Positions 1 through 64,000 of a DNA stretch of 64,000 nt are shown here, piece by piece. The notes beneath the pieces were generated by a model. It worked only from the letters and a program-made list of their open reading frames with translations. It was not told where the DNA came from and did no database searches. A program made the position numbers and the translations under genes. Positions within the stretch are counted from its first letter, which is position 1; each line of letters opens with the position of its first letter. Source of the DNA: Kaistia dalseonensis (GTDB taxonomy: Bacteria > Pseudomonadota > Alphaproteobacteria > Rhizobiales > Kaistiaceae); NCBI RefSeq assembly GCF_030814715.1, contig NZ_JAUSVO010000008.1:124001-188000 (forward strand). The letters are read 5' to 3'.

Positions 1-1
1 C

Positions 2-538
2 GATGGTTCCTCGCTCGAAGATGTCGCGCATACCTATTTCGAGCAGTCGGAACAGATCCCGACCGCTGTTCGCCTTGCCGTCGCCGAGATGATGACGCGC
101 GAGGACGGCAAGGTCACGCATAGCTGGCGTGGCGGCGGCCTGATGGTTCAGTTCCTGCCGGAATCCGAGGATCGCATGCGTCACCGCGATCTTCCTGGCG
201 GTGATGCGCCGTCCGACTTGGATTTCGAACTGGACGAGGACGATGCCTGGGTCGAGGCGCAGTCATTGGTCGCGACGATCGAGGATCATGAGCTGATCGA
301 TCCCGATGTCTCGACCGAGCGGTTGCTCTATCGCCTGTTTCACGAGCGAGGCGTCCGCGTCTTCGAGGCGACCGCCGTCCAGGATCATTGTTCCTGCTCG
401 CGCGAGCGGATCGAGGGTGTGCTGCGGAGCTTCTCGGCCGAGGAGATCACGGAATCGATCGAGGATGGCGAGATCACCGTGACTTGTGAATTCTGCGGCC
501 TGGTCTATCGCTTCGATCCGGCCGAATTTTCGAACTGA
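2..538 (+). CDS. hslO: Hsp33 redox-regulated chaperone, 3' part
   Basis: The open frame runs in from the left edge, so only the last 178 residues are present. Hsp33 is a cytosolic holdase activated by oxidation: four cysteines release zinc and form disulfides under oxidative stress. The zinc site is visible near the C-terminus as CSC, then 29 residues, then CEFC, which fits the family spacing. The upstream part contains YFEQSEQIPT, a typical Hsp33 core-domain stretch. It converges on apaG, with a hairpin between them. Confidence 0.95.
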   Translation, partial: DGSSLEDVAHTYFEQSEQIPTAVRLAVAEMMTREDGKVTHSWRGGGLMVQFLPESEDRMRHRDLPGGDAPSDLDFELDEDDAWVEAQSLVATIEDHELIDPDVSTERLLYRLFHERGVRVFEATAVQDHCSCSRERIEGVLRSFSAEEITESIEDGEITVTCEFCGLVYRFDPAEFSN

Positions 539-550
539 ACCGATGCGATA

Positions 551-575
551 GCGGCCGCGGCATGTCCGTGGCCGC
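551..575. terminator. Hairpin between convergent hslO and apaG
   Basis: GCGGCCGCGG and CCGTGGCCGC form a 10-bp stem with one G-U pair around a CATGT loop. It lies in the 58-bp gap between two convergent genes and could end both transcripts. No U-tract follows on either strand. Confidence 0.5.
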
Positions 576-596
576 CCAGCCGCAGGTCGATCAGCC

Positions 597-989
597 TCAG
601 TGCACCACGCGCGGGGCGTTCGGCATGTCGAGCGAGAAGGCCGGAATATCGACCGAGAAGAGCTCGCCCGTCTCAGTCTGCATCTGGTAGGTGCCGACCA
701 TGATGCCCGAGGGCGTCGTGAGCGGGCAGCCGCTCGTATATTCGAAGCTCTCGCCGGGTTTCAGCGTCGGCTCCTTGCCGACCACGCCGATCCCCCGCAC
801 TTCCTCCGTCCGGCCCGAGGCATCGGTAATGCGCCAGCAGCGCGAGCGCAGCTGGACGTTCTCGACGCCGAGATTGAGGATCTCGATCGTATAGGCCCAG
901 ACATAGCGGCCTTCACCCGGCGACGACTCGTCCTCGATGAAGCTCGGCTGCACGGTGACCTGGATCGATCGCGTCACTGAGCGGTACAT
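597..989 (-). CDS. apaG: ApaG family protein
   Basis: A 130-residue protein covering the full single-domain ApaG family (older name Co2+/Mg2+ efflux protein ApaG). The fold is a fibronectin-III-like beta sandwich. The family signatures are visible: YVWAYTIEI near residue 30, RSRCWRITD, the glycine-rich GIGVVGKEP, and CPLTTPSGIMVGTYQM. The biochemical role is poorly defined; mutants in enterobacteria alter Co2+ resistance. It is divergent from mscL and convergent with hslO. Confidence 0.93.
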   Translation of the reverse strand: MYRSVTRSIQVTVQPSFIEDESSPGEGRYVWAYTIEILNLGVENVQLRSRCWRITDASGRTEEVRGIGVVGKEPTLKPGESFEYTSGCPLTTPSGIMVGTYQMQTETGELFSVDIPAFSLDMPNAPRVVH

Positions 990-1188
990 CTGGATACTCC
1001 GGCGGTTTCACTGCGCTCTTAATCGCTTCAGGGGGCGAGCGTCAATCGCGTCCCGTCACGGCGGCAAAATTGGCGCCCTTGCCAGTTGGCGGCGAAAGGT
1101 TTTCAGCCGATCATGGCTCGGCTAGATTGAATCGTCGGCAAATCAAAAACATGGCGCCTGGCGCCGGACGTGACAGGAGAGCGCTTCG

Positions 1189-1596
1189 ATGCTCAAGGAA
1201 TTTCGCGAGTTCGCGCTGAAGGGCAACATGGTCGATCTGGCCATCGGTATCATCATCGGCGCGGCCTTCAGCGGGTTGGTGAATTCGATCGTCAACGACA
1301 TCTTCCTGCCGATCGTCGGGCGCATCACGGGCGGCATCGATTTCTCGAACAAGTTCATCCAGCTGGCCGGCGAGCCGCAGGCGACGCTCGATGCTGCGCG
1401 CAAGGCCGGTGCGACGATCGCCTATGGCAATTTTATCACCCTGCTCATCAACTTCCTGATCGTCGCCTGGATCCTGTTCATGGTCGTCAAGGGCATGAAC
1501 CAGCTGAAGCGCCAGCAGGCCGAAGCGCCCAAGCCGACCGAGACCCCGGAAGACATCCTGCTGCTGCGCGAAATCCGCGACGCCATCAAGAAATAG
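1189..1596 (+). CDS. mscL: Large-conductance mechanosensitive channel
   Basis: A 135-residue inner-membrane channel that opens under membrane tension to release solutes during hypo-osmotic shock. The N-terminal amphipathic helix [20 protein letters not shown] is followed by TM1 (about residues 15-43), a periplasmic loop, TM2 (about 80-103) and a charged C-terminal helix ending [14 protein letters not shown]. Length and topology are normal for the family. The start is supported by AGGAGA seven bases upstream. It appears monocistronic. Confidence 0.96.
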
Positions 1597-1619
1597 CCCG
1601 TTCCAACACGATCGAGCCA

Positions 1620-1635
1620 TGTGACGGCGGTCACA
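1620..1635. other. Small dyad TGTGAC/GTCACA downstream of mscL
   Basis: A 6-bp inverted repeat with a GGCG spacer lies in the mscL to aminotransferase gap. It could be a weak hairpin or a CRP/FNR-type binding site for the aminotransferase promoter; nothing in the sequence decides between these. Confidence 0.25.
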
Positions 1636-1740
1636 GCGCCCGCCGATCGCCTGTGTTTGTCTCTTCGACCGCCTTGTTTTGAAGCGTACCGGCCCGGGCG
1701 ATCCGCTACGGCTCCGGTTCCTGGAAATCTGGAAAGTTCA

Positions 1741-2916
1741 GTGTCCGCCCAGCCCGCCCCGAGCCGCCTGCGATCCGAAGCGACAAATGCCCCCGAAAGC
1801 GGCATTGTCGAAGTGTTCAATTACGGCCGCGACCGACCGGGATTGATCCCGCTCTGGGTTGGCGAGGGCGATCTGCCGACGCCGGATTTCATAGCCGACG
1901 CGGCGCGCGCCAGCCTTTCCGAAGGCGAGACCTTCTACACCTATCAGCGTGGCATTCCGGAGCTTCGCACCGCGCTCGCCCGCTATCATGCGCGCGTCTT
2001 CCACAAGCCGTTCGATCCCGAGCGTTTCTTCGTGACGTCGGGCGGCATGCCGGCGATCCAGATCGCGCTGCGCATGGTTGCGGGCGAAAGTGACGAGGTG
2101 GTCGTTCCCACTCCGGCCTGGCCAAACTTCGCCGCCGCTGCCGAGATTGGTGGTGCGCGCACGGTCGCCGTGCCAATGAGCTTCGGCAATGCGGGCTGGA
2201 TGCTCGATCTCGATCGCTATTTTGCCGCCGTGACGCCGCGCACCACTGCGCTGTTCCTGAACTCCCCCTGCAACCCGACCGGCTGGACGGCGACCCGTGA
2301 AGAACTGATCGCCATCCGCGATTTCGCGCGGGCGCGGGGCCTCTGGATCATTGCCGACGAGGTCTATAACCGCTTCTTCTACGAGGCCGACCGGGCTCCG
2401 TCCTTCTATGACATAGCCGAGCCGGACGAGCGCATCCTCTACGTCAACACGCTCTCCAAGAACTGGGCGATGACGGGTTGGCGCGTCGGCTGGCTGTCGG
2501 CGCCGCCAGAGTTGGGGCAGGTCGTCGAGAACCTGATCCAGTATTCGAGCTCCGGCACCGCGAAGTTCATGCAGCGTGGCGCAGTCGCCGCGATCGAGCA
2601 GGGCGACGCCTTCATCGACTTTCAGATCGAGCGGGCAAAACGGGCTCGCGAAATCGTCTGCGCTGGATTGGAAGCCACGGGTCGCGTGCGCTTCAGCTGG
2701 CCGGCCGGCGCGTTCTATCTGTTCTTTTCCGTCGATGGTGAGCCGGATACCCGCAAGCTCGGCCTCCGCCTGGTCGACGAGGCCAATGTCGGCCTCGCGC
2801 CGGGCGACGCTTTCGGACCCGGCGGCGCGGGCTATATGCGCATGTGTTTCCTGCGCGATCCTGCCCAATTGACCGAGGCGACGGAGCGCCTCGCGATCTG
2901 GCTGGCACGCGGCTGA
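1741..2916 (+). CDS. PLP-dependent class I/II aminotransferase
   Basis: A 391-residue fold-type I aminotransferase, cytosolic, related to aspartate/aromatic aminotransferases. Visible landmarks are the substrate-phosphate region TSGGMPAIQIALR, the NSPCNPTGW loop that contacts the cofactor, IADEVYNRFFY, and the PLP-binding lysine in LSKNWAMTGWR (Lys240). The frame stays open upstream to 1621, but the family N-terminus begins near SRLRSEATN, so GTG 1741 was chosen; the exact start is uncertain. The natural amino donor cannot be told from sequence. It ends at a hairpin facing hemA. Confidence 0.9.
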   Translation: MSAQPAPSRLRSEATNAPESGIVEVFNYGRDRPGLIPLWVGEGDLPTPDFIADAARASLSEGETFYTYQRGIPELRTALARYHARVFHKPFDPERFFVTSGGMPAIQIALRMVAGESDEVVVPTPAWPNFAAAAEIGGARTVAVPMSFGNAGWMLDLDRYFAAVTPRTTALFLNSPCNPTGWTATREELIAIRDFARARGLWIIADEVYNRFFYEADRAPSFYDIAEPDERILYVNTLSKNWAMTGWRVGWLSAPPELGQVVENLIQYSSSGTAKFMQRGAVAAIEQGDAFIDFQIERAKRAREIVCAGLEATGRVRFSWPAGAFYLFFSVDGEPDTRKLGLRLVDEANVGLAPGDAFGPGGAGYMRMCFLRDPAQLTEATERLAIWLARG

Positions 2917-2978
2917 CGACGAACAGGGCCGGGGCCGTGCAAAGAGTGGCGGCCCGCCCGATTCATCAATGCGCAGAG

Positions 2979-3015
2979 GCCGGTTGAATCCACCCTCTCG
3001 GGTGGTTCAGCCGGC
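2979..3015. terminator. Shared terminator hairpin between convergent aminotransferase and hemA
   Basis: A near-perfect stem, GCCGGTTGAA plus CCACCC on one arm and GGGTGG plus TTCAGCCGGC on the other, has a TCTC loop and a single bulged T. It sits 63 bp after the aminotransferase stop and 39 bp after the hemA stop, so it can serve both convergent transcripts. Confidence 0.7.
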
Positions 3016-3053
3016 ATGCGGTATTGAAATGTCGAGAACGAATGGCGGCGATA

Positions 3054-4340
3054 TCAACCGCCAGCCGACGAGACCGCGATCCGCGTGATGCCGTCGACGG
3101 AATCCCGACGATTGAGCTGCGACGGCGCTGTGCGGCCGAGCGGCAGCCAGAGGCGGTGCCAGACATCGACGAGCGCGTCGCGCAGGCCCTCGATCAGCGC
3201 CTCGTCATGGCAGGGCGTCGGCGTGATGCGCAGCCGCTCCGTGCCGCGCGGCACGGTCGGGTAGTTGATCGGCTGGATATAGATGCCGTGCTCCTCGAGC
3301 AGCATGTCCGAGGCCTTCTTGCAAAGGTCCGGATTGCCGACGAAGAGCGGCACGATATGCGTCTCGGACGGCATGACCGGCAAGCCGGCCGCGATCAGCA
3401 CTTCCTTGGTCCGCTGCGCGTGGCGCTGCTGCAATTCGCGCTCTGTCTGTGAAGTCTTGAGATGGCGGATCGAAGCGGTCGTCGCGGCGGCGATCGCAGG
3501 CGGCAGCGCGGTCGTGAAGATGAAGCCCGGCGCGTAGGAGCGCACGGCGTCGACGACGGCGCGGCTGGCCGTGATATAGCCGCCAAACGTGCCGAACGCC
3601 TTGGCCAGCGTGCCCTCGATCACGTCGATCCGGTGCATGACGCCGTCGCGCTCGGCAATGCCGGCGCCGCGGGGGCCATACATGCCGACCGCATGGACCT
3701 CGTCGATATAGGTCATGGCGCCGTACTTCTCGGCGAGATCGCAAATGCCCGCGATCGGCGCCACGTCGCCATCCATTGAATAGACGCTCTCGAAGACGAT
3801 CAGCTTGGCGCGGCCGGGACCGGCCTCCTTCAGCAGCTCTTCGAGATGGCCGAGGTCATTGTGGCGGAAGATGCGCTTTTGCGCGCCCGAGCGGCGCACG
3901 CCTTCGATCATCGAGGCGTGGTTCAGTTCGTCCGACAGGATCAGGCAGTCCGGCAGCAGCCGGGCCAGCGTCGAGATCGCAGCGTCGTTCGAGACGAAGC
4001 CTGAGGAGAAGACGAGGCCGGCTTCCTTGCCATGCAGGTCGGCGAGCTCATGCTCGAGCTCGACCAGCGGATGGGTGTTGCCTGAAATATTGCGCGTGCC
4101 ACCGGCGCCCGTGCCCATGCCCTGAGCCGTCGCGACCATGGCGCTGACGACATCGGGGTGCTGGCCCATGCCGAGATAGTCGTTCGAGCACCAGACTGTG
4201 ATCTCGCGCGGACCGCGCTCGGAACGCCAGATGGCGTGCGGGAAACGACCGACAATGCGTTCCAGATCGGCGAAGACGCGATAGCGCTTCTCGTTGTGGA
4301 GAGCTTCGATCGCGTCCACGAAAAATGATTGGTAGTCCAT
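3054..4340 (-). CDS. hemA: 5-aminolevulinate synthase
   Basis: This 428-residue PLP enzyme condenses glycine and succinyl-CoA to 5-aminolevulinate, the first step of tetrapyrrole synthesis by the C4 (alphaproteobacterial) route. It starts [14 protein letters not shown] like its rhizobial relatives, has the [11 protein letters not shown] region, [12 protein letters not shown], and the cofactor lysine in [11 protein letters not shown] (Lys247). The ATG at 4340 was preferred over a TTG at 4370. About 200 bp upstream lies a perfect FNR/FixK box, consistent with induction when oxygen is low. Confidence 0.97.
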
Positions 4341-4532
4341 CAAGGGGCCCGCTGATTGGATAGGTTCCAAACTAGCGAAGGACTAAAGCCGAGTCCAACA
4401 CGAGTTCGCCACGGCGGCATTCAACTTCACGTCACTAACCATGCGCAACATCGCGCCGCCATGGCGCAATTTACCGCATAGGACGTTCTGTCCTCGCCGC
4501 CAACAGCTTACGGATGGCGATGGCCGCGTCGC

Positions 4533-4546
4533 TTGATTCACATCAA
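4533..4546. promoter_or_regulatory. FNR/FixK-type box upstream of hemA
   Basis: TTGATTCACATCAA matches the FNR/FixK consensus TTGAT-N4-ATCAA at every conserved base. Its centre is about 200 bp upstream of the hemA start and 43 bp past the end of the preceding outer-membrane gene, so hemA is the only sensible target. Control of hemA by FixK or FnrL is established in Bradyrhizobium and Rhodobacter. Confidence 0.75.
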
Positions 4547-4588
4547 ACGGCGCGGCGGAACGTCGTTGATTGGCGGCGGGGGCGGCCC

Positions 4589-5266
4589 TCAGAAGGCGCG
4601 CTTGTAGCCGAAGGCGATGTTCATCTTGTCGCCCTTCATGCCCGATCCCGTATCCTTCCAGCTGTAGCCGGCATTGGTGTAGACCGAATTATAGCTGTCG
4701 ATCGCATAGGTGACGCCGGTCGAAACCTTGGGCGTGATCCATTCATAATCGAATGCATCGCGATAACGCAGGTTGAACGCGTTCCAGGTCCACTGCGAAT
4801 TGAGTTTCAGATCGCCGGCCAGATAGAACGCATAGTAGAGCGCGTTCGAATCCTTGTTGTCGCCGAGCCCCGTCGCGTCCCAGGTGTCGCCGAGCGCGAC
4901 CGACGGCGTCAGCGTGAACTTGTCGAACTTGAACTTATAGCCTGCCGATGCCTCGGCATAATATTGCTGCGTGTCGTTTTCCTTGAGCGTCGCCTGGAGC
5001 GAGCCGCCGATCACCCAGACGCCGCCGAATGTGTGCGAGAGGCTGGCCTTGATCGCCGTATCGGCATAGTTGCCGATCGCGTTCGAGCCGCTGGAGCTCG
5101 CATAGAATTCCGGATTGACCTCGATGCCGAAGGTCGTCGTCGGCGCCGCCGTGGGCGCGGCAATCGCGCCATCGGGCATCTGCACGGCGCCGAGATCGGC
5201 TGCAACGGCCGGGAATGCACCGAGGAGCAGCGCTCCCGCAGAGAGAATGCCAAGTGCTCGTATCAT
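4589..5266 (-). CDS. Outer-membrane beta-barrel protein
   Basis: A 225-residue secreted protein with a clear Sec signal peptide (MIRALGILSAGALLLGAFPA, cleavage after AVAA). The mature part alternates polar and hydrophobic residues in strand-like stretches and ends KRAF, the terminal aromatic typical of BAM-inserted barrels. Several predicted strands have aromatic girdles, for example NLRYRDAFDYEW and NAGYSWKD. Size suggests an 8-10 strand barrel. Function is unknown. ATG 5266 has GGGAACG upstream and was preferred over a TTG at 5281. Confidence 0.8.
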   Translation of the reverse strand: MIRALGILSAGALLLGAFPAVAADLGAVQMPDGAIAAPTAAPTTTFGIEVNPEFYASSSGSNAIGNYADTAIKASLSHTFGGVWVIGGSLQATLKENDTQQYYAEASAGYKFKFDKFTLTPSVALGDTWDATGLGDNKDSNALYYAFYLAGDLKLNSQWTWNAFNLRYRDAFDYEWITPKVSTGVTYAIDSYNSVYTNAGYSWKDTGSGMKGDKMNIAFGYKRAF

Positions 5267-5386
5267 GGATATCGTTCCCAATCAGGCATCGAACAGCCTC
5301 CGGCCGGCCTGAGGTCCCACCCCAGGGATGGTCGGCTCCATCACCCCGTGAAACGGCCTATCCGAGGCACAAGAACGATATGTGAC

Positions 5387-5413
5387 AGACCGGTGGCGGC
5401 GGGCCACCGGTCT
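5387..5413 (-). terminator. Terminator-like hairpin downstream of metZ
   Basis: AGACCGGTGG and CCACCGGTCT form a perfect 10-bp stem with a 7-base loop, 31 bp after the metZ stop. There is no U-tract, so it may act as a stability element or a factor-assisted stop rather than a strong intrinsic terminator. Confidence 0.5.
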
Positions 5414-5443
5414 CGAATCTGCGCGTTCGTGCGATTTTTGCCG

Positions 5444-6640
5444 CTATGCCTGATCGAGCGCAAGCGAGATATCCTCGACGAGATCTTCAGGATCCTCGAG
5501 GCCGATCGAAAGGCGCAGCATGCCCTGCGTGATGCCGTAGCCGAGCCGCGCCTCCTCGGAGAGGCGCTGGTGCGTCGTCGTCGAGGGGTGCGTGATCAGG
5601 CTCTTGGCATCGCCCAGATTGTTCGAGATCTTGACGATCTCGAGCGCGCTCGCGACGCGGAACGCCGCCTCCTTGCCGCCATCGACCTCGAAGGCGATCA
5701 GCGTCGAGCCGGCGCGCATCTGCTTCTTGACGATATCGGCCTGCGGATGATCGGCGCGGCCCGGATAGATCAGCTTGGAGACCTTGGGGTGGGCCGCGAT
5801 GACATCGGCGATGCGCGCGGCGCTCGATGTCTGCCGCTGGACGCGCACTTCCATCGTCTCGAGGCCCTTGAGGAGAACCCAGGCATTGAACGGCGACAGG
5901 CTCGGGCCGGTCTGGCGCAGGAAATTGTGCAGGTGATCGTCGATATAGGACTGGTCGGCCGACAGGATGATGCCGCCCAGCACACGGCCCTGGCCATCGA
6001 TATGCTTGGTGGCCGAATAGACGACGATGTCGGCGCCGAGCGCGATCGGCGACTGCCAGATCGGCGTTGCGAAGACATTGTCGACGACGAGGCGCGCGCC
6101 GGCCTCATGGGCGATCTTGGCGACCTCGGCGATATCGATCACTTCGAGCGTCGGATTGGTCGGGCTTTCCAGGAAGAAGGCCTTGGTGTTCGGCTTCACC
6201 GCGTCGCGCCATTGGTTCAGATCCGTGCCGTCGACGAGCGTCGAGGTGACGCCGAAGCGTGGCAGCAATTCCTCGACGACGTAGAGACAGGACGAGAACA
6301 GCGCCTTGGCGGCCACCACATGGTCGCCGGCCTTCAGCATCGAGACCAGCGCAGCCGTGACGGCGGCCATGCCGCTCGCGGTTGCGCGCGCGGCGACGGC
6401 GCCTTCGAGGAGGCGCATCCGCTCTTCGAACATGAAGACGGTGGGATTGGAGAAGCGCGAATAGATGAAGCCCGGATCCTCGCCATTGAAGCGGGCCTCG
6501 GCCGCCTCTGCCGTCTCATAGGCGAAACCCTGCGTCAGGAAGATCGCCTCGGACATCTCGCCGAACTGCGAGCGGAGCGATCCGCCATGGACGAGTTCGG
6601 TGGCAGGGCGACGACGGCGAGGAGCTTTGTTTTCGGACAT
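5444..6640 (-). CDS. metZ: O-succinylhomoserine sulfhydrylase
   Basis: A 398-residue enzyme of the Cys/Met-metabolism PLP family. MetZ makes homocysteine directly from O-succinylhomoserine and sulfide. Landmarks are YSRFSNPTV, the catalytic-loop region ATASGMAAVTAAL, ESPTNPTLEV, and the PLP lysine in YSATKHIDGQGR (Lys212). The VLGG after this motif and the overall sequence favour MetZ over MetB/MetC. The gene is headed by a SAM-II riboswitch and an intrinsic terminator, which independently supports a role in methionine supply. Confidence 0.93.
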   Translation of the reverse strand: MSENKAPRRRRPATELVHGGSLRSQFGEMSEAIFLTQGFAYETAEAAEARFNGEDPGFIYSRFSNPTVFMFEERMRLLEGAVAARATASGMAAVTAALVSMLKAGDHVVAAKALFSSCLYVVEELLPRFGVTSTLVDGTDLNQWRDAVKPNTKAFFLESPTNPTLEVIDIAEVAKIAHEAGARLVVDNVFATPIWQSPIALGADIVVYSATKHIDGQGRVLGGIILSADQSYIDDHLHNFLRQTGPSLSPFNAWVLLKGLETMEVRVQRQTSSAARIADVIAAHPKVSKLIYPGRADHPQADIVKKQMRAGSTLIAFEVDGGKEAAFRVASALEIVKISNNLGDAKSLITHPSTTTHQRLSEEARLGYGITQGMLRLSIGLEDPEDLVEDISLALDQA

Positions 6641-6660
6641 TCTCTCTGATCCCGGATACG

Positions 6661-6683
6661 AAAAACCCGACCGCGGGGTCGGG
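6661..6683 (-). terminator. Intrinsic terminator in the metZ leader
   Basis: On the minus strand CCCGACC-CCGC-GGTCGGG is followed at once by TTTTT (6665-6661). It lies between the SAM-II aptamer and the metZ start, where a transcription attenuator would be. The 5' arm is also complementary to GGTCGG, the last strand of the aptamer pseudoknot (6719-6714). Confidence 0.85.
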
Positions 6684-6713
6684 CAAAAAGATCGGGCAAC
6701 GGAGAATCCGCAA

Positions 6714-6774
6714 CCGACCTTTTTAGCGACCTTGTTTAACGTGGCGGCAAGCCGGTCGGCTCAAATGACCACGG
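6714..6774 (-). promoter_or_regulatory. SAM-II riboswitch in the metZ leader
   Basis: The leader has the conserved SAM-II elements: CGTGG (6773-6769) pairing with CCACG (6744-6740) as P1, the CATTTGAG loop start, the TTGC segment, GTTAAAC after P1, and GCTAAAAAGG at the 3' end. The loop CCGACC (6759-6754) pairs with GGTCGG (6719-6714) to close the H-type pseudoknot. Binding of S-adenosylmethionine should stabilise this fold and reduce metZ expression. Confidence 0.9.
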
Positions 6775-6898
6775 TAGTAGACGTTTTGATAGGCCTGTTG
6801 CCCCGTCACGTCAACGAGACTTTGCCGCGCCGTGGCCGAGGTGCTTGCTGCATCCGGCCCTGTCGCCTATGGGAAAGGGGCGTGGAGACGGAGCAGGC

Positions 6899-7987
6899 AT
6901 GACGGGCGCTATCAATATCGGGATTCTCTCGGCTGGGCAGATCGCGGCGGAAGTGGCACAGGGCCATATTCTCACCGAACGTCCGCTCGATGCCGACCAG
7001 ATCCAGCCCGCGAGCCTCGATCTGCGCTTGGGCGCGGTGGCCTATCGCGTCCGCGCCAGTTTCCTTCCCGGCCCGAACGTGCTGGTGAAGGATCGCCTCG
7101 CCGAGCTGACGCTGCACGAAATCGACCTGACCCAGGGTTCCGTGCTCGAAACGGGTTGCGTCTATATCGTGCCGCTGCTCGAAAGCCTCGCGCTGACGCC
7201 GGATATCCAGGCCTCGACCAATCCGAAATCCTCCACGGGCCGTCTCGATATCTTCACACGCGTCATTACCGATCGCGCCCAGTCCTTCGATACGATCGGT
7301 GCCGGCTATAGCGGGCCGCTCTATCTGGAGGTCAGTCCGCGCACGTTCCCGATCGTCGCGCGCACCGGGTCGCGTCTGTCGCAGATTCGCTTTCGCCGCG
7401 GCGATACGCACCTTACCGACGAGGCGCTCGCGGCGCTCAATGCGCGCGAGCCGCTGGTCGATGGCGCGTTTCGCGCCTCGGGCGGGCTGCTGCTCTCGAT
7501 CGACCTGAAGGGCGGCGACGACGGCATTCTCGGCTATCGCGCCAAGCGCCACACCGGCGTGGTCGATGTCGACAAGCGCGCCGGCTATGACGTGCTCGAT
7601 TATTGGGAGCCGATCCCGACGCGGGGCCGCGCCGAGCTGATCCTCGATCCGGACCAGTTCTATATCCTCGTCTCGCGCGAGGCCGTGCATGTTCCGCCGG
7701 ATTATGCTGCGGAAATGGTCGCCTTCGACCCGCTGGTCGGCGAATTCCGCGTCCATTATGCCGGCTTCTTCGATCCCGGCTTCGGCCACAGCGCCGCCGG
7801 TGGCGCCGGCAGTCGGGCGGTGCTGGAAGTGCGCAGCCATGAGGTGCCATTCATCCTCGAGCATGGGCAAACGGTGGGCCGGCTGGTCTATGAGACCATG
7901 TCGGAAAGGCCGGCCGTTCTCTATGGCGCGGGCCTCGGCTCGAACTATCAGGCGCAGGGCCTGAAGCTCTCGAAGCATTTTCGCTGA
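6899..7987 (+). CDS. dcd: 2'-deoxycytidine 5'-triphosphate deaminase, long form
   Basis: A 362-residue protein containing the dCTP deaminase / dUTPase-like fold, about twice the usual Dcd length, as is common in alphaproteobacteria. The N-terminal half shows the family stretches DQIQPASLDLRLG and, further on, STNPKSSTGRLD and GYSGPLYLEV; a second related segment follows (GRAELILDPDQFYILVSRE, then SHEVPFILEHGQ). It would supply dUTP for thymidylate synthesis. ATG 6899 follows GGAGACGGAGCAGG; an in-frame ATG at 6845 has no such site. Confidence 0.9.
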   Translation: MTGAINIGILSAGQIAAEVAQGHILTERPLDADQIQPASLDLRLGAVAYRVRASFLPGPNVLVKDRLAELTLHEIDLTQGSVLETGCVYIVPLLESLALTPDIQASTNPKSSTGRLDIFTRVITDRAQSFDTIGAGYSGPLYLEVSPRTFPIVARTGSRLSQIRFRRGDTHLTDEALAALNAREPLVDGAFRASGGLLLSIDLKGGDDGILGYRAKRHTGVVDVDKRAGYDVLDYWEPIPTRGRAELILDPDQFYILVSREAVHVPPDYAAEMVAFDPLVGEFRVHYAGFFDPGFGHSAAGGAGSRAVLEVRSHEVPFILEHGQTVGRLVYETMSERPAVLYGAGLGSNYQAQGLKLSKHFR

Positions 7988-8077
7988 ACGTCTCTTCGTC
8001 GCCGACAGATCCTTGCCCTTGAAGCCGCGGCTGATCCATGCTCACTCGGCATGCTTCGCGTCGGGGAGGGATCGATC

Positions 8078-8863
8078 GTGGATGTGGGGGTAGACGGCAA
8101 GGTCCTGCTGGTGACCGGCGGCACGCAGGGGATCGGCCGGGCCATCGCGCTGCAGGCAGCGCGCGCACGGGCCGAGGGCGTGATGATCACGGGCCGCAAT
8201 TCGAAACGCGGCGCCGCCGTGGCGGCCGAGATCGAGGCGCTCGGCGTCGAGGCGGGCTTTGTCGATGCGGCGCTCGATGATCCGGATGCGCCGATGATGA
8301 TCGTCCAGGCGACGCTCGATCGCTTCGGCCAGATCGACGGGCTCGTCAATGCGGCCGCCGTGACGGATCGCGGCTCGATCGCCGAAGCGGATATCGATTT
8401 CTTCGACCGCATGTTCGCCGTCAATACGCGTGCGCCGATGTTCCTGATGCAGGAACTCATCCATCATCTGCGGGAGCGGCGCGAGCCGGGCGCGATCGTC
8501 AATATCCTCTCCGTCAACGCTCATGGCGGCACGGCGGATCTCGGCGTCTATTCCGCGAGCAAGGCGGCGCTTGCCGTCATGACCAAGAACGCCGCCTATT
8601 CGCATCGCTATGACCGCGTGCGCGTCAACGGCATTCTGCTCGGCTGGGCCGATACGCCGGGCGAGCGCGACATGCAGGCCCTCACGCTCGGCAAGGGCGA
8701 GGGCTGGCTCGCCGAGGCCGAGGCCGGCCAGCCATGGGGGCGGCTGATCAAGCCGGAGGACGTTGCGCGGCTCGCCCTGTTCCTCCTGAGCGACGCCTCG
8801 ATCCCGATGACGGGCGCGCTCATCGACCAGCAGCAGGACTATGTGCTCGGCGTCCGCGACTGA
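8078..8863 (+). CDS. SDR family NAD(P)-dependent oxidoreductase
   Basis: A classical short-chain dehydrogenase of 261 residues. The dinucleotide-binding motif TGGTQGIG, the NAA motif, the catalytic Ser in NILSVNAHGG and Tyr/Lys in YSASKAAL are all present, so it should be active. GTG 8078 was chosen because GGGGAGGG lies 7 bases upstream; ATG 8051 is in frame but lacks a ribosome site. It is followed 43 bp later by a glycerate kinase on the same strand, so a hydroxy-acid or polyol substrate is possible, but the substrate is not visible from sequence. Confidence 0.88.
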   Translation: MDVGVDGKVLLVTGGTQGIGRAIALQAARARAEGVMITGRNSKRGAAVAAEIEALGVEAGFVDAALDDPDAPMMIVQATLDRFGQIDGLVNAAAVTDRGSIAEADIDFFDRMFAVNTRAPMFLMQELIHHLRERREPGAIVNILSVNAHGGTADLGVYSASKAALAVMTKNAAYSHRYDRVRVNGILLGWADTPGERDMQALTLGKGEGWLAEAEAGQPWGRLIKPEDVARLALFLLSDASIPMTGALIDQQQDYVLGVRD

Positions 8864-8906
8864 CCGTTGCCCCGAGAACGCGCCCCCAAATGAGACGAGT
8901 ATCAGC

Positions 8907-10166
8907 GTGACGTTCGCATCCTCCGACAAGACCATCCTTCTCGAACTGTTCAATGCCGCGCTTGCGGCCTCGCTTCCCGACGGCCGCTATGAGGGCCGCC
9001 TGCCCGAGCCTCCCAGGGGGCGCACGATCGTGCTCGGCGCCGGCAAGGGCGCGGCGCGCATGGCCAAGACCTTCGAGGATGCCTGGGAGAAGGCCGGCCA
9101 CGGCCTGCCACAGGGGCTGGTCGTGACACGCTATGGTCACGGCATGCCGACCCGGTCGATCGAGGTCGTCGAGGCGTCCCATCCCGTGCCCGATGCTGCC
9201 GGCATGCAGGCGGCAGAGCGCATATTGGCATTGGCGCGCGAGGCGGGCCCGGACGATCTGGTCGTGTTCCTCATGTCGGGCGGCGCCTCGGCGCTGCTCT
9301 CTTTGCCTGCCGAGGGGCTGACGCTGGAGGACAAGCAGACGCTCAACCGCGCGCTGCTCAAGAGCGGCGCACCGATCGGCGCGATGAACCGGGTTCGAAA
9401 GTCGGCATCCGCGATCAAGGGGGGCAGGCTCGCCGCCGCAGCAGCCCCCGCGCGCATGATCACCTATCTGATTTCCGACGTTCCCGGTGACGATCCAGGC
9501 GCCATCGGTTCGGGGCCGACCATTCCGGAAGCCTCCGATCCCGATGCGGCGCTCGCGATCCTGGCGGAATATGGGATCGCCGTTGACGCGCGTGTCGAGG
9601 CGGCGATCCGCGCCAATGCGGTGACGGCGGGGGCGGGCGGGCCGGTCGAGATGCTGGCGACGCCGAAGATGGCGCTGGATGCGGCTGCGGCCGTGGCGCG
9701 CAAGCTGGGCCTCAACCCGATCGTGCTGGGCGATGCGCTCGAAGGCGAGGCGCGCGATGTCGCCAAGGTGCTGGCCGCCATCGCGCATTATGCGAGCGCG
9801 CATGACGAGCCGGTGGCGAAGCCTGCCGTCATCCTTTCGGGCGGAGAGACCACGGTGACCGTCCGCGGCAAGGGAAGGGGAGGCCGCAACGCCGAATTCC
9901 TGCTCTCGCTCGCCGTCGCACTCGGCAGCCATCGCGGCATCGCGGCGATCGCCTGCGACACGGACGGCATAGACGGCTCCGAGGACAATGCCGGCGCATG
10001 GCTCGACGAGCATATTCTGACCGAGGCGCGGTCGAGAGGTCTCGACCCCGCGGCTCATCTCGCCAACAATGACGGCTACGGCTTCTTCGAGGCGCTCGAC
10101 CGGCTGGTCGTCACGGGCCCAACCTTAACCAATGTCAACGACTTCCGCGCTATCCTGGTCCGATAG
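8907..10166 (+). CDS. Glycerate kinase, DUF4147/GckA type
   Basis: A 419-residue member of the GckA/TtuD glycerate 2-kinase family, which phosphorylates D-glycerate with ATP. The family signatures are GAGKGAARMAK, VFLMSGGASALL, MNRVRKSASAIKGG, LISDVPGDDP and, near the C-terminus, CDTDGIDGSEDNAGA. GTG 8907 was chosen because the upstream extension overlaps noncoding sequence after the SDR stop; GAGACGAG lies 7 bases before it. It probably belongs to a two-gene unit with the SDR, feeding glycerate into lower glycolysis. Confidence 0.92.
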   Translation: MTFASSDKTILLELFNAALAASLPDGRYEGRLPEPPRGRTIVLGAGKGAARMAKTFEDAWEKAGHGLPQGLVVTRYGHGMPTRSIEVVEASHPVPDAAGMQAAERILALAREAGPDDLVVFLMSGGASALLSLPAEGLTLEDKQTLNRALLKSGAPIGAMNRVRKSASAIKGGRLAAAAAPARMITYLISDVPGDDPGAIGSGPTIPEASDPDAALAILAEYGIAVDARVEAAIRANAVTAGAGGPVEMLATPKMALDAAAAVARKLGLNPIVLGDALEGEARDVAKVLAAIAHYASAHDEPVAKPAVILSGGETTVTVRGKGRGGRNAEFLLSLAVALGSHRGIAAIACDTDGIDGSEDNAGAWLDEHILTEARSRGLDPAAHLANNDGYGFFEALDRLVVTGPTLTNVNDFRAILVR

Positions 10167-10240
10167 CGCGACATCGATATGCCTTCATTCCCGTGTGGTG
10201 TGAGCGTATAGGGAGATACGGGCTTTACTGCAGGATTCCT

Positions 10241-11050
10241 ATGCTCGAACACGAGGCGCACCGGCCCGGCCGGCACCTGTCTCAGTCCTATCGCCATACG
10301 GCTCGCCGCATCGTTGCGCCCGAGCGAAATGGCATTGCCGACACCCAGCTGGGCCTGGTGCTGACCTTCGTCGCCGGGGCGGTCAATGCTGGCGGTTTCC
10401 TGATCGTCGGCCAGTACACTTCACACATGTCGGGCATTGTTTCAGCGATGGCCGACCATATCGCGCTGGGCCTGTTCAGCCTCGTGGTCGGCGGCCTGTC
10501 GGCCTTCCTGGCCTTCCTGACCGGGGCGGCCTGCTCGGCCATCCTGATCAATTGGGGGCGCCGCCATTACGGCAGCACGCAATATGTACTGCCGATCACG
10601 CTCGAATGCGTGCTACTCCTTTCCTTTGGCGCCATCGCCGCGCTGGCGCTGCCGAGCCATGTGATCGAATGGATCGCGATCCCGCTGCTCTGCTTCATCA
10701 TGGGACTGCAGAACGCGACGGTGACCAAGATTTCGGGCGCCCGCATGCGCACGACCCACGTCACCGGCATCGTCACGGATATTGGTATCGAGCTCGGCAA
10801 GTTTGCCTATGAGTGCGTTTCCCACCGTGAGGCCGATGGCACGCGAGTCGTCGCCGATCGTGCAAAGCTCGGCCTGCTCGCCTCGTTGCTGACGGCTTTC
10901 GTCACGGGCGGCGTCGTCGGCGCGTTTGGCTTCAGCACCGTGGGGCCTTTCTTCGCCTGCCTGCTCGCCTTGATCCTGGCCGCCCTCGTGGCGCCTTCGA
11001 TCACCGAGATCGTGCAGCACGGGCAGTTCCTCCGCCGCAGCTCGCATTGA
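10241..11050 (+). CDS. DUF1275 (YoaK-type) integral membrane protein
   Basis: A 269-residue inner-membrane protein of the DUF1275/YoaK family with about six hydrophobic segments. The family hallmarks are LTFVAGAVNAGGFLIVGQYTSHMSG and, later, GLQNATVTKISGARMRTTHVTG. Function is unknown across the family; a transporter-like role is often assumed. ATG 10241 is preferred over an in-frame GTG at 10193 because the intervening residues are not family-like. Confidence 0.85.
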   Translation: MLEHEAHRPGRHLSQSYRHTARRIVAPERNGIADTQLGLVLTFVAGAVNAGGFLIVGQYTSHMSGIVSAMADHIALGLFSLVVGGLSAFLAFLTGAACSAILINWGRRHYGSTQYVLPITLECVLLLSFGAIAALALPSHVIEWIAIPLLCFIMGLQNATVTKISGARMRTTHVTGIVTDIGIELGKFAYECVSHREADGTRVVADRAKLGLLASLLTAFVTGGVVGAFGFSTVGPFFACLLALILAALVAPSITEIVQHGQFLRRSSH

Positions 11051-11173
11051 GCTTTCTGCGATTGCTCGGCGACGGTTGGCCCGCAAACGAGAGCCGCAGT
11101 TTTCCATTGACGGCGTTTGCATGACGCGGCTCACTCCCCGCTCTGGTTGCGCTGCCCCGGGGAGGCTCGAATC

Positions 11174-12469
11174 TTGAACCATATTTTGCGCGACGATCGT
11201 GCCTTCTCGGCCAAATGGACACGGCTCGCTGCCTGGTTGGTGCTTGCCTTAGGGCTTCTCACCCCAGGGGCGTATGCGGCCACGACACCGGCGCTCGATC
11301 CCGCACTTCTCGGCGCGATCAAAAGCGATACGCAGGAGGGCGTCACCGTGCGTACGTCGGTGCCGGACGCGAAGCAGGTCGAGGCGATCTTCGGCGTGCC
11401 CGTGATCGAGAAGGGTATCCAGCCCGTTTGGGTCGAGATCACGAATGGCGGTAGCGAGCCGCTCTGGTACATGCCGATCACGACGGACGAGACCTATTTT
11501 GCGCCGCTCGAGGTCGCCTATCGCTTCCATGATGATCTCGATGGCGCCGTCAATACGGCCCGCGAGGCGCGCTTCAACAGTCTGCGCATGGATCTCGTGG
11601 TGCCGCCGGGCAAGACGGTCTCGGGGTTCGTCTTCACCCATCTGGAGACCGGCCTGAAATTCCTGACCTTCGGCATGCTGAGAGGCGACGACGAGCTCGA
11701 GTTCCACTTCACCGTGCCGGTGGCCGGCCCGCCCTACGCCGTCCAGCGCGTCGATTTCGACAAGATCTATCCGCCCGATGCGATCAAAGCCGTCGACCTC
11801 GTGGGCTTGCGCGCGGCGATCGAGGCACTGCCATGCTGCACCACCGATGCGAAGGCGACCAAGAACGGTGATCCGCTCAATCTCGTCATTGTCGGTGATG
11901 GGCTGGCGTCGATCTTCCCGTTCGTGTCGCGGGGCTGGCGTCTCACGGAGCCGCTCGACATCCATAGTGCGGTCGACACGACCAAATCCTTCCTGATCGG
12001 GACGCACTACGCGACGTCTCCGGTGAGCCCGCTCTATCTCTTCGGGCGCCAGCAGGACCTCGCGCTCGAGAAGGCGCGCAATACGATCAATGAGCGCAAT
12101 CATCTGAGGCTCTGGCGCGCGCCATTGAGCTTCGAGGGCCATGATGTCTGGGTCGGCCAGATCAGCCGCGATATCGGCGTCGAACTGACCGACACGTCCT
12201 GGTACCTGACCACGCACAAGGTCGATCCCGATGTCGATTTCGATCGCGACTATTTGCTTCAGGATCTGCTGCTTTCCGGCTCGGTCCAGCGGTTCGGCTT
12301 TGCGAGCGGTGTCGGCGTTTCGCCTGCAGCGCATCCGAGGGTCAACCTGACCGATGATCCTTATGTCACCGACGGCCTGCGGCTGGTCGTGCTGCTCGGC
12401 GTTGATGACGACGTCACGGACGCCGTAGACGCGCTCGCCTGGGAAGCCATGCCGGCTGATGTCGAGTAG
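11174..12469 (+). CDS. Secreted LssY C-terminal domain protein
   Basis: A 431-residue protein with a Sec signal peptide (hydrophobic run then AYA-AT) and a C-terminal half resembling the LssY_C family: PLNLVIVGDG, RGWRLTEPLD, YLFGRQQDLALEKAR, RNHLRLWRAP, WVGQISRDIGVELT and LTTHKVDPDVD. In many proteins this domain is fused to a membrane phosphatase or DedA-like part; here it stands with a secreted N-terminal half of unknown type. TTG 11174 has GGGGAGG 8 bases upstream and gives a good signal peptide, so it was chosen over the start at 11117. Function is unknown. Confidence 0.75.
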   Translation: MNHILRDDRAFSAKWTRLAAWLVLALGLLTPGAYAATTPALDPALLGAIKSDTQEGVTVRTSVPDAKQVEAIFGVPVIEKGIQPVWVEITNGGSEPLWYMPITTDETYFAPLEVAYRFHDDLDGAVNTAREARFNSLRMDLVVPPGKTVSGFVFTHLETGLKFLTFGMLRGDDELEFHFTVPVAGPPYAVQRVDFDKIYPPDAIKAVDLVGLRAAIEALPCCTTDAKATKNGDPLNLVIVGDGLASIFPFVSRGWRLTEPLDIHSAVDTTKSFLIGTHYATSPVSPLYLFGRQQDLALEKARNTINERNHLRLWRAPLSFEGHDVWVGQISRDIGVELTDTSWYLTTHKVDPDVDFDRDYLLQDLLLSGSVQRFGFASGVGVSPAAHPRVNLTDDPYVTDGLRLVVLLGVDDDVTDAVDALAWEAMPADVE

Positions 12470-12956
12470 CGAGATCAACCCGCACTTCTTGATGATGCTC
12501 GTCGGCAATGGCGCCAGAAAAAAAGGGCCCGTCGCACGCGACGGGCCCTCGCTCGATCGAAATTCGATCAGCTCATTTCGGCGGCTTCAGGGCAGGGGGT
12601 TCTGCAGACCATGCCGCCCGGTCAGTGGGCGAGATGGCAATCGGCCGCCGTCTCTGCGCTCCGATATTGTGGAGCTTCCAAGATCAGCCCCAGCGCTGCC
12701 GTCTCGTCAAGGATCCGGCGCCGTGCGGGTCATCACAGTTGCGCGAGCAACCATTGCGCGAGGCCCTGCAACCTGGTGGTCCTTTGTCGAAAAGAGATTA
12801 AGTGATTGATTTCACTTCATTCGTCTCATGGGCGCGAACGGCGGTCGAACCTCACGGGGGCTGTTGCCTCGCTGCCACGCCAATGAACGGTATTGTAAGG
12901 GAGACTGTTTATAAGAGTATCTACGATATCGTCGATGGGTGCCGCGAGCGGGCGCG
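12470..12956. other. 487-bp gap with one strong terminator and no supported gene
   Basis: The only clear element is the hairpin at 12525-12548. Short open frames on the plus strand lack ribosome sites and resemble no family. The stretch 12780-12930 is more AT-rich than its surroundings, which may reflect decayed sequence. Confidence 0.5.
12525..12548 (-). terminator. Strong intrinsic terminator
   Basis: GGGCCCGTCG-CACG-CGACGGGCCC is a perfect 10-bp stem. The run of A before it becomes a run of about eight T after the hairpin on the minus strand, so it best terminates leftward transcription such as that from the LacI-type gene; it may also stop the rightward LssY_C transcript. Confidence 0.8.
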
Positions 12957-13982
12957 TCAATCCGGCATATTCTCTCGAAAGATCGCCTGGACGCGTATCG
13001 ATGGGGTATCGGGCAGGGCTTCGCCGCGGGCTGCCCGCGCGAGCCGATCGATCGCCTCGCGCGCCTCGACGCGCGGGTTCTGGTCGATGACGGCATCCAT
13101 CGCCCCGGCGACGAGAAAGCGGCGTGTGTGCTCGGTCAGTTCGTGGCCGATGAAGATCGTGCTTTCTGCCCGCCCCGCCTCCTCGAGCGCGCGCGCAATG
13201 CCGCGATTGCCGCCGCCAATATTGTAGATGCCGGCGAGATCGGGATGGCGGCCGAGCAGCGCCTTCGCCTCGGTATAGGCGCGATCGATATCGTCGCGAA
13301 CCTCGCGCAGCTCCACGATGGCGAGGTCCGGATACTCTTCCTGGAGAATGTTGCGGAACCCCATCTCGCGCTCCTCATGCCCGCGATAGGATAGTGAGCC
13401 GGCGAAGAGAGCGACCTTCCCGGTCCCTCGTTTCAGGAAGCGACCGAGCAGATAGCCGGCGAGGCGGCCGGCGGCGCGGTTGTCGATGCCGATATAGCCG
13501 ATGCGCGGCACATGCCTGATATCGGAAATGAGAGTCACGACCGGTATGTCGGCCGCGGCGAGCGCCCGGATCGCCTCGCGCACGGTCGGGTGGTCGAGGC
13601 CCACCAGCGCAACGCCCAACGTGGTCGGGCGGATGGCCTCCAGCGTGCGGGCGAGCACATCGGGGTTGAAGCCGTCGACCATGTGGATGCGCAGGGTGAC
13701 ATCGTCCCGCAGTGCGGCCATCTGGCTGATCTGGTGGTTGAGATTGGCAATGAAGCTGTTGGTGCCGCCGGGCAGGACGAAATCGAGCTGAACGGCTTCG
13801 GCTGGATCGGCCGGATGATGGCTGCGGACCGGGGCCTGCTCGATATAGCCGAGGCGCTCGGCCGCGGCCATTACGCGATGATGCGTGCGATTGCGCACGC
13901 CGCTTCGGTTGTTCAGGACCCGGTCAACGGTCGCCGTGGAGACGCCGGCCTCCCGTGCAATATCGGTGAGCGTGATCCGCAT
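12957..13982 (-). CDS. LacI family transcriptional regulator
   Basis: A 341-residue LacI/GalR regulator. The N-terminal helix-turn-helix and hinge are clear: TLTDIAREAGVSTATVDRVL then NRTHHRVMAAAERLGY. The rest is a periplasmic-binding-protein-like sugar-sensing domain with GYIGIDNRAAGRLAGYLLGR and YNIGGGNRG. The ATG at 13982 begins the HTH; an upstream extension is unlikely. No catabolic operon adjoins it, so its target sugar genes are elsewhere or it controls a global function. Confidence 0.92.
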   Translation of the reverse strand: MRITLTDIAREAGVSTATVDRVLNNRSGVRNRTHHRVMAAAERLGYIEQAPVRSHHPADPAEAVQLDFVLPGGTNSFIANLNHQISQMAALRDDVTLRIHMVDGFNPDVLARTLEAIRPTTLGVALVGLDHPTVREAIRALAAADIPVVTLISDIRHVPRIGYIGIDNRAAGRLAGYLLGRFLKRGTGKVALFAGSLSYRGHEEREMGFRNILQEEYPDLAIVELREVRDDIDRAYTEAKALLGRHPDLAGIYNIGGGNRGIARALEEAGRAESTIFIGHELTEHTRRFLVAGAMDAVIDQNPRVEAREAIDRLARAARGEALPDTPSIRVQAIFRENMPD

Positions 13983-14405
13983 GGCACTTCGATCCTGCTG
14001 CTGGCCTTGCGAGACTGGCCGCCCCGCCTGGGACAGCCGAAAAGGGGGAAGCCACCGCATGACATCAAGAAATGATGTCGATACTGCCAAGGACATCGAA
14101 ATCGATCAATTCAAATCAGAATGGCTCCACGGCCATGTGGGGCCGAGGGTGGCGCCGCGACCGGGAACTCCTGCCCCATATCATGGTTGTCGGGGGTGAC
14201 GAGCCGAGGTGCATTGTCCACTTTCCGGGCTCCGGCGCCTCGCAGCTATCCGCGGTGTCATGGTTGACGTCGGGACGCCGGGCACAATTCGGGGACGTGT
14301 TGCATGGCGCTGATAAGGCGCTATTGTTCCGCGCGATCGGTCAAAGACGCCCCACTCGGAGGCCGATCCGACCCCGCCGCCTCCGCGAGGAGGCGGCGGG
14401 GGCGC
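13983..14405. other. 423-bp gap between the NUDIX and LacI-type genes
   Basis: It holds the LacI-gene promoter side (around 14050-14130, locally AT-richer) and a terminator-like hairpin next to the NUDIX stop. No gene-like frame with a ribosome site or family match is visible. Confidence 0.5.
14372..14401 (-). terminator. GC-rich hairpin at the end of the NUDIX gene
   Basis: CCCCGCCGCCTCC and GGAGGCGGCGGGG form a perfect 13-bp stem with a GCGA loop, beginning 5 bp past the NUDIX stop. No U-tract follows. Confidence 0.6.
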
Positions 14406-14843
14406 CTATTTCTCGGCCATGTGCTCGGCGGTTTCGAGCTTCGAAATCAGCGCGGTGAGGCCTTGTTCATCGACCAACGTCGCTGCGGTTCGCACCGGAA
14501 ACCAGGCGGCTTCGCGCGCCGCAGATTCCTTCCATGTCGGCAACTGGCTGACGACATCCATGCGGTAGACTTCAACGCGGATGAGGTCGAGAAAGCCCTC
14601 GCGACGCTTCCAGTAAAGGAACGATCCGACCGGCTTCTTGCCGACCTCGCCGATGAGCCCGGCCTCTTCATTGGCTTCGATCGCTGCCGCCACGCGGTCT
14701 TTCTTGCCCTTCATCGGCCACCCTTTCGGGATGGTCCAGCGACGCGTCTCGCGTGTCGTGATGAGGCACACTTCGAGTTTGCCGTCCCGCTCGCGTACGG
14801 GGAGAGCTGCGATCTGATGTTGAGGCTGGAGTGGGCTCGTCAT
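14406..14843 (-). CDS. NUDIX hydrolase
   Basis: A 145-residue single-domain NUDIX protein of the diphosphoinositol-polyphosphate / Ap-n-A hydrolase-like group (IPKGWPMKGK). The metal-binding helix IEANEEAGLIG keeps the key EE and G of the consensus REUxEExGU but the leading Arg is Ile and the U after E is Ala. It should still bind Mg through the glutamates. ATG 14843 starts MTSPLQPQHQIAALPV. The substrate is not predictable. Confidence 0.88.
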   Translation of the reverse strand: MTSPLQPQHQIAALPVRERDGKLEVCLITTRETRRWTIPKGWPMKGKKDRVAAAIEANEEAGLIGEVGKKPVGSFLYWKRREGFLDLIRVEVYRMDVVSQLPTWKESAAREAAWFPVRTAATLVDEQGLTALISKLETAEHMAEK

Positions 14844-15028
14844 TGTCTCGTGCGTTCGAATCCTTCCGCGTCGAGCATGGCACACCGTGCCATCTGCAAA
14901 TAGTCGACTTCAAATTGATGGGCAGCAGCCCGGCTTCCGTGATCGCAGCGATCCGGCTCGCCTCATCGGCGACGGGGCTTCGTATCGGCGTCAAAATCTT
15001 CACGCCAAGGATGCAATATAGGCCCTAG

Positions 15029-15053
15029 CCAGGCGCGGCACAATCCGCGCTGG
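15029..15053. terminator. Hairpin downstream of the arginase/ocd operon
   Basis: CCAGGCGCGG and CCGCGCTGG form a 9-bp stem with one bulged G and a CACAAT loop, about 80 bp after the ocd stop. It lacks a U-tract, so the call is weak. Confidence 0.35.
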
Positions 15054-15134
15054 CACAAGTTGGAAAATCATTCCGCGGCAACGCAGATATATACGCTGGC
15101 AAAGGAATTGGTCGGCCGGTGAGGGCTCGTCGCG

Positions 15135-16247
15135 TCAGGCGCGTGCCGCGGCATGTTGCGCCGGGTTGCGGGCGCGCACCAGCATGCCGAAGAGATCCCG
15201 GGGATCGTCGGGGTCGGCGAGGAGGTCCAGCCCCTGATAGAGTCCGGTGCGGGCCAACTGGTCGCGGATATAGCGGAGCGCCGAGAAGTCCTCGATCGCG
15301 AAGCCGACGGAATCGAACAGCGTGACCTGCTGGCGATCGCGGCGGCCCACAGCCGCACCGGTTATGACCTGCCAGAGTTCCGTGACCGGATGATCCGACG
15401 CGAGTTGCTGGATCTCGCCCTCAATGCGGGTCTGCGGCGTATATTCGACGAAGATGTCCGCCCGCGCGAGGATATCGCGATGCAGTTCGGTCTTGCCCGG
15501 CGAGTCGCCGCCGACGGCATTGATATGGACGCCGGCGCCGACCATGTTGTCGGTCACGATGGTGGCGCGCTGCTTGTCGGCTGTCACGGTTGTAATGATG
15601 TCGGCACCGAGGACGGCCTCCTGGGCCGACTGGCAGGAGACGATCTCGAAGCCCTCGCCCGCGAGATTGCGGGCGCATTTGCGCGTCGCTCCAGCGTCCA
15701 GGTCGAAGAGGCGGAGCTTGCGAATGCCGAGCAGCGCCTTGAAGGCGAGCGCCTGGAATTCCGACTGGGCGCCATTGCCGATAATGGCCATGCAATCCGC
15801 GCCTTCCCGGGCCAGATGGCGCGCGGCGAGCGCTGATGTGGCCGCCGTCCGCAGGGCCGTCAATATGGTCATCTCCGAAAGCAGCATCGGATAGCCATTG
15901 CCGAGATTGGAGAGCACGCCGAAGGCGGTGACAGTCTGCCGGCCCGCCCGGGTGTTCTTCGGATGCCCGTTCACATATTTGAAGCCATAGAGTTCGCCAT
16001 CGCTGGTGGGCATCAGTTCGATGACGCCTTCGGCGCTATGCGCACCGATCCGCGGCTTCTTGTCGAAAACGTCCCAGCGGCGGAAATCCTCCTCGATATA
16101 TCCGGCCAGGTCCTTGAGGAAGCGCTCGATGCCGATGGCGAGAACCAGCTTCATCATGTGATCGACGCTGACGAAGGGAACGATGTTGAGCCCGGCGCCC
16201 GCGACGCGCCTTCCGGTCGTAATCTGCATCGTGTTCATGATGGTCAA
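15135..16247 (-). CDS. ocd: Ornithine cyclodeaminase
   Basis: A 370-residue NAD-dependent enzyme of the OCD/mu-crystallin family that converts L-ornithine to L-proline and ammonia. The Rossmann site GNGAQSEFQALAF and the substrate-side motifs GFKYVNGHPKN and HINAVGGDSPGKTEL are intact, with the family's FVEYTPQTRIEGEIQ later. Its start overlaps the arginase stop by four bases, so the two are translationally coupled: arginine becomes ornithine, then proline. The C-terminus is slightly longer than the shorter OCD relatives. Confidence 0.95.
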   Translation of the reverse strand: MTIMNTMQITTGRRVAGAGLNIVPFVSVDHMMKLVLAIGIERFLKDLAGYIEEDFRRWDVFDKKPRIGAHSAEGVIELMPTSDGELYGFKYVNGHPKNTRAGRQTVTAFGVLSNLGNGYPMLLSEMTILTALRTAATSALAARHLAREGADCMAIIGNGAQSEFQALAFKALLGIRKLRLFDLDAGATRKCARNLAGEGFEIVSCQSAQEAVLGADIITTVTADKQRATIVTDNMVGAGVHINAVGGDSPGKTELHRDILARADIFVEYTPQTRIEGEIQQLASDHPVTELWQVITGAAVGRRDRQQVTLFDSVGFAIEDFSALRYIRDQLARTGLYQGLDLLADPDDPRDLFGMLVRARNPAQHAAARA

Positions 16248-17164
16248 TAGCTCCGTGTGGGGCGATCCATGATCCGGCGACCCATCAGGCTCGCCGTGAG
16301 ATCGACAAGAAGGGTTGCGGTGCGCCCGCGTTCGTCGAGGAATGGATTGAGCTCGACGAGATCGAGGCTCGTGACGAGACCGCTATCCGACAGCATCTCC
16401 ATGACCAGATGGGCTTCGCGGAGCGTGGCGCCGCCCGGAACCGTCGTTCCGACGGCGGGCGCGATCGAGGGGTCGAGGAAATCGACGTCGAGGCTGACGT
16501 GAAGCAGGCCGTTCGCGCTCACGACACGCTCGATGAAAGCGCGCAGCAAGGGCGCCATCCCATGCTCGTCGATCGCGCGCATGTCATGCACCGTGACACC
16601 GGCGTTGCGCAGCGCTTCGCGTTCGGGCTGGTCGACGCTGCGAATGCCGAGGGCGCAGACGCGGCCCGGGTCGATGGCGGCTTCAAGATCGGGAAAGTGG
16701 CCGGAAAAGCCGGGTTGGCCGCTGGCATAGGCGAGCGGGATTCCATGCAGATTTCCGGTCATCGTGCTGTCGAGCGTATGGAAATCCGGATGGGCATCGA
16801 GCCAGAGCACGAAGAGCGGTCGCGCCAGCGCCTTGGCCCGGCGAGCGAGGCCAGCCAGCGTGCCGGCGGAGATCGCGTGATCGCCACCCATGAAGATCGG
16901 CATGCCATCCGCGCTGGCGGCGTAGGCCGCATCCATGATGGCGGTCGTCCAGGCCGCGATTTCGGGCAGCGCATGGATCGCCGGATTAGCATGGCGGACG
17001 GCGCGAGGCGCGCCGGGCTGCACCGCGCCGAGATCGGTGACCTCGTGACCAAGCTCGCGCAATGCCGCCATGAGCCCGGCGGTGCGGAGCGCGCTCGGTC
17101 CCATCTCGCAGCCCATGCGCCGCGACCCGTCCTGCAGCGGAATCCCGAGGATCTTGCAATGCAT
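16244..17164 (-). CDS. rocF: Arginase
   Basis: A 306-residue ureohydrolase cleaving L-arginine to ornithine and urea. The binuclear Mn site is complete: GGDHAISAG, WLDAHPDFHT and SLDVDFLDPSIAPAVGT, in the right order. ATG 17164 follows GGAGCG, and earlier start codons add non-family residues. It is the first gene of a two-gene operon with ocd and is divergent from an Lrp/AsnC regulator, the usual arrangement for arginine catabolism controlled by its substrate. Confidence 0.95.
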   Translation of the reverse strand: MHCKILGIPLQDGSRRMGCEMGPSALRTAGLMAALRELGHEVTDLGAVQPGAPRAVRHANPAIHALPEIAAWTTAIMDAAYAASADGMPIFMGGDHAISAGTLAGLARRAKALARPLFVLWLDAHPDFHTLDSTMTGNLHGIPLAYASGQPGFSGHFPDLEAAIDPGRVCALGIRSVDQPEREALRNAGVTVHDMRAIDEHGMAPLLRAFIERVVSANGLLHVSLDVDFLDPSIAPAVGTTVPGGATLREAHLVMEMLSDSGLVTSLDLVELNPFLDERGRTATLLVDLTASLMGRRIMDRPTRSY

Positions 17165-17241
17165 CGCGCCACACGCTCCGTTCGGGTGCACGAACAATCA
17201 AAGCGCGAATGGATGGCGAAATGAACGGTATATAATGGCAA

Positions 17242-17251
17242 ATATCGATAT
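17242..17251. promoter_or_regulatory. AT-rich dyad in the arginase / Lrp divergent promoter
   Basis: The perfect palindrome ATATCGATAT sits in the middle of the 131-bp AT-rich gap between the divergent genes; a second dyad, GTTC-TTC-GAAC, follows nearer the regulator. AT-rich partial palindromes are typical Lrp/AsnC sites, so these are candidate operators. Confidence 0.4.
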
Positions 17252-17295
17252 GATACTTATCAGATTGGATAGTTCTTCGAACAATATGGACAGCG

Positions 17296-17757
17296 ATGGA
17301 TTCGCTCGACGAGAAGCTGATCACGCTCCTGCGCCATGATGCCCGGCGCAGCATCTCCGATCTCGCCCTTGATCTCGGTGTTTCGCGGGCGACGGCGCGC
17401 GCCCGGATGGAGCGGCTGGAGCGGTCCGGCGAGATCATCGGCTACACTGTGATCCTGCGCGCCGAGGCGGTGGAGCAGCCGGTTCGGGGCATCATGATGA
17501 TCGAGATCGAGGGGCATGCGACAGAGCGTGTGATCCGCGCGCTCGGTGGTTTCGCCGAGATATCGACCATTCACACGACCAATGGCCGCTGGGACCTGGT
17601 CGTGGAATTGAGCGCGGAGACGCTGACGGCCTTCGATACGGTCTTGCGGAGGATCCGCATGATCGCCGGGATTACCAGCAGCGAGACCAATCTTCTGCTC
17701 GCGACACCACGCAGCACCAAAGCCCGACTCGGCGTCGCGAAGCGCGGGTCCTCATAG
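17296..17757 (+). CDS. Lrp/AsnC family regulator of the arginase operon
   Basis: A 153-residue regulator with an N-terminal winged helix-turn-helix (LDEKLITLLRHDARRSISDL, then LGVSRATARARMERLERSGEI) and a C-terminal RAM ligand-binding domain (GRWDLVVELSAETLTAFD). The family usually senses an amino acid. Divergence from the arginase-ocd operon suggests it responds to arginine or ornithine and activates that operon while repressing itself; the role is inferred from position. Confidence 0.93.
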   Translation: MDSLDEKLITLLRHDARRSISDLALDLGVSRATARARMERLERSGEIIGYTVILRAEAVEQPVRGIMMIEIEGHATERVIRALGGFAEISTIHTTNGRWDLVVELSAETLTAFDTVLRRIRMIAGITSSETNLLLATPRSTKARLGVAKRGSS

Positions 17758-17780
17758 CGTCGAACGGATTGCCGAGCCGA

Positions 17781-18779
17781 TCAGACGGTTGCCGGCGTGG
17801 CGATGTCGAGCCTCTGCCTGTCGCTGTCCGCCTTCGGGCCGGCCGTCTCCAGCGTCGCCGCGACATGGCGGGAAAACTCGGTCATGCCCTGCTTGATGCG
17901 CTCGAGCAGGACGGCGCCGGCCGTCGGCAGCGTCCGTCCCTGCTTCGCATAGACCGTCAGCAGTGGTGCGCCGATGGCAGGGTCGCGGATCGGGATGAAG
18001 ACGATCTCGCGTGCGGCGATCTCCCGCAATATCCCGACCGGCGAGCGAATGCCGATGCCGAGCCCGGCCCGGACGAGATTCGTCACCGCGTCGGATGCGT
18101 TCGTCTCGACGAAGGAGTGGCGCGCGGTCCAGCCATTGATGAGCGAATAGAGCACCGTACCGCCGCCGCTGCCCTCCCGCATCTGCACCATCTGCTCGTG
18201 AACGAGGTCCGACATCTTGAGCGTCGATCGTCCGACGAGCGAATGGTCCGGCGCGGCAATGACGCCGACGGGCATGGCGGCTTCCGATTCGACCGAGATG
18301 TCCGTCCGGTGCGGTGGCGCCATGGCGATGCCGATATCCGCGCCGCCATCGACCACCGCCGCCATCACGCCGAGCGCAACCGTCACGTCGATCGAATAGG
18401 TGACCTTCGGAAACTCCCGGTGAAATGCGGCGAGCACCTGAGGCAGGAAATCGCGCGCAATGCCATCCTCGCAGGAAATCGACACATGACCTCGCCTCAG
18501 GCCGCGCAGGTCGTCGATTTCCGACATGGCCTTGTCGAGATCGCGCTCGAGCCGCAGCACATAGCGATAGAGCACCTCGCCGGCAGCCGTCAGGCGTACG
18601 CCCTCGGCCAGCCGTTCGAAGAGTTTGCACTCCATCTGATCCTCGAGCTTGAGGATCTGTCGATTGATGGCGGAGGCGGCGACATGGAGATGTTCCGCAG
18701 CCTGGCGCATGGATCCGCAGCGCACCGTCTCGCGGAAATAGCGCAGCGCCACGAGGTGGACGTGCATGAATGCTGACAT
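17781..18779 (-). CDS. LysR family transcriptional regulator
   Basis: A 332-residue LysR-type regulator: N-terminal HTH (FRETVRCGSMRQAAEHLHVA, then SAINRQILKLEDQM) followed by the periplasmic-binding-like effector domain (SISCEDGIARDFLPQVLAAF, GIAMAPPH). It is the last gene of the minus-strand run that begins with the NitT/TauT-type importer, and lies 106 bp after the ureidoglycolate-lyase-like gene, so it may have its own promoter. It probably controls that run. Confidence 0.92.
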   Translation of the reverse strand: MSAFMHVHLVALRYFRETVRCGSMRQAAEHLHVAASAINRQILKLEDQMECKLFERLAEGVRLTAAGEVLYRYVLRLERDLDKAMSEIDDLRGLRRGHVSISCEDGIARDFLPQVLAAFHREFPKVTYSIDVTVALGVMAAVVDGGADIGIAMAPPHRTDISVESEAAMPVGVIAAPDHSLVGRSTLKMSDLVHEQMVQMREGSGGGTVLYSLINGWTARHSFVETNASDAVTNLVRAGLGIGIRSPVGILREIAAREIVFIPIRDPAIGAPLLTVYAKQGRTLPTAGAVLLERIKQGMTEFSRHVAATLETAGPKADSDRQRLDIATPATV

Positions 18780-18885
18780 GGCTGCCGATCCGTGGGGTTA
18801 TCGGGCTAGCCTATAGGAAAGGCATGTGGCGACATTAGGTGCCGCGCCGTTGCGTCGCAAGATGCGGTCTGCAGTGGCGCGGGCG

Positions 18886-19410
18886 TCAGCTCTTCGCGGG
18901 GTCGATCACCTTGAAATTGTAGCCGAAGGTGCGGCCGAGATTGACGGTGAAATGATCGACCACATTGGTGTCGATCAGCTCCAGATTGAAGAACTTCATT
19001 TCCGCGTCGTGGAAATAGGGCCCGGCATGCCAACTGCCCCTGTAGAGCAGCACCGCGACATCGCCCGGAATGACGAAGGCGCGGATCGCCTCCGGATCCG
19101 GCTTGTCGCCGTCGCCAACCGGCGGCGCGACACAGAGCAGCCAGGACTTGCCGCCAACCGAGGCGAGCACCTGGGTCACGTCGCCATGCCGCGTAATGCC
19201 GTTGACGTCATAGCCGCGATAGTCGAGCCGCATGATGTAGAAGCGCGGCGCGCCGCCCGACAGGTCGAGGGCGGCGTCGATGGCGCCTGCCGGAACCATG
19301 TCCTCGGTCGGCTCGATCAGCCGGCCAAAGGGCAGAAAGGCCTCCGCCGTGATCGGCTCGGCGATCAGCGGGCGGCGTTCGACGTCGAGGGTGGCTTGTG
19401 GTGTGGTCAT
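18886..19410 (-). CDS. allA: Ureidoglycolate lyase family protein
   Basis: A 174-residue cupin-fold protein resembling AllA, which splits ureidoglycolate into glyoxylate and urea at the end of allantoin degradation. Family features include AFLPFGRLIEP near the N-terminus, DKPDPEAIRAFVIPGDVAVL, and the YRGSWHAGPYF segment matching the conserved G-x-W-H region. It lies 18 bp after an LLM monooxygenase and next to an importer, not beside other allantoin genes, so the true substrate may be a different ureido acid. Confidence 0.78.
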   Translation of the reverse strand: MTTPQATLDVERRPLIAEPITAEAFLPFGRLIEPTEDMVPAGAIDAALDLSGGAPRFYIMRLDYRGYDVNGITRHGDVTQVLASVGGKSWLLCVAPPVGDGDKPDPEAIRAFVIPGDVAVLLYRGSWHAGPYFHDAEMKFFNLELIDTNVVDHFTVNLGRTFGYNFKVIDPAKS

Positions 19411-19428
19411 GCGTTCTACCAAGGGAGA

Positions 19429-20454
19429 TCAGGCGACGGAGCGCGCTGCGGTCACGTCGTTCAAGGAAATCAGCGGGCGAACTTCGGTCTGCACCAGCGA
19501 CATGGAACGGCGCACATCCTCGGTGGCGAGGCCGGGGATCTGGGCCATGATGTCGAGCTGGTCGATACCGGTCGTCTCGATATAGGCGTTGAGTTCGGCG
19601 GCGACGTCTTCCGGCGAGCCGATGATGAAGCTCGCCAGGCGCCGGCGTTCCTCGTCGCTCTGGATCGTCGCCGGGGCCATGCCGGTTTCGACGGCGTGCT
19701 TGTGATAGCCCTTGCCGAGCATCAGCCGGAAATAGCTTTCAGCTGCGGCCGCGCTGCGCTCCAGTGCTTCGGCTCGCGTCGGCGCGACGAAGACGAGGCG
19801 AACGCCGCGTGTGCGACCCGTGCCGCCGGCCGCCCGGTAGCGCGCAATATAGGGCGCCTGGACATGGGGCATCTCGGCCTGGCCGACCACGAGATTGATG
19901 CCGCGCAGCGCCAGATGGTCGATGCTGCTCTCATCGCGCGCGGCGGCCCAGATGGCGCCGCGGATGGCGGGATCGGGTCGCGGTGCGATCGCCGGGCCGA
20001 TCTCGCCGGCGAGAATGCCGAGCAATTCGTCGAGCAGGGCACGAAAGCGGGCGGCCTTGGTGGCGCGATCTTCCTCGACCAGCTGGTTGGCGCCGAGCCC
20101 GACGCCGAACTCGACCCGTCCCTCTGCTAGTATGTGCAGCAGGCTCATTTCCTCAGCGGTGCGCTGGGCCGTCGTGGTCGAGAGCACGCGAACGCCGGTT
20201 CCGACCTTGATCCGCTTCGTCTTGGCCGCGATATGGGCGAGGAAGACTTCGGATGCCGGCACGCGGCCATAGAACGGATTGTCCGGCCTCACATGATGAT
20301 GCTCGCCGATCCAGATCGAATCGAAGCCGAGCTCGTCGGCGCAGATGATCTCGTCGAGCGCGGTGCGGATGGCGTCGCGGTCGCTGACGTCATTGGCTGC
20401 CCACATCTGGTTCATGATGCCCATCGGGGCGAGGCGGGTGGCAGTCGCGGGCAT
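19429..20454 (-). CDS. LLM class flavin-dependent oxidoreductase
   Basis: A 341-residue TIM-barrel flavin oxidoreductase of the bacterial luciferase-like class, usually fed FMNH2 or F420H2. Typical segments are GFDSIWIGEHHH, TKRIKVGTGVRVLSTTTAQR, and EGRVEFGVGLGANQ. ATG 20454 follows GGAGGAGACG; the longer open frame upstream is out of the family and overlaps the permease. Relatives oxidise alkanesulfonates, pyrimidines (RutA) or nitrilotriacetate; next to a nitrogen-type importer and an AllA-like protein, ring or C-N bond oxidation is a reasonable guess. Confidence 0.88.
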   Translation of the reverse strand: MPATATRLAPMGIMNQMWAANDVSDRDAIRTALDEIICADELGFDSIWIGEHHHVRPDNPFYGRVPASEVFLAHIAAKTKRIKVGTGVRVLSTTTAQRTAEEMSLLHILAEGRVEFGVGLGANQLVEEDRATKAARFRALLDELLGILAGEIGPAIAPRPDPAIRGAIWAAARDESSIDHLALRGINLVVGQAEMPHVQAPYIARYRAAGGTGRTRGVRLVFVAPTRAEALERSAAAAESYFRLMLGKGYHKHAVETGMAPATIQSDEERRRLASFIIGSPEDVAAELNAYIETTGIDQLDIMAQIPGLATEDVRRSMSLVQTEVRPLISLNDVTAARSVA

Positions 20455-20471
20455 AGGCGTCTCCTCCAGTT

Positions 20472-21320
20472 CTATTCGGATGCGGGCCGCTTGCGGCTGA
20501 CGAGCCAGGGCGCCACACGGGCTTCGGCGAGCACGACGAGGCCGTAAACCAGCATGCTGACGATGGTGCCGACGAGCACGACGGCCCAGACCTGCGGCAT
20601 GCGGTACTGGCTGCCATAGAGCACGATCAGATGGCCGAGGCCGCGATCGGCCGCGATCCATTCGGCGACGATCGCCGCGACGAAGCAGGCGCAGGCCGAG
20701 AGTTTCAGCGCGTTGAAGAGGAAGGGGATCGAGGCCGGCAGGCGCACCATCCACAATTGCTGCCGGCGCGTGGCGGAGAGCGTGTAGAGAAGCTCCATCA
20801 CCTCGGCATCGGCGCTCTTCAATCCACGCAGCGCGTTGACCAGCATGGGGAAGAAGACGAGGAAGATCGTCACGAAGATCTTCGGCGCCATGCCATTGCC
20901 GAACCAGATGATCAGCGCCGGCGCGACCGCAACGATCGGCACGGCCTGCGCGGCCATGGCGAGCGGATAGACCGTGCGCCGGCTCCACTCCGAATAGAGG
21001 AAGACGACGGCGAGCAGGAAGCCGAGCAGGTTGCCGAGCACGAAGCCCGTCAAGGCCTCGATGGTCGTGAAGGCGGTATTGTAGAGAATGGTGCCGCCAT
21101 CGATCGCGAACGCGTTCAGGATGGCGGTCGGCGAGGGGAGGATCAGCGGTGAGATGTAGCCGGCCTCGGTGATGAACTGCCAAAGCCCGATGACGAGGAT
21201 GAAGACCAGGATCGGCGCGATGATCGCGCGAGGCCTTGGCATGGCTGCCAGTCCGGCGCCGAGCCAGGCGGGGAGGCCAAAGGAGCCGGATTTGGCAAAG
21301 GTTTCGCTTTGAAGGGCCAT
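20472..21320 (-). CDS. ABC transporter permease, NitT/TauT type
   Basis: A 282-residue inner-membrane permease of the SsuC/TauC group with about six TM segments and the cytoplasmic coupling motif ADAEVMELLYTLSATRRQQLW (EAA loop). It pairs with the permease just upstream (11-bp gap) to form a heterodimeric channel for the importer whose binding protein and ATPase open this operon. Confidence 0.93.
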   Translation of the reverse strand: MALQSETFAKSGSFGLPAWLGAGLAAMPRPRAIIAPILVFILVIGLWQFITEAGYISPLILPSPTAILNAFAIDGGTILYNTAFTTIEALTGFVLGNLLGFLLAVVFLYSEWSRRTVYPLAMAAQAVPIVAVAPALIIWFGNGMAPKIFVTIFLVFFPMLVNALRGLKSADAEVMELLYTLSATRRQQLWMVRLPASIPFLFNALKLSACACFVAAIVAEWIAADRGLGHLIVLYGSQYRMPQVWAVVLVGTIVSMLVYGLVVLAEARVAPWLVSRKRPASE

Positions 21321-21331
21321 GGATCCGTCCG

Positions 21332-22168
21332 TCAGAGATCGGTCGCCGTCGCGGTCCAGCGATGGAGCATGCGCTCCACCAGCACGACGATCGCGAGGAG
21401 TATCAGCGTTAGCCCGGCGGCGACGATGATCGCGGCCCAGAGGGTCGGCAGTTTGAAATACTGGCCGGAAATGACGACGAGATAGCCGAGGCCCTTATTG
21501 GCGCCGATCCATTCGGCAACGATCGCGCCGATGAACGCGGCGGATGCGCTGACCTTGAGCGCGGCGAAGAGATAGGGGATCGATGCCGGCCAATCCACGA
21601 TCCTGAGCCGCTGCCAGCGGCTGGCCGAGAGCGTGTGCATCATCTCGTGATAGTCGACATCGGCGGAGGCGAGGCCGCGGATCATGTTGAGGAAAGCCGG
21701 GAAATAGACCGAGATCGACACGACCGCGATGACCGGCGGCAATCCGCGGCCGAGGACGATGACGAGCAGCGGCGTGAAGGCGATGATCGGGATCGCGCGC
21801 GAAATCAGCGCGAAGGGATAGAAGGCATCCTTGAGCAGGCCCGAATAGGAAAAGACGATCGCCATCAGTACGGCGGCACAATTGCCGATCACGAAGCCGG
21901 CCAGAGCCTCGCTGATCGTGTAGAGCGCATGCTTGGTCAGCACGCTGTAATTCTTGATGAATTCGTTGAAGATGGCCTCCGGCGACGGGAGGATATAGCG
22001 CGGTATGATGCCGGCGGCCGAGAGCGCGGCCCAGATCGCGATCAGCGCGACGGTGAACAGGACCGGCGGCAGGATCAGCCCAAGCGGCAGGCGAAACCCC
22101 GGCGTCTCGGAGCGTCCTGTGTCCTCGGCCGATCCGGCATCAGCGACCGTGATGCTGCTCATGGTCAT
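21332..22168 (-). CDS. ABC transporter permease, NitT/TauT type
   Basis: A 278-residue paralogue of the downstream permease (shared LPSP, GNxxxFL and EAA-loop DYHEMMHTLSASRWQRLR patterns). About six TM segments follow a polar N-terminus. ATG 22168 has GCGGAGA upstream. Having two permease genes in tandem indicates a heterodimer rather than the single-permease arrangement of ssu. Confidence 0.92.
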   Translation of the reverse strand: MTMSSITVADAGSAEDTGRSETPGFRLPLGLILPPVLFTVALIAIWAALSAAGIIPRYILPSPEAIFNEFIKNYSVLTKHALYTISEALAGFVIGNCAAVLMAIVFSYSGLLKDAFYPFALISRAIPIIAFTPLLVIVLGRGLPPVIAVVSISVYFPAFLNMIRGLASADVDYHEMMHTLSASRWQRLRIVDWPASIPYLFAALKVSASAAFIGAIVAEWIGANKGLGYLVVISGQYFKLPTLWAAIIVAAGLTLILLAIVVLVERMLHRWTATATDL

Positions 22169-22270
22169 TCTCCGCAGAGTGCAACGTCGACTAGAAGCGG
22201 CCGACATTGGTCATTCAAAATGGTTCGCGGGGGCCATGTCCGGCCCCCGCCTTGGGTCAGGCGTCGCCGA

Positions 22271-23320
22271 CTACATCTTCGGCGGGGCGACCTTCTCGAG
22301 GATCTCGGTCGTCAGCATGCTGGTCGGGTCGATCTTGGTGTCCGTGACCTTGGAGACGAAGGCGTTCTCGGCCGTCTCGGCCCAGGTCTTCGGGTTGACC
22401 CACATGAAGCCCTTCTCGGCCGTGAAGGCGTCCTTCATGTAAAGCGCCTGCTTGCCGGCCTGGTAGGTCTGCTGGTCGATGTCGAGACCATCGGTGAAGC
22501 CGCCGTCGACCATGAACTTGGCAGCCGCGTCCGGATCCTTGAAGAAGTCCATCCAGGCCTTGACCTCGGCGCGGAGATACTTGACCAGCAGTTCCTTCTT
22601 GGCCGGATCGTTGAAGAACGCTTCCGTCACGAAGTAGGAATCATTCTGCGAGTTGAGGCCGTAATCGCCAAAGGAGAACACGTTCACCGGAACGCCCGCC
22701 GCCTCGATCAGGCGCGGCTCGTTGAAGGCGAAGGTCGTGACCTCGCAGTCGATCTGGCCGGAGATCAGCACCGAGATGTCGTTCGGGCCGATCGTGGTCG
22801 TCTGGACTGTGGCCGGGTCGATGTTGTTCTTGCTCATGAACAGGTCGGCGAAGGGCTTGGACGGCGTCTTGACGCCGAGGCGCTTGCCGGCGAGGTCCGT
22901 CGCCTTCTCGATGCCGGAATCCTTGCGGCAGGTCATGGCCACCGGCGTCTTCTGGAACTCGGCCGCGAAGACCTTGAACTTGCCGCCCTGTGATGTGCCG
23001 GCGAGGATCTGCTCGGGATTGGAGATGCCGATATCCACCGTACCGGCCGAGACCATTTGCACCTGGTCCACGCCCTGGCCGGCGGGGATGATGGTGACGT
23101 CGAGGCCTTCATCCTTGAAGTAGCCCATCTTCAGCGCGTATTCGGCGCCGAAGGATTCGACGTTCGGCACGTAGCCGAGCACGACGGAGAGCTTGGTGAG
23201 TTCCTCCGCCTGGGCCTGACCGAGGCCGGCCAGCGCGATGGCGGCAAAGCCCAGCGCGGCAGCGGTGGCGCGGAGCGGCCGGCGCTTTGTCTCAATCGTT
23301 GCGAAAGGGCCTGTCGGCAT
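22271..23320 (-). CDS. ABC transporter substrate-binding protein, NMT1/SsuA-like
   Basis: A 349-residue periplasmic binding protein with a Sec signal peptide (cleavage after GQAQA). The mature sequence has the NMT1/THI5-like fold: LGYVPNVESFGAEYALKMGYF, IIPAGQGVDQVQMVSAGTVDIG, and DLAGKRLGVKTPSKPF. It delivers the substrate to the two permeases below. Relatives bind sulfonates, nitrate, pyrimidine precursors and riboflavin; the ligand here is unknown. Confidence 0.92.
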   Translation of the reverse strand: MPTGPFATIETKRRPLRATAAALGFAAIALAGLGQAQAEELTKLSVVLGYVPNVESFGAEYALKMGYFKDEGLDVTIIPAGQGVDQVQMVSAGTVDIGISNPEQILAGTSQGGKFKVFAAEFQKTPVAMTCRKDSGIEKATDLAGKRLGVKTPSKPFADLFMSKNNIDPATVQTTTIGPNDISVLISGQIDCEVTTFAFNEPRLIEAAGVPVNVFSFGDYGLNSQNDSYFVTEAFFNDPAKKELLVKYLRAEVKAWMDFFKDPDAAAKFMVDGGFTDGLDIDQQTYQAGKQALYMKDAFTAEKGFMWVNPKTWAETAENAFVSKVTDTKIDPTSMLTTEILEKVAPPKM

Positions 23321-23329
23321 CAGTTTCTC

Positions 23330-24160
23330 CTAGGCGGTGGCGTAAGTTGAGGCGGTATGGACAGCAGGCCGCGCCGTCGGCGCCGGTCCGTGCAGGGCGT
23401 GGCGCAACTCGGCCTCGTAGGCCGCAAACTGCGGATCGTCGCGCATGTCGGCCGTGCGGTCATGGCCGAAGCCGATCTCGACGCGATGCGAGATCCGGCC
23501 GGGACGCGGCGACATCACGGCGACCGTATCGGACAGGATGATCGCCTCGCTGATCGAGTGCGTGACCAGAAGCAGCGTTGCCGATGTCTCCTTGAGGATG
23601 CGCAGCAGCTCGAAGTTCAGCTTTTCGCGCGTGATCTCGTCGAGCGCGCCGAAGGGCTCGTCCATCAGCAGGAAGCGCGGCTTGAGCGTCAGGGCGCGCG
23701 CAATCGCGGCGCGCTGGCGCATGCCGCCGGAAAGCTCGGATGGAAAAGCCTGCTCGAACCCCTTGAGGCCGACCAGTTCGATCGCCTCTTCCGCCCGCCG
23801 CCGCCGGTCGGCCTTGTCGACGCCTGCGACCTCGAGCCCGAGTTCGACATTGGCGAGGATCTTGCGCCAGGGCAGCATGGTGGATTGCTGGGAGACGAGG
23901 GCATAGGTGCGGGCGGCGCGCGCCTCGGCCGGGGAAACGCCGCCAATGAGCGCCGTGCCGCTGGTCGGCTTGACGATATCGGCCAGGATGCGCAGCAAGG
24001 TCGACTTGCCACAGCCCGAGGCACCGATCAGCGAGGCCCAGTTGCCCGCGGGAATTTCAAGATTGCAGCCGACAAGCGCGGTCGTGACCTGTTCGCCACG
24101 ACGATAGACCATCCCGACATCCCGAATGGACATGCCGCCTTCGGACGATATGGCAACCAT
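23330..24160 (-). CDS. ABC transporter ATP-binding protein, NitT/TauT type
   Basis: A 276-residue ATPase with Walker A GASGCGKST, Q-loop VSQQSTMLPW, signature LSGGMRQRAA, Walker B RFLLMDEP and the switch histidine in LLVTHSISEA. It is the promoter-proximal gene of the importer operon, 9 bp before the binding-protein gene. ATG 24160 was chosen; MSIRDVG at 24133 is an alternative. A longer open frame upstream lacks family similarity. Confidence 0.93.
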   Translation of the reverse strand: MVAISSEGGMSIRDVGMVYRRGEQVTTALVGCNLEIPAGNWASLIGASGCGKSTLLRILADIVKPTSGTALIGGVSPAEARAARTYALVSQQSTMLPWRKILANVELGLEVAGVDKADRRRRAEEAIELVGLKGFEQAFPSELSGGMRQRAAIARALTLKPRFLLMDEPFGALDEITREKLNFELLRILKETSATLLLVTHSISEAIILSDTVAVMSPRPGRISHRVEIGFGHDRTADMRDDPQFAAYEAELRHALHGPAPTARPAVHTASTYATA

Positions 24161-24725
24161 GGACAACACTCCACCGCGCTGCCTTGGCGATGCAGCAGCG
24201 GCAAGAAAAACCGGTCGTCTCCTTGGTCTGCTCGGAACGGATACGATCCGTCCCGTTTTCCCTTGCCTAATAGATCTTTCAAAGCTCGGCAGATGCTGCC
24301 GATCAGCTCGGAAGACCCAATTTTTTCTATTTTTCTTCTCCATTTGACCGAGATCAACTCTCTGTCCCGGAGAATATGGAAGAGTGTGCCGGCTTGGTTT
24401 GAGCCTACAAAGCGCTGATTTCGTTACGGCCCGTTGCGCAATCGGCAACGCCCCCGTTCTCTTATCGGCACGTGCAAAGGCGATTGGTTGCGTTGCAGCT
24501 TTCGCCCGTTGCTCTTGGCTTGCCGCCTTACGGATCGTCGAATAGAGCCGCGGGAGACGATGCTCGAACAGCCTCGCGGGTCGTTGGCGATGACGGCGCG
24601 CAACCCCGCGCCGGTGGCAGCTCCGCGACGAATCGTGCAGGGAAAGCTCTCGATCCGGCGCCCTCCCAGCTTTCGGCGTGCCAGGACGCACCAGTTTCCT
24701 CGCAAAGCAGTCATGGGAGTGGACA
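24161..24725. promoter_or_regulatory. 565-bp divergent control region between the two nitrogen-compound operons
   Basis: No gene is supported here. The part next to the ATPase gene (24200-24420) is AT-richer, with a long T/C-rich stretch at 24320-24345, and should contain the leftward promoter. GTTGC-GCAATC-GGCAAC near 24433-24449 is a small inverted repeat. No riboswitch motif was recognised. Confidence 0.45.
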
Positions 24726-26027
24726 ATGGTTCTGGCTCGCGAAGCCTTGCTCGACGGCATTTCGGCAGCCGTGGACGGCAACTGGGATCGTCAGATCGAA
24801 TGGCTGAAGCGGCTCGTGGAATTCCCGAGCACGCGCGGCAATGAGGGGCCATGCCAGGATTGGCTCGCAAGCGAATTTGCACGGCGGAACTGGTCTGTCG
24901 ACCGCTTCACGATCGACGAAGTGCCGATCGAGGGCAAGCCGGGCTATTCGCCGGCGGTCGATGTCGATTATTCGAAGGCCGTGCAGGTCGTCGCAACCTG
25001 CCGCGCCGAAGAGCCGACCGGCCGCAGCCTGATTCTGCAGGGCCATATCGATGTCGTGCCGCCGGGGCCGCTCGAACAATGGGACCATCCGCCGTTCGAG
25101 CCTCATATCGCCGACGGCTTCATGCATGGCCGCGGCGCCAACGACATGAAGGTCGGCGTTGCGTCGATGGTATTTGCGCTCGACGCGCTGCGCGATCTCG
25201 GGCTCCAGCCCGCGGCGGATGTCTTCGTCGAGACGGTCAGCGAGGAGGAATGCACGGGCAACGGCGCGCTCGCGACCCTGGTGCGGGGCTATCGTGCCGA
25301 TGCCTGCCTTATTCCCGAGGCGCTCGACAACAAGCTGCTGCGGGCCGAACTCGGCTCGGTATGGTTCCGCGTGCGGATTCTGGGCAAGCCCGTCCATGTC
25401 CTTCAGGCGCAGGCGGGCGCGAGCGCGATTCTCACGGCCTATGACTATATCGGCGCGCTGCAGGCGCTGACGGCGCGGATCAACGAGCGCGCGAAATCCC
25501 ACCCCTGGTTCGGTCATATCGACAATCCGGTCAAGTTCAGCTGCGGCAAGATTCGCGGCGGCGATTGGCTCGGCTCGGTGCCGGCCTGGTGCGAGATCGA
25601 ATGTCGGTTGAGCGTGCTGCCCGGCGATGCACTGGCTGACGTCCGTTCATGGGTGATCGAGGCGGTCGAAGACTGCGCGCGCCGGCTGGGGAACGACAAG
25701 GCGCCGGAGGTGACATGGATAGGCTTCCAGGCCGACGGGCATGTCTTTCATCCCGGCACGGATGCCGAAGCGGTCCTCGCAGAGGCGCATAAGGCCGTGT
25801 TCGGTACCGCGCTCGAGACCTTCAGTCAGACGGCGACGAGCGATACACGCCAATACGACCTCTATTACGGCATCCCGACGCTCTGCTATGGCTCATGCGG
25901 CTCAGGGAGCCATAGCGCGGCCGAGCGCACCGATCTGGTCAGCATGCGCGAGACGACCAAAGCGATCGCCCTCTTCATTGCCGAGTGGTGCGGCGTCCGT
26001 CCGCTGGATGCACGCTCCGCCGGCTGA
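24726..26027 (+). CDS. M20/ArgE-DapE family peptidase or deacylase
   Basis: A 433-residue metallohydrolase of the M20 clan, which removes acyl or carbamoyl groups from amino acids or cleaves small amides. The di-zinc site is visible: GHIDVVPPG (His, Asp), GRGANDMKVG, the catalytic Glu pair SEEECTGNG, and a C-terminal GSGSHSAAERTD region. ATG 24726 follows GGGAGTGGACA. It is divergent from the importer operon and 260 bp before the Hyu operon, so it may process the ring-opened product of the HyuAB enzyme. Confidence 0.9.
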   Translation: MVLAREALLDGISAAVDGNWDRQIEWLKRLVEFPSTRGNEGPCQDWLASEFARRNWSVDRFTIDEVPIEGKPGYSPAVDVDYSKAVQVVATCRAEEPTGRSLILQGHIDVVPPGPLEQWDHPPFEPHIADGFMHGRGANDMKVGVASMVFALDALRDLGLQPAADVFVETVSEEECTGNGALATLVRGYRADACLIPEALDNKLLRAELGSVWFRVRILGKPVHVLQAQAGASAILTAYDYIGALQALTARINERAKSHPWFGHIDNPVKFSCGKIRGGDWLGSVPAWCEIECRLSVLPGDALADVRSWVIEAVEDCARRLGNDKAPEVTWIGFQADGHVFHPGTDAEAVLAEAHKAVFGTALETFSQTATSDTRQYDLYYGIPTLCYGSCGSGSHSAAERTDLVSMRETTKAIALFIAEWCGVRPLDARSAG

Positions 26028-26209
26028 TGTTCGCGCGGAACGGCGCGAACCTCCTTCAGGCAGACACTCATATGCCGGACCCACGCTTCGAACGTGTGGG
26101 ATCGACGTTGCGCGACCGATTCTGCAGGCCCCCCACCTGGTAGGAGAGGCATCAACCGCGCATCGCGTCGGCGATGACCGATGGAGATTGCGGGCACGCC
26201 CAAAAGTTA

Positions 26210-26222
26210 GGCGAATTTCGCC
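26210..26222. promoter_or_regulatory. Palindrome upstream of the GAF-hyuAB operon
   Basis: GGCGAA-T-TTCGCC is a perfect dyad 66 bp before the GAF gene start, in the short control region of the Hyu operon. It is a candidate operator; the regulator is unknown. Confidence 0.4.
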
Positions 26223-26288
26223 AGATCCGTCTTGTCGACAGTCTGAATGCAGGGTATTTTGAGGTGTGACTTAAAAGGACATACTTCA

Positions 26289-26801
26289 TTGGCATCGGAC
26301 TCGGATCACTGGGGCGATTTCCTGGTTGCCCTTGCGCAGAAGGGGCAGCCGCATTCGGTCTTTCAGGCCCTGGAGCGGCTGACCAAGGAAACGGTCGGAA
26401 CCAAGCTCTTCACGGCGACCACTTTCGATCTGGCGATCGGACAATCGCGCCGGACCTATTCGGAGAACGAGGCGGCCTATCCGACCGGTGGGTTCAAGCC
26501 GATGTCGCTCGGCCTCTGGTCCGAGACGGTGATCGACCGTCATGAGCCATTCTCGTCGCTGACGATCGAGGAAATCGCCGTCGTGTTTCCGGATTGGCCG
26601 CTCATCCAGTCGCTCGGTTGCGAATCCAATTGCAACATTCCCGTCGTCGTCGATGGCCGTGTGATCGGCACGATCAACCTGCTGCATGAGGCCGGTTACT
26701 ACACGACCGAGCGGGTCGCCGAGGCGATGAAGCTGCGGCCCTTTGCGGCGGTCGCCTTCCTGACGGCCGAGAAGATGGCCGCCGTCGAACTGATGTCTTA
26801 G
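26289..26801 (+). CDS. GAF domain protein of the hyuAB operon
   Basis: A 170-residue protein made of one GAF domain (FQALERLTKETVGTKLFTA, SLGCESNCNIPVVVDGRVIG, TINLLHEAGYYT). GAF domains bind small molecules; with no output domain it is either a ligand sensor or a helper subunit. TTG 26289 with AAAAGGA about 9 bases upstream was chosen because homologous proteins begin near here; 26247 is an alternative start. It is 16 bp before hyuA, indicating co-expression. Confidence 0.78.
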   Translation: MASDSDHWGDFLVALAQKGQPHSVFQALERLTKETVGTKLFTATTFDLAIGQSRRTYSENEAAYPTGGFKPMSLGLWSETVIDRHEPFSSLTIEEIAVVFPDWPLIQSLGCESNCNIPVVVDGRVIGTINLLHEAGYYTTERVAEAMKLRPFAAVAFLTAEKMAAVELMS

Positions 26802-26817
26802 GGAGCTGGAAACCGAC

Positions 26818-28887
26818 ATGGGTGAGAAGACGCTGAGAGTGGCAACGGATGTCGGTGGCACCTTCACCGACCTCGTCTATTTCGAGACCGACAAGGCGAC
26901 CGGCAAGCAGACCATCCGCACGGCCAAGTCCGATACGACGCCGCCGAACTTCGAGGCTGGCGTTCTGAACGTCCTGAAGAAGGGTGACGTCGATATCGAG
27001 GCGGTCGATTTCTTTGCCCATGGCACCACGGTGGTCATCAATGCGCTGACCGAGCGCAAGGGCGCCAAGACGGCCTTGATCACGACCGAAGGTTTCCGCG
27101 ACATTCTCGAGATCGCGCGCGGCAACCGGCCCGACTTCTTCAACCTGATGTATGAGAAGCCGAAGCCCTTCGTGCCCCGCTATCTGCGTCGCGAAGTGCC
27201 GGGCCGGATATCCTATCGCGGCGAAGAGACGACGCCGCTCGACCTCTCCGGCCTGCCGGTGATCCTCGATGCCTTCAAGGCGGACGGCGTCGAAGCGGTG
27301 GCGATCTGCCTGCTGCATTCCTACGCCAATCCGAGCCATGAGCAGGCGGTCTCTGCAGAGATTCGCCGTCTCTGGCCGGAAGTCTCGGTCGTCGCCTCGC
27401 ACCAGATCACGCGGGAATGGCGCGAATATGAGCGCACCAATACGGCCGTGCTCTCCGCCTATGTCCAGCCTGTCGCCGAGCGCTATCTCGGTCGGATCGA
27501 GGATGGCCTGTTGGCCGAAGGCTATAAGGGCCGCCTCTACATCATGCAGTCGAACTGCGGCGTCGACTCGCTGCCTTCGACCAAGGCGATCCCGATCACC
27601 ATGGTCGAATCCGGCCCCGCTTCGGGTTTTTGGGGCGCCGCCGAACTCGGCCGCATCATCGGCGAGCCCAATGTGCTCGCCCTCGACATTGGCGGCACGA
27701 CGGCAAAATGCTCGCTGATCGAGAACGGCCAGGTCCGGATCAAGACGGATTATTGGATCGAACGCAGCCGCAAGTCGGCCGGCTATCCGATCATGGTCCC
27801 GGTCGTCGATCTGGTCGAGATCGGCAATGGCGGCGGCTCGATCGCCTGGGTGGATGATTTCTCCAAGCTGCATGTCGGGCCGCAATCGGCCGGCGCTTCG
27901 CCCGGTCCCGCCGCCTATGGTCGAGGCGGCACCAATGCGACGACGACGGATGCGAACCTCGCGCTCGGCCGCATCAACCGCGACTATTTCTGTGGTGGCG
28001 AAGTCGTGGCCGACATGGCGGCCGTCGACAAGGCTCTCGGTGCAGTCGCGACAAAGCTCGGCGTCAGCCCGATCGAGGCGGCGCGCGGTATCATCCGCAT
28101 CGCCAATTCCAACATGGTCAATGCGCTGAAGCTGGTTTCGCTCAACCGTGGCTATGACCCGCGCGACTTCACGCTCGTCGTCTTCGGCGGCGGCGGCGCA
28201 ATGCATGGCGTGGCGCTCGGCCAGGAGCTCGGCGTCAAGAAGGTCGTTATCCCGCGCGGCGCGCCGGTCTTCTCGGCCTGGGGCATGATGATGTCGGATC
28301 TGCGCCGCGACTATTTCGTGACGAGGCTCATCGACGAAACCGACGCGGTCTCGCTGGATCTCCTGGTGCAGGAGGCGATCGGCCATGCGGCGCAGCAGTT
28401 CGGCGCCGAGGGTATCGCGGCCGATCAGGTCAGGTTCAGCCCGCTGATCAAGTGCCGCTACCAGAACCAGGAACATTCGGTCGAAGTGCCGATCGCCGCC
28501 GGCAGGATCGGCAAGGTCGAGATTGCGGCCATGGTCGAGGCGTTCCACGAACTCTATGAGCGCGAATATACCTATCGCCTCGATGCGCCGGTCGAGATCG
28601 TCGGACTGCATCTCATCGCCTCTGCCGAGGTCGGCAAGCTCGAAATCGTGCCGCAGCCGAAGACCGGCGCGAGCCTCGAGGATGCGATCAAGAGCCGCCG
28701 CATGGTCGATTACGCGACCGAGGGCGTGCATGAGGCCGTGATCTATAATGCCGAGAAGCTGGAGCCGGGCATGAGCTTCGCCGGTCCCGCGGTGATCGAG
28801 GATCCGGGCACGACGATCGTCGTCCATCCGGGCAACCACGTGTCGATCGACGATTTCGGCAACACCCATATCGAGATCAAGGGCTGA
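26818..28887 (+). CDS. Hydantoinase/oxoprolinase family protein, subunit A
   Basis: A 689-residue HyuA-type ATP-binding subunit. The family covers ATP-dependent N-methylhydantoinase, 5-oxoprolinase, caprolactamase and acetone/acetophenone carboxylases. The ASKHA-fold phosphate motifs are ATDVGGTFTDLV at the N-terminus and VLALDIGGTTAKCSL near residue 285, with EIGNGGGSIAWVD and SAGASPGPAAYGRGGT following. It stands directly before hyuB (3-bp gap), as expected for a heteromeric enzyme that uses ATP to open a lactam or ureide ring, or to carboxylate a ketone. Which reaction applies is unknown. Confidence 0.92.
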   Translation: MGEKTLRVATDVGGTFTDLVYFETDKATGKQTIRTAKSDTTPPNFEAGVLNVLKKGDVDIEAVDFFAHGTTVVINALTERKGAKTALITTEGFRDILEIARGNRPDFFNLMYEKPKPFVPRYLRREVPGRISYRGEETTPLDLSGLPVILDAFKADGVEAVAICLLHSYANPSHEQAVSAEIRRLWPEVSVVASHQITREWREYERTNTAVLSAYVQPVAERYLGRIEDGLLAEGYKGRLYIMQSNCGVDSLPSTKAIPITMVESGPASGFWGAAELGRIIGEPNVLALDIGGTTAKCSLIENGQVRIKTDYWIERSRKSAGYPIMVPVVDLVEIGNGGGSIAWVDDFSKLHVGPQSAGASPGPAAYGRGGTNATTTDANLALGRINRDYFCGGEVVADMAAVDKALGAVATKLGVSPIEAARGIIRIANSNMVNALKLVSLNRGYDPRDFTLVVFGGGGAMHGVALGQELGVKKVVIPRGAPVFSAWGMMMSDLRRDYFVTRLIDETDAVSLDLLVQEAIGHAAQQFGAEGIAADQVRFSPLIKCRYQNQEHSVEVPIAAGRIGKVEIAAMVEAFHELYEREYTYRLDAPVEIVGLHLIASAEVGKLEIVPQPKTGASLEDAIKSRRMVDYATEGVHEAVIYNAEKLEPGMSFAGPAVIEDPGTTIVVHPGNHVSIDDFGNTHIEIKG

Positions 28888-28890
28888 GCG

Positions 28891-30570
28891 ATGAGCGAGA
28901 TCACGCACGATCCGGTCACTTTCGACATCATCCAGAACGCGCTCGAAGCGGTCGCCGACGAAATGTTCGCGGCCCAGCGCAAAACCTCGATGAGCGCCAT
29001 CATCTATGAAGTGCTCGACCTCGGCACGGGCATTTGCGACGCGAACGGCGAAATCGCCTCGTCGGGTGCGGGCATCCCGGCCTTTGTCGGCGTGCTCGAC
29101 AAGGCGGTGAAGCGTATCATCGAGAAGCATCCGCCTGAGACGATCCGTCCAGGCGATCTCTTCGCGTCGAACGATCCCTATTGGGGCGGCGTCACGCATC
29201 TGAACGACATGATCCTGGCTATGCCCGTCTTCTCCGACGGCCGCATTGTCGCCTGGACTTCGAATATCGCGCATTGGAACGATGTCGGCGGCATGGTGCC
29301 GGGCTCGATGTCATCCGATGCGACCTCGATCTTCCAGGAAGGCGTCCGCATTCCTGCAGTCAAGCTGATCGATGCCGGCGTGCCGAACCAGGCGGTGTTC
29401 GACATTCTCTATGTGAATACGCGCCTGCCGGACTATCTGCGCGGCGACCTCTGGGCGGGGATCGCCGGCGTCCGTATCGGTGAGCGCCGCATCCTCGAAC
29501 TGGTCGAGAAGTACGGCACCGAGACCTTCGAGGCCGCGCTGGTTGATTTCATGGATCTCGGCGAGCGCCGCGCCCGCGCCGCCCTTGCCAGCCTGCCAAA
29601 GGGCGTCTTCCACTTCGAGGAAGAGCAGGACGACGGCGCGATCCACAAGGTCACCATCGAGATCAGGGACGACGCGTTCGTCGTCGATCTGCGCGATAAT
29701 CCGAAGCAGTCCGGCTCCAAGAATTCAAGCCGAGAGGGCGTCGAGATCTCGGCCCAGCTCGCCTTCAAGGCGGTGACCGATACGGCCGCGCCGGGCAATG
29801 GCGGCTTCTTCCGGCCGCTGGAGGTGATCACCCAGCCGGGCACCATCTTCCATGTCGAGGAGCCCGGAGCGCTCGGTTATTATTCCGAGGTCGAGATCCG
29901 GCTCTTCGATCTGATCCTGCGCTGCCTCGCGCCGCATCTGCCGGGTCTCGTTCCCGCCGGCAACTTCGCCTCGATCTGCGGAACCGTGGTTGGTGGCCCG
30001 CATCCGGACCATGGCCGGCACTATACGATCGTCGAGCCGCAACTCGGTGGCTGGGGCGCGCAGGTCGGCCGCGACGGCAACAGCGCGATCTTCTCCGGTT
30101 TCCACGGCGACACGTTCAATTGCCCGGCCGAGGTGGCCGAGGCACGCTACGGCCTTGCGGTCGATCGGATGGCACTCAACCCGACGCCGGGCGGCGAAGG
30201 CGAATGGCGTGGCGGCAAGGGCATCAACGTCCACTACCGCGTTCGCGCCGACAACAACTTCCTCTCCGTCGGCTATACGCGCTCGCGTATTCCGCCATGG
30301 GGCGTTGATGGTGGTCTCGACGGCACGCCCAATTATGTCGAGGTGCTGCGCCCCGGCGGGGCGGCCGAGCGCTATTCGTTCGGTACGGATATCCCGCTCA
30401 ATATCGGCGATGTCGTCAAGGTCGTGACCGGCAATGGCGGTGGCGTCGGCGACCCGAAGAAGCGCGCACGGTCCGCAATCGAGGATGATGTCCGCAACGG
30501 CTATCTGTCGCCCGAGCGCGCCGCCGAGATCTACGGCTACAAGCCCGCAGCAGCGGAGGCAGCACGATGA
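28891..30570 (+). CDS. Hydantoinase/oxoprolinase family protein, subunit B
   Basis: A 559-residue HyuB-type subunit. Family segments include TFDIIQNALEAVADEMFAA, the SSGAGIPAFVGVLD region, ASNDPYWGGVTHLND, MALNPTPGGEGEWRGGKG and a C-terminal GNGGGVGDPKKR. It partners subunit A in the preceding gene. Its stop overlaps the start of the amidohydrolase gene by four bases (ATGA), so all three should be made together. Confidence 0.92.
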   Translation: MSEITHDPVTFDIIQNALEAVADEMFAAQRKTSMSAIIYEVLDLGTGICDANGEIASSGAGIPAFVGVLDKAVKRIIEKHPPETIRPGDLFASNDPYWGGVTHLNDMILAMPVFSDGRIVAWTSNIAHWNDVGGMVPGSMSSDATSIFQEGVRIPAVKLIDAGVPNQAVFDILYVNTRLPDYLRGDLWAGIAGVRIGERRILELVEKYGTETFEAALVDFMDLGERRARAALASLPKGVFHFEEEQDDGAIHKVTIEIRDDAFVVDLRDNPKQSGSKNSSREGVEISAQLAFKAVTDTAAPGNGGFFRPLEVITQPGTIFHVEEPGALGYYSEVEIRLFDLILRCLAPHLPGLVPAGNFASICGTVVGGPHPDHGRHYTIVEPQLGGWGAQVGRDGNSAIFSGFHGDTFNCPAEVAEARYGLAVDRMALNPTPGGEGEWRGGKGINVHYRVRADNNFLSVGYTRSRIPPWGVDGGLDGTPNYVEVLRPGGAAERYSFGTDIPLNIGDVVKVVTGNGGGVGDPKKRARSAIEDDVRNGYLSPERAAEIYGYKPAAAEAAR

Positions 30571-31799
30571 GCGCGACGCTCTTCACAGGCGGCCGTTTCC
30601 TTGATCCGGCGCAGGATGAACTCCTCGATGGCATGGACGTGCTGGTCGAGGGCGGCAGGATCGTCGAGGTCTCCGACACGCCGATTTCATCCAGCAGCGC
30701 GACGCGGATCGACCTCAAGGGGCGGACGCTGATGCCGGGCCTGATCGACTGCCATCTTCACGTCGTCTCGACGACGGTCGATGGCTGGGCGAACACGATG
30801 GCGCCGTCCTCGCTGATTGCGCTTCGCGCCAGGCGCATCCTGGAAACGATCCTTCAGCGCGGCTTCACCACGGTGCGCGATTGCTGCGGCGCCGATCTCG
30901 GCCTCGTCATGGCGATCGAGGAGGGGCTGGTCGATGGCCCGCGCCTCATCATCAGCGGCAAGGGGCTGACCACGACCGGCGGTCATTGCGACCAGCGCGC
31001 CCGGACCGACGATCGCGATTCCATCATGGAGGAGCGCCTCGGCACGCTCGGCCGCATCGTCGACGGCGTCGACAATGTCCGCAAGGCCGCGCGCGAGGAA
31101 CTGCGCAAGGGCGCGAAGTTCATCAAGATCATGGCCAATGGCGGGGTCGCCTCGCCAACCGATCCGATCCACTCGCTGCAATATTCCCGCGACGAGATCA
31201 AAGCGATCGTCGAGGAGGCGGAAAATGCCGGCACCTATGTCTCGGCCCATGTCTACACCGACAAGGCGATCCGCCGCGTCGTCGAATGTGGCGTGCTTTC
31301 GCTCGAACACTGCAATCTGATCGAGCCCGAAACCGCCAGGCTCGCGGCCGAGGCCGGCGCGATCGCCGTGCCGACGCTCGTCGCCTATGAAGGCCTGGCG
31401 CTCGAAGGCGAGCGTTTCGGCCTTTCCAAGGAGGCGGCGGCCAAGATCGAGACCGTCCGCACCGCCGGGCTCAGGTCGCTGCAGATCATGCGGGCCGCCG
31501 GCCTGCCCATGGCGTTCGGCTCCGATCTGCTCGGCGAATTGCAGAAATACCATACGATGGAGTTCGAGATCCTGGCGCGGGTGCTGCCCAACGCCGAGAT
31601 CATCCGCTCGGCGACGCTGGTCGGCGCCAGGCTCTGCCGCATGGAAGGCGAGATCGGCGTGATTGCGCCGGGCGCCGCGGCGGACCTCCTCGTCATCGAC
31701 GGCGATCCCTACAAGGACATCACGCGCCTAGCAGGCGACGGCGCCCATATGGCGGCGATCATGCGCGGTGGCCGCTTCTTCAAGAACACGCTCCATTGA
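30567..31799 (+). CDS. Metal-dependent amidohydrolase
   Basis: A 410-residue amidohydrolase-superfamily enzyme. The metal site is readable: DCHLHV after strand 1, the carboxylated lysine in KFIKIMANGG, His in YVSAHVYT, His in LSLEHCN, and the catalytic Asp in FGSDLLGE. It resembles the imidazolonepropionase/prolidase-like branch that hydrolyses cyclic or N-acyl amides. Coupling to hyuB suggests that it acts in the same pathway. Confidence 0.9.
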   Translation: MSATLFTGGRFLDPAQDELLDGMDVLVEGGRIVEVSDTPISSSSATRIDLKGRTLMPGLIDCHLHVVSTTVDGWANTMAPSSLIALRARRILETILQRGFTTVRDCCGADLGLVMAIEEGLVDGPRLIISGKGLTTTGGHCDQRARTDDRDSIMEERLGTLGRIVDGVDNVRKAAREELRKGAKFIKIMANGGVASPTDPIHSLQYSRDEIKAIVEEAENAGTYVSAHVYTDKAIRRVVECGVLSLEHCNLIEPETARLAAEAGAIAVPTLVAYEGLALEGERFGLSKEAAAKIETVRTAGLRSLQIMRAAGLPMAFGSDLLGELQKYHTMEFEILARVLPNAEIIRSATLVGARLCRMEGEIGVIAPGAAADLLVIDGDPYKDITRLAGDGAHMAAIMRGGRFFKNTLH

Positions 31800-31900
31800 G
31801 GCCAAGCCTCCAACAGAAGAGCCGGACTGAACAGCCGGCCATCCAGATCAACGGGCAGGGGATTGTCCCCGAGGCCTTAGGGAACCACGGAGTTCAGATC

Positions 31901-32893
31901 ATGAAATCGAAAGTCCTTGCGTTGGCGGTCGGCCTCGCCGGTCTGCTTTCCAGCGCCGCCTTCGTCCATGCCGCGGATTACAAGGTCGCCTATCTCGCAG
32001 CCTCCAGCCAGAACGGCTTCAACCAGGCGATCTGGGCCGGCGTTCAGAAGGCCGCCAAGGCCCGCGGCGTCGAAGTCGAGATCTTCAACGGCGAATTCGA
32101 CGCCACCAAGCAATATTCGCAGATCGAGGACATCGTCGCCGGCGGCAAGTTCCAGGCGATCGTGATCACGCCCAACGATTCCGTCGGCATCGCGACGGCC
32201 GTCGACGAGGCGATCAAGGCCGGCGTCAAGGTCGCGACCACTCTGTTTCCGATCGGGCCGAAGCTCGACGTGCTCGAGCCGCAGGTCCCCGGCCTGACCA
32301 CCACGGTCGCCTCCAACCCGGCGATCGGCGCCAAGGCGCAGGCCGATGCCGTCATCGATTTCTGCAAGGACAAGACGCCCTGCAAGGTTGCGATCATCAT
32401 CGGCCAGAAGATCTACCCGTTCGATAATCTGCGCTATGAAACCTATCTGAAGGCGCTCGGCGAGCACAAGAATATCGAGATCGTCGCGACCGTCGAAGGC
32501 AATTACGATCCCGACAAGGCGATGACCGGCATGCAGGACGTGCTGCAGGCGCACAAGGACATCAATGTCGTGCTATCCAACGCAGACCAGCACCTCGTCG
32601 GCGCCGAGATCGCGCTTCAGGACGCAGGTATCGACGTCAAGTCGCTCTATCTGATCGGCGGTGGCGCCAACCAGATCGCGATCGACGCGATCAAGGCCGG
32701 CCGCTGGGATGCGACGCTCGCCCAGTTGCCGCAGAGCGAAGGCGAATATGCGCTGAACGGCGTTGTCGACGCGCTCGAGGGCAAGGCGACGCCCGCCTAT
32801 ACCGACGAGATGACGCTCGGCACCGTGCCGCCGATCATCACCAAGCAGGTTCTGGACGCCCATCCGGACTACAAGCCCGAATGGCAGGGTTGA
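31901..32893 (+). CDS. Ribose-type ABC substrate-binding protein
   Basis: A 330-residue periplasmic binding protein of PBP type I (RbsB family) with a Sec signal peptide ending VHAA. The mature chain has SSQNGFNQAIWAGVQKAAKA, the QYSQIEDIVAGGKFQAIVIT pattern and, late, GGGANQIAIDAIKAG. ATG 31901 has GGAG 8 bases upstream. Although the family is named for sugars, it sits in an operon of amide-hydrolysing enzymes, so the ligand is probably the cyclic amide, ureide or nucleoside that they degrade. Confidence 0.92.
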   Translation: MKSKVLALAVGLAGLLSSAAFVHAADYKVAYLAASSQNGFNQAIWAGVQKAAKARGVEVEIFNGEFDATKQYSQIEDIVAGGKFQAIVITPNDSVGIATAVDEAIKAGVKVATTLFPIGPKLDVLEPQVPGLTTTVASNPAIGAKAQADAVIDFCKDKTPCKVAIIIGQKIYPFDNLRYETYLKALGEHKNIEIVATVEGNYDPDKAMTGMQDVLQAHKDINVVLSNADQHLVGAEIALQDAGIDVKSLYLIGGGANQIAIDAIKAGRWDATLAQLPQSEGEYALNGVVDALEGKATPAYTDEMTLGTVPPIITKQVLDAHPDYKPEWQG

Positions 32894-32898
32894 TCTGA

Positions 32899-32919
32899 CG
32901 CGCTCTCGCGGCAAGAGCG
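32899..32919 (+). other. Small hairpin after the binding-protein gene
   Basis: GCGCTCT-CGCGGCA-AGAGCGC forms a 7-bp stem 6 bp after the stop codon. With the larger hairpin at 32940 it could protect the binding-protein message from decay, giving more of it than of the ATPase and permease. Confidence 0.4.
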
Positions 32920-32939
32920 CCAGACACAGACAGGAACGC

Positions 32940-32970
32940 GTCGTCATCCCGGGGCAGCCGGGATGACGAC
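32940..32970. repeat. REP-like palindrome between binding protein and ATPase genes
   Basis: GTCGTCATCCCGG and CCGGGATGACGAC make a perfect 13-bp stem with a GGCAG loop. The GTCATCCCGG core is of the sort found in dispersed intergenic palindromes of alphaproteobacteria. Inside an operon it may act as an mRNA stabiliser or partial terminator. Confidence 0.6.
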
Positions 32971-33023
32971 GGGTCTCGTTGTCCGGATCTTCTTGCGATG
33001 ATGCAGGTGAGGAGACGACCAAT

Positions 33024-34553
33024 ATGCCTGAAATCGCCATCAGCCTCGTCGGCATCGAGAAGAGCTTCGGCAGCGCCAAGATTCTGAACGGCATCACGCT
33101 CGATTTTCGCCGTGGCTCGGTCCACGCGCTGATCGGCGAGAACGGTGCCGGCAAGTCGAGCCTCGGCAAGATCATCGGCGGCTATTATTCGTTCGATGCC
33201 GGGACGCTCACCGTCTTCGGCAAGCCCGTTGGCCACTGGACGCCCCGCGCCGCGCTCCAGGGCGGCATCGCCATGATCCATCAGGAACTCCAGCTCGTGC
33301 CGGAGCTGACCGTCGCGCAGAATGTGTTTCTCGGCATCGAGGATAATAGCGCGGGCGTGCTGCGCGGCTCCGAGGCTGCACGCTTTCGCGCCCTCGACGA
33401 GAAATGCGGCTTCGGCCTGAAGCCGGGCACGATCGTCGCCGATCTCCGCATCGCCGAGCGGCAGAAGGTCGAGATCATGCGCGCCATCGCGCGCGATTCC
33501 CGCGTCATCATCATGGACGAGCCCACGTCCTCGCTCACGGCCGACGAGGCGGAGAAGCTGCACCACGTCATCCGCTGGCTGCGCGATGATGGCCGCACGG
33601 TCATCTATGTCACCCACTTCCTCGATCATGTGCTCGCGACCGCGGATCGCGTTACGATCATGCGCGACGGCCGTATCGTGCGCAGCGGCGATATTGCCGG
33701 CGAAACCAAGGCGAGCCTGGTCGAGGCAATGCTTGGCGAACCTGCCGACGTCGCTTTCCCGCCGCTTCCCGCGCCTCCGGCTCTCTCGGTCGCACCAATT
33801 CTCGAAATCAGCCATCTTTCCAGCGATACCGGCCTGCAGGACGTCTCGCTCGACATAAGGCCGGGCGAGATCGTGGGTCTGATCGGCCTCGTCGGCAGTG
33901 GGCGGAGCGAGCTCGCACGCGCCATATTCGGCGCTGATCCGGCCACGGGCGCGGTCAAGGTGGCCGGCGCTCCCTATGACGATCGCAGCCCGCGCCGTTC
34001 CGTCGCGCGTGGCATTGGCTTCGTACCAGAAGACCGGCGCAAGCAGGGCCTCGACCTGGTCCAGATGGTGCGCCCGAACATGTCGCTGCCGCACCTCGCC
34101 CTCGTCTCTCGCTTCGGTGTGCTGCGCCCGAAGGAGGAGCGGCGGCGCACGGCCGAGATGATCCGCCATTTCAACATCGTGCCGGGCCAGATCGACGGCG
34201 AAGTCGCGTTCTATTCCGGCGGCAACCAGCAGAAGGTGCTGCTGTCGAAATGGGTCTATGGCAATCCGAAGATCGTCATCCTCGACGAACCGAGCCGTGG
34301 CGTCGATATCGGGGCTCGCCGCCGCATCCATGATTTCGTCGTGGAGCTCGCCAGGGGCGGCGCGGCGGTGCTGCTGATCTCGTCCGAACTCGAGGAAGTC
34401 ATCAGCCTCTCGCATCGCGGCTATCTGATGAGTGAGGGCCGCATTGTCGGCACCGCCGATTGCCGCACGCTGACCGTGGAAGATGCGCTCTTCCGCCTCT
34501 TCAACATAGACCGAAGCGCCGGCGACACCGCGCGCGCGGGAGCCACATCATGA
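33024..34553 (+). CDS. Ribose-type ABC transporter ATPase, two nucleotide-binding domains
   Basis: A 509-residue fused ATPase of the RbsA/MglA class. The first domain has Walker A GENGAGKSS, a divergent signature LRIAERQKVEI and Walker B VIIMDEPTSSL. The second lacks a proper Walker A (GLVGSGRSE) but has the signature YSGGNQQKVLLSKW and Walker B IVILDEPSRGVDIGAR, as normal for this class. GGTGAGGAGACG precedes ATG 33024. The stop overlaps the permease start by four bases. Confidence 0.94.
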   Translation: MPEIAISLVGIEKSFGSAKILNGITLDFRRGSVHALIGENGAGKSSLGKIIGGYYSFDAGTLTVFGKPVGHWTPRAALQGGIAMIHQELQLVPELTVAQNVFLGIEDNSAGVLRGSEAARFRALDEKCGFGLKPGTIVADLRIAERQKVEIMRAIARDSRVIIMDEPTSSLTADEAEKLHHVIRWLRDDGRTVIYVTHFLDHVLATADRVTIMRDGRIVRSGDIAGETKASLVEAMLGEPADVAFPPLPAPPALSVAPILEISHLSSDTGLQDVSLDIRPGEIVGLIGLVGSGRSELARAIFGADPATGAVKVAGAPYDDRSPRRSVARGIGFVPEDRRKQGLDLVQMVRPNMSLPHLALVSRFGVLRPKEERRRTAEMIRHFNIVPGQIDGEVAFYSGGNQQKVLLSKWVYGNPKIVILDEPSRGVDIGARRRIHDFVVELARGGAAVLLISSELEEVISLSHRGYLMSEGRIVGTADCRTLTVEDALFRLFNIDRSAGDTARAGATS

Positions 34554-35533
34554 CCGAGACTTCTTCCGTGACCCGCACCGGCGCGACCTCCACCGTTCCC
34601 GCCGGCAGGCGCCTGCTCGCGATCCTGCAGAAATACGGCATCCTCATCATCATTGCGCTTTTGATGATCGGGCTGACCGCCTTGTCGGATTCGTTCCTGA
34701 CGCAGCGCAACCTGCTCAACATACTGAACCAGAGCGCCCCGCTCGCGATCATCGCCTGCGCACTCACACTCGTGATCATCGGCGGCGGGTTCGATCTCTC
34801 GGCCGGCGCGGTCTTCGGCGTCGCCAGCGTCTCGGCCGCCTGGCTCGCGGTCAATGTCGATCCCACGCTCGGTATCATCGCGGGGCCGTTCATCGGCCTG
34901 GTGCTCGGCATCGTCAACGGCCTGATCATCACCGGCTTCAACGTCCATTCATTCCTCGCGACCCTGGCGAGCAGCATGGTGTTCCGCGGCATTGCCGTGC
35001 TCATCACGGGCGGCTCGCTCATTCCCGTCCGCATGGAGGCATTCGCCTGGCTCGGCCGCGGCCGTATCGGCATCGTCAACATCGCCGTCATCGTCTTCCT
35101 CGTCTTTGCGGCGGCGATGATGTTCCTCCTGAACCGCACGACCTTCGGCCGGCGCGTCTTCGCCGTCGGCGGCAATGAAGAGGCGGCGATCCTCTCCGGC
35201 GTGCGCACCAAGCTGGTCAAGATAGCGACCTTCGGCCTGACGGGTTTCGCAGCCGGCCTTGCCGGCGTCATTTCGGTCTCACGCATCTCGATGGGCCAGC
35301 CGCAGGCCGGCCTTGGCATGGAACTGGACGCGATCGCCGCGGTGATCCTGGGCGGCACGTCGATCTATGGCGGCAAGGGCGCAATCTGGCGCTCGATCGC
35401 CGGCGTCCTGCTCCTCGCCCTGATCGGCAACGGTTTCAACATCCTGAACGTGAACCCGTTCTTCAAGGACCTGACCACCGGCCTGATCATCGTCGTCGCC
35501 GTAGCCCTCAGCGCCGGCCGAAAGCGGCGCTGA
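34550..35533 (+). CDS. Ribose-type ABC transporter permease
   Basis: A 327-residue inner-membrane permease of the RbsC family with 8-10 TM segments. Family motifs include the GGGFDLSAGAVFG region, GRRVFAVGGNEEAAILSG and ILGGTSIYGGKGA. It is the last gene of the GAF-hyuAB-amidohydrolase-importer operon; one permease gene implies a homodimer. Confidence 0.93.
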   Translation: MTETSSVTRTGATSTVPAGRRLLAILQKYGILIIIALLMIGLTALSDSFLTQRNLLNILNQSAPLAIIACALTLVIIGGGFDLSAGAVFGVASVSAAWLAVNVDPTLGIIAGPFIGLVLGIVNGLIITGFNVHSFLATLASSMVFRGIAVLITGGSLIPVRMEAFAWLGRGRIGIVNIAVIVFLVFAAAMMFLLNRTTFGRRVFAVGGNEEAAILSGVRTKLVKIATFGLTGFAAGLAGVISVSRISMGQPQAGLGMELDAIAAVILGGTSIYGGKGAIWRSIAGVLLLALIGNGFNILNVNPFFKDLTTGLIIVVAVALSAGRKRR

Positions 35534-35720
35534 GCCGCGTTCAGGGCGGGGACGTGGGTGGCTCGGTCAAAGGTGCCAGCCGCGGACGATCAATGGCAGC
35601 TCGATCGGCTGCCTCTCGGCTTCCCGGACCGGACACCCGAGACAAGCAGGAATCCCGACGTTCCTCTCTGATGTCTGGCGAGGCGTCTTGATGGAAAGCC
35701 GTTGAAATATATCGCGAAAT

Positions 35721-35795
35721 TGGAGCGGGCGATGGGAATCGAACCCACGACATTCAGCTTGGGAAGCTGACGTTCTACCTCTGAACTACACCCGC
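35721..35795 (-). tRNA. tRNA-Gly (anticodon CCC)
   Basis: On the minus strand a 75-nt cloverleaf begins GCGGGTG and ends CGCCCGC-T-CCA, with the CCA encoded. The anticodon stem is TCAGC/GCTGA with loop TTCCCAA, giving anticodon CCC for glycine GGG codons. The T-arm contains GGGTTCGATTCCC. It lies alone between two catabolic clusters. Confidence 0.95.
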
Positions 35796-35834
35796 GCCGC
35801 AGGCCGTCAAAATCGTTGCGATTTCTGGCCAGAA

Positions 35835-35870
35835 GTCCAACTCGGACGGCGATTGGCCGCCGAGTTGGAC
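35835..35870. terminator. Hairpin upstream of the tRNA-Gly gene
   Basis: GTCCAACTCGG and CCGAGTTGGAC form an 11-bp stem that continues inward as CGGC/GCCG past a bulged A. ATTTTGT follows on the plus strand, so it could stop rightward transcription before the next cluster. Confidence 0.55.
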
Positions 35871-36046
35871 ATTTTGTATCCGTTCTGTGCCCCGAATGGC
35901 AAGCCGTCAGCCGACCTTAATCATGCTCATGGCATTCACTCGCCAACTTCTTGCCGCCCGCCATGTGGTTGTCTTGCGCTGCCTTTCACGAATCCTGTGG
36001 CCGTGCCGCAGCGCATTCGTGCCAGGGGCTCCGGGCAATCGAAATG

Positions 36047-36083
36047 GGTAAGGCGGCCCGATATGAGATCGGGCCGCCTTACC
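36047..36083 (-). terminator. Terminator hairpin of the ribose-type binding-protein gene
   Basis: GGTAAGGCGGCCCGAT and ATCGGGCCGCCTTACC form a perfect 16-bp stem with an ATGAG loop, 22 bp past the stop at 36105. No strong U-tract follows, but stem strength and position make it the likely end of that transcript. Confidence 0.7.
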
Positions 36084-36104
36084 GCTGGAGGGTGACCTGT
36101 AGGA

Positions 36105-37088
<984 letters not shown>

Positions 37089-37145
37089 TCACATCGAACC
37101 AATGTCGATTGGCTTCGAATTTTTTTGTTTTTGGAGATTTGCACA

Positions 37146-37224
37146 TCAAACGCTGAGCGTCAATTTCAAACGCTTTCGATTTCTATCGTTTTTCTTGGCC
37201 GATGCAGTGTTTCGTCCTTATTCG
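37146..37224. promoter_or_regulatory. Candidate DeoR operator region upstream of the binding-protein gene
   Basis: On the minus strand CGA triplets lie in two pairs with 10-bp spacing (TCG on the plus strand at 37176/37186 and 37212/37222). The 20-bp element at 37171-37190 (minus-strand reading AACGATAG-AA-ATCGAAAGCG) matches 17 of 20 bases at 41604-41623. A direct repeat TCAAACGCT also occurs at 37146 and 37166, two helical turns apart. Confidence 0.6.
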
Positions 37225-38094
37225 CTATGAAGCGATGATGACGTCGATGCCCAGGCGCTCGAATTGCAGTCGATCCTCGTCGCGAATGCCTTCGTCGGTG
37301 ATGAACGTCTGCACCATGTCGAGCTTGCCGAGCGAGGAGAAGGAAACGGCGCCGATCTTGGTGCTGTCGGCCACCACATAGACCTTGGAGGCAGCCTTGA
37401 TCATGGCGCGCTTGATATGCATGTCGGCAAGGCTCGGATAGGTCAGCCCGGCCTCGAACGAGATACCGGCGGTGGCGAGGAAGAGCTTGCCGGCAAAGAT
37501 GTCCTGGAAGAAATCGCCCGACTTCTCGCCGCTGAGCGAGAGCGTCGGTGCCTTGAACTGCCCGCCGGGCATATGGACGGAAAAGGACGGCACGGCACCC
37601 AGCATCAGCGCGATGTTGAGGCCGTTGGTGATGACGGTCAGGTCCTGTCGCGTGACGAGATTCGAAGCGATTTCCGTCGTCGTCGAGCCGGCATCGAGGA
37701 TGATGGTTTCGCCGTTTCCGACAAGGGCGGCGGCGGCGCGGCCTATCTTGCGCTTCGCGTCCATGTTGACGAGGTGCTGCAGCGCCATGGCCTGGACCTG
37801 GCGCGGCACCGATTTCAGATAGGCGCCGCCATGCTCGCGCACGATGTGGCCTTCCGAATCGAGGCGCTCGAGGTCCTGCCGGATCGTCGCCTCGGAGACG
37901 CTGAAAGCCTGGCTCAGATCCTTGACCCGGGCGCTGCCTTCTTCCTGCAGCCAGGCGAGGATGCGCATGCGTCGTGGTTCGGCGAGCAGACCGCTGAGCG
38001 GACTCGGGGCGGCTTCAGCCTCGTCGCTCTCGGGCTTCGCTGCCTGCTTGATCCGCTTTCTGCTCGACGAGCGGGCCCCGGCACTGTGCTGCAT
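37225..38094 (-). CDS. DeoR family transcriptional regulator of the sugar locus
   Basis: A 289-residue DeoR/GlpR-type repressor. The HTH (MRILAWLQEEGSARVKDLSQ, FSVSEATIRQDLERLDSEG) is followed by the sugar-phosphate sensor domain with KRKIGRAAAALVGNGETIIL, the DAGSTTTEIA phosphate-binding motif, TNGLNIALML and VVADSTKIG. The family normally releases DNA on binding a phosphorylated sugar. ATG 38094 has GGGGAT before it; 38106 and a GTG at 38157 (overlapping the permease) are alternatives. It probably binds the repeat arrays at 37.2 and 41.6 kb. Confidence 0.9.
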   Translation of the reverse strand: MQHSAGARSSSRKRIKQAAKPESDEAEAAPSPLSGLLAEPRRMRILAWLQEEGSARVKDLSQAFSVSEATIRQDLERLDSEGHIVREHGGAYLKSVPRQVQAMALQHLVNMDAKRKIGRAAAALVGNGETIILDAGSTTTEIASNLVTRQDLTVITNGLNIALMLGAVPSFSVHMPGGQFKAPTLSLSGEKSGDFFQDIFAGKLFLATAGISFEAGLTYPSLADMHIKRAMIKAASKVYVVADSTKIGAVSFSSLGKLDMVQTFITDEGIRDEDRLQFERLGIDVIIAS

Positions 38095-38140
38095 CAATAT
38101 CCCCATATCGGAGTTGGCGGCGACGATCTCGCGCCAGTCG

Positions 38141-39193
38141 CTACTCCAGTCGGGCACGCCGCGACAGGGTTCGCTGCATCTGGTCGAGGACGACCGCCGA
38201 AACGATCACAAGTCCTTTTATGACCATTTGCCAGAATTCGCTAACACCCATCATCACCAGTCCGTCGCTGAGCACCCCGATCACGAAGGCACCGACAATG
38301 GTGCCGCCGATCGTGCCGCGTCCGCCGGAAAGGGATGTGCCGCCGAGGACCGCGGCTGCGATCGCGTTCAATTCGAAGCTCTCGCCGCTCGCCGGATGCG
38401 AGGCGACGAGCTGCGAGGAGACGATGAGGCCGGCGATCGCCGCGCAGAAGCCCGATATGACATAGACCGCGAGCTTGACGCGGTTGACATAGACGCCCGA
38501 GAGCGCCGCCGCCCGCTCATTGCCGCCAACGGCATAGACGCGGCGCCCGAATGGCGTGCGCGCGGCGACATAGGCCGCGATCAGTGCGACCACCACGAGG
38601 ATGACGATCGAGAGCGGAATGCCGAAGAGTGTTCCGGCGCCAAGGATCGGGAAGCCTTCATTGCCGAGTTCGGGCTTGCCGACGAGATTGGGGAAGGTGG
38701 CGCCGTTGGAAAGCAGCAGCGCCGCGCCGCGCGCCACATAGAGCGTGCCCAGCGTGGCGATGAAGGGGGCAACGTTGAGCTGCGTGATCAGGACCCCGTT
38801 GAAGGCGCCGATGATGGCGCCGACCACCAGCACGATCGCCATTGTTTCCAGTACGTTAGGCCAGACCACCACGCCGAGGAAGGGGAGGGGAATGCCATAG
38901 GTGATGAGCGCGCCGGCGATCATGCCGGTCAGCCCCACGATCGAGCCGACTGACAGATCGATGCCGCCCGTCAGGATGACATAGGTCATGCCGATGGCGA
39001 GCAGCGCATTGATCGCGACATGCTTGGAGACGATGACGAGGTTGGCGACCGACATGAAGTTCGGTGCCATCAGGCCGAAAAAGGCGACGACCAGGGCAAG
39101 GGCGATAAAGGTGCGGAGCCTGAGGATGAGCAGGAGCGTCGTCGACGGCCCATTGCGATGTGCGACGTCGCGGATGGCGGCGTGGTCAACCAT
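38141..39193 (-). CDS. Sugar ABC transporter permease, RbsC-like
   Basis: A 350-residue permease with 8-10 TM segments; family motifs are LTGGIDLSVGSIVGL, GRRVYAVGGNERAAALSG and VLGGTSLSGGRGTIGG. The start at 39193 overlaps the ATPase stop, so translation is coupled. With the ATPase gene and the RbsB-like protein it makes a complete importer for the sugar degraded by the divergent operon. Confidence 0.93.
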   Translation of the reverse strand: MVDHAAIRDVAHRNGPSTTLLLILRLRTFIALALVVAFFGLMAPNFMSVANLVIVSKHVAINALLAIGMTYVILTGGIDLSVGSIVGLTGMIAGALITYGIPLPFLGVVVWPNVLETMAIVLVVGAIIGAFNGVLITQLNVAPFIATLGTLYVARGAALLLSNGATFPNLVGKPELGNEGFPILGAGTLFGIPLSIVILVVVALIAAYVAARTPFGRRVYAVGGNERAAALSGVYVNRVKLAVYVISGFCAAIAGLIVSSQLVASHPASGESFELNAIAAAVLGGTSLSGGRGTIGGTIVGAFVIGVLSDGLVMMGVSEFWQMVIKGLVIVSAVVLDQMQRTLSRRARLE

Positions 39194-40751
39194 GATGGGA
39201 TCCCTTGCTGGTCGATGCGTTGTTCGCATGCGCTGTGTGGCCGACCACCGAAGCGGAGACGAGAAGCTCGTCCGTGGCGTCGTTGCTGCTGGCGTCGAGC
39301 GTGATCCGCCCGGATGACATCACCAGAATCCGGTCGGCGATGGCGACTTCCTTCAGATCCGACGTCGCGAAGATGATGCCGAGGCCCTGTTCGGCCAGTT
39401 CGCGCATGACGCGGAAGATCTCGGCCTTGGCGCCGATGTCGATGCCGCGGCTCGGTTCGTCGAGCAGCAACACCTTGGGCGAGGTCATCAAACTCTTGCC
39501 GATGACGACCTTCTGCTGGTTGCCGCCGGAGAGCGAGGTGATCATCGTATGGGGCGAGGGCGCCTTGACCTGAAGCTCACGCGAGATTCGCGCGACCTCG
39601 TCGCCCTCCCGGGCGGTGGTGATCCGGCCGAAACGGGTGAAGCGGCCAAGGCTCGAAAGGCTCATATTGCGGCCGACCGAGAGGTTCTGGACCAGCCCGT
39701 CGCGCTGACGGTCCTCCGGCGTCAGGAACAGGCCTTTGGCGATGCGCTGGTTGATCGAAAGGCCTGAAATGTCGAGGCCGTCGAGCACGATGGTCCCGCT
39801 CGCATCGGGCCGCGCGCCGAACAGGCATTCGAAGAGCTCGGATCGCCCGGCACCCAAAAGCCCATAGATACCAACGATTTCGCCGGCATGAATCGAGAGC
39901 GAGACATGATCGACGGTCATGCCGCCGCCGATGCGCGGCAGGCAGACATCCTCGATCCTGAGGATTTCTCGGCCCGCCCGGGCCTGCACGGGGCGCCGGG
40001 CCGCGAGTTCCGAGGTGCCGAGCATCTGGCGGATGATCCAGGAGACGTCGATCTCGTCCATGCGGGCGGAAGCCTGCAGTCGTCCGTCGCGCAGAACCGT
40101 GACGAAATCGCCAATCCGGACCAGCTCTTCCAGCCGGTGCGAGATATAGACGATGGCGACACCGGAGCGTTTCAGTTCATCGATGACGCGGAACAGCACC
40201 TCGACTTCGGAAACGCTCAGCGCCGAGGTCGGTTCATCCATGATCAGGATGCGGACATCTTCCGATAGCGCCTTGGCAATCTCGACGATCTGCTGCTGGC
40301 CGATGCGCAGGTCGCCGACCTTGGTGTCCGGGTCGAGGTCATGTTCCAGCCGCTGCAGCAATGCGCGCGCCCGGCTCCTCTGGCGCGCCAGGTCGAGATG
40401 GAAGCCGCCGCGCGTCAGCGGATGGCCGAGAAAGATGTTCTCGGCGATGCTCAAATTCGGGCAGAGATTCAGTTCCTGGAAGACGATGCCGATGCCCTTC
40501 GAGGCAGCATCGCGCACGGACGCGAAAGTAACCTCGCGTCCCTCCATGACGATCCGCCCGGACGTGGGGCGCTCTACGCCCGAGAGGATCTTCATCAATG
40601 TGGATTTTCCGGCGCCGTTCTCGCCGATCAGCACGTTGACCGCATTGGGATAGACGTGGAAATCGACATCGGCGAGCGCTGTCGTGCCGGGGAATATCTT
40701 GGAGATCTTTTCGGCGCTCAGGATCGGTGCGACGGAATCCGGTACGGTCAT
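39186..40751 (-). CDS. Sugar ABC transporter ATPase, two nucleotide-binding domains
   Basis: A 521-residue RbsA/MglA-class ATPase. Domain 1: Walker A GENGAGKST, signature LRIGQQQIVEI, Walker B ILIMDEPTSAL. Domain 2: degenerate Walker A GLLGAGRSE, signature LSGGNQQKVVIG, Walker B VLLLDEPSRGIDIGAK. Its start overlaps the stop of the DUF2291 gene by four bases. Order in the operon is DUF2291, ATPase, permease, DeoR, then the binding protein. Confidence 0.94.
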   Translation of the reverse strand: MTVPDSVAPILSAEKISKIFPGTTALADVDFHVYPNAVNVLIGENGAGKSTLMKILSGVERPTSGRIVMEGREVTFASVRDAASKGIGIVFQELNLCPNLSIAENIFLGHPLTRGGFHLDLARQRSRARALLQRLEHDLDPDTKVGDLRIGQQQIVEIAKALSEDVRILIMDEPTSALSVSEVEVLFRVIDELKRSGVAIVYISHRLEELVRIGDFVTVLRDGRLQASARMDEIDVSWIIRQMLGTSELAARRPVQARAGREILRIEDVCLPRIGGGMTVDHVSLSIHAGEIVGIYGLLGAGRSELFECLFGARPDASGTIVLDGLDISGLSINQRIAKGLFLTPEDRQRDGLVQNLSVGRNMSLSSLGRFTRFGRITTAREGDEVARISRELQVKAPSPHTMITSLSGGNQQKVVIGKSLMTSPKVLLLDEPSRGIDIGAKAEIFRVMRELAEQGLGIIFATSDLKEVAIADRILVMSSGRITLDASSNDATDELLVSASVVGHTAHANNASTSKGSHHG

Positions 40752-41425
40752 TGGCCCGCTCCGGCGACGGCGATGGGCATGACGAGGAGAGCGTCGTCGG
40801 GCTTGTTGAGCGTGATGGCGCCGGTGAAGGTCACGTTCGCGCCTTCGACAAGCGCCCCGAAACCGGGCTTGGCGGTCGCCAGGGCGGCCTCGTTCAGCGC
40901 GCGGCCCGCCTGCGCATATTCGATCTGGTTGGTGAATTTGCCGAAGCTCGCATCGGGCAGATTATCGCGAATGGCATTGCCCTTGACGATAGGTCCCGTC
41001 TGCAATGTTGCCTCGCGGTTGCCTTTCGGCGTCGCGATGGAGAGCGTGGCGGTTCCCGCGCGGGAGGCGGTGTCGACCTTCGTGACCCGACCCTCGCCCT
41101 TGACGACGAACGCCGTCGGCGAACCTTCACCAGCGGCCTTCAGGCCGTATTTCTGACCGGCCGTATCGAAGCTCTCGTCGAGCGCCGGCAGGAGCGTCGC
41201 GAGATCGACGGCCCGGCCGAGCAGTTCCTGGTGGCCCTTCGACGTCCAGAGCGTGTCGGCGAAGTTCTTCGCGTCGAATTTCTGGGCCTTCGCGCTCGCC
41301 TTTTCAGCCTCGGTCTGGATCGGCAGGATCTTGCAGCCGGAAAGGCCGCCCGTGGCGATCAGGGCCACGACGATCAGGGCGCGGGGCAGGGTACACGGCC
41401 TCGACGGCCGCGACAGATACGACAT
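40748..41425 (-). CDS. DUF2291 family lipoprotein
   Basis: A 225-residue predicted lipoprotein: a hydrophobic signal segment ends in the lipobox LSGC with Cys31 as the lipidated residue. The rest fits DUF2291, a family repeatedly found beside ribose-type importers in rhizobial sugar and polyol loci. It may help the importer at the membrane, but its role is not established. ATG 41425 follows GGGAGGAGGAAGA. Confidence 0.82.
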   Translation of the reverse strand: MSYLSRPSRPCTLPRALIVVALIATGGLSGCKILPIQTEAEKASAKAQKFDAKNFADTLWTSKGHQELLGRAVDLATLLPALDESFDTAGQKYGLKAAGEGSPTAFVVKGEGRVTKVDTASRAGTATLSIATPKGNREATLQTGPIVKGNAIRDNLPDASFGKFTNQIEYAQAGRALNEAALATAKPGFGALVEGANVTFTGAITLNKPDDALLVMPIAVAGAGQ

Positions 41426-41575
41426 TCTTCCTCCTCCCAACCACCCTTCCTCAAAGGCGGCGCGCAAGCCGTTTTCGGCAATTGCCTTTTATTTTCGTTT
41501 CATTTTGGATGGCACGGCCTCGCCGGGCATGTCAATCGGCCCTGCCGCTGATTCCGTGGTGCGAGTGTCGATATT

Positions 41576-41623
41576 CGAGATAATACGAAAGAAAACGAGA
41601 AATAACGATAGTGATCGATAGCG
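41576..41623. promoter_or_regulatory. Five-fold 10-bp repeat array, candidate DeoR operator
   Basis: CGA occurs at 41576, 41586, 41596, 41606 and 41616, exactly one helical turn apart, mostly followed by an A/G/T-A pattern (CGAGA, CGAAA, CGAGA, CGATA, CGATA). The array is in the 277-bp gap between the divergent DUF2291 and isomerase operons. Its last part (41604-41623) is 17/20 identical to the element upstream of the binding-protein gene. Confidence 0.65.
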
Positions 41624-41702
41624 ACGGCCGGCGTGCGGTGCTATAGAGCGGGTATCGAGCGGCGACGTCGAAGCGCCGGCTAGACGGAAGGGGAGGTTCG
41701 GG

Positions 41703-43169
41703 ATGGGATCGAGGTTTCGTGCAAAGGTGACGCTGGGCCTGGTCATCGGGTCGCGCGCGTTCTTCAACGGCGCACCGTGCAAGGCGGCGCGCGACGAACT
41801 GACGGCGCAGCTCGATGCGCTCGGCATCGACTATTGCATCCCGCCTTTCGAGGCGACCGTGAACGGCGCCGTCCAGTCGCGCGAGGATGCGCGCCTCTAT
41901 GCCGAGTTCTTCCGCGAGAAACGCGACGTGCTCGACGGGCTGGTGATCTGCCTGCCGAATTTCGGCGACGAGATCGCGGTGGCCGAACTCGTCAACATGA
42001 CGCGGCTCAACCTGCCGATCCTGCTCCAGGCCAGCAATGACGAAACCGACAAGGTCGACGTCAAGAGCCGGCGCGACGCCTTCTGTGGCAAGCTGTCGGT
42101 GACGAATAATTTCTACCAGTACGACGTCGCCTTCACCGACACGACCAGCCACACCTCCGATGTCTGGGGCGAGGAATTCCGTGGCGATCTCGATCGCTTC
42201 GCCAGGACCTGCCGCACCGTTCGTGGCCTCCGCAACGCCCGCATCGGCGCGATCGGCGCCCGCACCGGCGCGTTCCAGACCATGCGCTTCAGCGAGAAGC
42301 TGCTTCAATCGTCCGGCATCACGGTCGTGACCGTCGATCTCTCGGAGATCATGGGCAGCGCGCGGGCGATCGGTGACGACGCGCCCGACGTGAAGGCCAA
42401 GCTCGACGACATCTTCGCCTATGGCACGATTCCCGGTCATATCGACCGCGCCAACATCATGAAGCAGGCCAAGTGGTCGATCGCCGTCGATCGCTGGATC
42501 GACGAGAACGAATGCGATGCCTCCTCGATCCAGTGCTGGCGCAGCCTGCAGGACAATTATGGCTGCGCGACCTGCCTGACCATGAGCATGCTGAGCGAGA
42601 AGCTGATGCCGAGCGCGTGCGAGGTCGACGTCATGGGCGCGATCTCGATGTATGCGCTGGCGCTCGCCTCCGGCGCTCCGCCGGCCATCCTCGACTGGAA
42701 CAATAATTACGGTTACGAGGCCGACAAATGCGTCTGCACGCATTGCGGCAATTTCCCAAAGAGCTTCATCGGCGACCGTCCCGAAATCTCCGAGCTCGAC
42801 GTGCTCGGCGAGACGATCGGCCGTGAAAAGTGCTTCGGCGCCGTCAAGGGCAAGGTCAGGGCCGGCCCGATGACCTTCTTCCGCGTCTCGACGGATGATC
42901 GGCGCGGGACGATCAAGGCCTATGTCGGCGAGGGCGCCTTCACGGATGATCCGTTCCCGATGGATGGCGGCATCGCGGTGACCGAGGTGCCGCGGCTTCG
43001 CGATCTCATGGGCTTCGTGGCGCGCAACGGCTTCGAGCATCACGTCGCGATGGTGCGCGGCGAGCATGCAGCGATCGTGACCGAGGCGATCGACCGCTAT
43101 CTCGGCTGGCCGATCTATCGCCATGAGGCGGCGCCGCGCTTCTCCGGCGCCCAGCCCTTCTTCCGATAA
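41703..43169 (+). CDS. L-fucose/L-arabinose isomerase-fold sugar isomerase
   Basis: A 488-residue enzyme of the FucI/AraA superfamily, which converts aldoses to ketoses with a divalent metal. The expected metal ligands can be placed: Glu307 in ACEVDVMGA, Asp331 in ILDWNNN and His446/447 in FEHHVAMVRG. It also has a Cys-rich patch KCVCTHCGNF. GGGGAGG lies 7 bases before ATG 41703. It heads an operon with a split transketolase and a kinase, so it probably performs the first intracellular step on the imported sugar. It is not close enough to classical FucI or AraA to name the substrate. Confidence 0.88.
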   Translation: MGSRFRAKVTLGLVIGSRAFFNGAPCKAARDELTAQLDALGIDYCIPPFEATVNGAVQSREDARLYAEFFREKRDVLDGLVICLPNFGDEIAVAELVNMTRLNLPILLQASNDETDKVDVKSRRDAFCGKLSVTNNFYQYDVAFTDTTSHTSDVWGEEFRGDLDRFARTCRTVRGLRNARIGAIGARTGAFQTMRFSEKLLQSSGITVVTVDLSEIMGSARAIGDDAPDVKAKLDDIFAYGTIPGHIDRANIMKQAKWSIAVDRWIDENECDASSIQCWRSLQDNYGCATCLTMSMLSEKLMPSACEVDVMGAISMYALALASGAPPAILDWNNNYGYEADKCVCTHCGNFPKSFIGDRPEISELDVLGETIGREKCFGAVKGKVRAGPMTFFRVSTDDRRGTIKAYVGEGAFTDDPFPMDGGIAVTEVPRLRDLMGFVARNGFEHHVAMVRGEHAAIVTEAIDRYLGWPIYRHEAAPRFSGAQPFFR

Positions 43170-43201
43170 GGCCCCAACCTTCGTTGAACTGGAACGCGAT
43201 C

Positions 43202-44041
43202 ATGCTCGAAAAGATCAGTCAGACATCCGATGAGCGGATTGCCGCCATCCGCGAGAAGGCGCGCATCATCCGCCGACGCGCGATCCAGATGGTGTTCGAC
43301 GCCAAGCAGGGCCATCCGGGCGGCGACATGTCGGTGACCGATATTCTGGCGACGCTCTATTTCGGCGTGCTGCGCTATGATCCGGCCCAGCCCGACGATC
43401 CCGCGCGCGATCGCTTCGTGCTCTCCAAGGGCCATTGCACCGGCGCGCTCTACGCGACCCTCGCCGAGGCCGGCTTCATCCCGCTCGACGAACTCGCGAC
43501 CTATATGCGCCCGCTCTCGATGCTGAACGGCCATCCGAACCGCAATTACGTGCCCGGCGTCGAGACCAATACAGGTCCGCTCGGCCATGGCATGCCGGTC
43601 GCGGTCGGCATGGCGATCGCCGGCCAGATCGACGGCTCGGACCGGCGCGTCTTCGTCGTCACGGGCGATGGCGAGCAGCAGGAAGGCAGCAATTGGGAGG
43701 CCGGCATGATCGCCGGCCACCGCCATCTCGCGCAATTGACCCTGATCATCGATCGCAACCACCTGCAGCAGGGCGCGCGGACCGACGAGACCAATGATCT
43801 CGAGCCGCTGGCCGACAAGTGGCGCGCCTTTGGCTGGCATGTAGTGGATGTCGACGGCCACGATCATGCGGCGCTGCTCGACGTGCTCGGCGCGCCGGTC
43901 GGCGACCGCGTGAAGCCGCTCTGCGTCATCGCCCATACCCACAAGGGCAACGGCATCTCCTACATGGTCGACCAGGTGCAGTGGCACCATGGCGTCCCCA
44001 ACCAGGAACAATATGAACTCGCCATGGAGGAACTCGCCTGA
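43202..44041 (+). CDS. Transketolase N-terminal subunit
   Basis: A 279-residue TPP-binding half of a split transketolase. The TPP motif GDGEQQEGSNWEA ends in the expected N, and FDAKQGHPGGDMS and LSKGHCTGALYATL are family landmarks. ATG 43202 follows GGAACG; TTG 43184 is an alternative. It must pair with the next gene to make an active enzyme that moves a two-carbon unit from a ketose phosphate. Confidence 0.93.
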   Translation: MLEKISQTSDERIAAIREKARIIRRRAIQMVFDAKQGHPGGDMSVTDILATLYFGVLRYDPAQPDDPARDRFVLSKGHCTGALYATLAEAGFIPLDELATYMRPLSMLNGHPNRNYVPGVETNTGPLGHGMPVAVGMAIAGQIDGSDRRVFVVTGDGEQQEGSNWEAGMIAGHRHLAQLTLIIDRNHLQQGARTDETNDLEPLADKWRAFGWHVVDVDGHDHAALLDVLGAPVGDRVKPLCVIAHTHKGNGISYMVDQVQWHHGVPNQEQYELAMEELA

Positions 44042-45006
44042 TGGCCGCCGCAGTCCAGAATGCCCCCGGCCTGCATGATTGCCGCGATGCCTTCGCGAAG
44101 ACGCTCGAAGCGCTCGCCGAGGCGGATGGCCGCATCGTCGCCGTCGTCAATGACAGCGTCGGCTCGTCGAAGCTCGGCGGCTTCAAGAAGCGCTGGCCCG
44201 AGCGGCTGGTCAATGTCGGCATCGCCGAACAGAACATGGTCGGCGTCGGCGCCGGTCTCGCCAATGGCGGCAAGGTGCCGTTCGTCTCGGGCGCGGCCTG
44301 CTTCCTGACCGGCCGTGCGCTGGAGCAGATCAAGGCCGATGTCGCCTATTCCAATACCAATGTGAAGCTCGCCGGCATCTCTTCGGGCGTCGCCTATGGC
44401 GAGTTGGGGCCGACGCATCATTCGATCGAGGATCTGGCCTGGCTTCGCCTGTTGCCGAACCTGACCATCGTCGTGCCCTCCGATCCATGGGAGACGGCCG
44501 AGGCGGTCAAGGCGGCGGTGGCGCATGAAGGGCCTGTCTTCCTGCGGCTGAGCCGCATGCCCGTTCCGGAGCTGAAGCGGCCGGAAGGCGCGCGCTTCCA
44601 GTTCGGCAAGGCCGAGGTGCTGCGGGCGGGAACGGATGCCGCGATCATCGCCAATGGCGTCATGGTCACGCGCGCGCTGGTCGCCGCCGAGGCGCTGGCG
44701 GAGGCCGGCATCGCCGCGCGGGTGATCAACCTGTCGTCGATCGCGCCGATCGATCGCGAGGTGATCCTCGCCGCGGCCGAGACCGGGGCGATCGTGACGA
44801 TCGAGGAGCATTCGATCCGTGGCGGCCTCGGCGGGGCCGTCGCCGAGATCGTCTCGACCACGCGCCCGGCCGCGATGCGCATTCTGGGCTTCCCCGGTTT
44901 CGCGCCGACCGGCTCGGCGGAGTTCCTGCTCGAGCATTTCGGCCTGACCTCGGAGGGAATCGTGCGCGCCGTGCATGAGGTCATCGCCATGCGGGACGGG
45001 CGATGA
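44041..45006 (+). CDS. Transketolase C-terminal subunit
   Basis: A 321-residue second half of transketolase: pyrimidine-binding domain with the catalytic glutamate in NVGIAEQNMVGVGAG and the C-terminal domain (IDREVILAAAETGAIVTIEEH). Stop and start overlap the neighbours by one base upstream and four bases downstream, so N subunit, C subunit and kinase are translated together. In D-apiose catabolism a split transketolase of this type acts on apulose 4-phosphate; that role is only a possibility here. Confidence 0.93.
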   Translation: MAAAVQNAPGLHDCRDAFAKTLEALAEADGRIVAVVNDSVGSSKLGGFKKRWPERLVNVGIAEQNMVGVGAGLANGGKVPFVSGAACFLTGRALEQIKADVAYSNTNVKLAGISSGVAYGELGPTHHSIEDLAWLRLLPNLTIVVPSDPWETAEAVKAAVAHEGPVFLRLSRMPVPELKRPEGARFQFGKAEVLRAGTDAAIIANGVMVTRALVAAEALAEAGIAARVINLSSIAPIDREVILAAAETGAIVTIEEHSIRGGLGGAVAEIVSTTRPAAMRILGFPGFAPTGSAEFLLEHFGLTSEGIVRAVHEVIAMRDGR

Positions 45007-46475
45007 GCGGCCACATCCTCGCGATCGACCAGGGGACGACCAACACCAAGGCGCTCCTGCTCGACGCCAGGGGCGCGATCGTCGCGCGGGCGTCGCGGGC
45101 CATGGTCGTTTCGCATCCAAAGGAAGGCTGGGCCGAGCAATCCGCCGAGGCGATCTGGCAGAGCGTCGCCGAATGCCTCTCGGACTGCATTGCGGCTGTG
45201 CCCGGCGCCGAGATCGCGGCCTTTGCGATCTCCAACCAGCGCGAATCCGTCGTGCTGTGGGAGCGCGAAACCGGCAGGCCAGTCGGCCCCTGCGTCACCT
45301 GGCAATGCATGCGCAGCGCCGAACGGCTCGATCGCCTGCGTTCGGCGGAGACCGAGGCGCTGGTCGCGGTGCTGAGCGGGCTCGCGCTCAATCCGATGTT
45401 CCCCGCCGCCAAGATCGGCTGGCTGCTCGACGCCACCCCCGGCGCACGGGCACGCGCCGAGCGAGGCGAACTCGCCGTCGGCACGATCGACAGCTGGCTG
45501 CTCTGGAATTTCACGGCCGGCGCCGTCCACGCCTGCGACGCCGGAAATGCGTCACGCACCCAGCTTTTCGATATCCATGCGCTGCGCTGGAGCGACCCGC
45601 TCGCGGCGCTGTTCGAAATTCCCGTCGCCATCCTGCCCGACGTGAAGGCGTCGGACAGTCGCTTCGGCGTCAGTGCCGCGCCGGACCTGCCCTCCGGCAT
45701 ACCGATCCATGCCATGATGGGTGACAGCCATGCCGCGCTTTATGGCCATGGCGTGCGCGGCCCGGGCATCGTCAAGGCGACCTACGGCACCGGCTCGTCG
45801 CTGATGACGCTGACCGAGCAGCCGGTGCTTTCGAAGAACGGGCTTTCGACGACGATCGCCTGGATGGCGGGCGGCCGGGTGCATCATGCGCTGGAGGGCA
45901 ATATCACGGTCTCCGGTCAGGCGGCGGCCTTCGTGGCGCGGCTGCTCGGGCTCGCGGATGCCGATGCGCTGACCGATCTCGCCCGCACGGTCCCGACCAG
46001 TGGCGGCGTCGTCGTTCTCCCCGCGTTGGCGGGCCTGGGCGCGCCCTATTGGCAGGCCCATGCGCGGGGCGCCATTTCCGGCCTCTCGCTCGGGAGCACG
46101 CCGGCCCATGTCGCGCGCGCCACGCTGGAGGCGATCACGCTGCAGGTGCGCGATGTCTTCGACGCGATGCAGATCGATCTCGGCATCGCGCTTTCCGCGC
46201 TTTCGGCCGATGGCGGCGCGGCGCGGAGCGATTTGCTGATGCAGCTTCAGGCCGATCTGCTCGACCGGCCGGTGCTGCGCGGGGCGGCCGTCGAACTCAG
46301 CGCCATCGGCGCCGCGATGATGGCCGGAGTGGCTGTCGGCCTCTATGCCGCGACGGAGGACGAAGGCGCGGCCGAGGAGGCCGTCCTGCGCTTCACGCCC
46401 GCCATGGAGCCGGCGCGTCGCGACGCGATCCTGTCGGGCTGGAGCAAGGCCGTCGCGACCGCGATCGGCGGATAG
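45003..46475 (+). CDS. FGGY family carbohydrate kinase
   Basis: A 490-residue ketose/polyol kinase of the glycerol-kinase branch. Motifs: ATP-binding AIDQGTTNTKALLLD, SNQRESVVLWER, GMIDSWLL-like GTIDSWLLWNF, KATYGTGSSLM and the late LSADGGAARSDLL. It should phosphorylate the ketose made by the isomerase before the transketolase acts. Closeness to glycerol kinase means glycerol or a short polyol cannot be excluded, but the operon context argues for a ketose. Confidence 0.92.
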   Translation: MSGHILAIDQGTTNTKALLLDARGAIVARASRAMVVSHPKEGWAEQSAEAIWQSVAECLSDCIAAVPGAEIAAFAISNQRESVVLWERETGRPVGPCVTWQCMRSAERLDRLRSAETEALVAVLSGLALNPMFPAAKIGWLLDATPGARARAERGELAVGTIDSWLLWNFTAGAVHACDAGNASRTQLFDIHALRWSDPLAALFEIPVAILPDVKASDSRFGVSAAPDLPSGIPIHAMMGDSHAALYGHGVRGPGIVKATYGTGSSLMTLTEQPVLSKNGLSTTIAWMAGGRVHHALEGNITVSGQAAAFVARLLGLADADALTDLARTVPTSGGVVVLPALAGLGAPYWQAHARGAISGLSLGSTPAHVARATLEAITLQVRDVFDAMQIDLGIALSALSADGGAARSDLLMQLQADLLDRPVLRGAAVELSAIGAAMMAGVAVGLYAATEDEGAAEEAVLRFTPAMEPARRDAILSGWSKAVATAIGG

Positions 46476-46481
46476 GGGCCT

Positions 46482-46521
46482 GGATCATTTCATCGTTTCA
46501 CGGGAAACGCTGAGATGATCC
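46482..46521. terminator. Terminator between convergent kinase and cytochrome b561 genes
   Basis: An 18-bp stem with one mismatch (arms GGATCATTTCAT-CGTTTC and GAAACG-CTGAGATGATCC) has an ACGG loop. It starts 7 bp after the kinase stop and is followed by a T-rich stretch, so it ends the sugar operon and may serve the opposite gene too. Confidence 0.75.
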
Positions 46522-46553
46522 ATCTCGTTTCCTTTGCGTGAGCCGGTGCGCCT

Positions 46554-47054
46554 TCAGGCGCCCGGCTTCAACATGCGCATCAGCAAGCCGTCGCGGAGCC
46601 AGAACTGGTGCCAGAGCGCGGCGCCGGCATGCAGCACGATCAGGATGATGAAGGCCGGCTTGCCGAGTTCGTGCACCTCGCCGGCGGCGGGCTGCCAGTA
46701 ATAGGCGACGATGCCGCTGATCGGCACGGCGAAGAGCAGGAAATAGAACAGCCAGTGCGTCGCTGTCGCGATCCATTCGAGCACGGGCGACTGGCCTTCG
46801 GGCGGAGGCGGCGGACCCTGGCGCAGGCGAAGCGCCAGGCGAATGACGACCGCGGCGAGGATCGCGAAGCCGACCCAGATATGAAGCGTGGCGAGCGTCG
46901 CATCGTTCGGATCGGGCGTCGTGCCGCGCTGGGCGGCACGGAAGACCGACGACATGCTCTCGCCGAAGATCAGCTGGAACAGCACCAGCACCACGATCAG
47001 CCAGTGCAGAATGATCTGGCTCGACGTATAGCCGCGGACAGGGCCGACCTGCAT
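46554..47054 (-). CDS. Cytochrome b561 family protein
   Basis: A 166-residue inner-membrane di-heme cytochrome with four TM helices. Candidate axial histidines lie in QIILHWLIVV, ATLHIWVGF, TATHWLFYF and VLHAGAALWHQFW. The family passes electrons from quinol, and some members reduce superoxide. ATG 47054 is chosen because AAGGAG lies 9 bases upstream, inside a longer open frame starting at 47075. The promoter carries an Irr-box-like dyad. It is inserted between the kinase and the aldolase genes with no obvious role in sugar metabolism. Confidence 0.9.
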   Translation of the reverse strand: MQVGPVRGYTSSQIILHWLIVVLVLFQLIFGESMSSVFRAAQRGTTPDPNDATLATLHIWVGFAILAAVVIRLALRLRQGPPPPPEGQSPVLEWIATATHWLFYFLLFAVPISGIVAYYWQPAAGEVHELGKPAFIILIVLHAGAALWHQFWLRDGLLMRMLKPGA

Positions 47055-47081
47055 CGCCTCAAACTCCTTGCGCATCCGGAT

Positions 47082-47098
47082 TCTAGAATAACTCTAAT
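47082..47098. promoter_or_regulatory. Irr/ICE-like box upstream of the cytochrome b561 gene
   Basis: TCTAGAA-TAA-CTCTAAT matches 11 of 14 conserved bases of the rhizobial iron control element TTTAGAA-N3-TTCTAAA. It is 28 bp upstream of the chosen start, in promoter position for a heme protein. Confidence 0.45.
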
Positions 47099-47138
47099 CT
47101 AGTTGGTGGAGACTGCAAGCAGATGACAGCGGGTCCGG

Positions 47139-47816
47139 TCAGTCGCCGACCGCTCGCTCGAACACTTCGGCGGCGGCGTCCGTCAGCGGCTCGGCGAAGA
47201 GGCCGGTCGCGATGGTGGGGCTGAAGGTGAAGGTGTCGACGCCGATCCGCGCCAGCCTGACGAGGTCGGATGTCTCGCGCACGCTGGCGACGAGGATGCG
47301 CATGGCGCCGCCATTCGCCCGCACGATCTCCTGCATGGCGGCGATCTCGCCATAGCCGTCGCGCCCGGCATCGTTCATGCGGCCGAGATAGGGCGCGGCA
47401 TAGTCGGCGCCGATCGCGGCGGCGGACAGCGCCTGATGGGCCGTGTAGACGGCGGTCAGCGTGACGCGGATGCCTTCCTGCTTCAGCATGGAGGCGGCGA
47501 CGATGCCGTCCCGCGTGATCGGCACCTTGACCGTCATGCGCGGATCGATCCCGGCGATCAGCCGGCCATGCCGCAGCAGCGTTTCCGTGCTGCGGCCCCA
47601 GCTCTGCGCCTGCATTTCAGCGACGCCGAAGGCGAACAGTGTCGCGGCGAGATCGGCGATCGCGGGGATGGTGCAGGCAACGCCCGACGCCGCGAGGATG
47701 GTGGGGTTGGTCGTGACGCCGTGGAAGAGGCCGGTCGGGAGCCATCGCTCGAGCGCGTCGCGGTCGGCCGTATCGAGAAAGAGACGCAGTCGTCCCCGGT
47801 TGGATTCGATGCTCAT
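47139..47816 (-). CDS. Transaldolase / fructose-6-phosphate aldolase family protein
   Basis: A 225-residue short transaldolase of the TalC/FSA type. It begins LRLFLDTADRDALERWL, has GVTTNPTIL and the Schiff-base lysine in MTVKVPITRDG (Lys97). Such enzymes cleave or form C-C bonds with dihydroxyacetone or transfer it. ATG 47816 follows GGAGG; the upstream open frame is not part of the protein. Its position next to the kinase and transketolase genes suggests it belongs to the same sugar pathway, though on the other strand. Confidence 0.9.
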   Translation of the reverse strand: MSIESNRGRLRLFLDTADRDALERWLPTGLFHGVTTNPTILAASGVACTIPAIADLAATLFAFGVAEMQAQSWGRSTETLLRHGRLIAGIDPRMTVKVPITRDGIVAASMLKQEGIRVTLTAVYTAHQALSAAAIGADYAAPYLGRMNDAGRDGYGEIAAMQEIVRANGGAMRILVASVRETSDLVRLARIGVDTFTFSPTIATGLFAEPLTDAAAEVFERAVGD

Positions 47817-47904
47817 GCCTTGCCTCCATCGCAGCGTATGCAGGCATGGCATAGACGATTGCGCGGGATCGCGCATCGCCGAATTCGCGTGCAGGGAGCG
47901 GGCC

Positions 47905-48774
47905 TCAGATCGCCTCGCCGCCCTCGAAGCCGAACAGCGTGTCGAGCACGGTCTTCTCCAGTGCCGCAAAGGCCGGCGTGCCGCGCCGGCGCGGCCGGGG
48001 CAGGTCGACGGCGAGATCGAGCGCGATGCGGCCATTGTCGATCAGCAGCACGCGGTCGGCGAGCGCGATCGCCTCGGAGACGTCATGGGTGACGAGGATC
48101 GCCGTGAAGCCCTGATCCTGCCAGACCCGCTCGACGAGACCCTGCATCGAGATGCGGGTCAGCGCATCGAGCGCGCCGAGCGGTTCGTCGAGGGCGAGCA
48201 GGCGCGGATGGCTGACGAGGGCGCGGGCGAGCGCCACGCGCTGCCGCTGGCCGCCGGAGAGCACGGCCGGCCAGGCATCGCCGCGCCCGTCGAGGCCGAC
48301 TTCGGACAGTGCCTTCAGCGCCGCCTTGCGCCGGCTCGTGCGGCTGCCGCTGCGGCCGAGCCCGACGGCGACATTGTCGGCGACGGTCGCCCATGGCAGC
48401 AGTCGCGGTTCCTGGAAGATGAAGCGCGCCGTGCCGCCCGTGGCGCCGACGCCCTCGATCGAGCCCGATGTCGGCGTTTCGAGGCCGAGGATAAGCCGCA
48501 GCAGCGTGCTCTTGCCGCAGCCGCTCTTGCCGACGACGGCCACGAACTGCCCGGCCGGAATATCGAGGTCGAGCCCCTTGATGACCGGCTCCTGGTCGAA
48601 GGTCTTGACGAGCCCGCGGATCGAGAGGGCGCTGCCCTGGCCGCGCGTCGGCGCCACCTCGGTCAGCACCTCGAAAGGCACGGCCGTGCCGGTAGTCAGC
48701 TCGCGCGGGGGACGGCGCGTGGCCGTTTCAATGAAGGTCATGGCGTCTGCGAACATGTGCTGCCGCGTCCTCAT
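47905..48774 (-). CDS. ssuB: Alkanesulfonate ABC transporter ATPase
   Basis: A 289-residue ATPase: Walker [11 protein letters not shown]-loop [11 protein letters not shown], signature [13 protein letters not shown], Walker [13 protein letters not shown], switch His in LVTHDVSEA. The sequence [18 protein letters not shown] is characteristic of SsuB. Its start overlaps the ssuC stop by four bases. It is the last gene of the ssu operon. Confidence 0.93.
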
Positions 48775-49535
48775 CGGCTTTGGAAGGCTGGATTCCAGGC
48801 GAGCGTGTAGCGCTCGAGCAGCCTGGCGACGGCGTCGGCGAGCTTGCCGAGCAGGGCGTAGATGATGATCGAGAGCACGACGACATCGGTCATCATGAAC
48901 TCGCGCGCCTGCATCGCCATGTAGCCGATGCCCGACGAGGCCGAGATCGTCTCGGCGACGATCAGCGTCAGCCACATGATGCCGAGCCCGAAGCGCAGGC
49001 CCACGAAGATCGAGGGCAGCGCGCCGGGCAGGATCACGCGGCGGAACAGGTCCCAATTGTTCATGCCATAGGTCCTGCCCATCTCGACGAGCTGGGGGTC
49101 GACGGTACGGATGCCGTGCAGCGTGTTGATGTAGATCGGGAAGAACACGCCGAGCGCCACAAGGAAGAGCTTCGCCGACTCATCGATGCCGAACCACAGG
49201 ATGACGAGCGGGATCAGCGCGAGATGGGGCACGTTGCGCACCATCTGCAACGTCGTGTCCGTCAGCGTCTCGGAGAAGCGCGAAAGCCCGTTGGCGAGGC
49301 CGAAGAGGAAGCCGATCGAGCCGCCGATCAGGAAGCCCATGCTGGCGCGCCAGAAGCTGACCGAGATGTTCTGCGCGAGCTCTCCGGAGACGAGCACGCG
49401 CCAGAAGGCGGCGGCGACCGCGGACGGCGCCGGCAGCACGTTCTCTGGGATGAAGCCGATCCGGGAGAGGAACTCCCAGATCACGAGGATGGCGGCCGGC
49501 AGGATCCAGCCGGCGAGAGGCCCGAGGCGTTTCAT
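48771..49535 (-). CDS. ssuC: Alkanesulfonate ABC transporter permease
   Basis: A 254-residue permease with about six TM segments and the coupling loop [20 protein letters not shown]. The N-terminal [12 protein letters not shown] and [13 protein letters not shown] segments match SsuC. It forms a homodimer with SsuB on the cytoplasmic side. It starts 8 bp after the ssuD stop. Confidence 0.94.
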
Positions 49536-49543
49536 CGCGCCGC

Positions 49544-50689
49544 TCAGGAGGAGGCGGCGAGTTTGCGCCCGCCCACGCCGAACTCGTTCTCGATCGTCTG
49601 CCGCAGGCCGCGCCGCTTGATGCCGAGGCCGAGCGCGGGGAAGAGCAGTTCCGCGACCCGGTAGGCCTCCTCGAGATGCGGGTAGCCGGAGCCGATCACC
49701 GTGTCGATGCCGATCGCCTGATATTCGCGCAGACGCTCCGCAACCTGTTCCGGCGTGCCGACGAGGGCCGTGCCCGCGCCGCCGCGCACCAGGCCGACGC
49801 CGGCCCAGAGGTTCGGCGAGACGACGAGCTTGTCGCGCCGGCCGCCATGCAGCGCCGCCATGCGCCGCTGACCGACGGAATCCATTTCCTTGGTGAAGCG
49901 CGCCTGCGCCGCCTCGATCTGCGCGTCGGTGACATGGCTGATCAGCTTGTCCGCCGCCGCCCAGGCTTCTTCCTCCGTCTCGCGCACGATGAAGTGCAGG
50001 CGGATGCCGAAGCGGATCGTCTTGCCACGCGCGGCCGCCTTCTTGCGCACCGCCGCAATCTTCTCGGCGACGCCGGCCGGCGGCTCGCCCCAGGTCAGAT
50101 AGAGGTCGGTCTGGTCGACGGCGAGATCTTGCCCCGCATCGGACGAGCCGCCGAAATAGACCGGCGGGCGCGGCTCCTGCACGAGCGGGAAATCGAGCCG
50201 GCTGTTCTCGACGCGGTAGTGCTTGCCGGTGAAATCCACCGTCTCGCCGGCGAGAAGACGCGACCAGATGGTCAGGAATTCGTTCGCCTGCTCGTAGCGC
50301 TGGTCATGGGCTAAGAAAATGCCGTCGCCGGCGAGCTCGGCCGGATTACCGCCGACCACGACGTTAAGCAGCAGGCGCCCGTTGGAGAGCCGGTCGAGCG
50401 CCGCCGTCTGGCGCGCGGCGAAGGCCGGCGAGACCACGCCCGGCCGGAGCGCGACGAGGAATTTGAGCCTCTCCGTCACGGTGGCGAGGCCCGACGCCGT
50501 GATCCAGCTATCCTCGCAGGCCTGGCCGGTCGGCAGCAGCACGCCCTGGAAGCCGAGCCGGTCGACGGCCTGCGCCACCTGCTTGAAATAGCCGAACTCC
50601 GGCGGGCGCTGCTGCGTCTCGGAGCCGAGATAGGATCCATCGCCATGCGTGGGGATGAACCAGAAGAAGTTGATCGGATCGTGGGTCAA
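49544..50689 (-). CDS. ssuD: FMNH2-dependent alkanesulfonate monooxygenase
   Basis: A 381-residue luciferase-fold enzyme that splits alkanesulfonates into an aldehyde and sulfite for sulfur nutrition. Signature stretches are [42 protein letters not shown] and FGGSSDAGQ. Length equals E. coli SsuD. The usual flavin reductase partner SsuE is not in the operon, so reduced FMN must come from another reductase. Confidence 0.95.
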
Positions 50690-50756
50690 GGCGGCGGTCT
50701 CTCGAAGATGGTTCAGATGGTCGGGCGCGGGCCTCGCGGAGAGGCCCGTCGCGCTG

Positions 50757-51719
50757 TCAGCTCTGCGGCGGAACCCAGACGGCGTCCTTCACGGTGATCT
50801 TCCGTGGGATCAGCTTGAGTTCGTAGAAGGTGTCGGCGATCTGCTGCTGGTTGGCGATCTGCTGCGGCGTGATCGGGCCGACCTTGAAGCTGCCGCGCGC
50901 GGCGGTGAGCTTCTGCGCCTCGATATCCACGCCGGTCGCGGCCGAGAGGGCGGCGGCGACCTGGTCGCGGTTCTCTTCCGCCCATGCGCCTGCGGCGGTG
51001 AGTTCCTCGATGATCGCCTTGACGGCGGCCGGATGCTCGGCCGCGAAATCGCGATTGGCGAAGAAATAGCTCGCCGAATTGACGATGCCCTCGGCGGTGG
51101 TCAGCACGCGCGGGTGCTGCGTGCGCTCGGCGATGGCGTAGAAGGGGTCCCAGATCGCCCAGGCGTCGATCGCGCCTTTGACGAAGGCGGCGCCGCCATC
51201 GGCCGGCGAGAGATAGGCCGGCTTGATCTGGTCATAGCCGATACCGGCCTTCTTCAGTGTCTGGACGACGAAGTTGTTGGCGCTCGAACCCTTGGTGAAG
51301 CCGATCGTCTTGCCCTTCAGGTCCTCGATCGTCTTGATCGGGGAATCCTGCTTGACCAGGATGGCCGAGCCCGTGCCCGGCGCCGGATAGGAGGCGACAT
51401 AGACGAGCTTGGCGTTGGCGGCCTGAGCGAAGATCGGCGGGGCGTCGCCCGTCGGTCCGAAATCGATCGCGCCGAGGCTGAGCGCCTCGAGTAGCGGTGG
51501 GCCCGAGGCGAACTCCACCCATTTGACGGTCATGCCCTGGTCGGCAAAGCGCTTCTCGATGCGCTCCTGCTGGCGGGCCACCACGAGCACGCCATTCTTC
51601 TGGTAGCCGAGCCGCAGCTCCTTGAGCGGCTCCTCGGCTCCTGCAGTGCCAAGCGAGGCCAACGCCGAACCGGCGAGCGCGGCAATCGCGAGAAGGCTGA
51701 AACCACGACGCGTAATCAT
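50757..51719 (-). CDS. ssuA: Sulfonate-binding protein, second copy
   Basis: A 320-residue periplasmic binding protein of the SsuA family. The signal peptide begins [11 protein letters not shown], a twin-arginine (Tat) pattern. The mature chain contains [57 protein letters not shown] and [19 protein letters not shown]. It closely resembles the protein encoded just upstream, so the pair arose by duplication. ATG 51719 follows GGAGAG. Confidence 0.93.
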
Positions 51720-51774
51720 CCGAGCTCTCCTGTTCGGCATTCTGTTCAGGGTTGGCAGGTCAGACCTTGCGGGT

Positions 51775-52752
51775 TCAGGCCTTTGGGCTGGTCCAGACGA
51801 TCTCGCGCACGACGATCGGCTTGGGGATCAGGCCGAGCTTCTGGAAGCGGTCGGCGGTGGTCTGCTGGCCGGCGATGATCGCGTCGGTGAGCGGCAGGAT
51901 CGCATAGGCGGCGCGGTCGACGGCGACCGTCTGCGGGCCGATCGGTACGCCGGTGATCTCGGAGAGCGCCTGCGCGACCTCGCCGCGATGGGCGTTGGCC
52001 CATTCGGCGGTGCCGCCGAGCGCCTTCACGATCTCGACGACCGCTTCGGGATGGTCCGTCGCGAAGGTCCTGTTGGCGAGGAGATAGGTGTTGACCGCGA
52101 TCGTATCGGCGGTGGTGGTCAGCTGGCGAACCTTCTGGCGGCTTTCGGCAAGCGCCAGGAAGGGGTCCCAGATCGACCAGGCGTCAACGCTGTCATTGGC
52201 GAAGGCCGCCGCGGCGTCGGCCGGCGAGAGATAGACCGGTGTGATGTCGGCCCAGGCGACGCCCGCCTTCTCCAGCGCGGCAACTGCGAGGTTATGCGCG
52301 CTCGAACCCTTGGTGACGGCGATCTTCTTGCCCTTGAGGTCGGCGACCGACTGGACCGGCGATCCGTCCTTGACGATGATCGCCTCGCCCTTGCCGTTCG
52401 AAGGGGCGGCGGCGATGTAGACGAGATTGGCGCCGGCGGCCTGGGCGAAGATCGGCGGGGCATCGCCCGTCCAGCCAATATCGACCGCGCCGACATTGAG
52501 CGCCTCGAGGAGTGGCGGGCCGGAGGCGAACTCGACCCATTTGACCGACGTGCCAGAAGCGGCGAGCTGTTTCTCGATCGATTTCTCGCGCCGGGCCAGC
52601 GCCAGCAGGCCGGCCTTCTGGTAACCGACCTTGAGTTCCTTCAATGGCTCCGCGGCGCGGCTCGGCACAGGGCTGATCGTCGTACCGGCAAGACCCGCCA
52701 GACCCGCGCCGGCAAGGAGGCCGAAGCCCCGGCGTGTCAACTTCATCGTCAT
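51775..52752 (-). CDS. ssuA: Sulfonate-binding protein, first copy
   Basis: A 325-residue SsuA paralogue opening the ssu operon. It also has a Tat-like signal (MKLTRRGFGLLAGAG, cleavage near SRAA). Shared blocks with the second copy include [42 protein letters not shown] and VYLSPADAAAAF. Divergence in loops suggests different sulfonate preferences. ATG 52752 follows GGGGAGA; MKL at 52746 is an alternative. Confidence 0.93.
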   Translation of the reverse strand: MTMKLTRRGFGLLAGAGLAGLAGTTISPVPSRAAEPLKELKVGYQKAGLLALARREKSIEKQLAASGTSVKWVEFASGPPLLEALNVGAVDIGWTGDAPPIFAQAAGANLVYIAAAPSNGKGEAIIVKDGSPVQSVADLKGKKIAVTKGSSAHNLAVAALEKAGVAWADITPVYLSPADAAAAFANDSVDAWSIWDPFLALAESRQKVRQLTTTADTIAVNTYLLANRTFATDHPEAVVEIVKALGGTAEWANAHRGEVAQALSEITGVPIGPQTVAVDRAAYAILPLTDAIIAGQQTTADRFQKLGLIPKPIVVREIVWTSPKA

Positions 52753-53064
52753 TCTCCCCAAGATCGGCTGCAACCGGACCCCGTCCATCAACCGCAGCGT
52801 GCCATTCCGAACGTGGCTCTATTGGATCGAAAAACGACTAATTTGATCAAGGAAATAGATTATCTCGAAATCCCCCTTGAGAGAAAATCCGATCCGAATA
52901 AGGGTCTGTTGCGAGATTGAGCCCGACGTGACGATCGTCACAGGCCCGTGGTGATCCAGATCACTGAGAGCGCCGCGTGGACGTGATTGAACCAAGTCAT
53001 GGCAGGCGGCGTTGATGCGCAGCCGGAACAAACAGGGGGGCGCCGAAACAGGCGCCGGGCAATC
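52753..53064. promoter_or_regulatory. 312-bp divergent control region of the ssu operon
   Basis: It separates the ssu operon from the small secreted protein gene. The half next to ssuA (52820-52920) is AT-rich and should carry the ssu promoter. Two GTGA/TCAC dyads lie near the middle. No gene is supported. Confidence 0.5.
52928..52964. promoter_or_regulatory. Tandem GTGA/TCAC dyads, CRP/FNR-type
   Basis: GTGACGATCGTCAC (52928-52941) is a perfect 14-bp palindrome, and GTGATC-CA-GATCAC (52951-52964) is a second dyad starting 23 bp later. Both carry the GTGA half-site of CRP/FNR-family regulators, spaced about two helical turns. Confidence 0.5.
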
Positions 53065-53325
53065 ATGGCAAAGTTCAACATCAAGACGGCGGCGAGCGTC
53101 ATCGGCACGGCGGCGCTGGTCGCCTTCGGCGTCACGGCCTATGGCACGGCGGCGATCGGCGGCGGCAACGGGACCAAGGACCCGACGGCGGTCATTTCCT
53201 TCGACAAGGCCACGGTCGGCGGACGCACAGGTTGCGAGATCCAGTCCTGGCCCTATATCGCGCCGGAATGCCTGACGCCGTCCAGCGGCACAGCCAAGGC
53301 TGCCAAGGCTGCCCGCCGCGTCTGA
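53065..53325 (+). CDS. Small secreted protein with a CEIQSWPYIAPECL motif
   Basis: An 86-residue protein with an N-terminal hydrophobic signal or anchor (MAKFNIKTAASVIGTAALVA). Two cysteines bracket a Trp-Pro-Tyr segment (CEIQSWPYIAPEC) and could form a disulfide; the C-terminus is Lys/Arg/Ala-rich. Similar short Trp-Pro-Tyr proteins occur in alphaproteobacteria without a known role. ATG 53065 is preferred over 52987 because it opens the signal segment. It is convergent with the HDAC-family gene. Confidence 0.65.
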   Translation: MAKFNIKTAASVIGTAALVAFGVTAYGTAAIGGGNGTKDPTAVISFDKATVGGRTGCEIQSWPYIAPECLTPSSGTAKAAKAARRV

Positions 53326-53328
53326 CCG

Positions 53329-54231
53329 TCAAGCCCAGGCCTCCGTCGCGGCGCGATGGAGCAGCGCATGGCGCGCCGCGATCCGGTCGACATCGGCGCC
53401 ATAGCCACCCCCGATCACGCCGGCGAGCGCCAGTCCGCGCTTCCGCGCCTCCAGGATCACGAAGCGGTCGCGCGCCGCAAGTCCGGCATCGGACAGCGCG
53501 AGGCGACCGAGCCGATCATCGACATGCGGATCGACGCCGGCATTGTAGAACACGATGTCGGGATGAAGCCGGTCGAGCAGCGGCGGCAGGATCCCGGCCA
53601 GCACCTCCAGATAGGCGGCATCGCCCATAGCATCGGGAAGTGGCACGTCGATCGTCGAGGGGCGCTTGCGCACCGGATAGTTCTTTTCGGCATGGAGCGA
53701 GAGCGTGGTGACGTTGGCGTCGCCCGTGAAGATCGCCGCCGTGCCGTCGCCCTGGTGCACGTCGCAATCGACAACCAGCGCCGTGCCGATCAGCCGCTCG
53801 GCCATGAGCACGCGGATCGCTACGGCGACATCGTTGAAGGTGCAGAAGCCGGCACCCTGCTCGGCGCGGGCATGATGGCTTCCGCCGGCCGTGTTGCAGG
53901 CGAGGCCATTGGTGAGGGCCAGCCGGCCGGTGAGGATCGTCCCACCCGTCGCCGCCGCGGCGCGTCGCACCACCGTCTCGTTCATCGGCAGGCCGATCTC
54001 GCGCTCGATCGCGCGCGGCAGCGTCAGCGAGAGCACGGCGTCGACATAGGCGCGGTCATGGGCGAGGGCGAGCTGCTCCGCCGTCGCGGGCTCGGGCGTG
54101 ATGAAGCCCATGGGCGCGAGGCCGTCTTGCACCAGGATTTCCGCCAGGCGGCGATATTTGCCCATGGGGAAGCGGTGATCGGCCGGGATTTCGGCGGTAT
54201 AGGCGGGATGGTGGACAATCGGCAACGGCAT
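53329..54231 (-). CDS. Histone deacetylase family protein (class II-like amidohydrolase)
   Basis: A 300-residue zinc hydrolase of the arginase/deacetylase fold. Active-site stretches are [20 protein letters not shown] (His pair and substrate Phe), [12 protein letters not shown] (zinc Asp and His) and [11 protein letters not shown] (zinc Asp). Bacterial relatives act on acetylated polyamines, acetoin-linked substrates or protein lysines; which one applies is unknown. Its stop lies 3 bp from that of the small secreted protein. Confidence 0.92.
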
Positions 54232-54445
54232 GGCGCGAAAGAATAGGGCGCGGCGACGCTGCCGTCGACGGGCGCCTGGAAACAGTCTATCGCTCGGTCG
54301 GCCGGATCGAGCTTCCGCAGGCTGAAGCGCCTCGTGGAGACGGTCCCCACGCCCTTGCCTGATTCAAGCCCTGCCCGCCGCCACTGCGCGTCGCCAGCTC
54401 CGCCCGGAGACGGTGAAGACGCCTGCCTCTCGCGATTGCCGCCCG

Positions 54446-55777
54446 ATGACGACAGAGACCGCCATCCGCCCGTTCGAGGTCACCCATCGCGGCATTCTCG
54501 CGATCGCCGTGCCGATGATGCTGGCCTATCTCTCGACGCCCTTGCTCGGCATTGCCGGCATGACGGTGATCGGCCGGCTCGGCGATGCGGCGCTGCTCGG
54601 CGGCGTCGCGCTCGGGGCGGTCATCTTCGATTTCATCTTCGCGACGTTCAATTTCCTGCGCAGCGGCACGACCGGGCTGACCGCGCAGGCGCTCGGCGCC
54701 GGCGACCGGCGCGAGATCCAGGCGACATTCTTCCGCGCGCTGATCGTCGCCGTCGCGATCGGCCTCGCCGTGATCGTCCTCGCCCAGCCGATGCTGGTCG
54801 CTGGCCTCGCCATGCTCGGCGGCAGCCCGCCGGTGCAGGCGGCGACGGTCGCCTATTACGATGTCCGCATCCTCTCGACGCCCTTCGCGCTCGCCAATTA
54901 CGTCATGCTCGGCTGGCTGATCGGCCTCGGCCGGTCCGGTGCCGGGCTCTTCCTGCAGACCTTCCTGAACGGCCTCAATATCGGCTTGAGCATCTTCTTC
55001 GTGATGGGGCTCGGCTGGGGCGTTTCAGGCGTCGCCTGGGGCACGACGATCGGCGAGGCGGTGACCGCGCTGCTCGGCCTTTCGATCGCCTTCCGCTCGC
55101 TCGATGCCGCCACGCGGCCGCGCTGGAGCGAGGTGCTGGACCGCACGGCGATCCTGCGCATGGTCGCGGTCAATCGCGACATCATGATCCGTTCGTTTAC
55201 CCTGCTCTTCGCATTCGCCTTCTTCACGGCGCGCGGCGCCAAGATGGGCGATGCCGTGCTGGCGGCGAATGCGATCCTGATGAACCTCTATCTGGTCGGC
55301 GGCTATTTCCTCGACGGCTTCGCGGCGGCGGCCGAGCAATATGCCGGCAGGGCGATCGGCGCGCGCTATCGCGCTGCCTTCGTGCGCTCGGTCAGGCTGA
55401 CGCTCGTCTGGGGCTATGCGCTGGCGACGCTGGCGGCGCTCGCCTTCTGGTTCGGCGGCCCGATGCTGATCGATTTCATGACCGTCAACGAAGCGGTGCG
55501 GACGGCGGCGCGGACCTATCTGATCTGGGCGGCGCTGACGCCGATCGCCGGCGTGCTCGCCTTCGAGATGGACGGCGTCTTCATCGGCGCGACCTGGTCG
55601 AGCGAGATGCGCAACATGATGCTGCTCTCGCTGGCGCTCTACCTGATGGTCTGGGCGGTGGCGGAGCCGGCCTTCGGCGCGCATGGCCTCTGGCTGGCCC
55701 TGCTCGTCTTCCTCTCCGCGCGCGGCATCTCGCTCTTCCTGCGGATGCGGGTGAAGATCGAGACGGCCTTCGCCTGA
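54446..55777 (+). CDS. MATE family efflux transporter (DinF-like)
   Basis: A 443-residue inner-membrane protein with twelve predicted TM helices in two related halves. It resembles the DinF branch of the MATE family, cation-coupled exporters of drugs or metabolites. ATG 54446 is the start by homology; the frame extends to GTG 54413, which has a GGAG too close to use. It is divergent from the HDAC-family gene and convergent with pyrD, with adjoining stops. Confidence 0.9.
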   Translation: MTTETAIRPFEVTHRGILAIAVPMMLAYLSTPLLGIAGMTVIGRLGDAALLGGVALGAVIFDFIFATFNFLRSGTTGLTAQALGAGDRREIQATFFRALIVAVAIGLAVIVLAQPMLVAGLAMLGGSPPVQAATVAYYDVRILSTPFALANYVMLGWLIGLGRSGAGLFLQTFLNGLNIGLSIFFVMGLGWGVSGVAWGTTIGEAVTALLGLSIAFRSLDAATRPRWSEVLDRTAILRMVAVNRDIMIRSFTLLFAFAFFTARGAKMGDAVLAANAILMNLYLVGGYFLDGFAAAAEQYAGRAIGARYRAAFVRSVRLTLVWGYALATLAALAFWFGGPMLIDFMTVNEAVRTAARTYLIWAALTPIAGVLAFEMDGVFIGATWSSEMRNMMLLSLALYLMVWAVAEPAFGAHGLWLALLVFLSARGISLFLRMRVKIETAFA

Positions 55778-56851
55778 TCAGACGCGTTCGGCCGCCCATT
55801 TTTCGGTCTCGATCCCGACCGCGTCGGCGATCGAGGGCAGGCCGCGCCGGTCGAGAATGCGCGAGAGGCCGGCGAGGATCGCGCCCGGCAGGCCCGGCCC
55901 CTCATAGACCATGCCGCTATAGAGCTGGACCAGATCGGCGCCCGCCGTGATCTTGGCGAAAGCGGTCTCGGGGGAATCGACGCCGCCGGCACCGATCAGC
56001 GGCAGATCGGGACCGACCAGCTTCCGGAACCGGGCGAGCACATTGGTCGACATCCGGAACAGCGGCCGGCCGGAAAGTCCGCCTGTCTCCTTGGCATGGT
56101 TCGTATCACGCAGAGGCGGGCGGCTGATCGTCGTATTGGTGACGATGACGCCGTCGATCCCGCGCGCCAGCACGATCTCCGCTATGTCGGCGAGGCCGGG
56201 CTGGTCGACGTCGGGCGCGATCTTGACGATGATCGGCACGCGCCGCGCCTCGCCGTCGCGCGCTTCCATCACGCGGCCGAGCAGTTCGTCGAGCGCCGCC
56301 TTGCCCTGCAGGTCGCGCAGGCCCGGCGTATTGGGCGACGAGACGTTGACGGTCAGATAGGAGGCGAGCGCCGAGAAGGCGCGGATACCGGCGACATAAT
56401 CCGCGATCCGGTCGGCCGAATCCTTGTTGGCCCCGATATTGACGCCGATGATGCCGCCCTTGCCGGCGCGCGCGGCCAGCCGCTGGCGGGCGGCTTCATG
56501 GCCCAGATTGTTGAAGCCGAGCCGGTTGATGACGGCGCGGTCGGCGACGAGGCGGAAGAGGCGGGGCTTCGGGTTGCCGGCCTGCGGGCGCGGCGTGACG
56601 GTGCCGATCTCGACGAAGCCGAAGCCGAGCGCCAGCACGCCGTCGGCGACCTCGCCATTCTTGTCGAGCCCGGCGGCGAGGCCGAGCGGATTGGGAAAAT
56701 CGAGCCCGAACAGGTGCCGCGCCAGCCGCGGGTCACGATCGGGCCGCACATGTGGCCCGAGCCCGGAAGCGAGGACCTTCAGCGACAGGCCGTGCGCGGT
56801 TTCCGGATCGATCTGGAAGAGGGCGGGGCGCAGCAGACCGAATGCGCTCAT
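55778..56851 (-). CDS. pyrD: Dihydroorotate dehydrogenase (quinone)
   Basis: A 357-residue class 2 DHODH, membrane-associated, oxidising dihydroorotate to orotate with ubiquinone in pyrimidine synthesis. The N-terminal helix RPALFQIDPETAHGLSLK binds the membrane; NVSSPNTPGLRDLQ holds the catalytic Ser; KIAPDVD, VTNTTISRP, GGLSGRPL and IGAGGVDSPE are FMN-site segments. The start overlaps the DUF952 stop by four bases. Confidence 0.96.
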   Translation of the reverse strand: MSAFGLLRPALFQIDPETAHGLSLKVLASGLGPHVRPDRDPRLARHLFGLDFPNPLGLAAGLDKNGEVADGVLALGFGFVEIGTVTPRPQAGNPKPRLFRLVADRAVINRLGFNNLGHEAARQRLAARAGKGGIIGVNIGANKDSADRIADYVAGIRAFSALASYLTVNVSSPNTPGLRDLQGKAALDELLGRVMEARDGEARRVPIIVKIAPDVDQPGLADIAEIVLARGIDGVIVTNTTISRPPLRDTNHAKETGGLSGRPLFRMSTNVLARFRKLVGPDLPLIGAGGVDSPETAFAKITAGADLVQLYSGMVYEGPGLPGAILAGLSRILDRRGLPSIADAVGIETEKWAAERV

Positions 56852-57192
56852 GCCATCGCGTCCGGGAAGACATGCAGCCCGTCATCGCCGAGCGGCAGGT
56901 CACGGACCCAGAGGGCGTCGCTCGTCGAGAGCGGCGCATAGAGATGTGGAAACAGCGCGCCGCCGCGCGAGACTTCCCATTTCAGCGCCGCGCCGAGCGC
57001 ATCGCCATCGATGGCGACGAGCAGCAGGCCCGTCACACCGGCAAAATGCCGTGCAGCCGTCTCGCGGGCCTGCTCGGCGGTCGAAAAATGGATGTAGCCG
57101 TCCTGGAGATCGATCGACGCGCCGGCGAAAACGCCCGCGGCCTCGGCGGCTCGCCACAATGGTTCGGGCACGATCTTGTAGACGGTTGTCAT
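56848..57192 (-). CDS. DUF952 family protein
   Basis: A 114-residue cytosolic protein of the DUF952 family (VYKIVPEPLWRAA, DGYIHFSTAEQARETAARHF, LHVFPDAMA). Often paired with pyrD in alphaproteobacteria, as here with a four-base overlap. The fold is related to ADP-ribosyltransferase-like domains; function is unknown. Confidence 0.9.
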   Translation of the reverse strand: MTTVYKIVPEPLWRAAEAAGVFAGASIDLQDGYIHFSTAEQARETAARHFAGVTGLLLVAIDGDALGAALKWEVSRGGALFPHLYAPLSTSDALWVRDLPLGDDGLHVFPDAMA

Positions 57193-57407
57193 CGGGATTC
57201 CTCGGCGGTTCGGCGGAACCTATCGGCGGCGGGGGCGCTGGACAAGATGCCATTGCGGCCGCACATGCGGATCACGCATCGGACGGGCTGGACAGGCCGC
57301 GCGCGCGGGGATAAAGGGAATGCAGAGGGATTTATTCCTGTCCATGCGTTCGAGTCCCGTCGGCGTTCGATGCGGCGCGTAGGTTCGCATTCGCGGAGGG
57401 TCCCGTC

Positions 57408-58061
57408 ATGTTGTCACACGAGCGGATCTGGGCGGCGATCGATCTTCTGGCCGCCCGCAATGATCTGTCGGCCTCGGGCCTCGCCCGCAAGGCCGGCCTC
57501 GACCCGACCACGTTCAACCGCTCCAAGCGGGTCGCGAGCGATGGCCGTCCGCGCTGGCCTTCGACCGAGAGCATCGCCAAGATCCTTGAGGCGACGGGCG
57601 AGCGCATCGAGACCTTTCTCGGCATGATCTCCATGAGCGTCACGCCGCCGGAGCCTGATCGCCCGTTCCATCTCCCTCATGTGCCGCTGATCGGCTTCGC
57701 ACAGGCCGGCGCGGGCGGCTTCTTCGATGATGGCGGCTTTCCCGCCGGGCAGGGCTGGGAGGAAGTCGCCTTTCCACCGGCGATCGAAAGCGAAGGCGTC
57801 TATGCGCTGGAGGTTTCCGGCGATTCCATGCAGCCGCTCTATCGCGACGGCGATGTGATCATCGTCTCGCCGACTGCGCCGTGCCGGCGCGGCGATCGCG
57901 TCGTCGTGCGCACGCGGGAAGGCGAGGTCATGGCCAAGGTCCTGGCACGCAAGACGACGAAGCAGATCGAACTGCTCTCGCTCAATCCCGATCACGCCAA
58001 CCGCATCATCGCGATGCGCGACATCGACTGGGTGGCGCGGATCATCTGGGCGAGCCAGTGA
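57408..58061 (+). CDS. S24 (LexA/CI-like) helix-turn-helix regulator
   Basis: A 217-residue protein with an N-terminal HTH (ASGLARKAGLDPTTFNRSKR) and a C-terminal S24 peptidase-like domain. The Ser-Lys dyad is present as Ser140 in SGDSMQPLYRDGD and Lys177 in GEVMAKVLARK, and an Ala-Gly pair (FAQAGAGG, residues 98-104) could be the cleavage site. It may be a stress-responsive self-cleaving repressor, but no phage genes surround it. Its stop overlaps the next gene's GTG start. Confidence 0.9.
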   Translation: MLSHERIWAAIDLLAARNDLSASGLARKAGLDPTTFNRSKRVASDGRPRWPSTESIAKILEATGERIETFLGMISMSVTPPEPDRPFHLPHVPLIGFAQAGAGGFFDDGGFPAGQGWEEVAFPPAIESEGVYALEVSGDSMQPLYRDGDVIIVSPTAPCRRGDRVVVRTREGEVMAKVLARKTTKQIELLSLNPDHANRIIAMRDIDWVARIIWASQ

Positions 58062-58879
58062 GGACGGTCTTCGCCGCCCTTTGCCTCGTGCTGGTGGCGC
58101 TGCTCGCCGTCATCGGCGCTTCGCATGTGATCGAGCTTTTCCGCCATGAGTTGCTCGGCCCGGAGCTCGCGATCGACCGTGTCGCCTCCGACCAACTGCC
58201 CGTGGCCGATGCCCAGCCCGACGATGGCGATGCGCCCGCCGATGCCCCGCCCGGACTGAACGAGCCATCGCCGGCCGTGCCCGAGCGTCCGTCGTCGAAC
58301 GCTGACGCCCCGCCATCGATCCGCGCGGCCGAAACCGATGCGACACCGGTTGGTGGCACGCCGCGCGTCATCACCGGGGCCGGGATCACGCCCGGGCCGG
58401 TCTCGTCCAGCCCGCTGCCACGCGAGGCCGCGCCGCCAAAGCCGCCCAAACCGGCCGAGCCCGCGCGCTGGCTGACATTCCCTCGTGTCACGGTGACCGA
58501 AACCGGGCTGCTCGATACGGGCAAGCGAAAGATCCGCCTGGCATGGATCGCCCCGCCCGATCCCGGCGCGACGTGCCGTGTCCTGCCCGATCAGGCCGCA
58601 ACGCAGCCCTGCGCGCGGCTGGCGCTCGCCGATTTTCGCAAGCGCGTGCGCGCGCTCGGCGTCGAATGCGAACTCTCGCCCGACGATGCGGCCGATCCCG
58701 CAATCGTGCCCTGTCGCATCGGCGCGACCGATCTCGCGGTCTGGCTGCTGGATCAGGGCTGGGTCACGCCCACAGCCGATGCACCGGATAATTACCGCCA
58801 GGCCGAGACGGGCGCGCGCTGCGCCCGCAAGGGACTCTGGCAGGATAGCGAACCGCCATCCTCCTGTCCCGGCGGCTGA
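58058..58879 (+). CDS. Secreted or anchored SNase-like protein
   Basis: A 273-residue protein: a hydrophobic N-terminal anchor (TVFAALCLVLVALLAVIGAS), a long Pro/Ala-rich low-complexity linker (about residues 45-140), then a domain resembling thermonuclease (KIRLAWIAPPDPGATC, ALADFRKRVRAL, LAVWLLDQGWVTP, ARCARKGLWQD). Catalytic Arg/Glu residues of true nucleases are not evident, so it may be inactive. GTG 58058 overlaps the regulator's stop (GTGA), indicating translational coupling. Confidence 0.75.
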   Translation: MRTVFAALCLVLVALLAVIGASHVIELFRHELLGPELAIDRVASDQLPVADAQPDDGDAPADAPPGLNEPSPAVPERPSSNADAPPSIRAAETDATPVGGTPRVITGAGITPGPVSSSPLPREAAPPKPPKPAEPARWLTFPRVTVTETGLLDTGKRKIRLAWIAPPDPGATCRVLPDQAATQPCARLALADFRKRVRALGVECELSPDDAADPAIVPCRIGATDLAVWLLDQGWVTPTADAPDNYRQAETGARCARKGLWQDSEPPSSCPGG

Positions 58880-58890
58880 GCAGCGCGGTT

Positions 58891-59517
58891 TCAGCCGGCC
58901 GCGCGGCGCCAGCCCATGGTGAGCAAGCCGGCGCCGATGAGCAGCGAGCCGCCGACGCGATTGACGACCCGCTGTACCGAAGGCCGGCGGATCGTCTTGC
59001 GCGCGCCCGAGGCGATCAGCGCATAGGTGAGGGCGTTCAGCGTCGCCAGCACCAGGAACGTCGCCTCGAACAGCACCATTTGCGGCAGGAGCGGCGCGCC
59101 CGCGACGAGGAACTGCGGCAGGAAGGCGACGAAGAAGACGATGCTCTTCGGATTGAGCGCCGTCACGGCATAGGCGTGCAGAAAGATGCGGACCGGCTTG
59201 GCATCGTCCGCCTCGGCCACGGCGCCCTTGGCCACCGGCGCGCGCCAGAGCTTGATGCCGAGATAGATCAGATAGGCGGCGCCGACCCATTTGAGCACGG
59301 TGAACAGCGCGGCCGAGGTGGCGAGCAGGGCGCCGAGGCCCAGCATCGAGGCCGTCATCGCCGTGAAATCGCCCAGCGCCACGCCGGCGACCGTCGCGCC
59401 GGCCGATTTGCGGCCATGGCCGAGCGCATAGGATATCACCAGCAGCACCGTCGGCCCGGGAATGGCGAGCATCACGGCGGAAGCGGCGGCGAAAGCGAGC
59501 CAATGTTCGAACGACAT
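58891..59517 (-). CDS. LysE/RhtB family amino-acid exporter
   Basis: A 208-residue inner-membrane exporter with about six TM helices. The family signature AIPGPTVLLVISYALGHGRK is near the N-terminus and TALNPKSIVFFVAFLPQF follows the third helix. It exports amino acids or their derivatives. ATG 59517 follows AGGGAG; an upstream in-frame TTG or ATG adds unlike residues. Confidence 0.92.
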   Translation of the reverse strand: MSFEHWLAFAAASAVMLAIPGPTVLLVISYALGHGRKSAGATVAGVALGDFTAMTASMLGLGALLATSAALFTVLKWVGAAYLIYLGIKLWRAPVAKGAVAEADDAKPVRIFLHAYAVTALNPKSIVFFVAFLPQFLVAGAPLLPQMVLFEATFLVLATLNALTYALIASGARKTIRRPSVQRVVNRVGGSLLIGAGLLTMGWRRAAG

Positions 59518-59583
59518 GGACGAAACTCCCTCGAAAATCGAGGGCATCAATCCACCGAAAGCGAGATTGTGCAAGCGCCCGTC

Positions 59584-60114
59584 TCAGCTTCGGCGGAAGG
59601 TGAGGTCCGACATGGTTCGTGTCGGTCCGCCGGGGCGGATCTCGTCCAGGACCTGGATCCGCAATCGGCCGCGGCCGTCATTGGTGATGCTCATCCGCGC
59701 CTTGGTGTCGCCATTGACCGGTTTTGGCCAGGTGATGGTGAGGTCGACGCGATCGCCATTGCGCCGTCCGTTCAGCGCCGCCGGACCGAGCTTCGAGCCG
59801 ATATAGGTGCCGCTATAGCTGCGCGTGCCGGGATCATAGACGAGGTTGGCGCCGATCGCGCGCGAGACAATGATCGCGCCGCGGCAATGGCCGCCCATCG
59901 CCATGCCCGATCCGGACGGGTTGCCGGTTACCGAGCATTTGACGTTCCAGGGCGAAGATCCCGCATTGCGCCGGACCTGACCGCTGCCGGACCAGTTGCC
60001 TTCGAAGCGATTGAGAAAGCCGGCTTCATCGGCGTGGACGATCGTGGTGGCAGCCAGAACGGGCACGAGCAGGCCGGCGGCGATCGCAAGGCTGGCCCGG
60101 TTGGGGCGTGTCAT
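59584..60114 (-). CDS. Secreted protein of unknown function
   Basis: A 176-residue protein with a Sec signal peptide (MTRPNRASLAIAAGLLVPVL, cleavage near VHA). The mature part is rich in Gly, Ser and beta-prone stretches (FEGNWSGSGQVRRN, GMAMGGHCRGAIIVSR, GTYIGSKLGPAALNGRR), suggesting a small beta-barrel or lipocalin-like fold. Its ribosome-binding site GGAGG lies in the 3' arm of a perfect hairpin, so translation may be controlled. Confidence 0.75.
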   Translation of the reverse strand: MTRPNRASLAIAAGLLVPVLAATTIVHADEAGFLNRFEGNWSGSGQVRRNAGSSPWNVKCSVTGNPSGSGMAMGGHCRGAIIVSRAIGANLVYDPGTRSYSGTYIGSKLGPAALNGRRNGDRVDLTITWPKPVNGDTKARMSITNDGRGRLRIQVLDEIRPGGPTRTMSDLTFRRS

Positions 60115-60122
60115 GGCGAGAT

Positions 60123-60146
60123 CCTCCGCCGCTGAAACGGCGGAGG
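60123..60146 (-). promoter_or_regulatory. Hairpin sequestering the ribosome-binding site
   Basis: CCTCCGCCG and CGGCGGAGG form a perfect 9-bp stem with a 6-base loop. On the minus strand the 3' arm ends in GGAGG, 8 bases before the ATG at 60114. It also lies 22 bp beyond the lysS stop and may double as a transcript-end structure. Confidence 0.6.
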
Positions 60147-60168
60147 TTGTTGGTGGTTCCCTGTCGCC

Positions 60169-61842
60169 TCAGCTGGCGAGTTCACCCGAAAGCGCCTTGG
60201 CGATCCGCTCGCGCGTCTCCGGAATGCCGTAGATCGCGACGAAGGAGCCGAAGCGCGGCCCCTGATCCTGACCCAGCAGGACCTGGTAGAGCCCGCGGAA
60301 CCAGTCGAGCGAGACGCCCGGCGGGTTGCCGTCCGGTCCCTTCTTGTTCGGATCGGGGAAATAGGCCCGGCCGATATCGAAGACGATCGTCTGAATCTCG
60401 TCCGCGGTCGATTCCGCCGGCAGCTTCGCCAGCGCCGCATCGAGGGCCTGGAGCGCATCGCGGATCGCGCCCTCGGGCACGACGTAATGCTTGCCGGCCT
60501 TCAACACGTCGTTGAAGTAGCGGATGGCGAAGCCGACCAGTTCGTCGAGCTTCGCATGCGTCGCGGCCGAGAGATGCGGCATGTAACGCGAGATATAGGC
60601 CCAGAGCACGCCCTTCTCCGTCGCGTCGGAGACGCTGACGAGGTTGAGCAGCATCGAGAACAGGATCGGCGAACTCGTCTCCGGCGGATGGCCCGTATGG
60701 ATGTGCCACACAGGATTGCCGATCTGCTGGTCCAGCGGCTGGCGCGGATAGGCATCGACGAAGCCGAAATAATCGTCGACCGTCTTCGGGATCACGTCGA
60801 AGGACAGGCGCTTGGCCGTCTTCGGCTTGGTGTACATGAGCAATGACAGGCTCTCGGGCGCGGCATAGGTCAGCCATTGCTCGATCGTCAGGCCATTGCC
60901 CTTGGACTTCGAGATCTTCTCGCCGTTCTCGTCCAGGAAATGCTCATAGGTGAAGCACTCCGGCGGCTCGGTGCCGAGCGCGCGACAGATCCGCGTCGAA
61001 AGCTTCACGCTGTCGATCAGGTCCTTGCCGCTCATTTCATAATCGACGCCGAGGGCGAACCAGCGCATGGCCCAATCGGCCTTCCACTGGCACTTGACGG
61101 CGCCGCCCGTCACTTCGGTCGTGACGCGCTCGCCGTCTTCCGGGTCGATATAGGTGATCGTGCCGGCCTCGACATCGCGGGCGACCATCGGAACCTGGAG
61201 CACGACGCCCGTCTTCTTCGAAATCGGCAGGAAGGGCGAATAGGTCGCCCGCCGCTCGGCGCCGAGCGTCGGCAGGATGATGTCCATGACCTCGTCATAG
61301 ACTTCGAGCATGCGGCGCAGCGCGGCGTCGAAACGGCCGGCCGTGTAGTAGTCGGTCGCGCTCGCGAACTCGTAGGCGAAGCCGAAGCTGTCGAGGAAGG
61401 CCCTGAGGCGTGCATTATTGGCCGCGCCGAACGAGGGATACTCGTTCGAGAACGGGTCGGGCACGCGGGTCAGCGGCTGTCCCAGATGCGCCTTCATCAT
61501 CTCCTGGTTCGGCACATTGGTCGGCACCTTGCGGAGCCCGTCCATGTCGTCGGAGAAGGAGAGCAGCCGCGTCGGGATCTTGTCCTCGGTCAGCAGGCGG
61601 AATGCCGTCCGCACCATGGTCGTGCGGGCGACTTCGCCGAACGTGCCGATATGCGGCAGCCCCGACGGGCCATAGCCGGTCTCGAACAGGACCGGCTCGG
61701 TGCCCGCCTGCTTGGCGCCACCATGCTTTTCCAGCCGCGCGATGATGCGCCTGGCTTCCTCGAACGGCCACGCTTTCGAGACGCGCGCAGCCTCGACCAG
61801 GGCGGGCGTCAGATCGAGAATGGGCGGCGTGGCGGTCGACAT
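60169..61842 (-). CDS. lysS: Lysyl-tRNA synthetase, class I
   Basis: A 557-residue class I LysRS, the archaeal-type enzyme found in alphaproteobacteria and a few other bacteria in place of class II LysS. The class I signatures are HIGT (residues 64-67) and the [14 protein letters not shown] loop; [12 protein letters not shown] is also family-specific. It charges tRNA-Lys with lysine in the cytosol. Confidence 0.97.
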
Positions 61843-62077
61843 GGAAAACCTCGTTGGGGAAAATGCCTCGTGAAGGCGCGCGGACCCTAGGGAGCGCGCG
61901 GCTTGGCGTCAATGGCCGGGGCGAAACGGGCGCGGAAAGCGGGAATGAGCCCCCTCGCTTCCTGCGCGCCCCCGGTTGAAGAGCCTGCCAAGAAATCATA
62001 GGTTCGGCGCCAAGATGACGGCGGCGACCTGCCGGCCCGGGACACTGGCGGCGACCCGCCGGCCAATGAGGAGCGAG

Positions 62078-62506
62078 ATGATGGACAAGGCGACCGGCAG
62101 CACCGTTTCCCCGCAGGAGGCGCTGATCTACGCCATGGTCACGCTCTCGGCGGTCGACCGCCAGATGACGGATCGCGAATTGCGCAAGATCGGCGATATC
62201 GTCCGCACCCTGCCGATCTTCGGCGGGTTCGATTCCAAGAACCTCGTCACGGTCGCCGAGGCCTGCGGCGCCATCGCGCGGGAAGAGGACGGGCTCCATG
62301 CCGTGCTCGCCACGATCGCGACCTCGCTGCCGAAGAAGCTGCACGAGACCGCCTATGCGCTGGCCGTCGAGGTCGCCGCGGCCGACCTGCATGTCGAGCA
62401 GGAGGAGCTTCGCTTCCTCGAACTGCTGCGCGACGTGCTCGATGTCGATGCGCTGACCGCCGCCGCGATCGAGCGCGGCGCCCGCGCACGCTACCGGACG
62501 ATCTAG
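62078..62506 (+). CDS. TerB-like (tellurite-resistance-type) domain protein
   Basis: A 142-residue helical protein of the TerB superfamily: SPQEALIYAMVTLSAVDRQM, DRELRKIGDIVRTLP and, later, VEVAAADLHVEQEELRFLELL, the acidic pattern that binds metal in relatives. ATG 62078 (ATGATG) follows GAGGAGCG. It stands alone between lysS and a small kinase gene; role unknown. Confidence 0.85.
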   Translation: MMDKATGSTVSPQEALIYAMVTLSAVDRQMTDRELRKIGDIVRTLPIFGGFDSKNLVTVAEACGAIAREEDGLHAVLATIATSLPKKLHETAYALAVEVAAADLHVEQEELRFLELLRDVLDVDALTAAAIERGARARYRTI

Positions 62507-62524
62507 CCCTTTCGTTATGAGAGC

Positions 62525-63031
62525 CTAGTCGGCGAAGGCGGTGGCGAGGAAATCGTGCACCTCGTTCCGTGCGTGAAGACGAATCTTGCGCCGCCTGAAC
62601 GACGAGAACAGTGCGTGGTGGCCCGACAGGGAACTCGAATTTTGTCGGGTGGGATACTCTGCCGCCCACGTGATCAACTCGGCATGGAGCGTGGCGTTGG
62701 CGCCCGGGCTTGGTCCGCGCGCCTTCAGCGCGGCAAGGCACTTGTCGACATCCAGATCGAGCCAGATCAGGGCGGTCGCCCGGCCTACAGCCTGCTCCGC
62801 CAGCCAGCCATAGACGCCTTCAATGACCCATCGCGGCTCCGCGGCGGCGCTCCGGACAATTTCGCGAGCGACATCCTTGTCGCGCGCCCTTTCATAGCCG
62901 CCATTTTCCCAGTTGATGGCATCGAGATCGATCGCGGTGATGTCGAGGTTCCGCGCAATCCGCTCGGCGAGCCAGCTCTTGCCGGCGCCGCAATTGCCGA
63001 TGATCAAGGTTCGAACATAGTCCGCTTGCAC
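62525..63031 (-). CDS. P-loop kinase-like NTPase (topology-modulation type)
   Basis: A 168-residue protein with Walker A GNCGAGKSW, an adenylate-kinase-like lid region and VIEGVYGWLAEQ. It resembles the FlaR/topology-modulation-protein group of small P-loop kinases with no assigned substrate. The Lys/Arg-rich FRRRKIRLHAR near the C-terminus is common in the group. It converges on the TerB-like gene. Confidence 0.85.
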   Translation of the reverse strand: MQADYVRTLIIGNCGAGKSWLAERIARNLDITAIDLDAINWENGGYERARDKDVAREIVRSAAAEPRWVIEGVYGWLAEQAVGRATALIWLDLDVDKCLAALKARGPSPGANATLHAELITWAAEYPTRQNSSSLSGHHALFSSFRRRKIRLHARNEVHDFLATAFAD

Positions 63032-63072
63032 GGGCGTCCTCCCTTCCGCGCTCGCTGAAACGACCGATCGTC

Positions 63073-63996
63073 CTAGAAATAGCCTACCGGAAAATAGCGG
63101 AGATAGAGCTCGGCGAAAGTCCCCTTGTCATAAAGACTGTCCAGCGCCCAGTCGACCGCCTGCTTGATCTCCGGGTGGCCGGGGGGGAAGGCGATGGCGA
63201 GGCCTTCGCCGAAAAAGAGCGGTTCGGTATAGGGGCCGCCGACAAAGGCGCAGCAACCCGCCGCCGCATCCGATTGCAGCCAGAAGGCCAGCTGGCCGCC
63301 ATCGCCGAACAGGAAATCGACCGTGCCGGCCTTCAGCGCCTCGCGCGCCGCGGCAGCTGTATCGAAGGGCACGCGCTCGGCCTTCGGGAAGAAGGCGGCC
63401 AGATAGGCCTCATGCGCGCTGCCCTTGACGATCGCGACCTTCCGCCCTGAAAGCGCGCCCGGCGTGATTGGCCCGGCCGGTTGGCCCGTGCGGGTCGCGA
63501 AGCGGGCGGCGGGGCGCAGATAGACATCGGAAAAGGCGAGCTTGGCGCGACTTTCCGGCGTGATTGCGATGCCCGCGATCGCCGCATCGACGCGCCCGGC
63601 GGCGACCGTCTCGATCAATCCGTCCCACGGACGGATCTGGATCGTGCAGGGAATGGCGAGCGTGTCGCAGATCGCGCGGGCGAGATCGACATTGAAGCCG
63701 GTCGGCTGGCCATTGCTGCCGATGAAGTTGAAGGGCGGGAAATCGTCCGTCGTGGTGAAGCGGATGCTCTTCACGGCCTCGACGGGCGGGCGATCGAGAC
63801 GGCGGTTCGGGTCCCAGAAATCGGGGATCGCGACGGTCCCGCCCGTGCGCGGCGCCCTTGCCGCGGCTGCATTCGGTGCAGATGCGTCCTGTGCGGCCGC
63901 TCGCGGGGGCATGACGATGCCGGCCAGCGCCATCACGAGCGCCACGACCATCACGGCACGAGTTGCCAAGGACGACTTCGCATCTCTATAACTCAA
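63073..63996 (-). CDS. Amino-acid-type ABC substrate-binding protein, start near window edge
   Basis: About 307 residues of a periplasmic binding protein of family 3 (SBP_bac_3). The signal peptide (VVALVMALAGIVMPP) is followed by a linker and the binding fold: FTTTDDFPPFNFIGSNGQPT, GFNVDLARAICDTL, WDGLIETVAAGRVDAAIAG and AIVKGSAHEAYLAAFF. The first codon is TTG 63996, four bases from the end, so the true start may be this, an ATG near 63951, or beyond the window. No permease is visible here. Confidence 0.85.
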   Translation of the reverse strand: MSYRDAKSSLATRAVMVVALVMALAGIVMPPRAAAQDASAPNAAAARAPRTGGTVAIPDFWDPNRRLDRPPVEAVKSIRFTTTDDFPPFNFIGSNGQPTGFNVDLARAICDTLAIPCTIQIRPWDGLIETVAAGRVDAAIAGIAITPESRAKLAFSDVYLRPAARFATRTGQPAGPITPGALSGRKVAIVKGSAHEAYLAAFFPKAERVPFDTAAAAREALKAGTVDFLFGDGGQLAFWLQSDAAAGCCAFVGGPYTEPLFFGEGLAIAFPPGHPEIKQAVDWALDSLYDKGTFAELYLRYFPVGYF

Positions 63997-64000
63997 AGTT

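Follow-up and report, generated by a model that had tools for sequence, protein, structure and literature searches.

A polar array of 10-bp direct repeats, putatively the operator of a local DeoR-family regulator, in a sugar isomerase locus of Kaistia dalseonensis

The window analysed here is a stretch of 64,000 bp from Kaistia dalseonensis, and it contains a sugar locus whose genes and putative regulatory sites are collected in Table 1. A transporter operon opens with the gene of a predicted DUF2291 lipoprotein (ATG at 41425, preceded by a GGAGGA ribosome-binding site as read from the sequence). It is divergent from an operon that begins with an L-fucose-isomerase-like sugar isomerase and goes on with a split transketolase and an FGGY sugar kinase. 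The gene of a DeoR-family regulator, for which an alternative GTG start lies at 38157, follows the transporter genes and is itself followed by the gene of a periplasmic sugar-binding protein (SBP). Adjoining the locus, open reading frame translations at 32979-35533 on the plus strand reveal an apparent second pair of sugar ABC ATPase and permease.

The SBP shares 79% identity with Rhizobium etli RHE_PF00037 (4ry0) and gives 480 bits to 5ibq, which we take to be the D-apiose complex of RHE_PF00037. A transketolase route for D-apiose exists, and the locus (36105-46475) may encode the uptake and the transketolase pathway of this branched pentose. For the isomerase, phmmer finds nothing in the PDB at E<=0.001, and its NCBIfam match, to sulfoquinovose isomerase, is weak (77 of 700 bits). 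No paper on a regulator of apiose genes was found in the literature search, most subscription journals lying outside its coverage.

Table 1. Genes and putative regulatory sites of the sugar locus (window positions).
Feature	Position	Strand	Remark
SBP, periplasmic sugar-binding protein, putative target gene	36105..37052	-	Peripla_BP_4
Binding-protein-side operator (putative), proximal cluster, three uneven units	37101..37130	-	about 50-80 bp upstream of SBP ATG
Binding-protein-side operator (putative), distal cluster, two units 10 bp apart	37172..37191	-	SBP sense
DeoR-family regulator (HTH_DeoR + DeoRC), proposed operator binder	37225..38094	-	Pfam PF08220, PF00455
ABC permease, putative target operon	38141..39229	-	BPD_transp_2
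ABC ATPase, putative target operon	39186..40751	-	ABC_tran, two stretches
DUF2291 predicted lipoprotein, first gene of transporter operon	40748..41425	-	PF10054
Single strong unit AAACGAAAAT, facing transporter (DUF2291) operon	41491..41500	-	66 bp upstream of DUF2291 ATG
Isomerase-side operator (putative), five in-register 10-bp units	41573..41622	+	isomerase sense
L-fucose-isomerase-like sugar isomerase, first gene of divergent operon	41703..43169	+	Fucose_iso_C
Transketolase N-terminal subunit	43184..44041	+	Transketolase_N
Transketolase C-terminal subunit	44041..45006	+	Transket_pyr, Transketolase_C
FGGY sugar kinase, glycerol-kinase branch	45003..46475	+	FGGY_N/FGGY_C; phmmer best to glycerol kinases

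The gap between the two divergent operons carries five CGA triplets that start at 41576, 41586, 41596, 41606 and 41616, i.e., at exact 10-bp spacing on the plus strand; an extra CGA at 41622 is out of phase with them. They belong to five successive units, ATTCGAGATA ATACGAAAGA AAACGAGAAA TAACGATAGT GATCGATAGC, lying 81-130 bp upstream of the isomerase ATG. A preliminary description had reported the exact period and the position between the divergent operons, and a position count with shuffles and the gene layout, respectively, bear out both statements. Its claim that the repeats are all on one DNA face holds approximately: the DNA helix has about 10.5 bp per turn, and a spacing of 10.0 bp gives a drift of about 70 degrees over the array. 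On the plus strand of the 64-kb window the array is the sole run of at least three CGA at period 10, and, read as TCG, the minus strand contains a single run of three. In 600 strand scans of Markov-shuffled sequence (300 windows, two motif orientations), a run of five never appeared and runs of at least four did so in 41; nor did five in a row turn up when the local gap was shuffled 20,000 times.

The preliminary description had also noted that a 20-bp part of the array, 41604-41623, is 17/20 identical to the reverse complement of 37171-37190, upstream of the SBP gene, where a pair of CGA again lies 10 bp apart. A recount confirmed the identity, which is that of the best 20-mer common to both gaps, and the pair was found as well. 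Taken alone, this likeness is modest evidence, since 3 of 1000 shuffled gap pairs, about 1 in 300, reach at least 17/20; the five-CGA array is strong evidence. That figure would be a point in favour of a chance or slippage-made short tandem repeat with no function. The units of the array, however, differ in sequence while keeping CGA and phase, such an array did not arise in the 20,000 local shuffles, and the array is conserved in close relatives, as described below. This last observation refutes the chance reading, whose probability we regard as negligible.

To follow conservation, the isomerase was searched for in its family (28 genomes), in a set of 397 genomes from the order that was taken out of a larger group, and in named genomes, of whose 100 relatives the best 80 were kept. 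Inventories of the genes at 121 loci reveal the same gene set in several arrangements. The window copies being left out, 72 isomerase relatives have at least 67% identity, and 56 of these loci have a DeoR match of at least 55%; the 56 were thinned by shared 8-mers to 36, which served as the training set for a motif. A de novo search of the regions upstream of these 36 non-redundant isomerases, the window excluded, gave the motif AATCGAAAGnAATCGAAA, a polar direct repeat of AATCGAAAGn with a 10-bp period. Its log-likelihood is 447 (150 restarts) as compared to 116-120 (60 restarts) for three shuffled sets. In a fourfold cross-validation, 30 of the 36 held-out loci score above every one of their 200 shuffles and 34 above 95% of them; two held-out loci, L091 and L047, fail.

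When the window is scanned with this motif (127,954 placements), the nine top placements start at 37168, 37107, 41583, 41573, 38226, 41603, 41593, 37158 and 41487. They score between 26.3 and 7.4, as compared to 2.5 for the placement that comes after them. Eight of the nine lie inside the two gaps, several being overlapping registers of one array; the ninth (38226) lies inside the permease coding region. The motif read backward scores 4.8 at best in the window, and a score of 15 is reached by none of the 241 other 260-bp chunks. A sequence model, R1, was built on 50 sites (alignment A1, 50 of 52 sites, without L010:163-198 and L018:3172-3207). In the genome of 5.18 Mb, with 150 of 261 first-look candidates scored, it gave three matches at E<=10, all in the two gaps, with E-values of 0.005, 0.016 and 0.11. 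When up to three mismatches are allowed, a simple pattern occurs at 11 places in the genome, of which seven are outside the locus, the best of them with two mismatches; its backward control has one place. The array is specific to the locus and has a polarity. The preliminary description had expected the local DeoR protein to act at both gaps, and this reading is supported: the same two gaps are picked out by a motif learned without the window and by a genome scan with no match elsewhere at E<=10 among the 150 of 261 candidates scored.

Within the isomerase-side array, the relatives' motif matches 41583-41606 and 41573-41596, R1 matches 41569-41599, and the five units score 9.4, 15.8, 11.8, 10.7 and 7.7. 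The strongest part by the relatives' motif is therefore 41573-41606, not the stretch 41604-41623 that had been singled out earlier. On the SBP side, 37168-37191 is the top motif match of the window (unit scores 16.4 and 15.1), and the distal cluster to which it belongs is the R1 match with the lowest genome E-value. The proximal cluster contains the second-best motif match, 37107-37130, with unit scores of 10.3, 5.9 and 14.7 and an R1 match at 37104-37134. The earlier list of sites was right about both gaps and missed this second SBP-side cluster. The lone unit at 41491-41500 ranks, at 16.8, as one of the window's top two unit placements and reaches only 7.6 bits (E 0.52) within the full model; it is a possible weak operator of the transporter operon.

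Within the 3' end of the permease coding sequence, ahead of the regulator gene, there is a further motif match at 38226-38249. It scores 14.8 by the motif and 4.0 bits (E 7.9) by the sequence model. The match may be an autoregulatory half-site; conservation of the coding sequence is the more likely explanation, and the site was left out of the operator parts.

In the 36 relatives, CGA-CGA spacing is concentrated at one and two periods, with 38 pairs at 10 bp (5.0 expected) and 19 at 20 bp (5.1 expected). Other distances between 3 and 42 bp have counts of 1 to 10, the highest, 10, being at 9, 31 and 32 bp. TCG-TCG spacing likewise peaks at 10 bp (21 vs. 3.2 expected), with 10 vs. 2.6 expected at 29 bp. 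Of the 35 matches before the isomerase (36 loci examined), 34 have the motif in the same sense as the gene; before the binding-protein gene this holds for 14 of 16 matches (25 examined). Among the 21 loci examined for DUF2291, no match lies less than 200 bp before the gene by the general count; several Pleomorphomonas loci (L078, L081, L082, L085-L087) have a strong match about 131 bp before it. Units that are A-rich and phased at 10 bp could also be thought of as intrinsically curved DNA with no specific protein. Phased A-tract curvature was tried as a class and rejected, for conservation is carried by C and G too: at the motif-chosen sites of A1 (columns 22-23) each of the two is retained in 49 of 50, on a par with the best A positions. 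The motif is moreover polar and goes with a regulator, and we consider curvature alone extremely improbable.

The link to the regulator was counted in those 36 loci whose isomerase has 6 kb or more of DNA before it and 5 kb or more after it. The motif was found upstream of the isomerase in 30 of 30 loci with a DeoR relative (scores of at least 18.8) and in two of six without one (L072 and L075); many of the 30 regulator-bearing loci had trained the motif and the six others had not. L047, which has the regulator and a score of 14.4, is outside this count owing to its too short flanking DNA. Scores of at most 4.6 were obtained for L052, L060 and L071, which have no pathway genes beside the isomerase, and for L076, which has the transporter and no transketolase, kinase or regulator in view. 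If the room filter is dropped, 54 of the 56 loci that have a DeoR match reach a score of 15 within 300 bp before the matched start. The two exceptions are L047 and L091, whose match starts inside the gene. Ten of 15 loci without a DeoR match in the flanking DNA examined also reach 15; most of these 15 loci are short stretches, and the regulator may lie outside. In close relatives, then, the motif is conserved with the locus and associated with the regulator.

A strict two-unit pattern was searched for in the 397 genomes and occurs in 18 of 24 genomes with the isomerase (not found in the other six) and in 28 of 373 without it, a Fisher P of about 4e-14 with relatedness ignored. Of its 61 places, 28 are within 6 kb of the isomerase and 33 are away from it. 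The latter are background, because the pattern read backward gives 38 places, none of them in the 24 isomerase genomes. These counts bear on the question of whether the repeats could be used by a regulator other than the local DeoR protein. Two more DeoR relatives, of 31-32% identity, are present in the K. dalseonensis genome, and L072 and L075 carry the motif with no DeoR match in the flanking DNA examined. Set against this are the tie of the motif to the local DeoR relative in close relatives, the genome scan with no match outside the locus (150 of 261 candidates scored), and off-isomerase places no more numerous than the control. Another regulator is thus very unlikely, and the local protein is the preferred candidate.

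Beyond these relatives, the analysis covered 13 distant loci that combine an isomerase of less than 67% identity with a DeoR match of 49-62% identity. The best motif score exceeds all 40 locus shuffles in five of them (L089, L101, L105, L114 and L117) and all but one of 40 in two (L113 and L121); the remaining six (L032, L033, L100, L103, L107 and L116) are indistinct from shuffles. In L114, the best match lies inside the kinase gene. L113 and L117, both Bacteroidota, carry pairs of TCGAAAG spaced by 10 bp immediately ahead of the regulator gene and on the opposite strand. Since about half of the 13 loci stand out, conservation beyond Alphaproteobacteria is partial. The preliminary description had asked whether the repeats are kept where the locus is kept: they are in close relatives, and in about half of the 13 distant loci the motif clearly stands out. 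Internal stops had been reported for some isomerase relatives, and ten distant loci were checked for recoding with no sign of it. In L039, L040 and L041, the stop is the normal end of a gene read past its C terminus, and the other seven have no stop in the tblastn-matched stretch.

The regulator has a DeoR-type winged helix-turn-helix at its N-terminus (PF08220, E 1.8e-15, above the gathering score), which is conserved, and a DeoRC sensor domain at its C-terminus (PF00455, E 2.2e-45). A structure model has a mean pLDDT of 80.9, and its best Foldseek match is E. coli DeoR (7l6l, about 177 residues). The closest NCBIfam family is AgaR, with 203 bits vs. a cut-off of 260, followed by SrlR (177/350), halobacterial GlpR (174/300) and UlaR (95/244). 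The protein scores under the curated cut-off of all 15 NCBIfam families listed and is therefore none of those named proteins by this test. It shares the two-domain architecture of the AgaR/SrlR/GlpR-type repressors, from which its scores set it apart.

The nearest described parallel is RhaR. PMC3870299 gives 10-11-bp direct repeats as predicted for four groups of this DeoR-family regulator, and reports that the Chloroflexus protein binds a 38-bp array of four TCGAAA in a gel shift and is released by L-rhamnulose. As in that account, the regulator here is a DeoR-family protein local to a sugar operon with direct repeats of 10-11 bp, and the Rhizobium case described there also has two divergent operons with an ABC transporter and an isomerase (PMC3870299). 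The K. dalseonensis repeats are imperfect direct repeats of that period. They stand before the likely operons of the regulator and are conserved together with them in close relatives, partially so in the 13 distant loci. The differences from the published case (PMC3870299) are another sugar locus and five units in place of the four of Chloroflexus. A second parallel, AxgR of Caldicellulosiruptor, has a tandem-repeat site of a local regulator before an ABC sugar transporter operon; the genes are others, and the text calls AxgR DeoR-family in one place and AraC-family in another (PMC8579813). Overall, the array looks like a RhaR-type operator for another regulator. Its unusual points are only the array length, the second cluster and the narrow regulon.

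Taken together, the repeats are very probably the operator of the local DeoR-family repressor, which would be bound head-to-tail and released by a sugar intermediate. Each 10-bp unit AATCGAAAGn is close to one helical turn and would hold a single recognition site (W-CGA-W-A) for one winged-helix domain; consecutive repressor subunits would thereby line up head-to-tail on roughly the same side of the DNA. The spacing of one unit per turn, together with the fixed polarity, is suggestive of such an arrangement of winged helices in an oligomer. UlaR and AgaR are cited as tetramers and DeoR as an octamer in PMC10991401. The five isomerase-side units and the two SBP-side clusters would allow cooperative binding of the oligomer, with both promoters blocked. 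A pathway intermediate taken up by the DeoRC domain would then release the repressor and switch on uptake and catabolism together. The array, its conservation in close relatives, its polarity, its restriction to the locus and its association with the regulator are shown directly; binding, repression and the inducer are inferred.

Sigma-70-like promoter scans recognised none in either gap. A laxer scan gave none in the isomerase direction and one weak candidate each in the DUF2291 and SBP directions (4 mismatches, 19-bp spacer), the latter overlapping the 37101-37130 cluster. With no promoter recognised in the window, repression by occlusion is an extrapolation here, and the same operator might serve activation, or activation and repression depending on position. 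An array 81-130 bp upstream of the isomerase ATG could conceivably lie upstream of a promoter, and the shared sense of operator and gene in 34 of 35 matches would suit an activator. The relatives, however, argue otherwise. At five Pleomorphomonas-type isomerase-side sites (L020, L024, L026, L031 and L083), the operator starts right after the -10 element that closes a TTGACA-17-CATC(A/G)T promoter. In L020, L024, L026 and L031, the spacer between -35 and -10 of a TTGACA-16-AATAAT promoter is overlapped by the other strong site. Most other relatives' sites have no or weak promoter matches. In C. bescii, PMC8579813 places the sites of all 12 LacI and DeoR regulators in 5' UTRs or over promoter elements and reads the proteins as repressors. 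Activation is accordingly unlikely, and repression remains the preferred reading.

A broader proposal is made tentatively. The sites may belong to a regulon not met in the papers searched, in which a DeoR-family repressor with the polar one-turn code AATCGAAAGn would control, across Alphaproteobacteria and some Bacteroidota, a branched-sugar (probably D-apiose) pathway of L-fucose-isomerase-like enzyme, split transketolase and FGGY kinase, the repeat number being tuned from two to five between genomes. By a fixed unit threshold, the array has five units here and at most four in the 36 relatives, where two loci have none, two have one, 18 have two, 13 have three and one has four. This natural series of two to five units, whose regulators share about 60-70% identity, would lend itself to testing head-to-tail cooperativity against unit number. 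More generally, a pattern seen by eye becomes a testable regulon with its operator code, target genes and regulator named, and an uncharacterised sugar pathway is tied together as one control unit.

The history of the locus deserves two minor remarks. The orphan isomerases L052, L060 and L071, 72-74% identical, stand within about 17 kb without an SBP, transketolase, kinase, DeoR match or operator, and only generic ATPase matches of 29-31% surround them. In its own genus, the isomerase is found in only one of 14 genomes; the locus is therefore patchy and may have been horizontally acquired.
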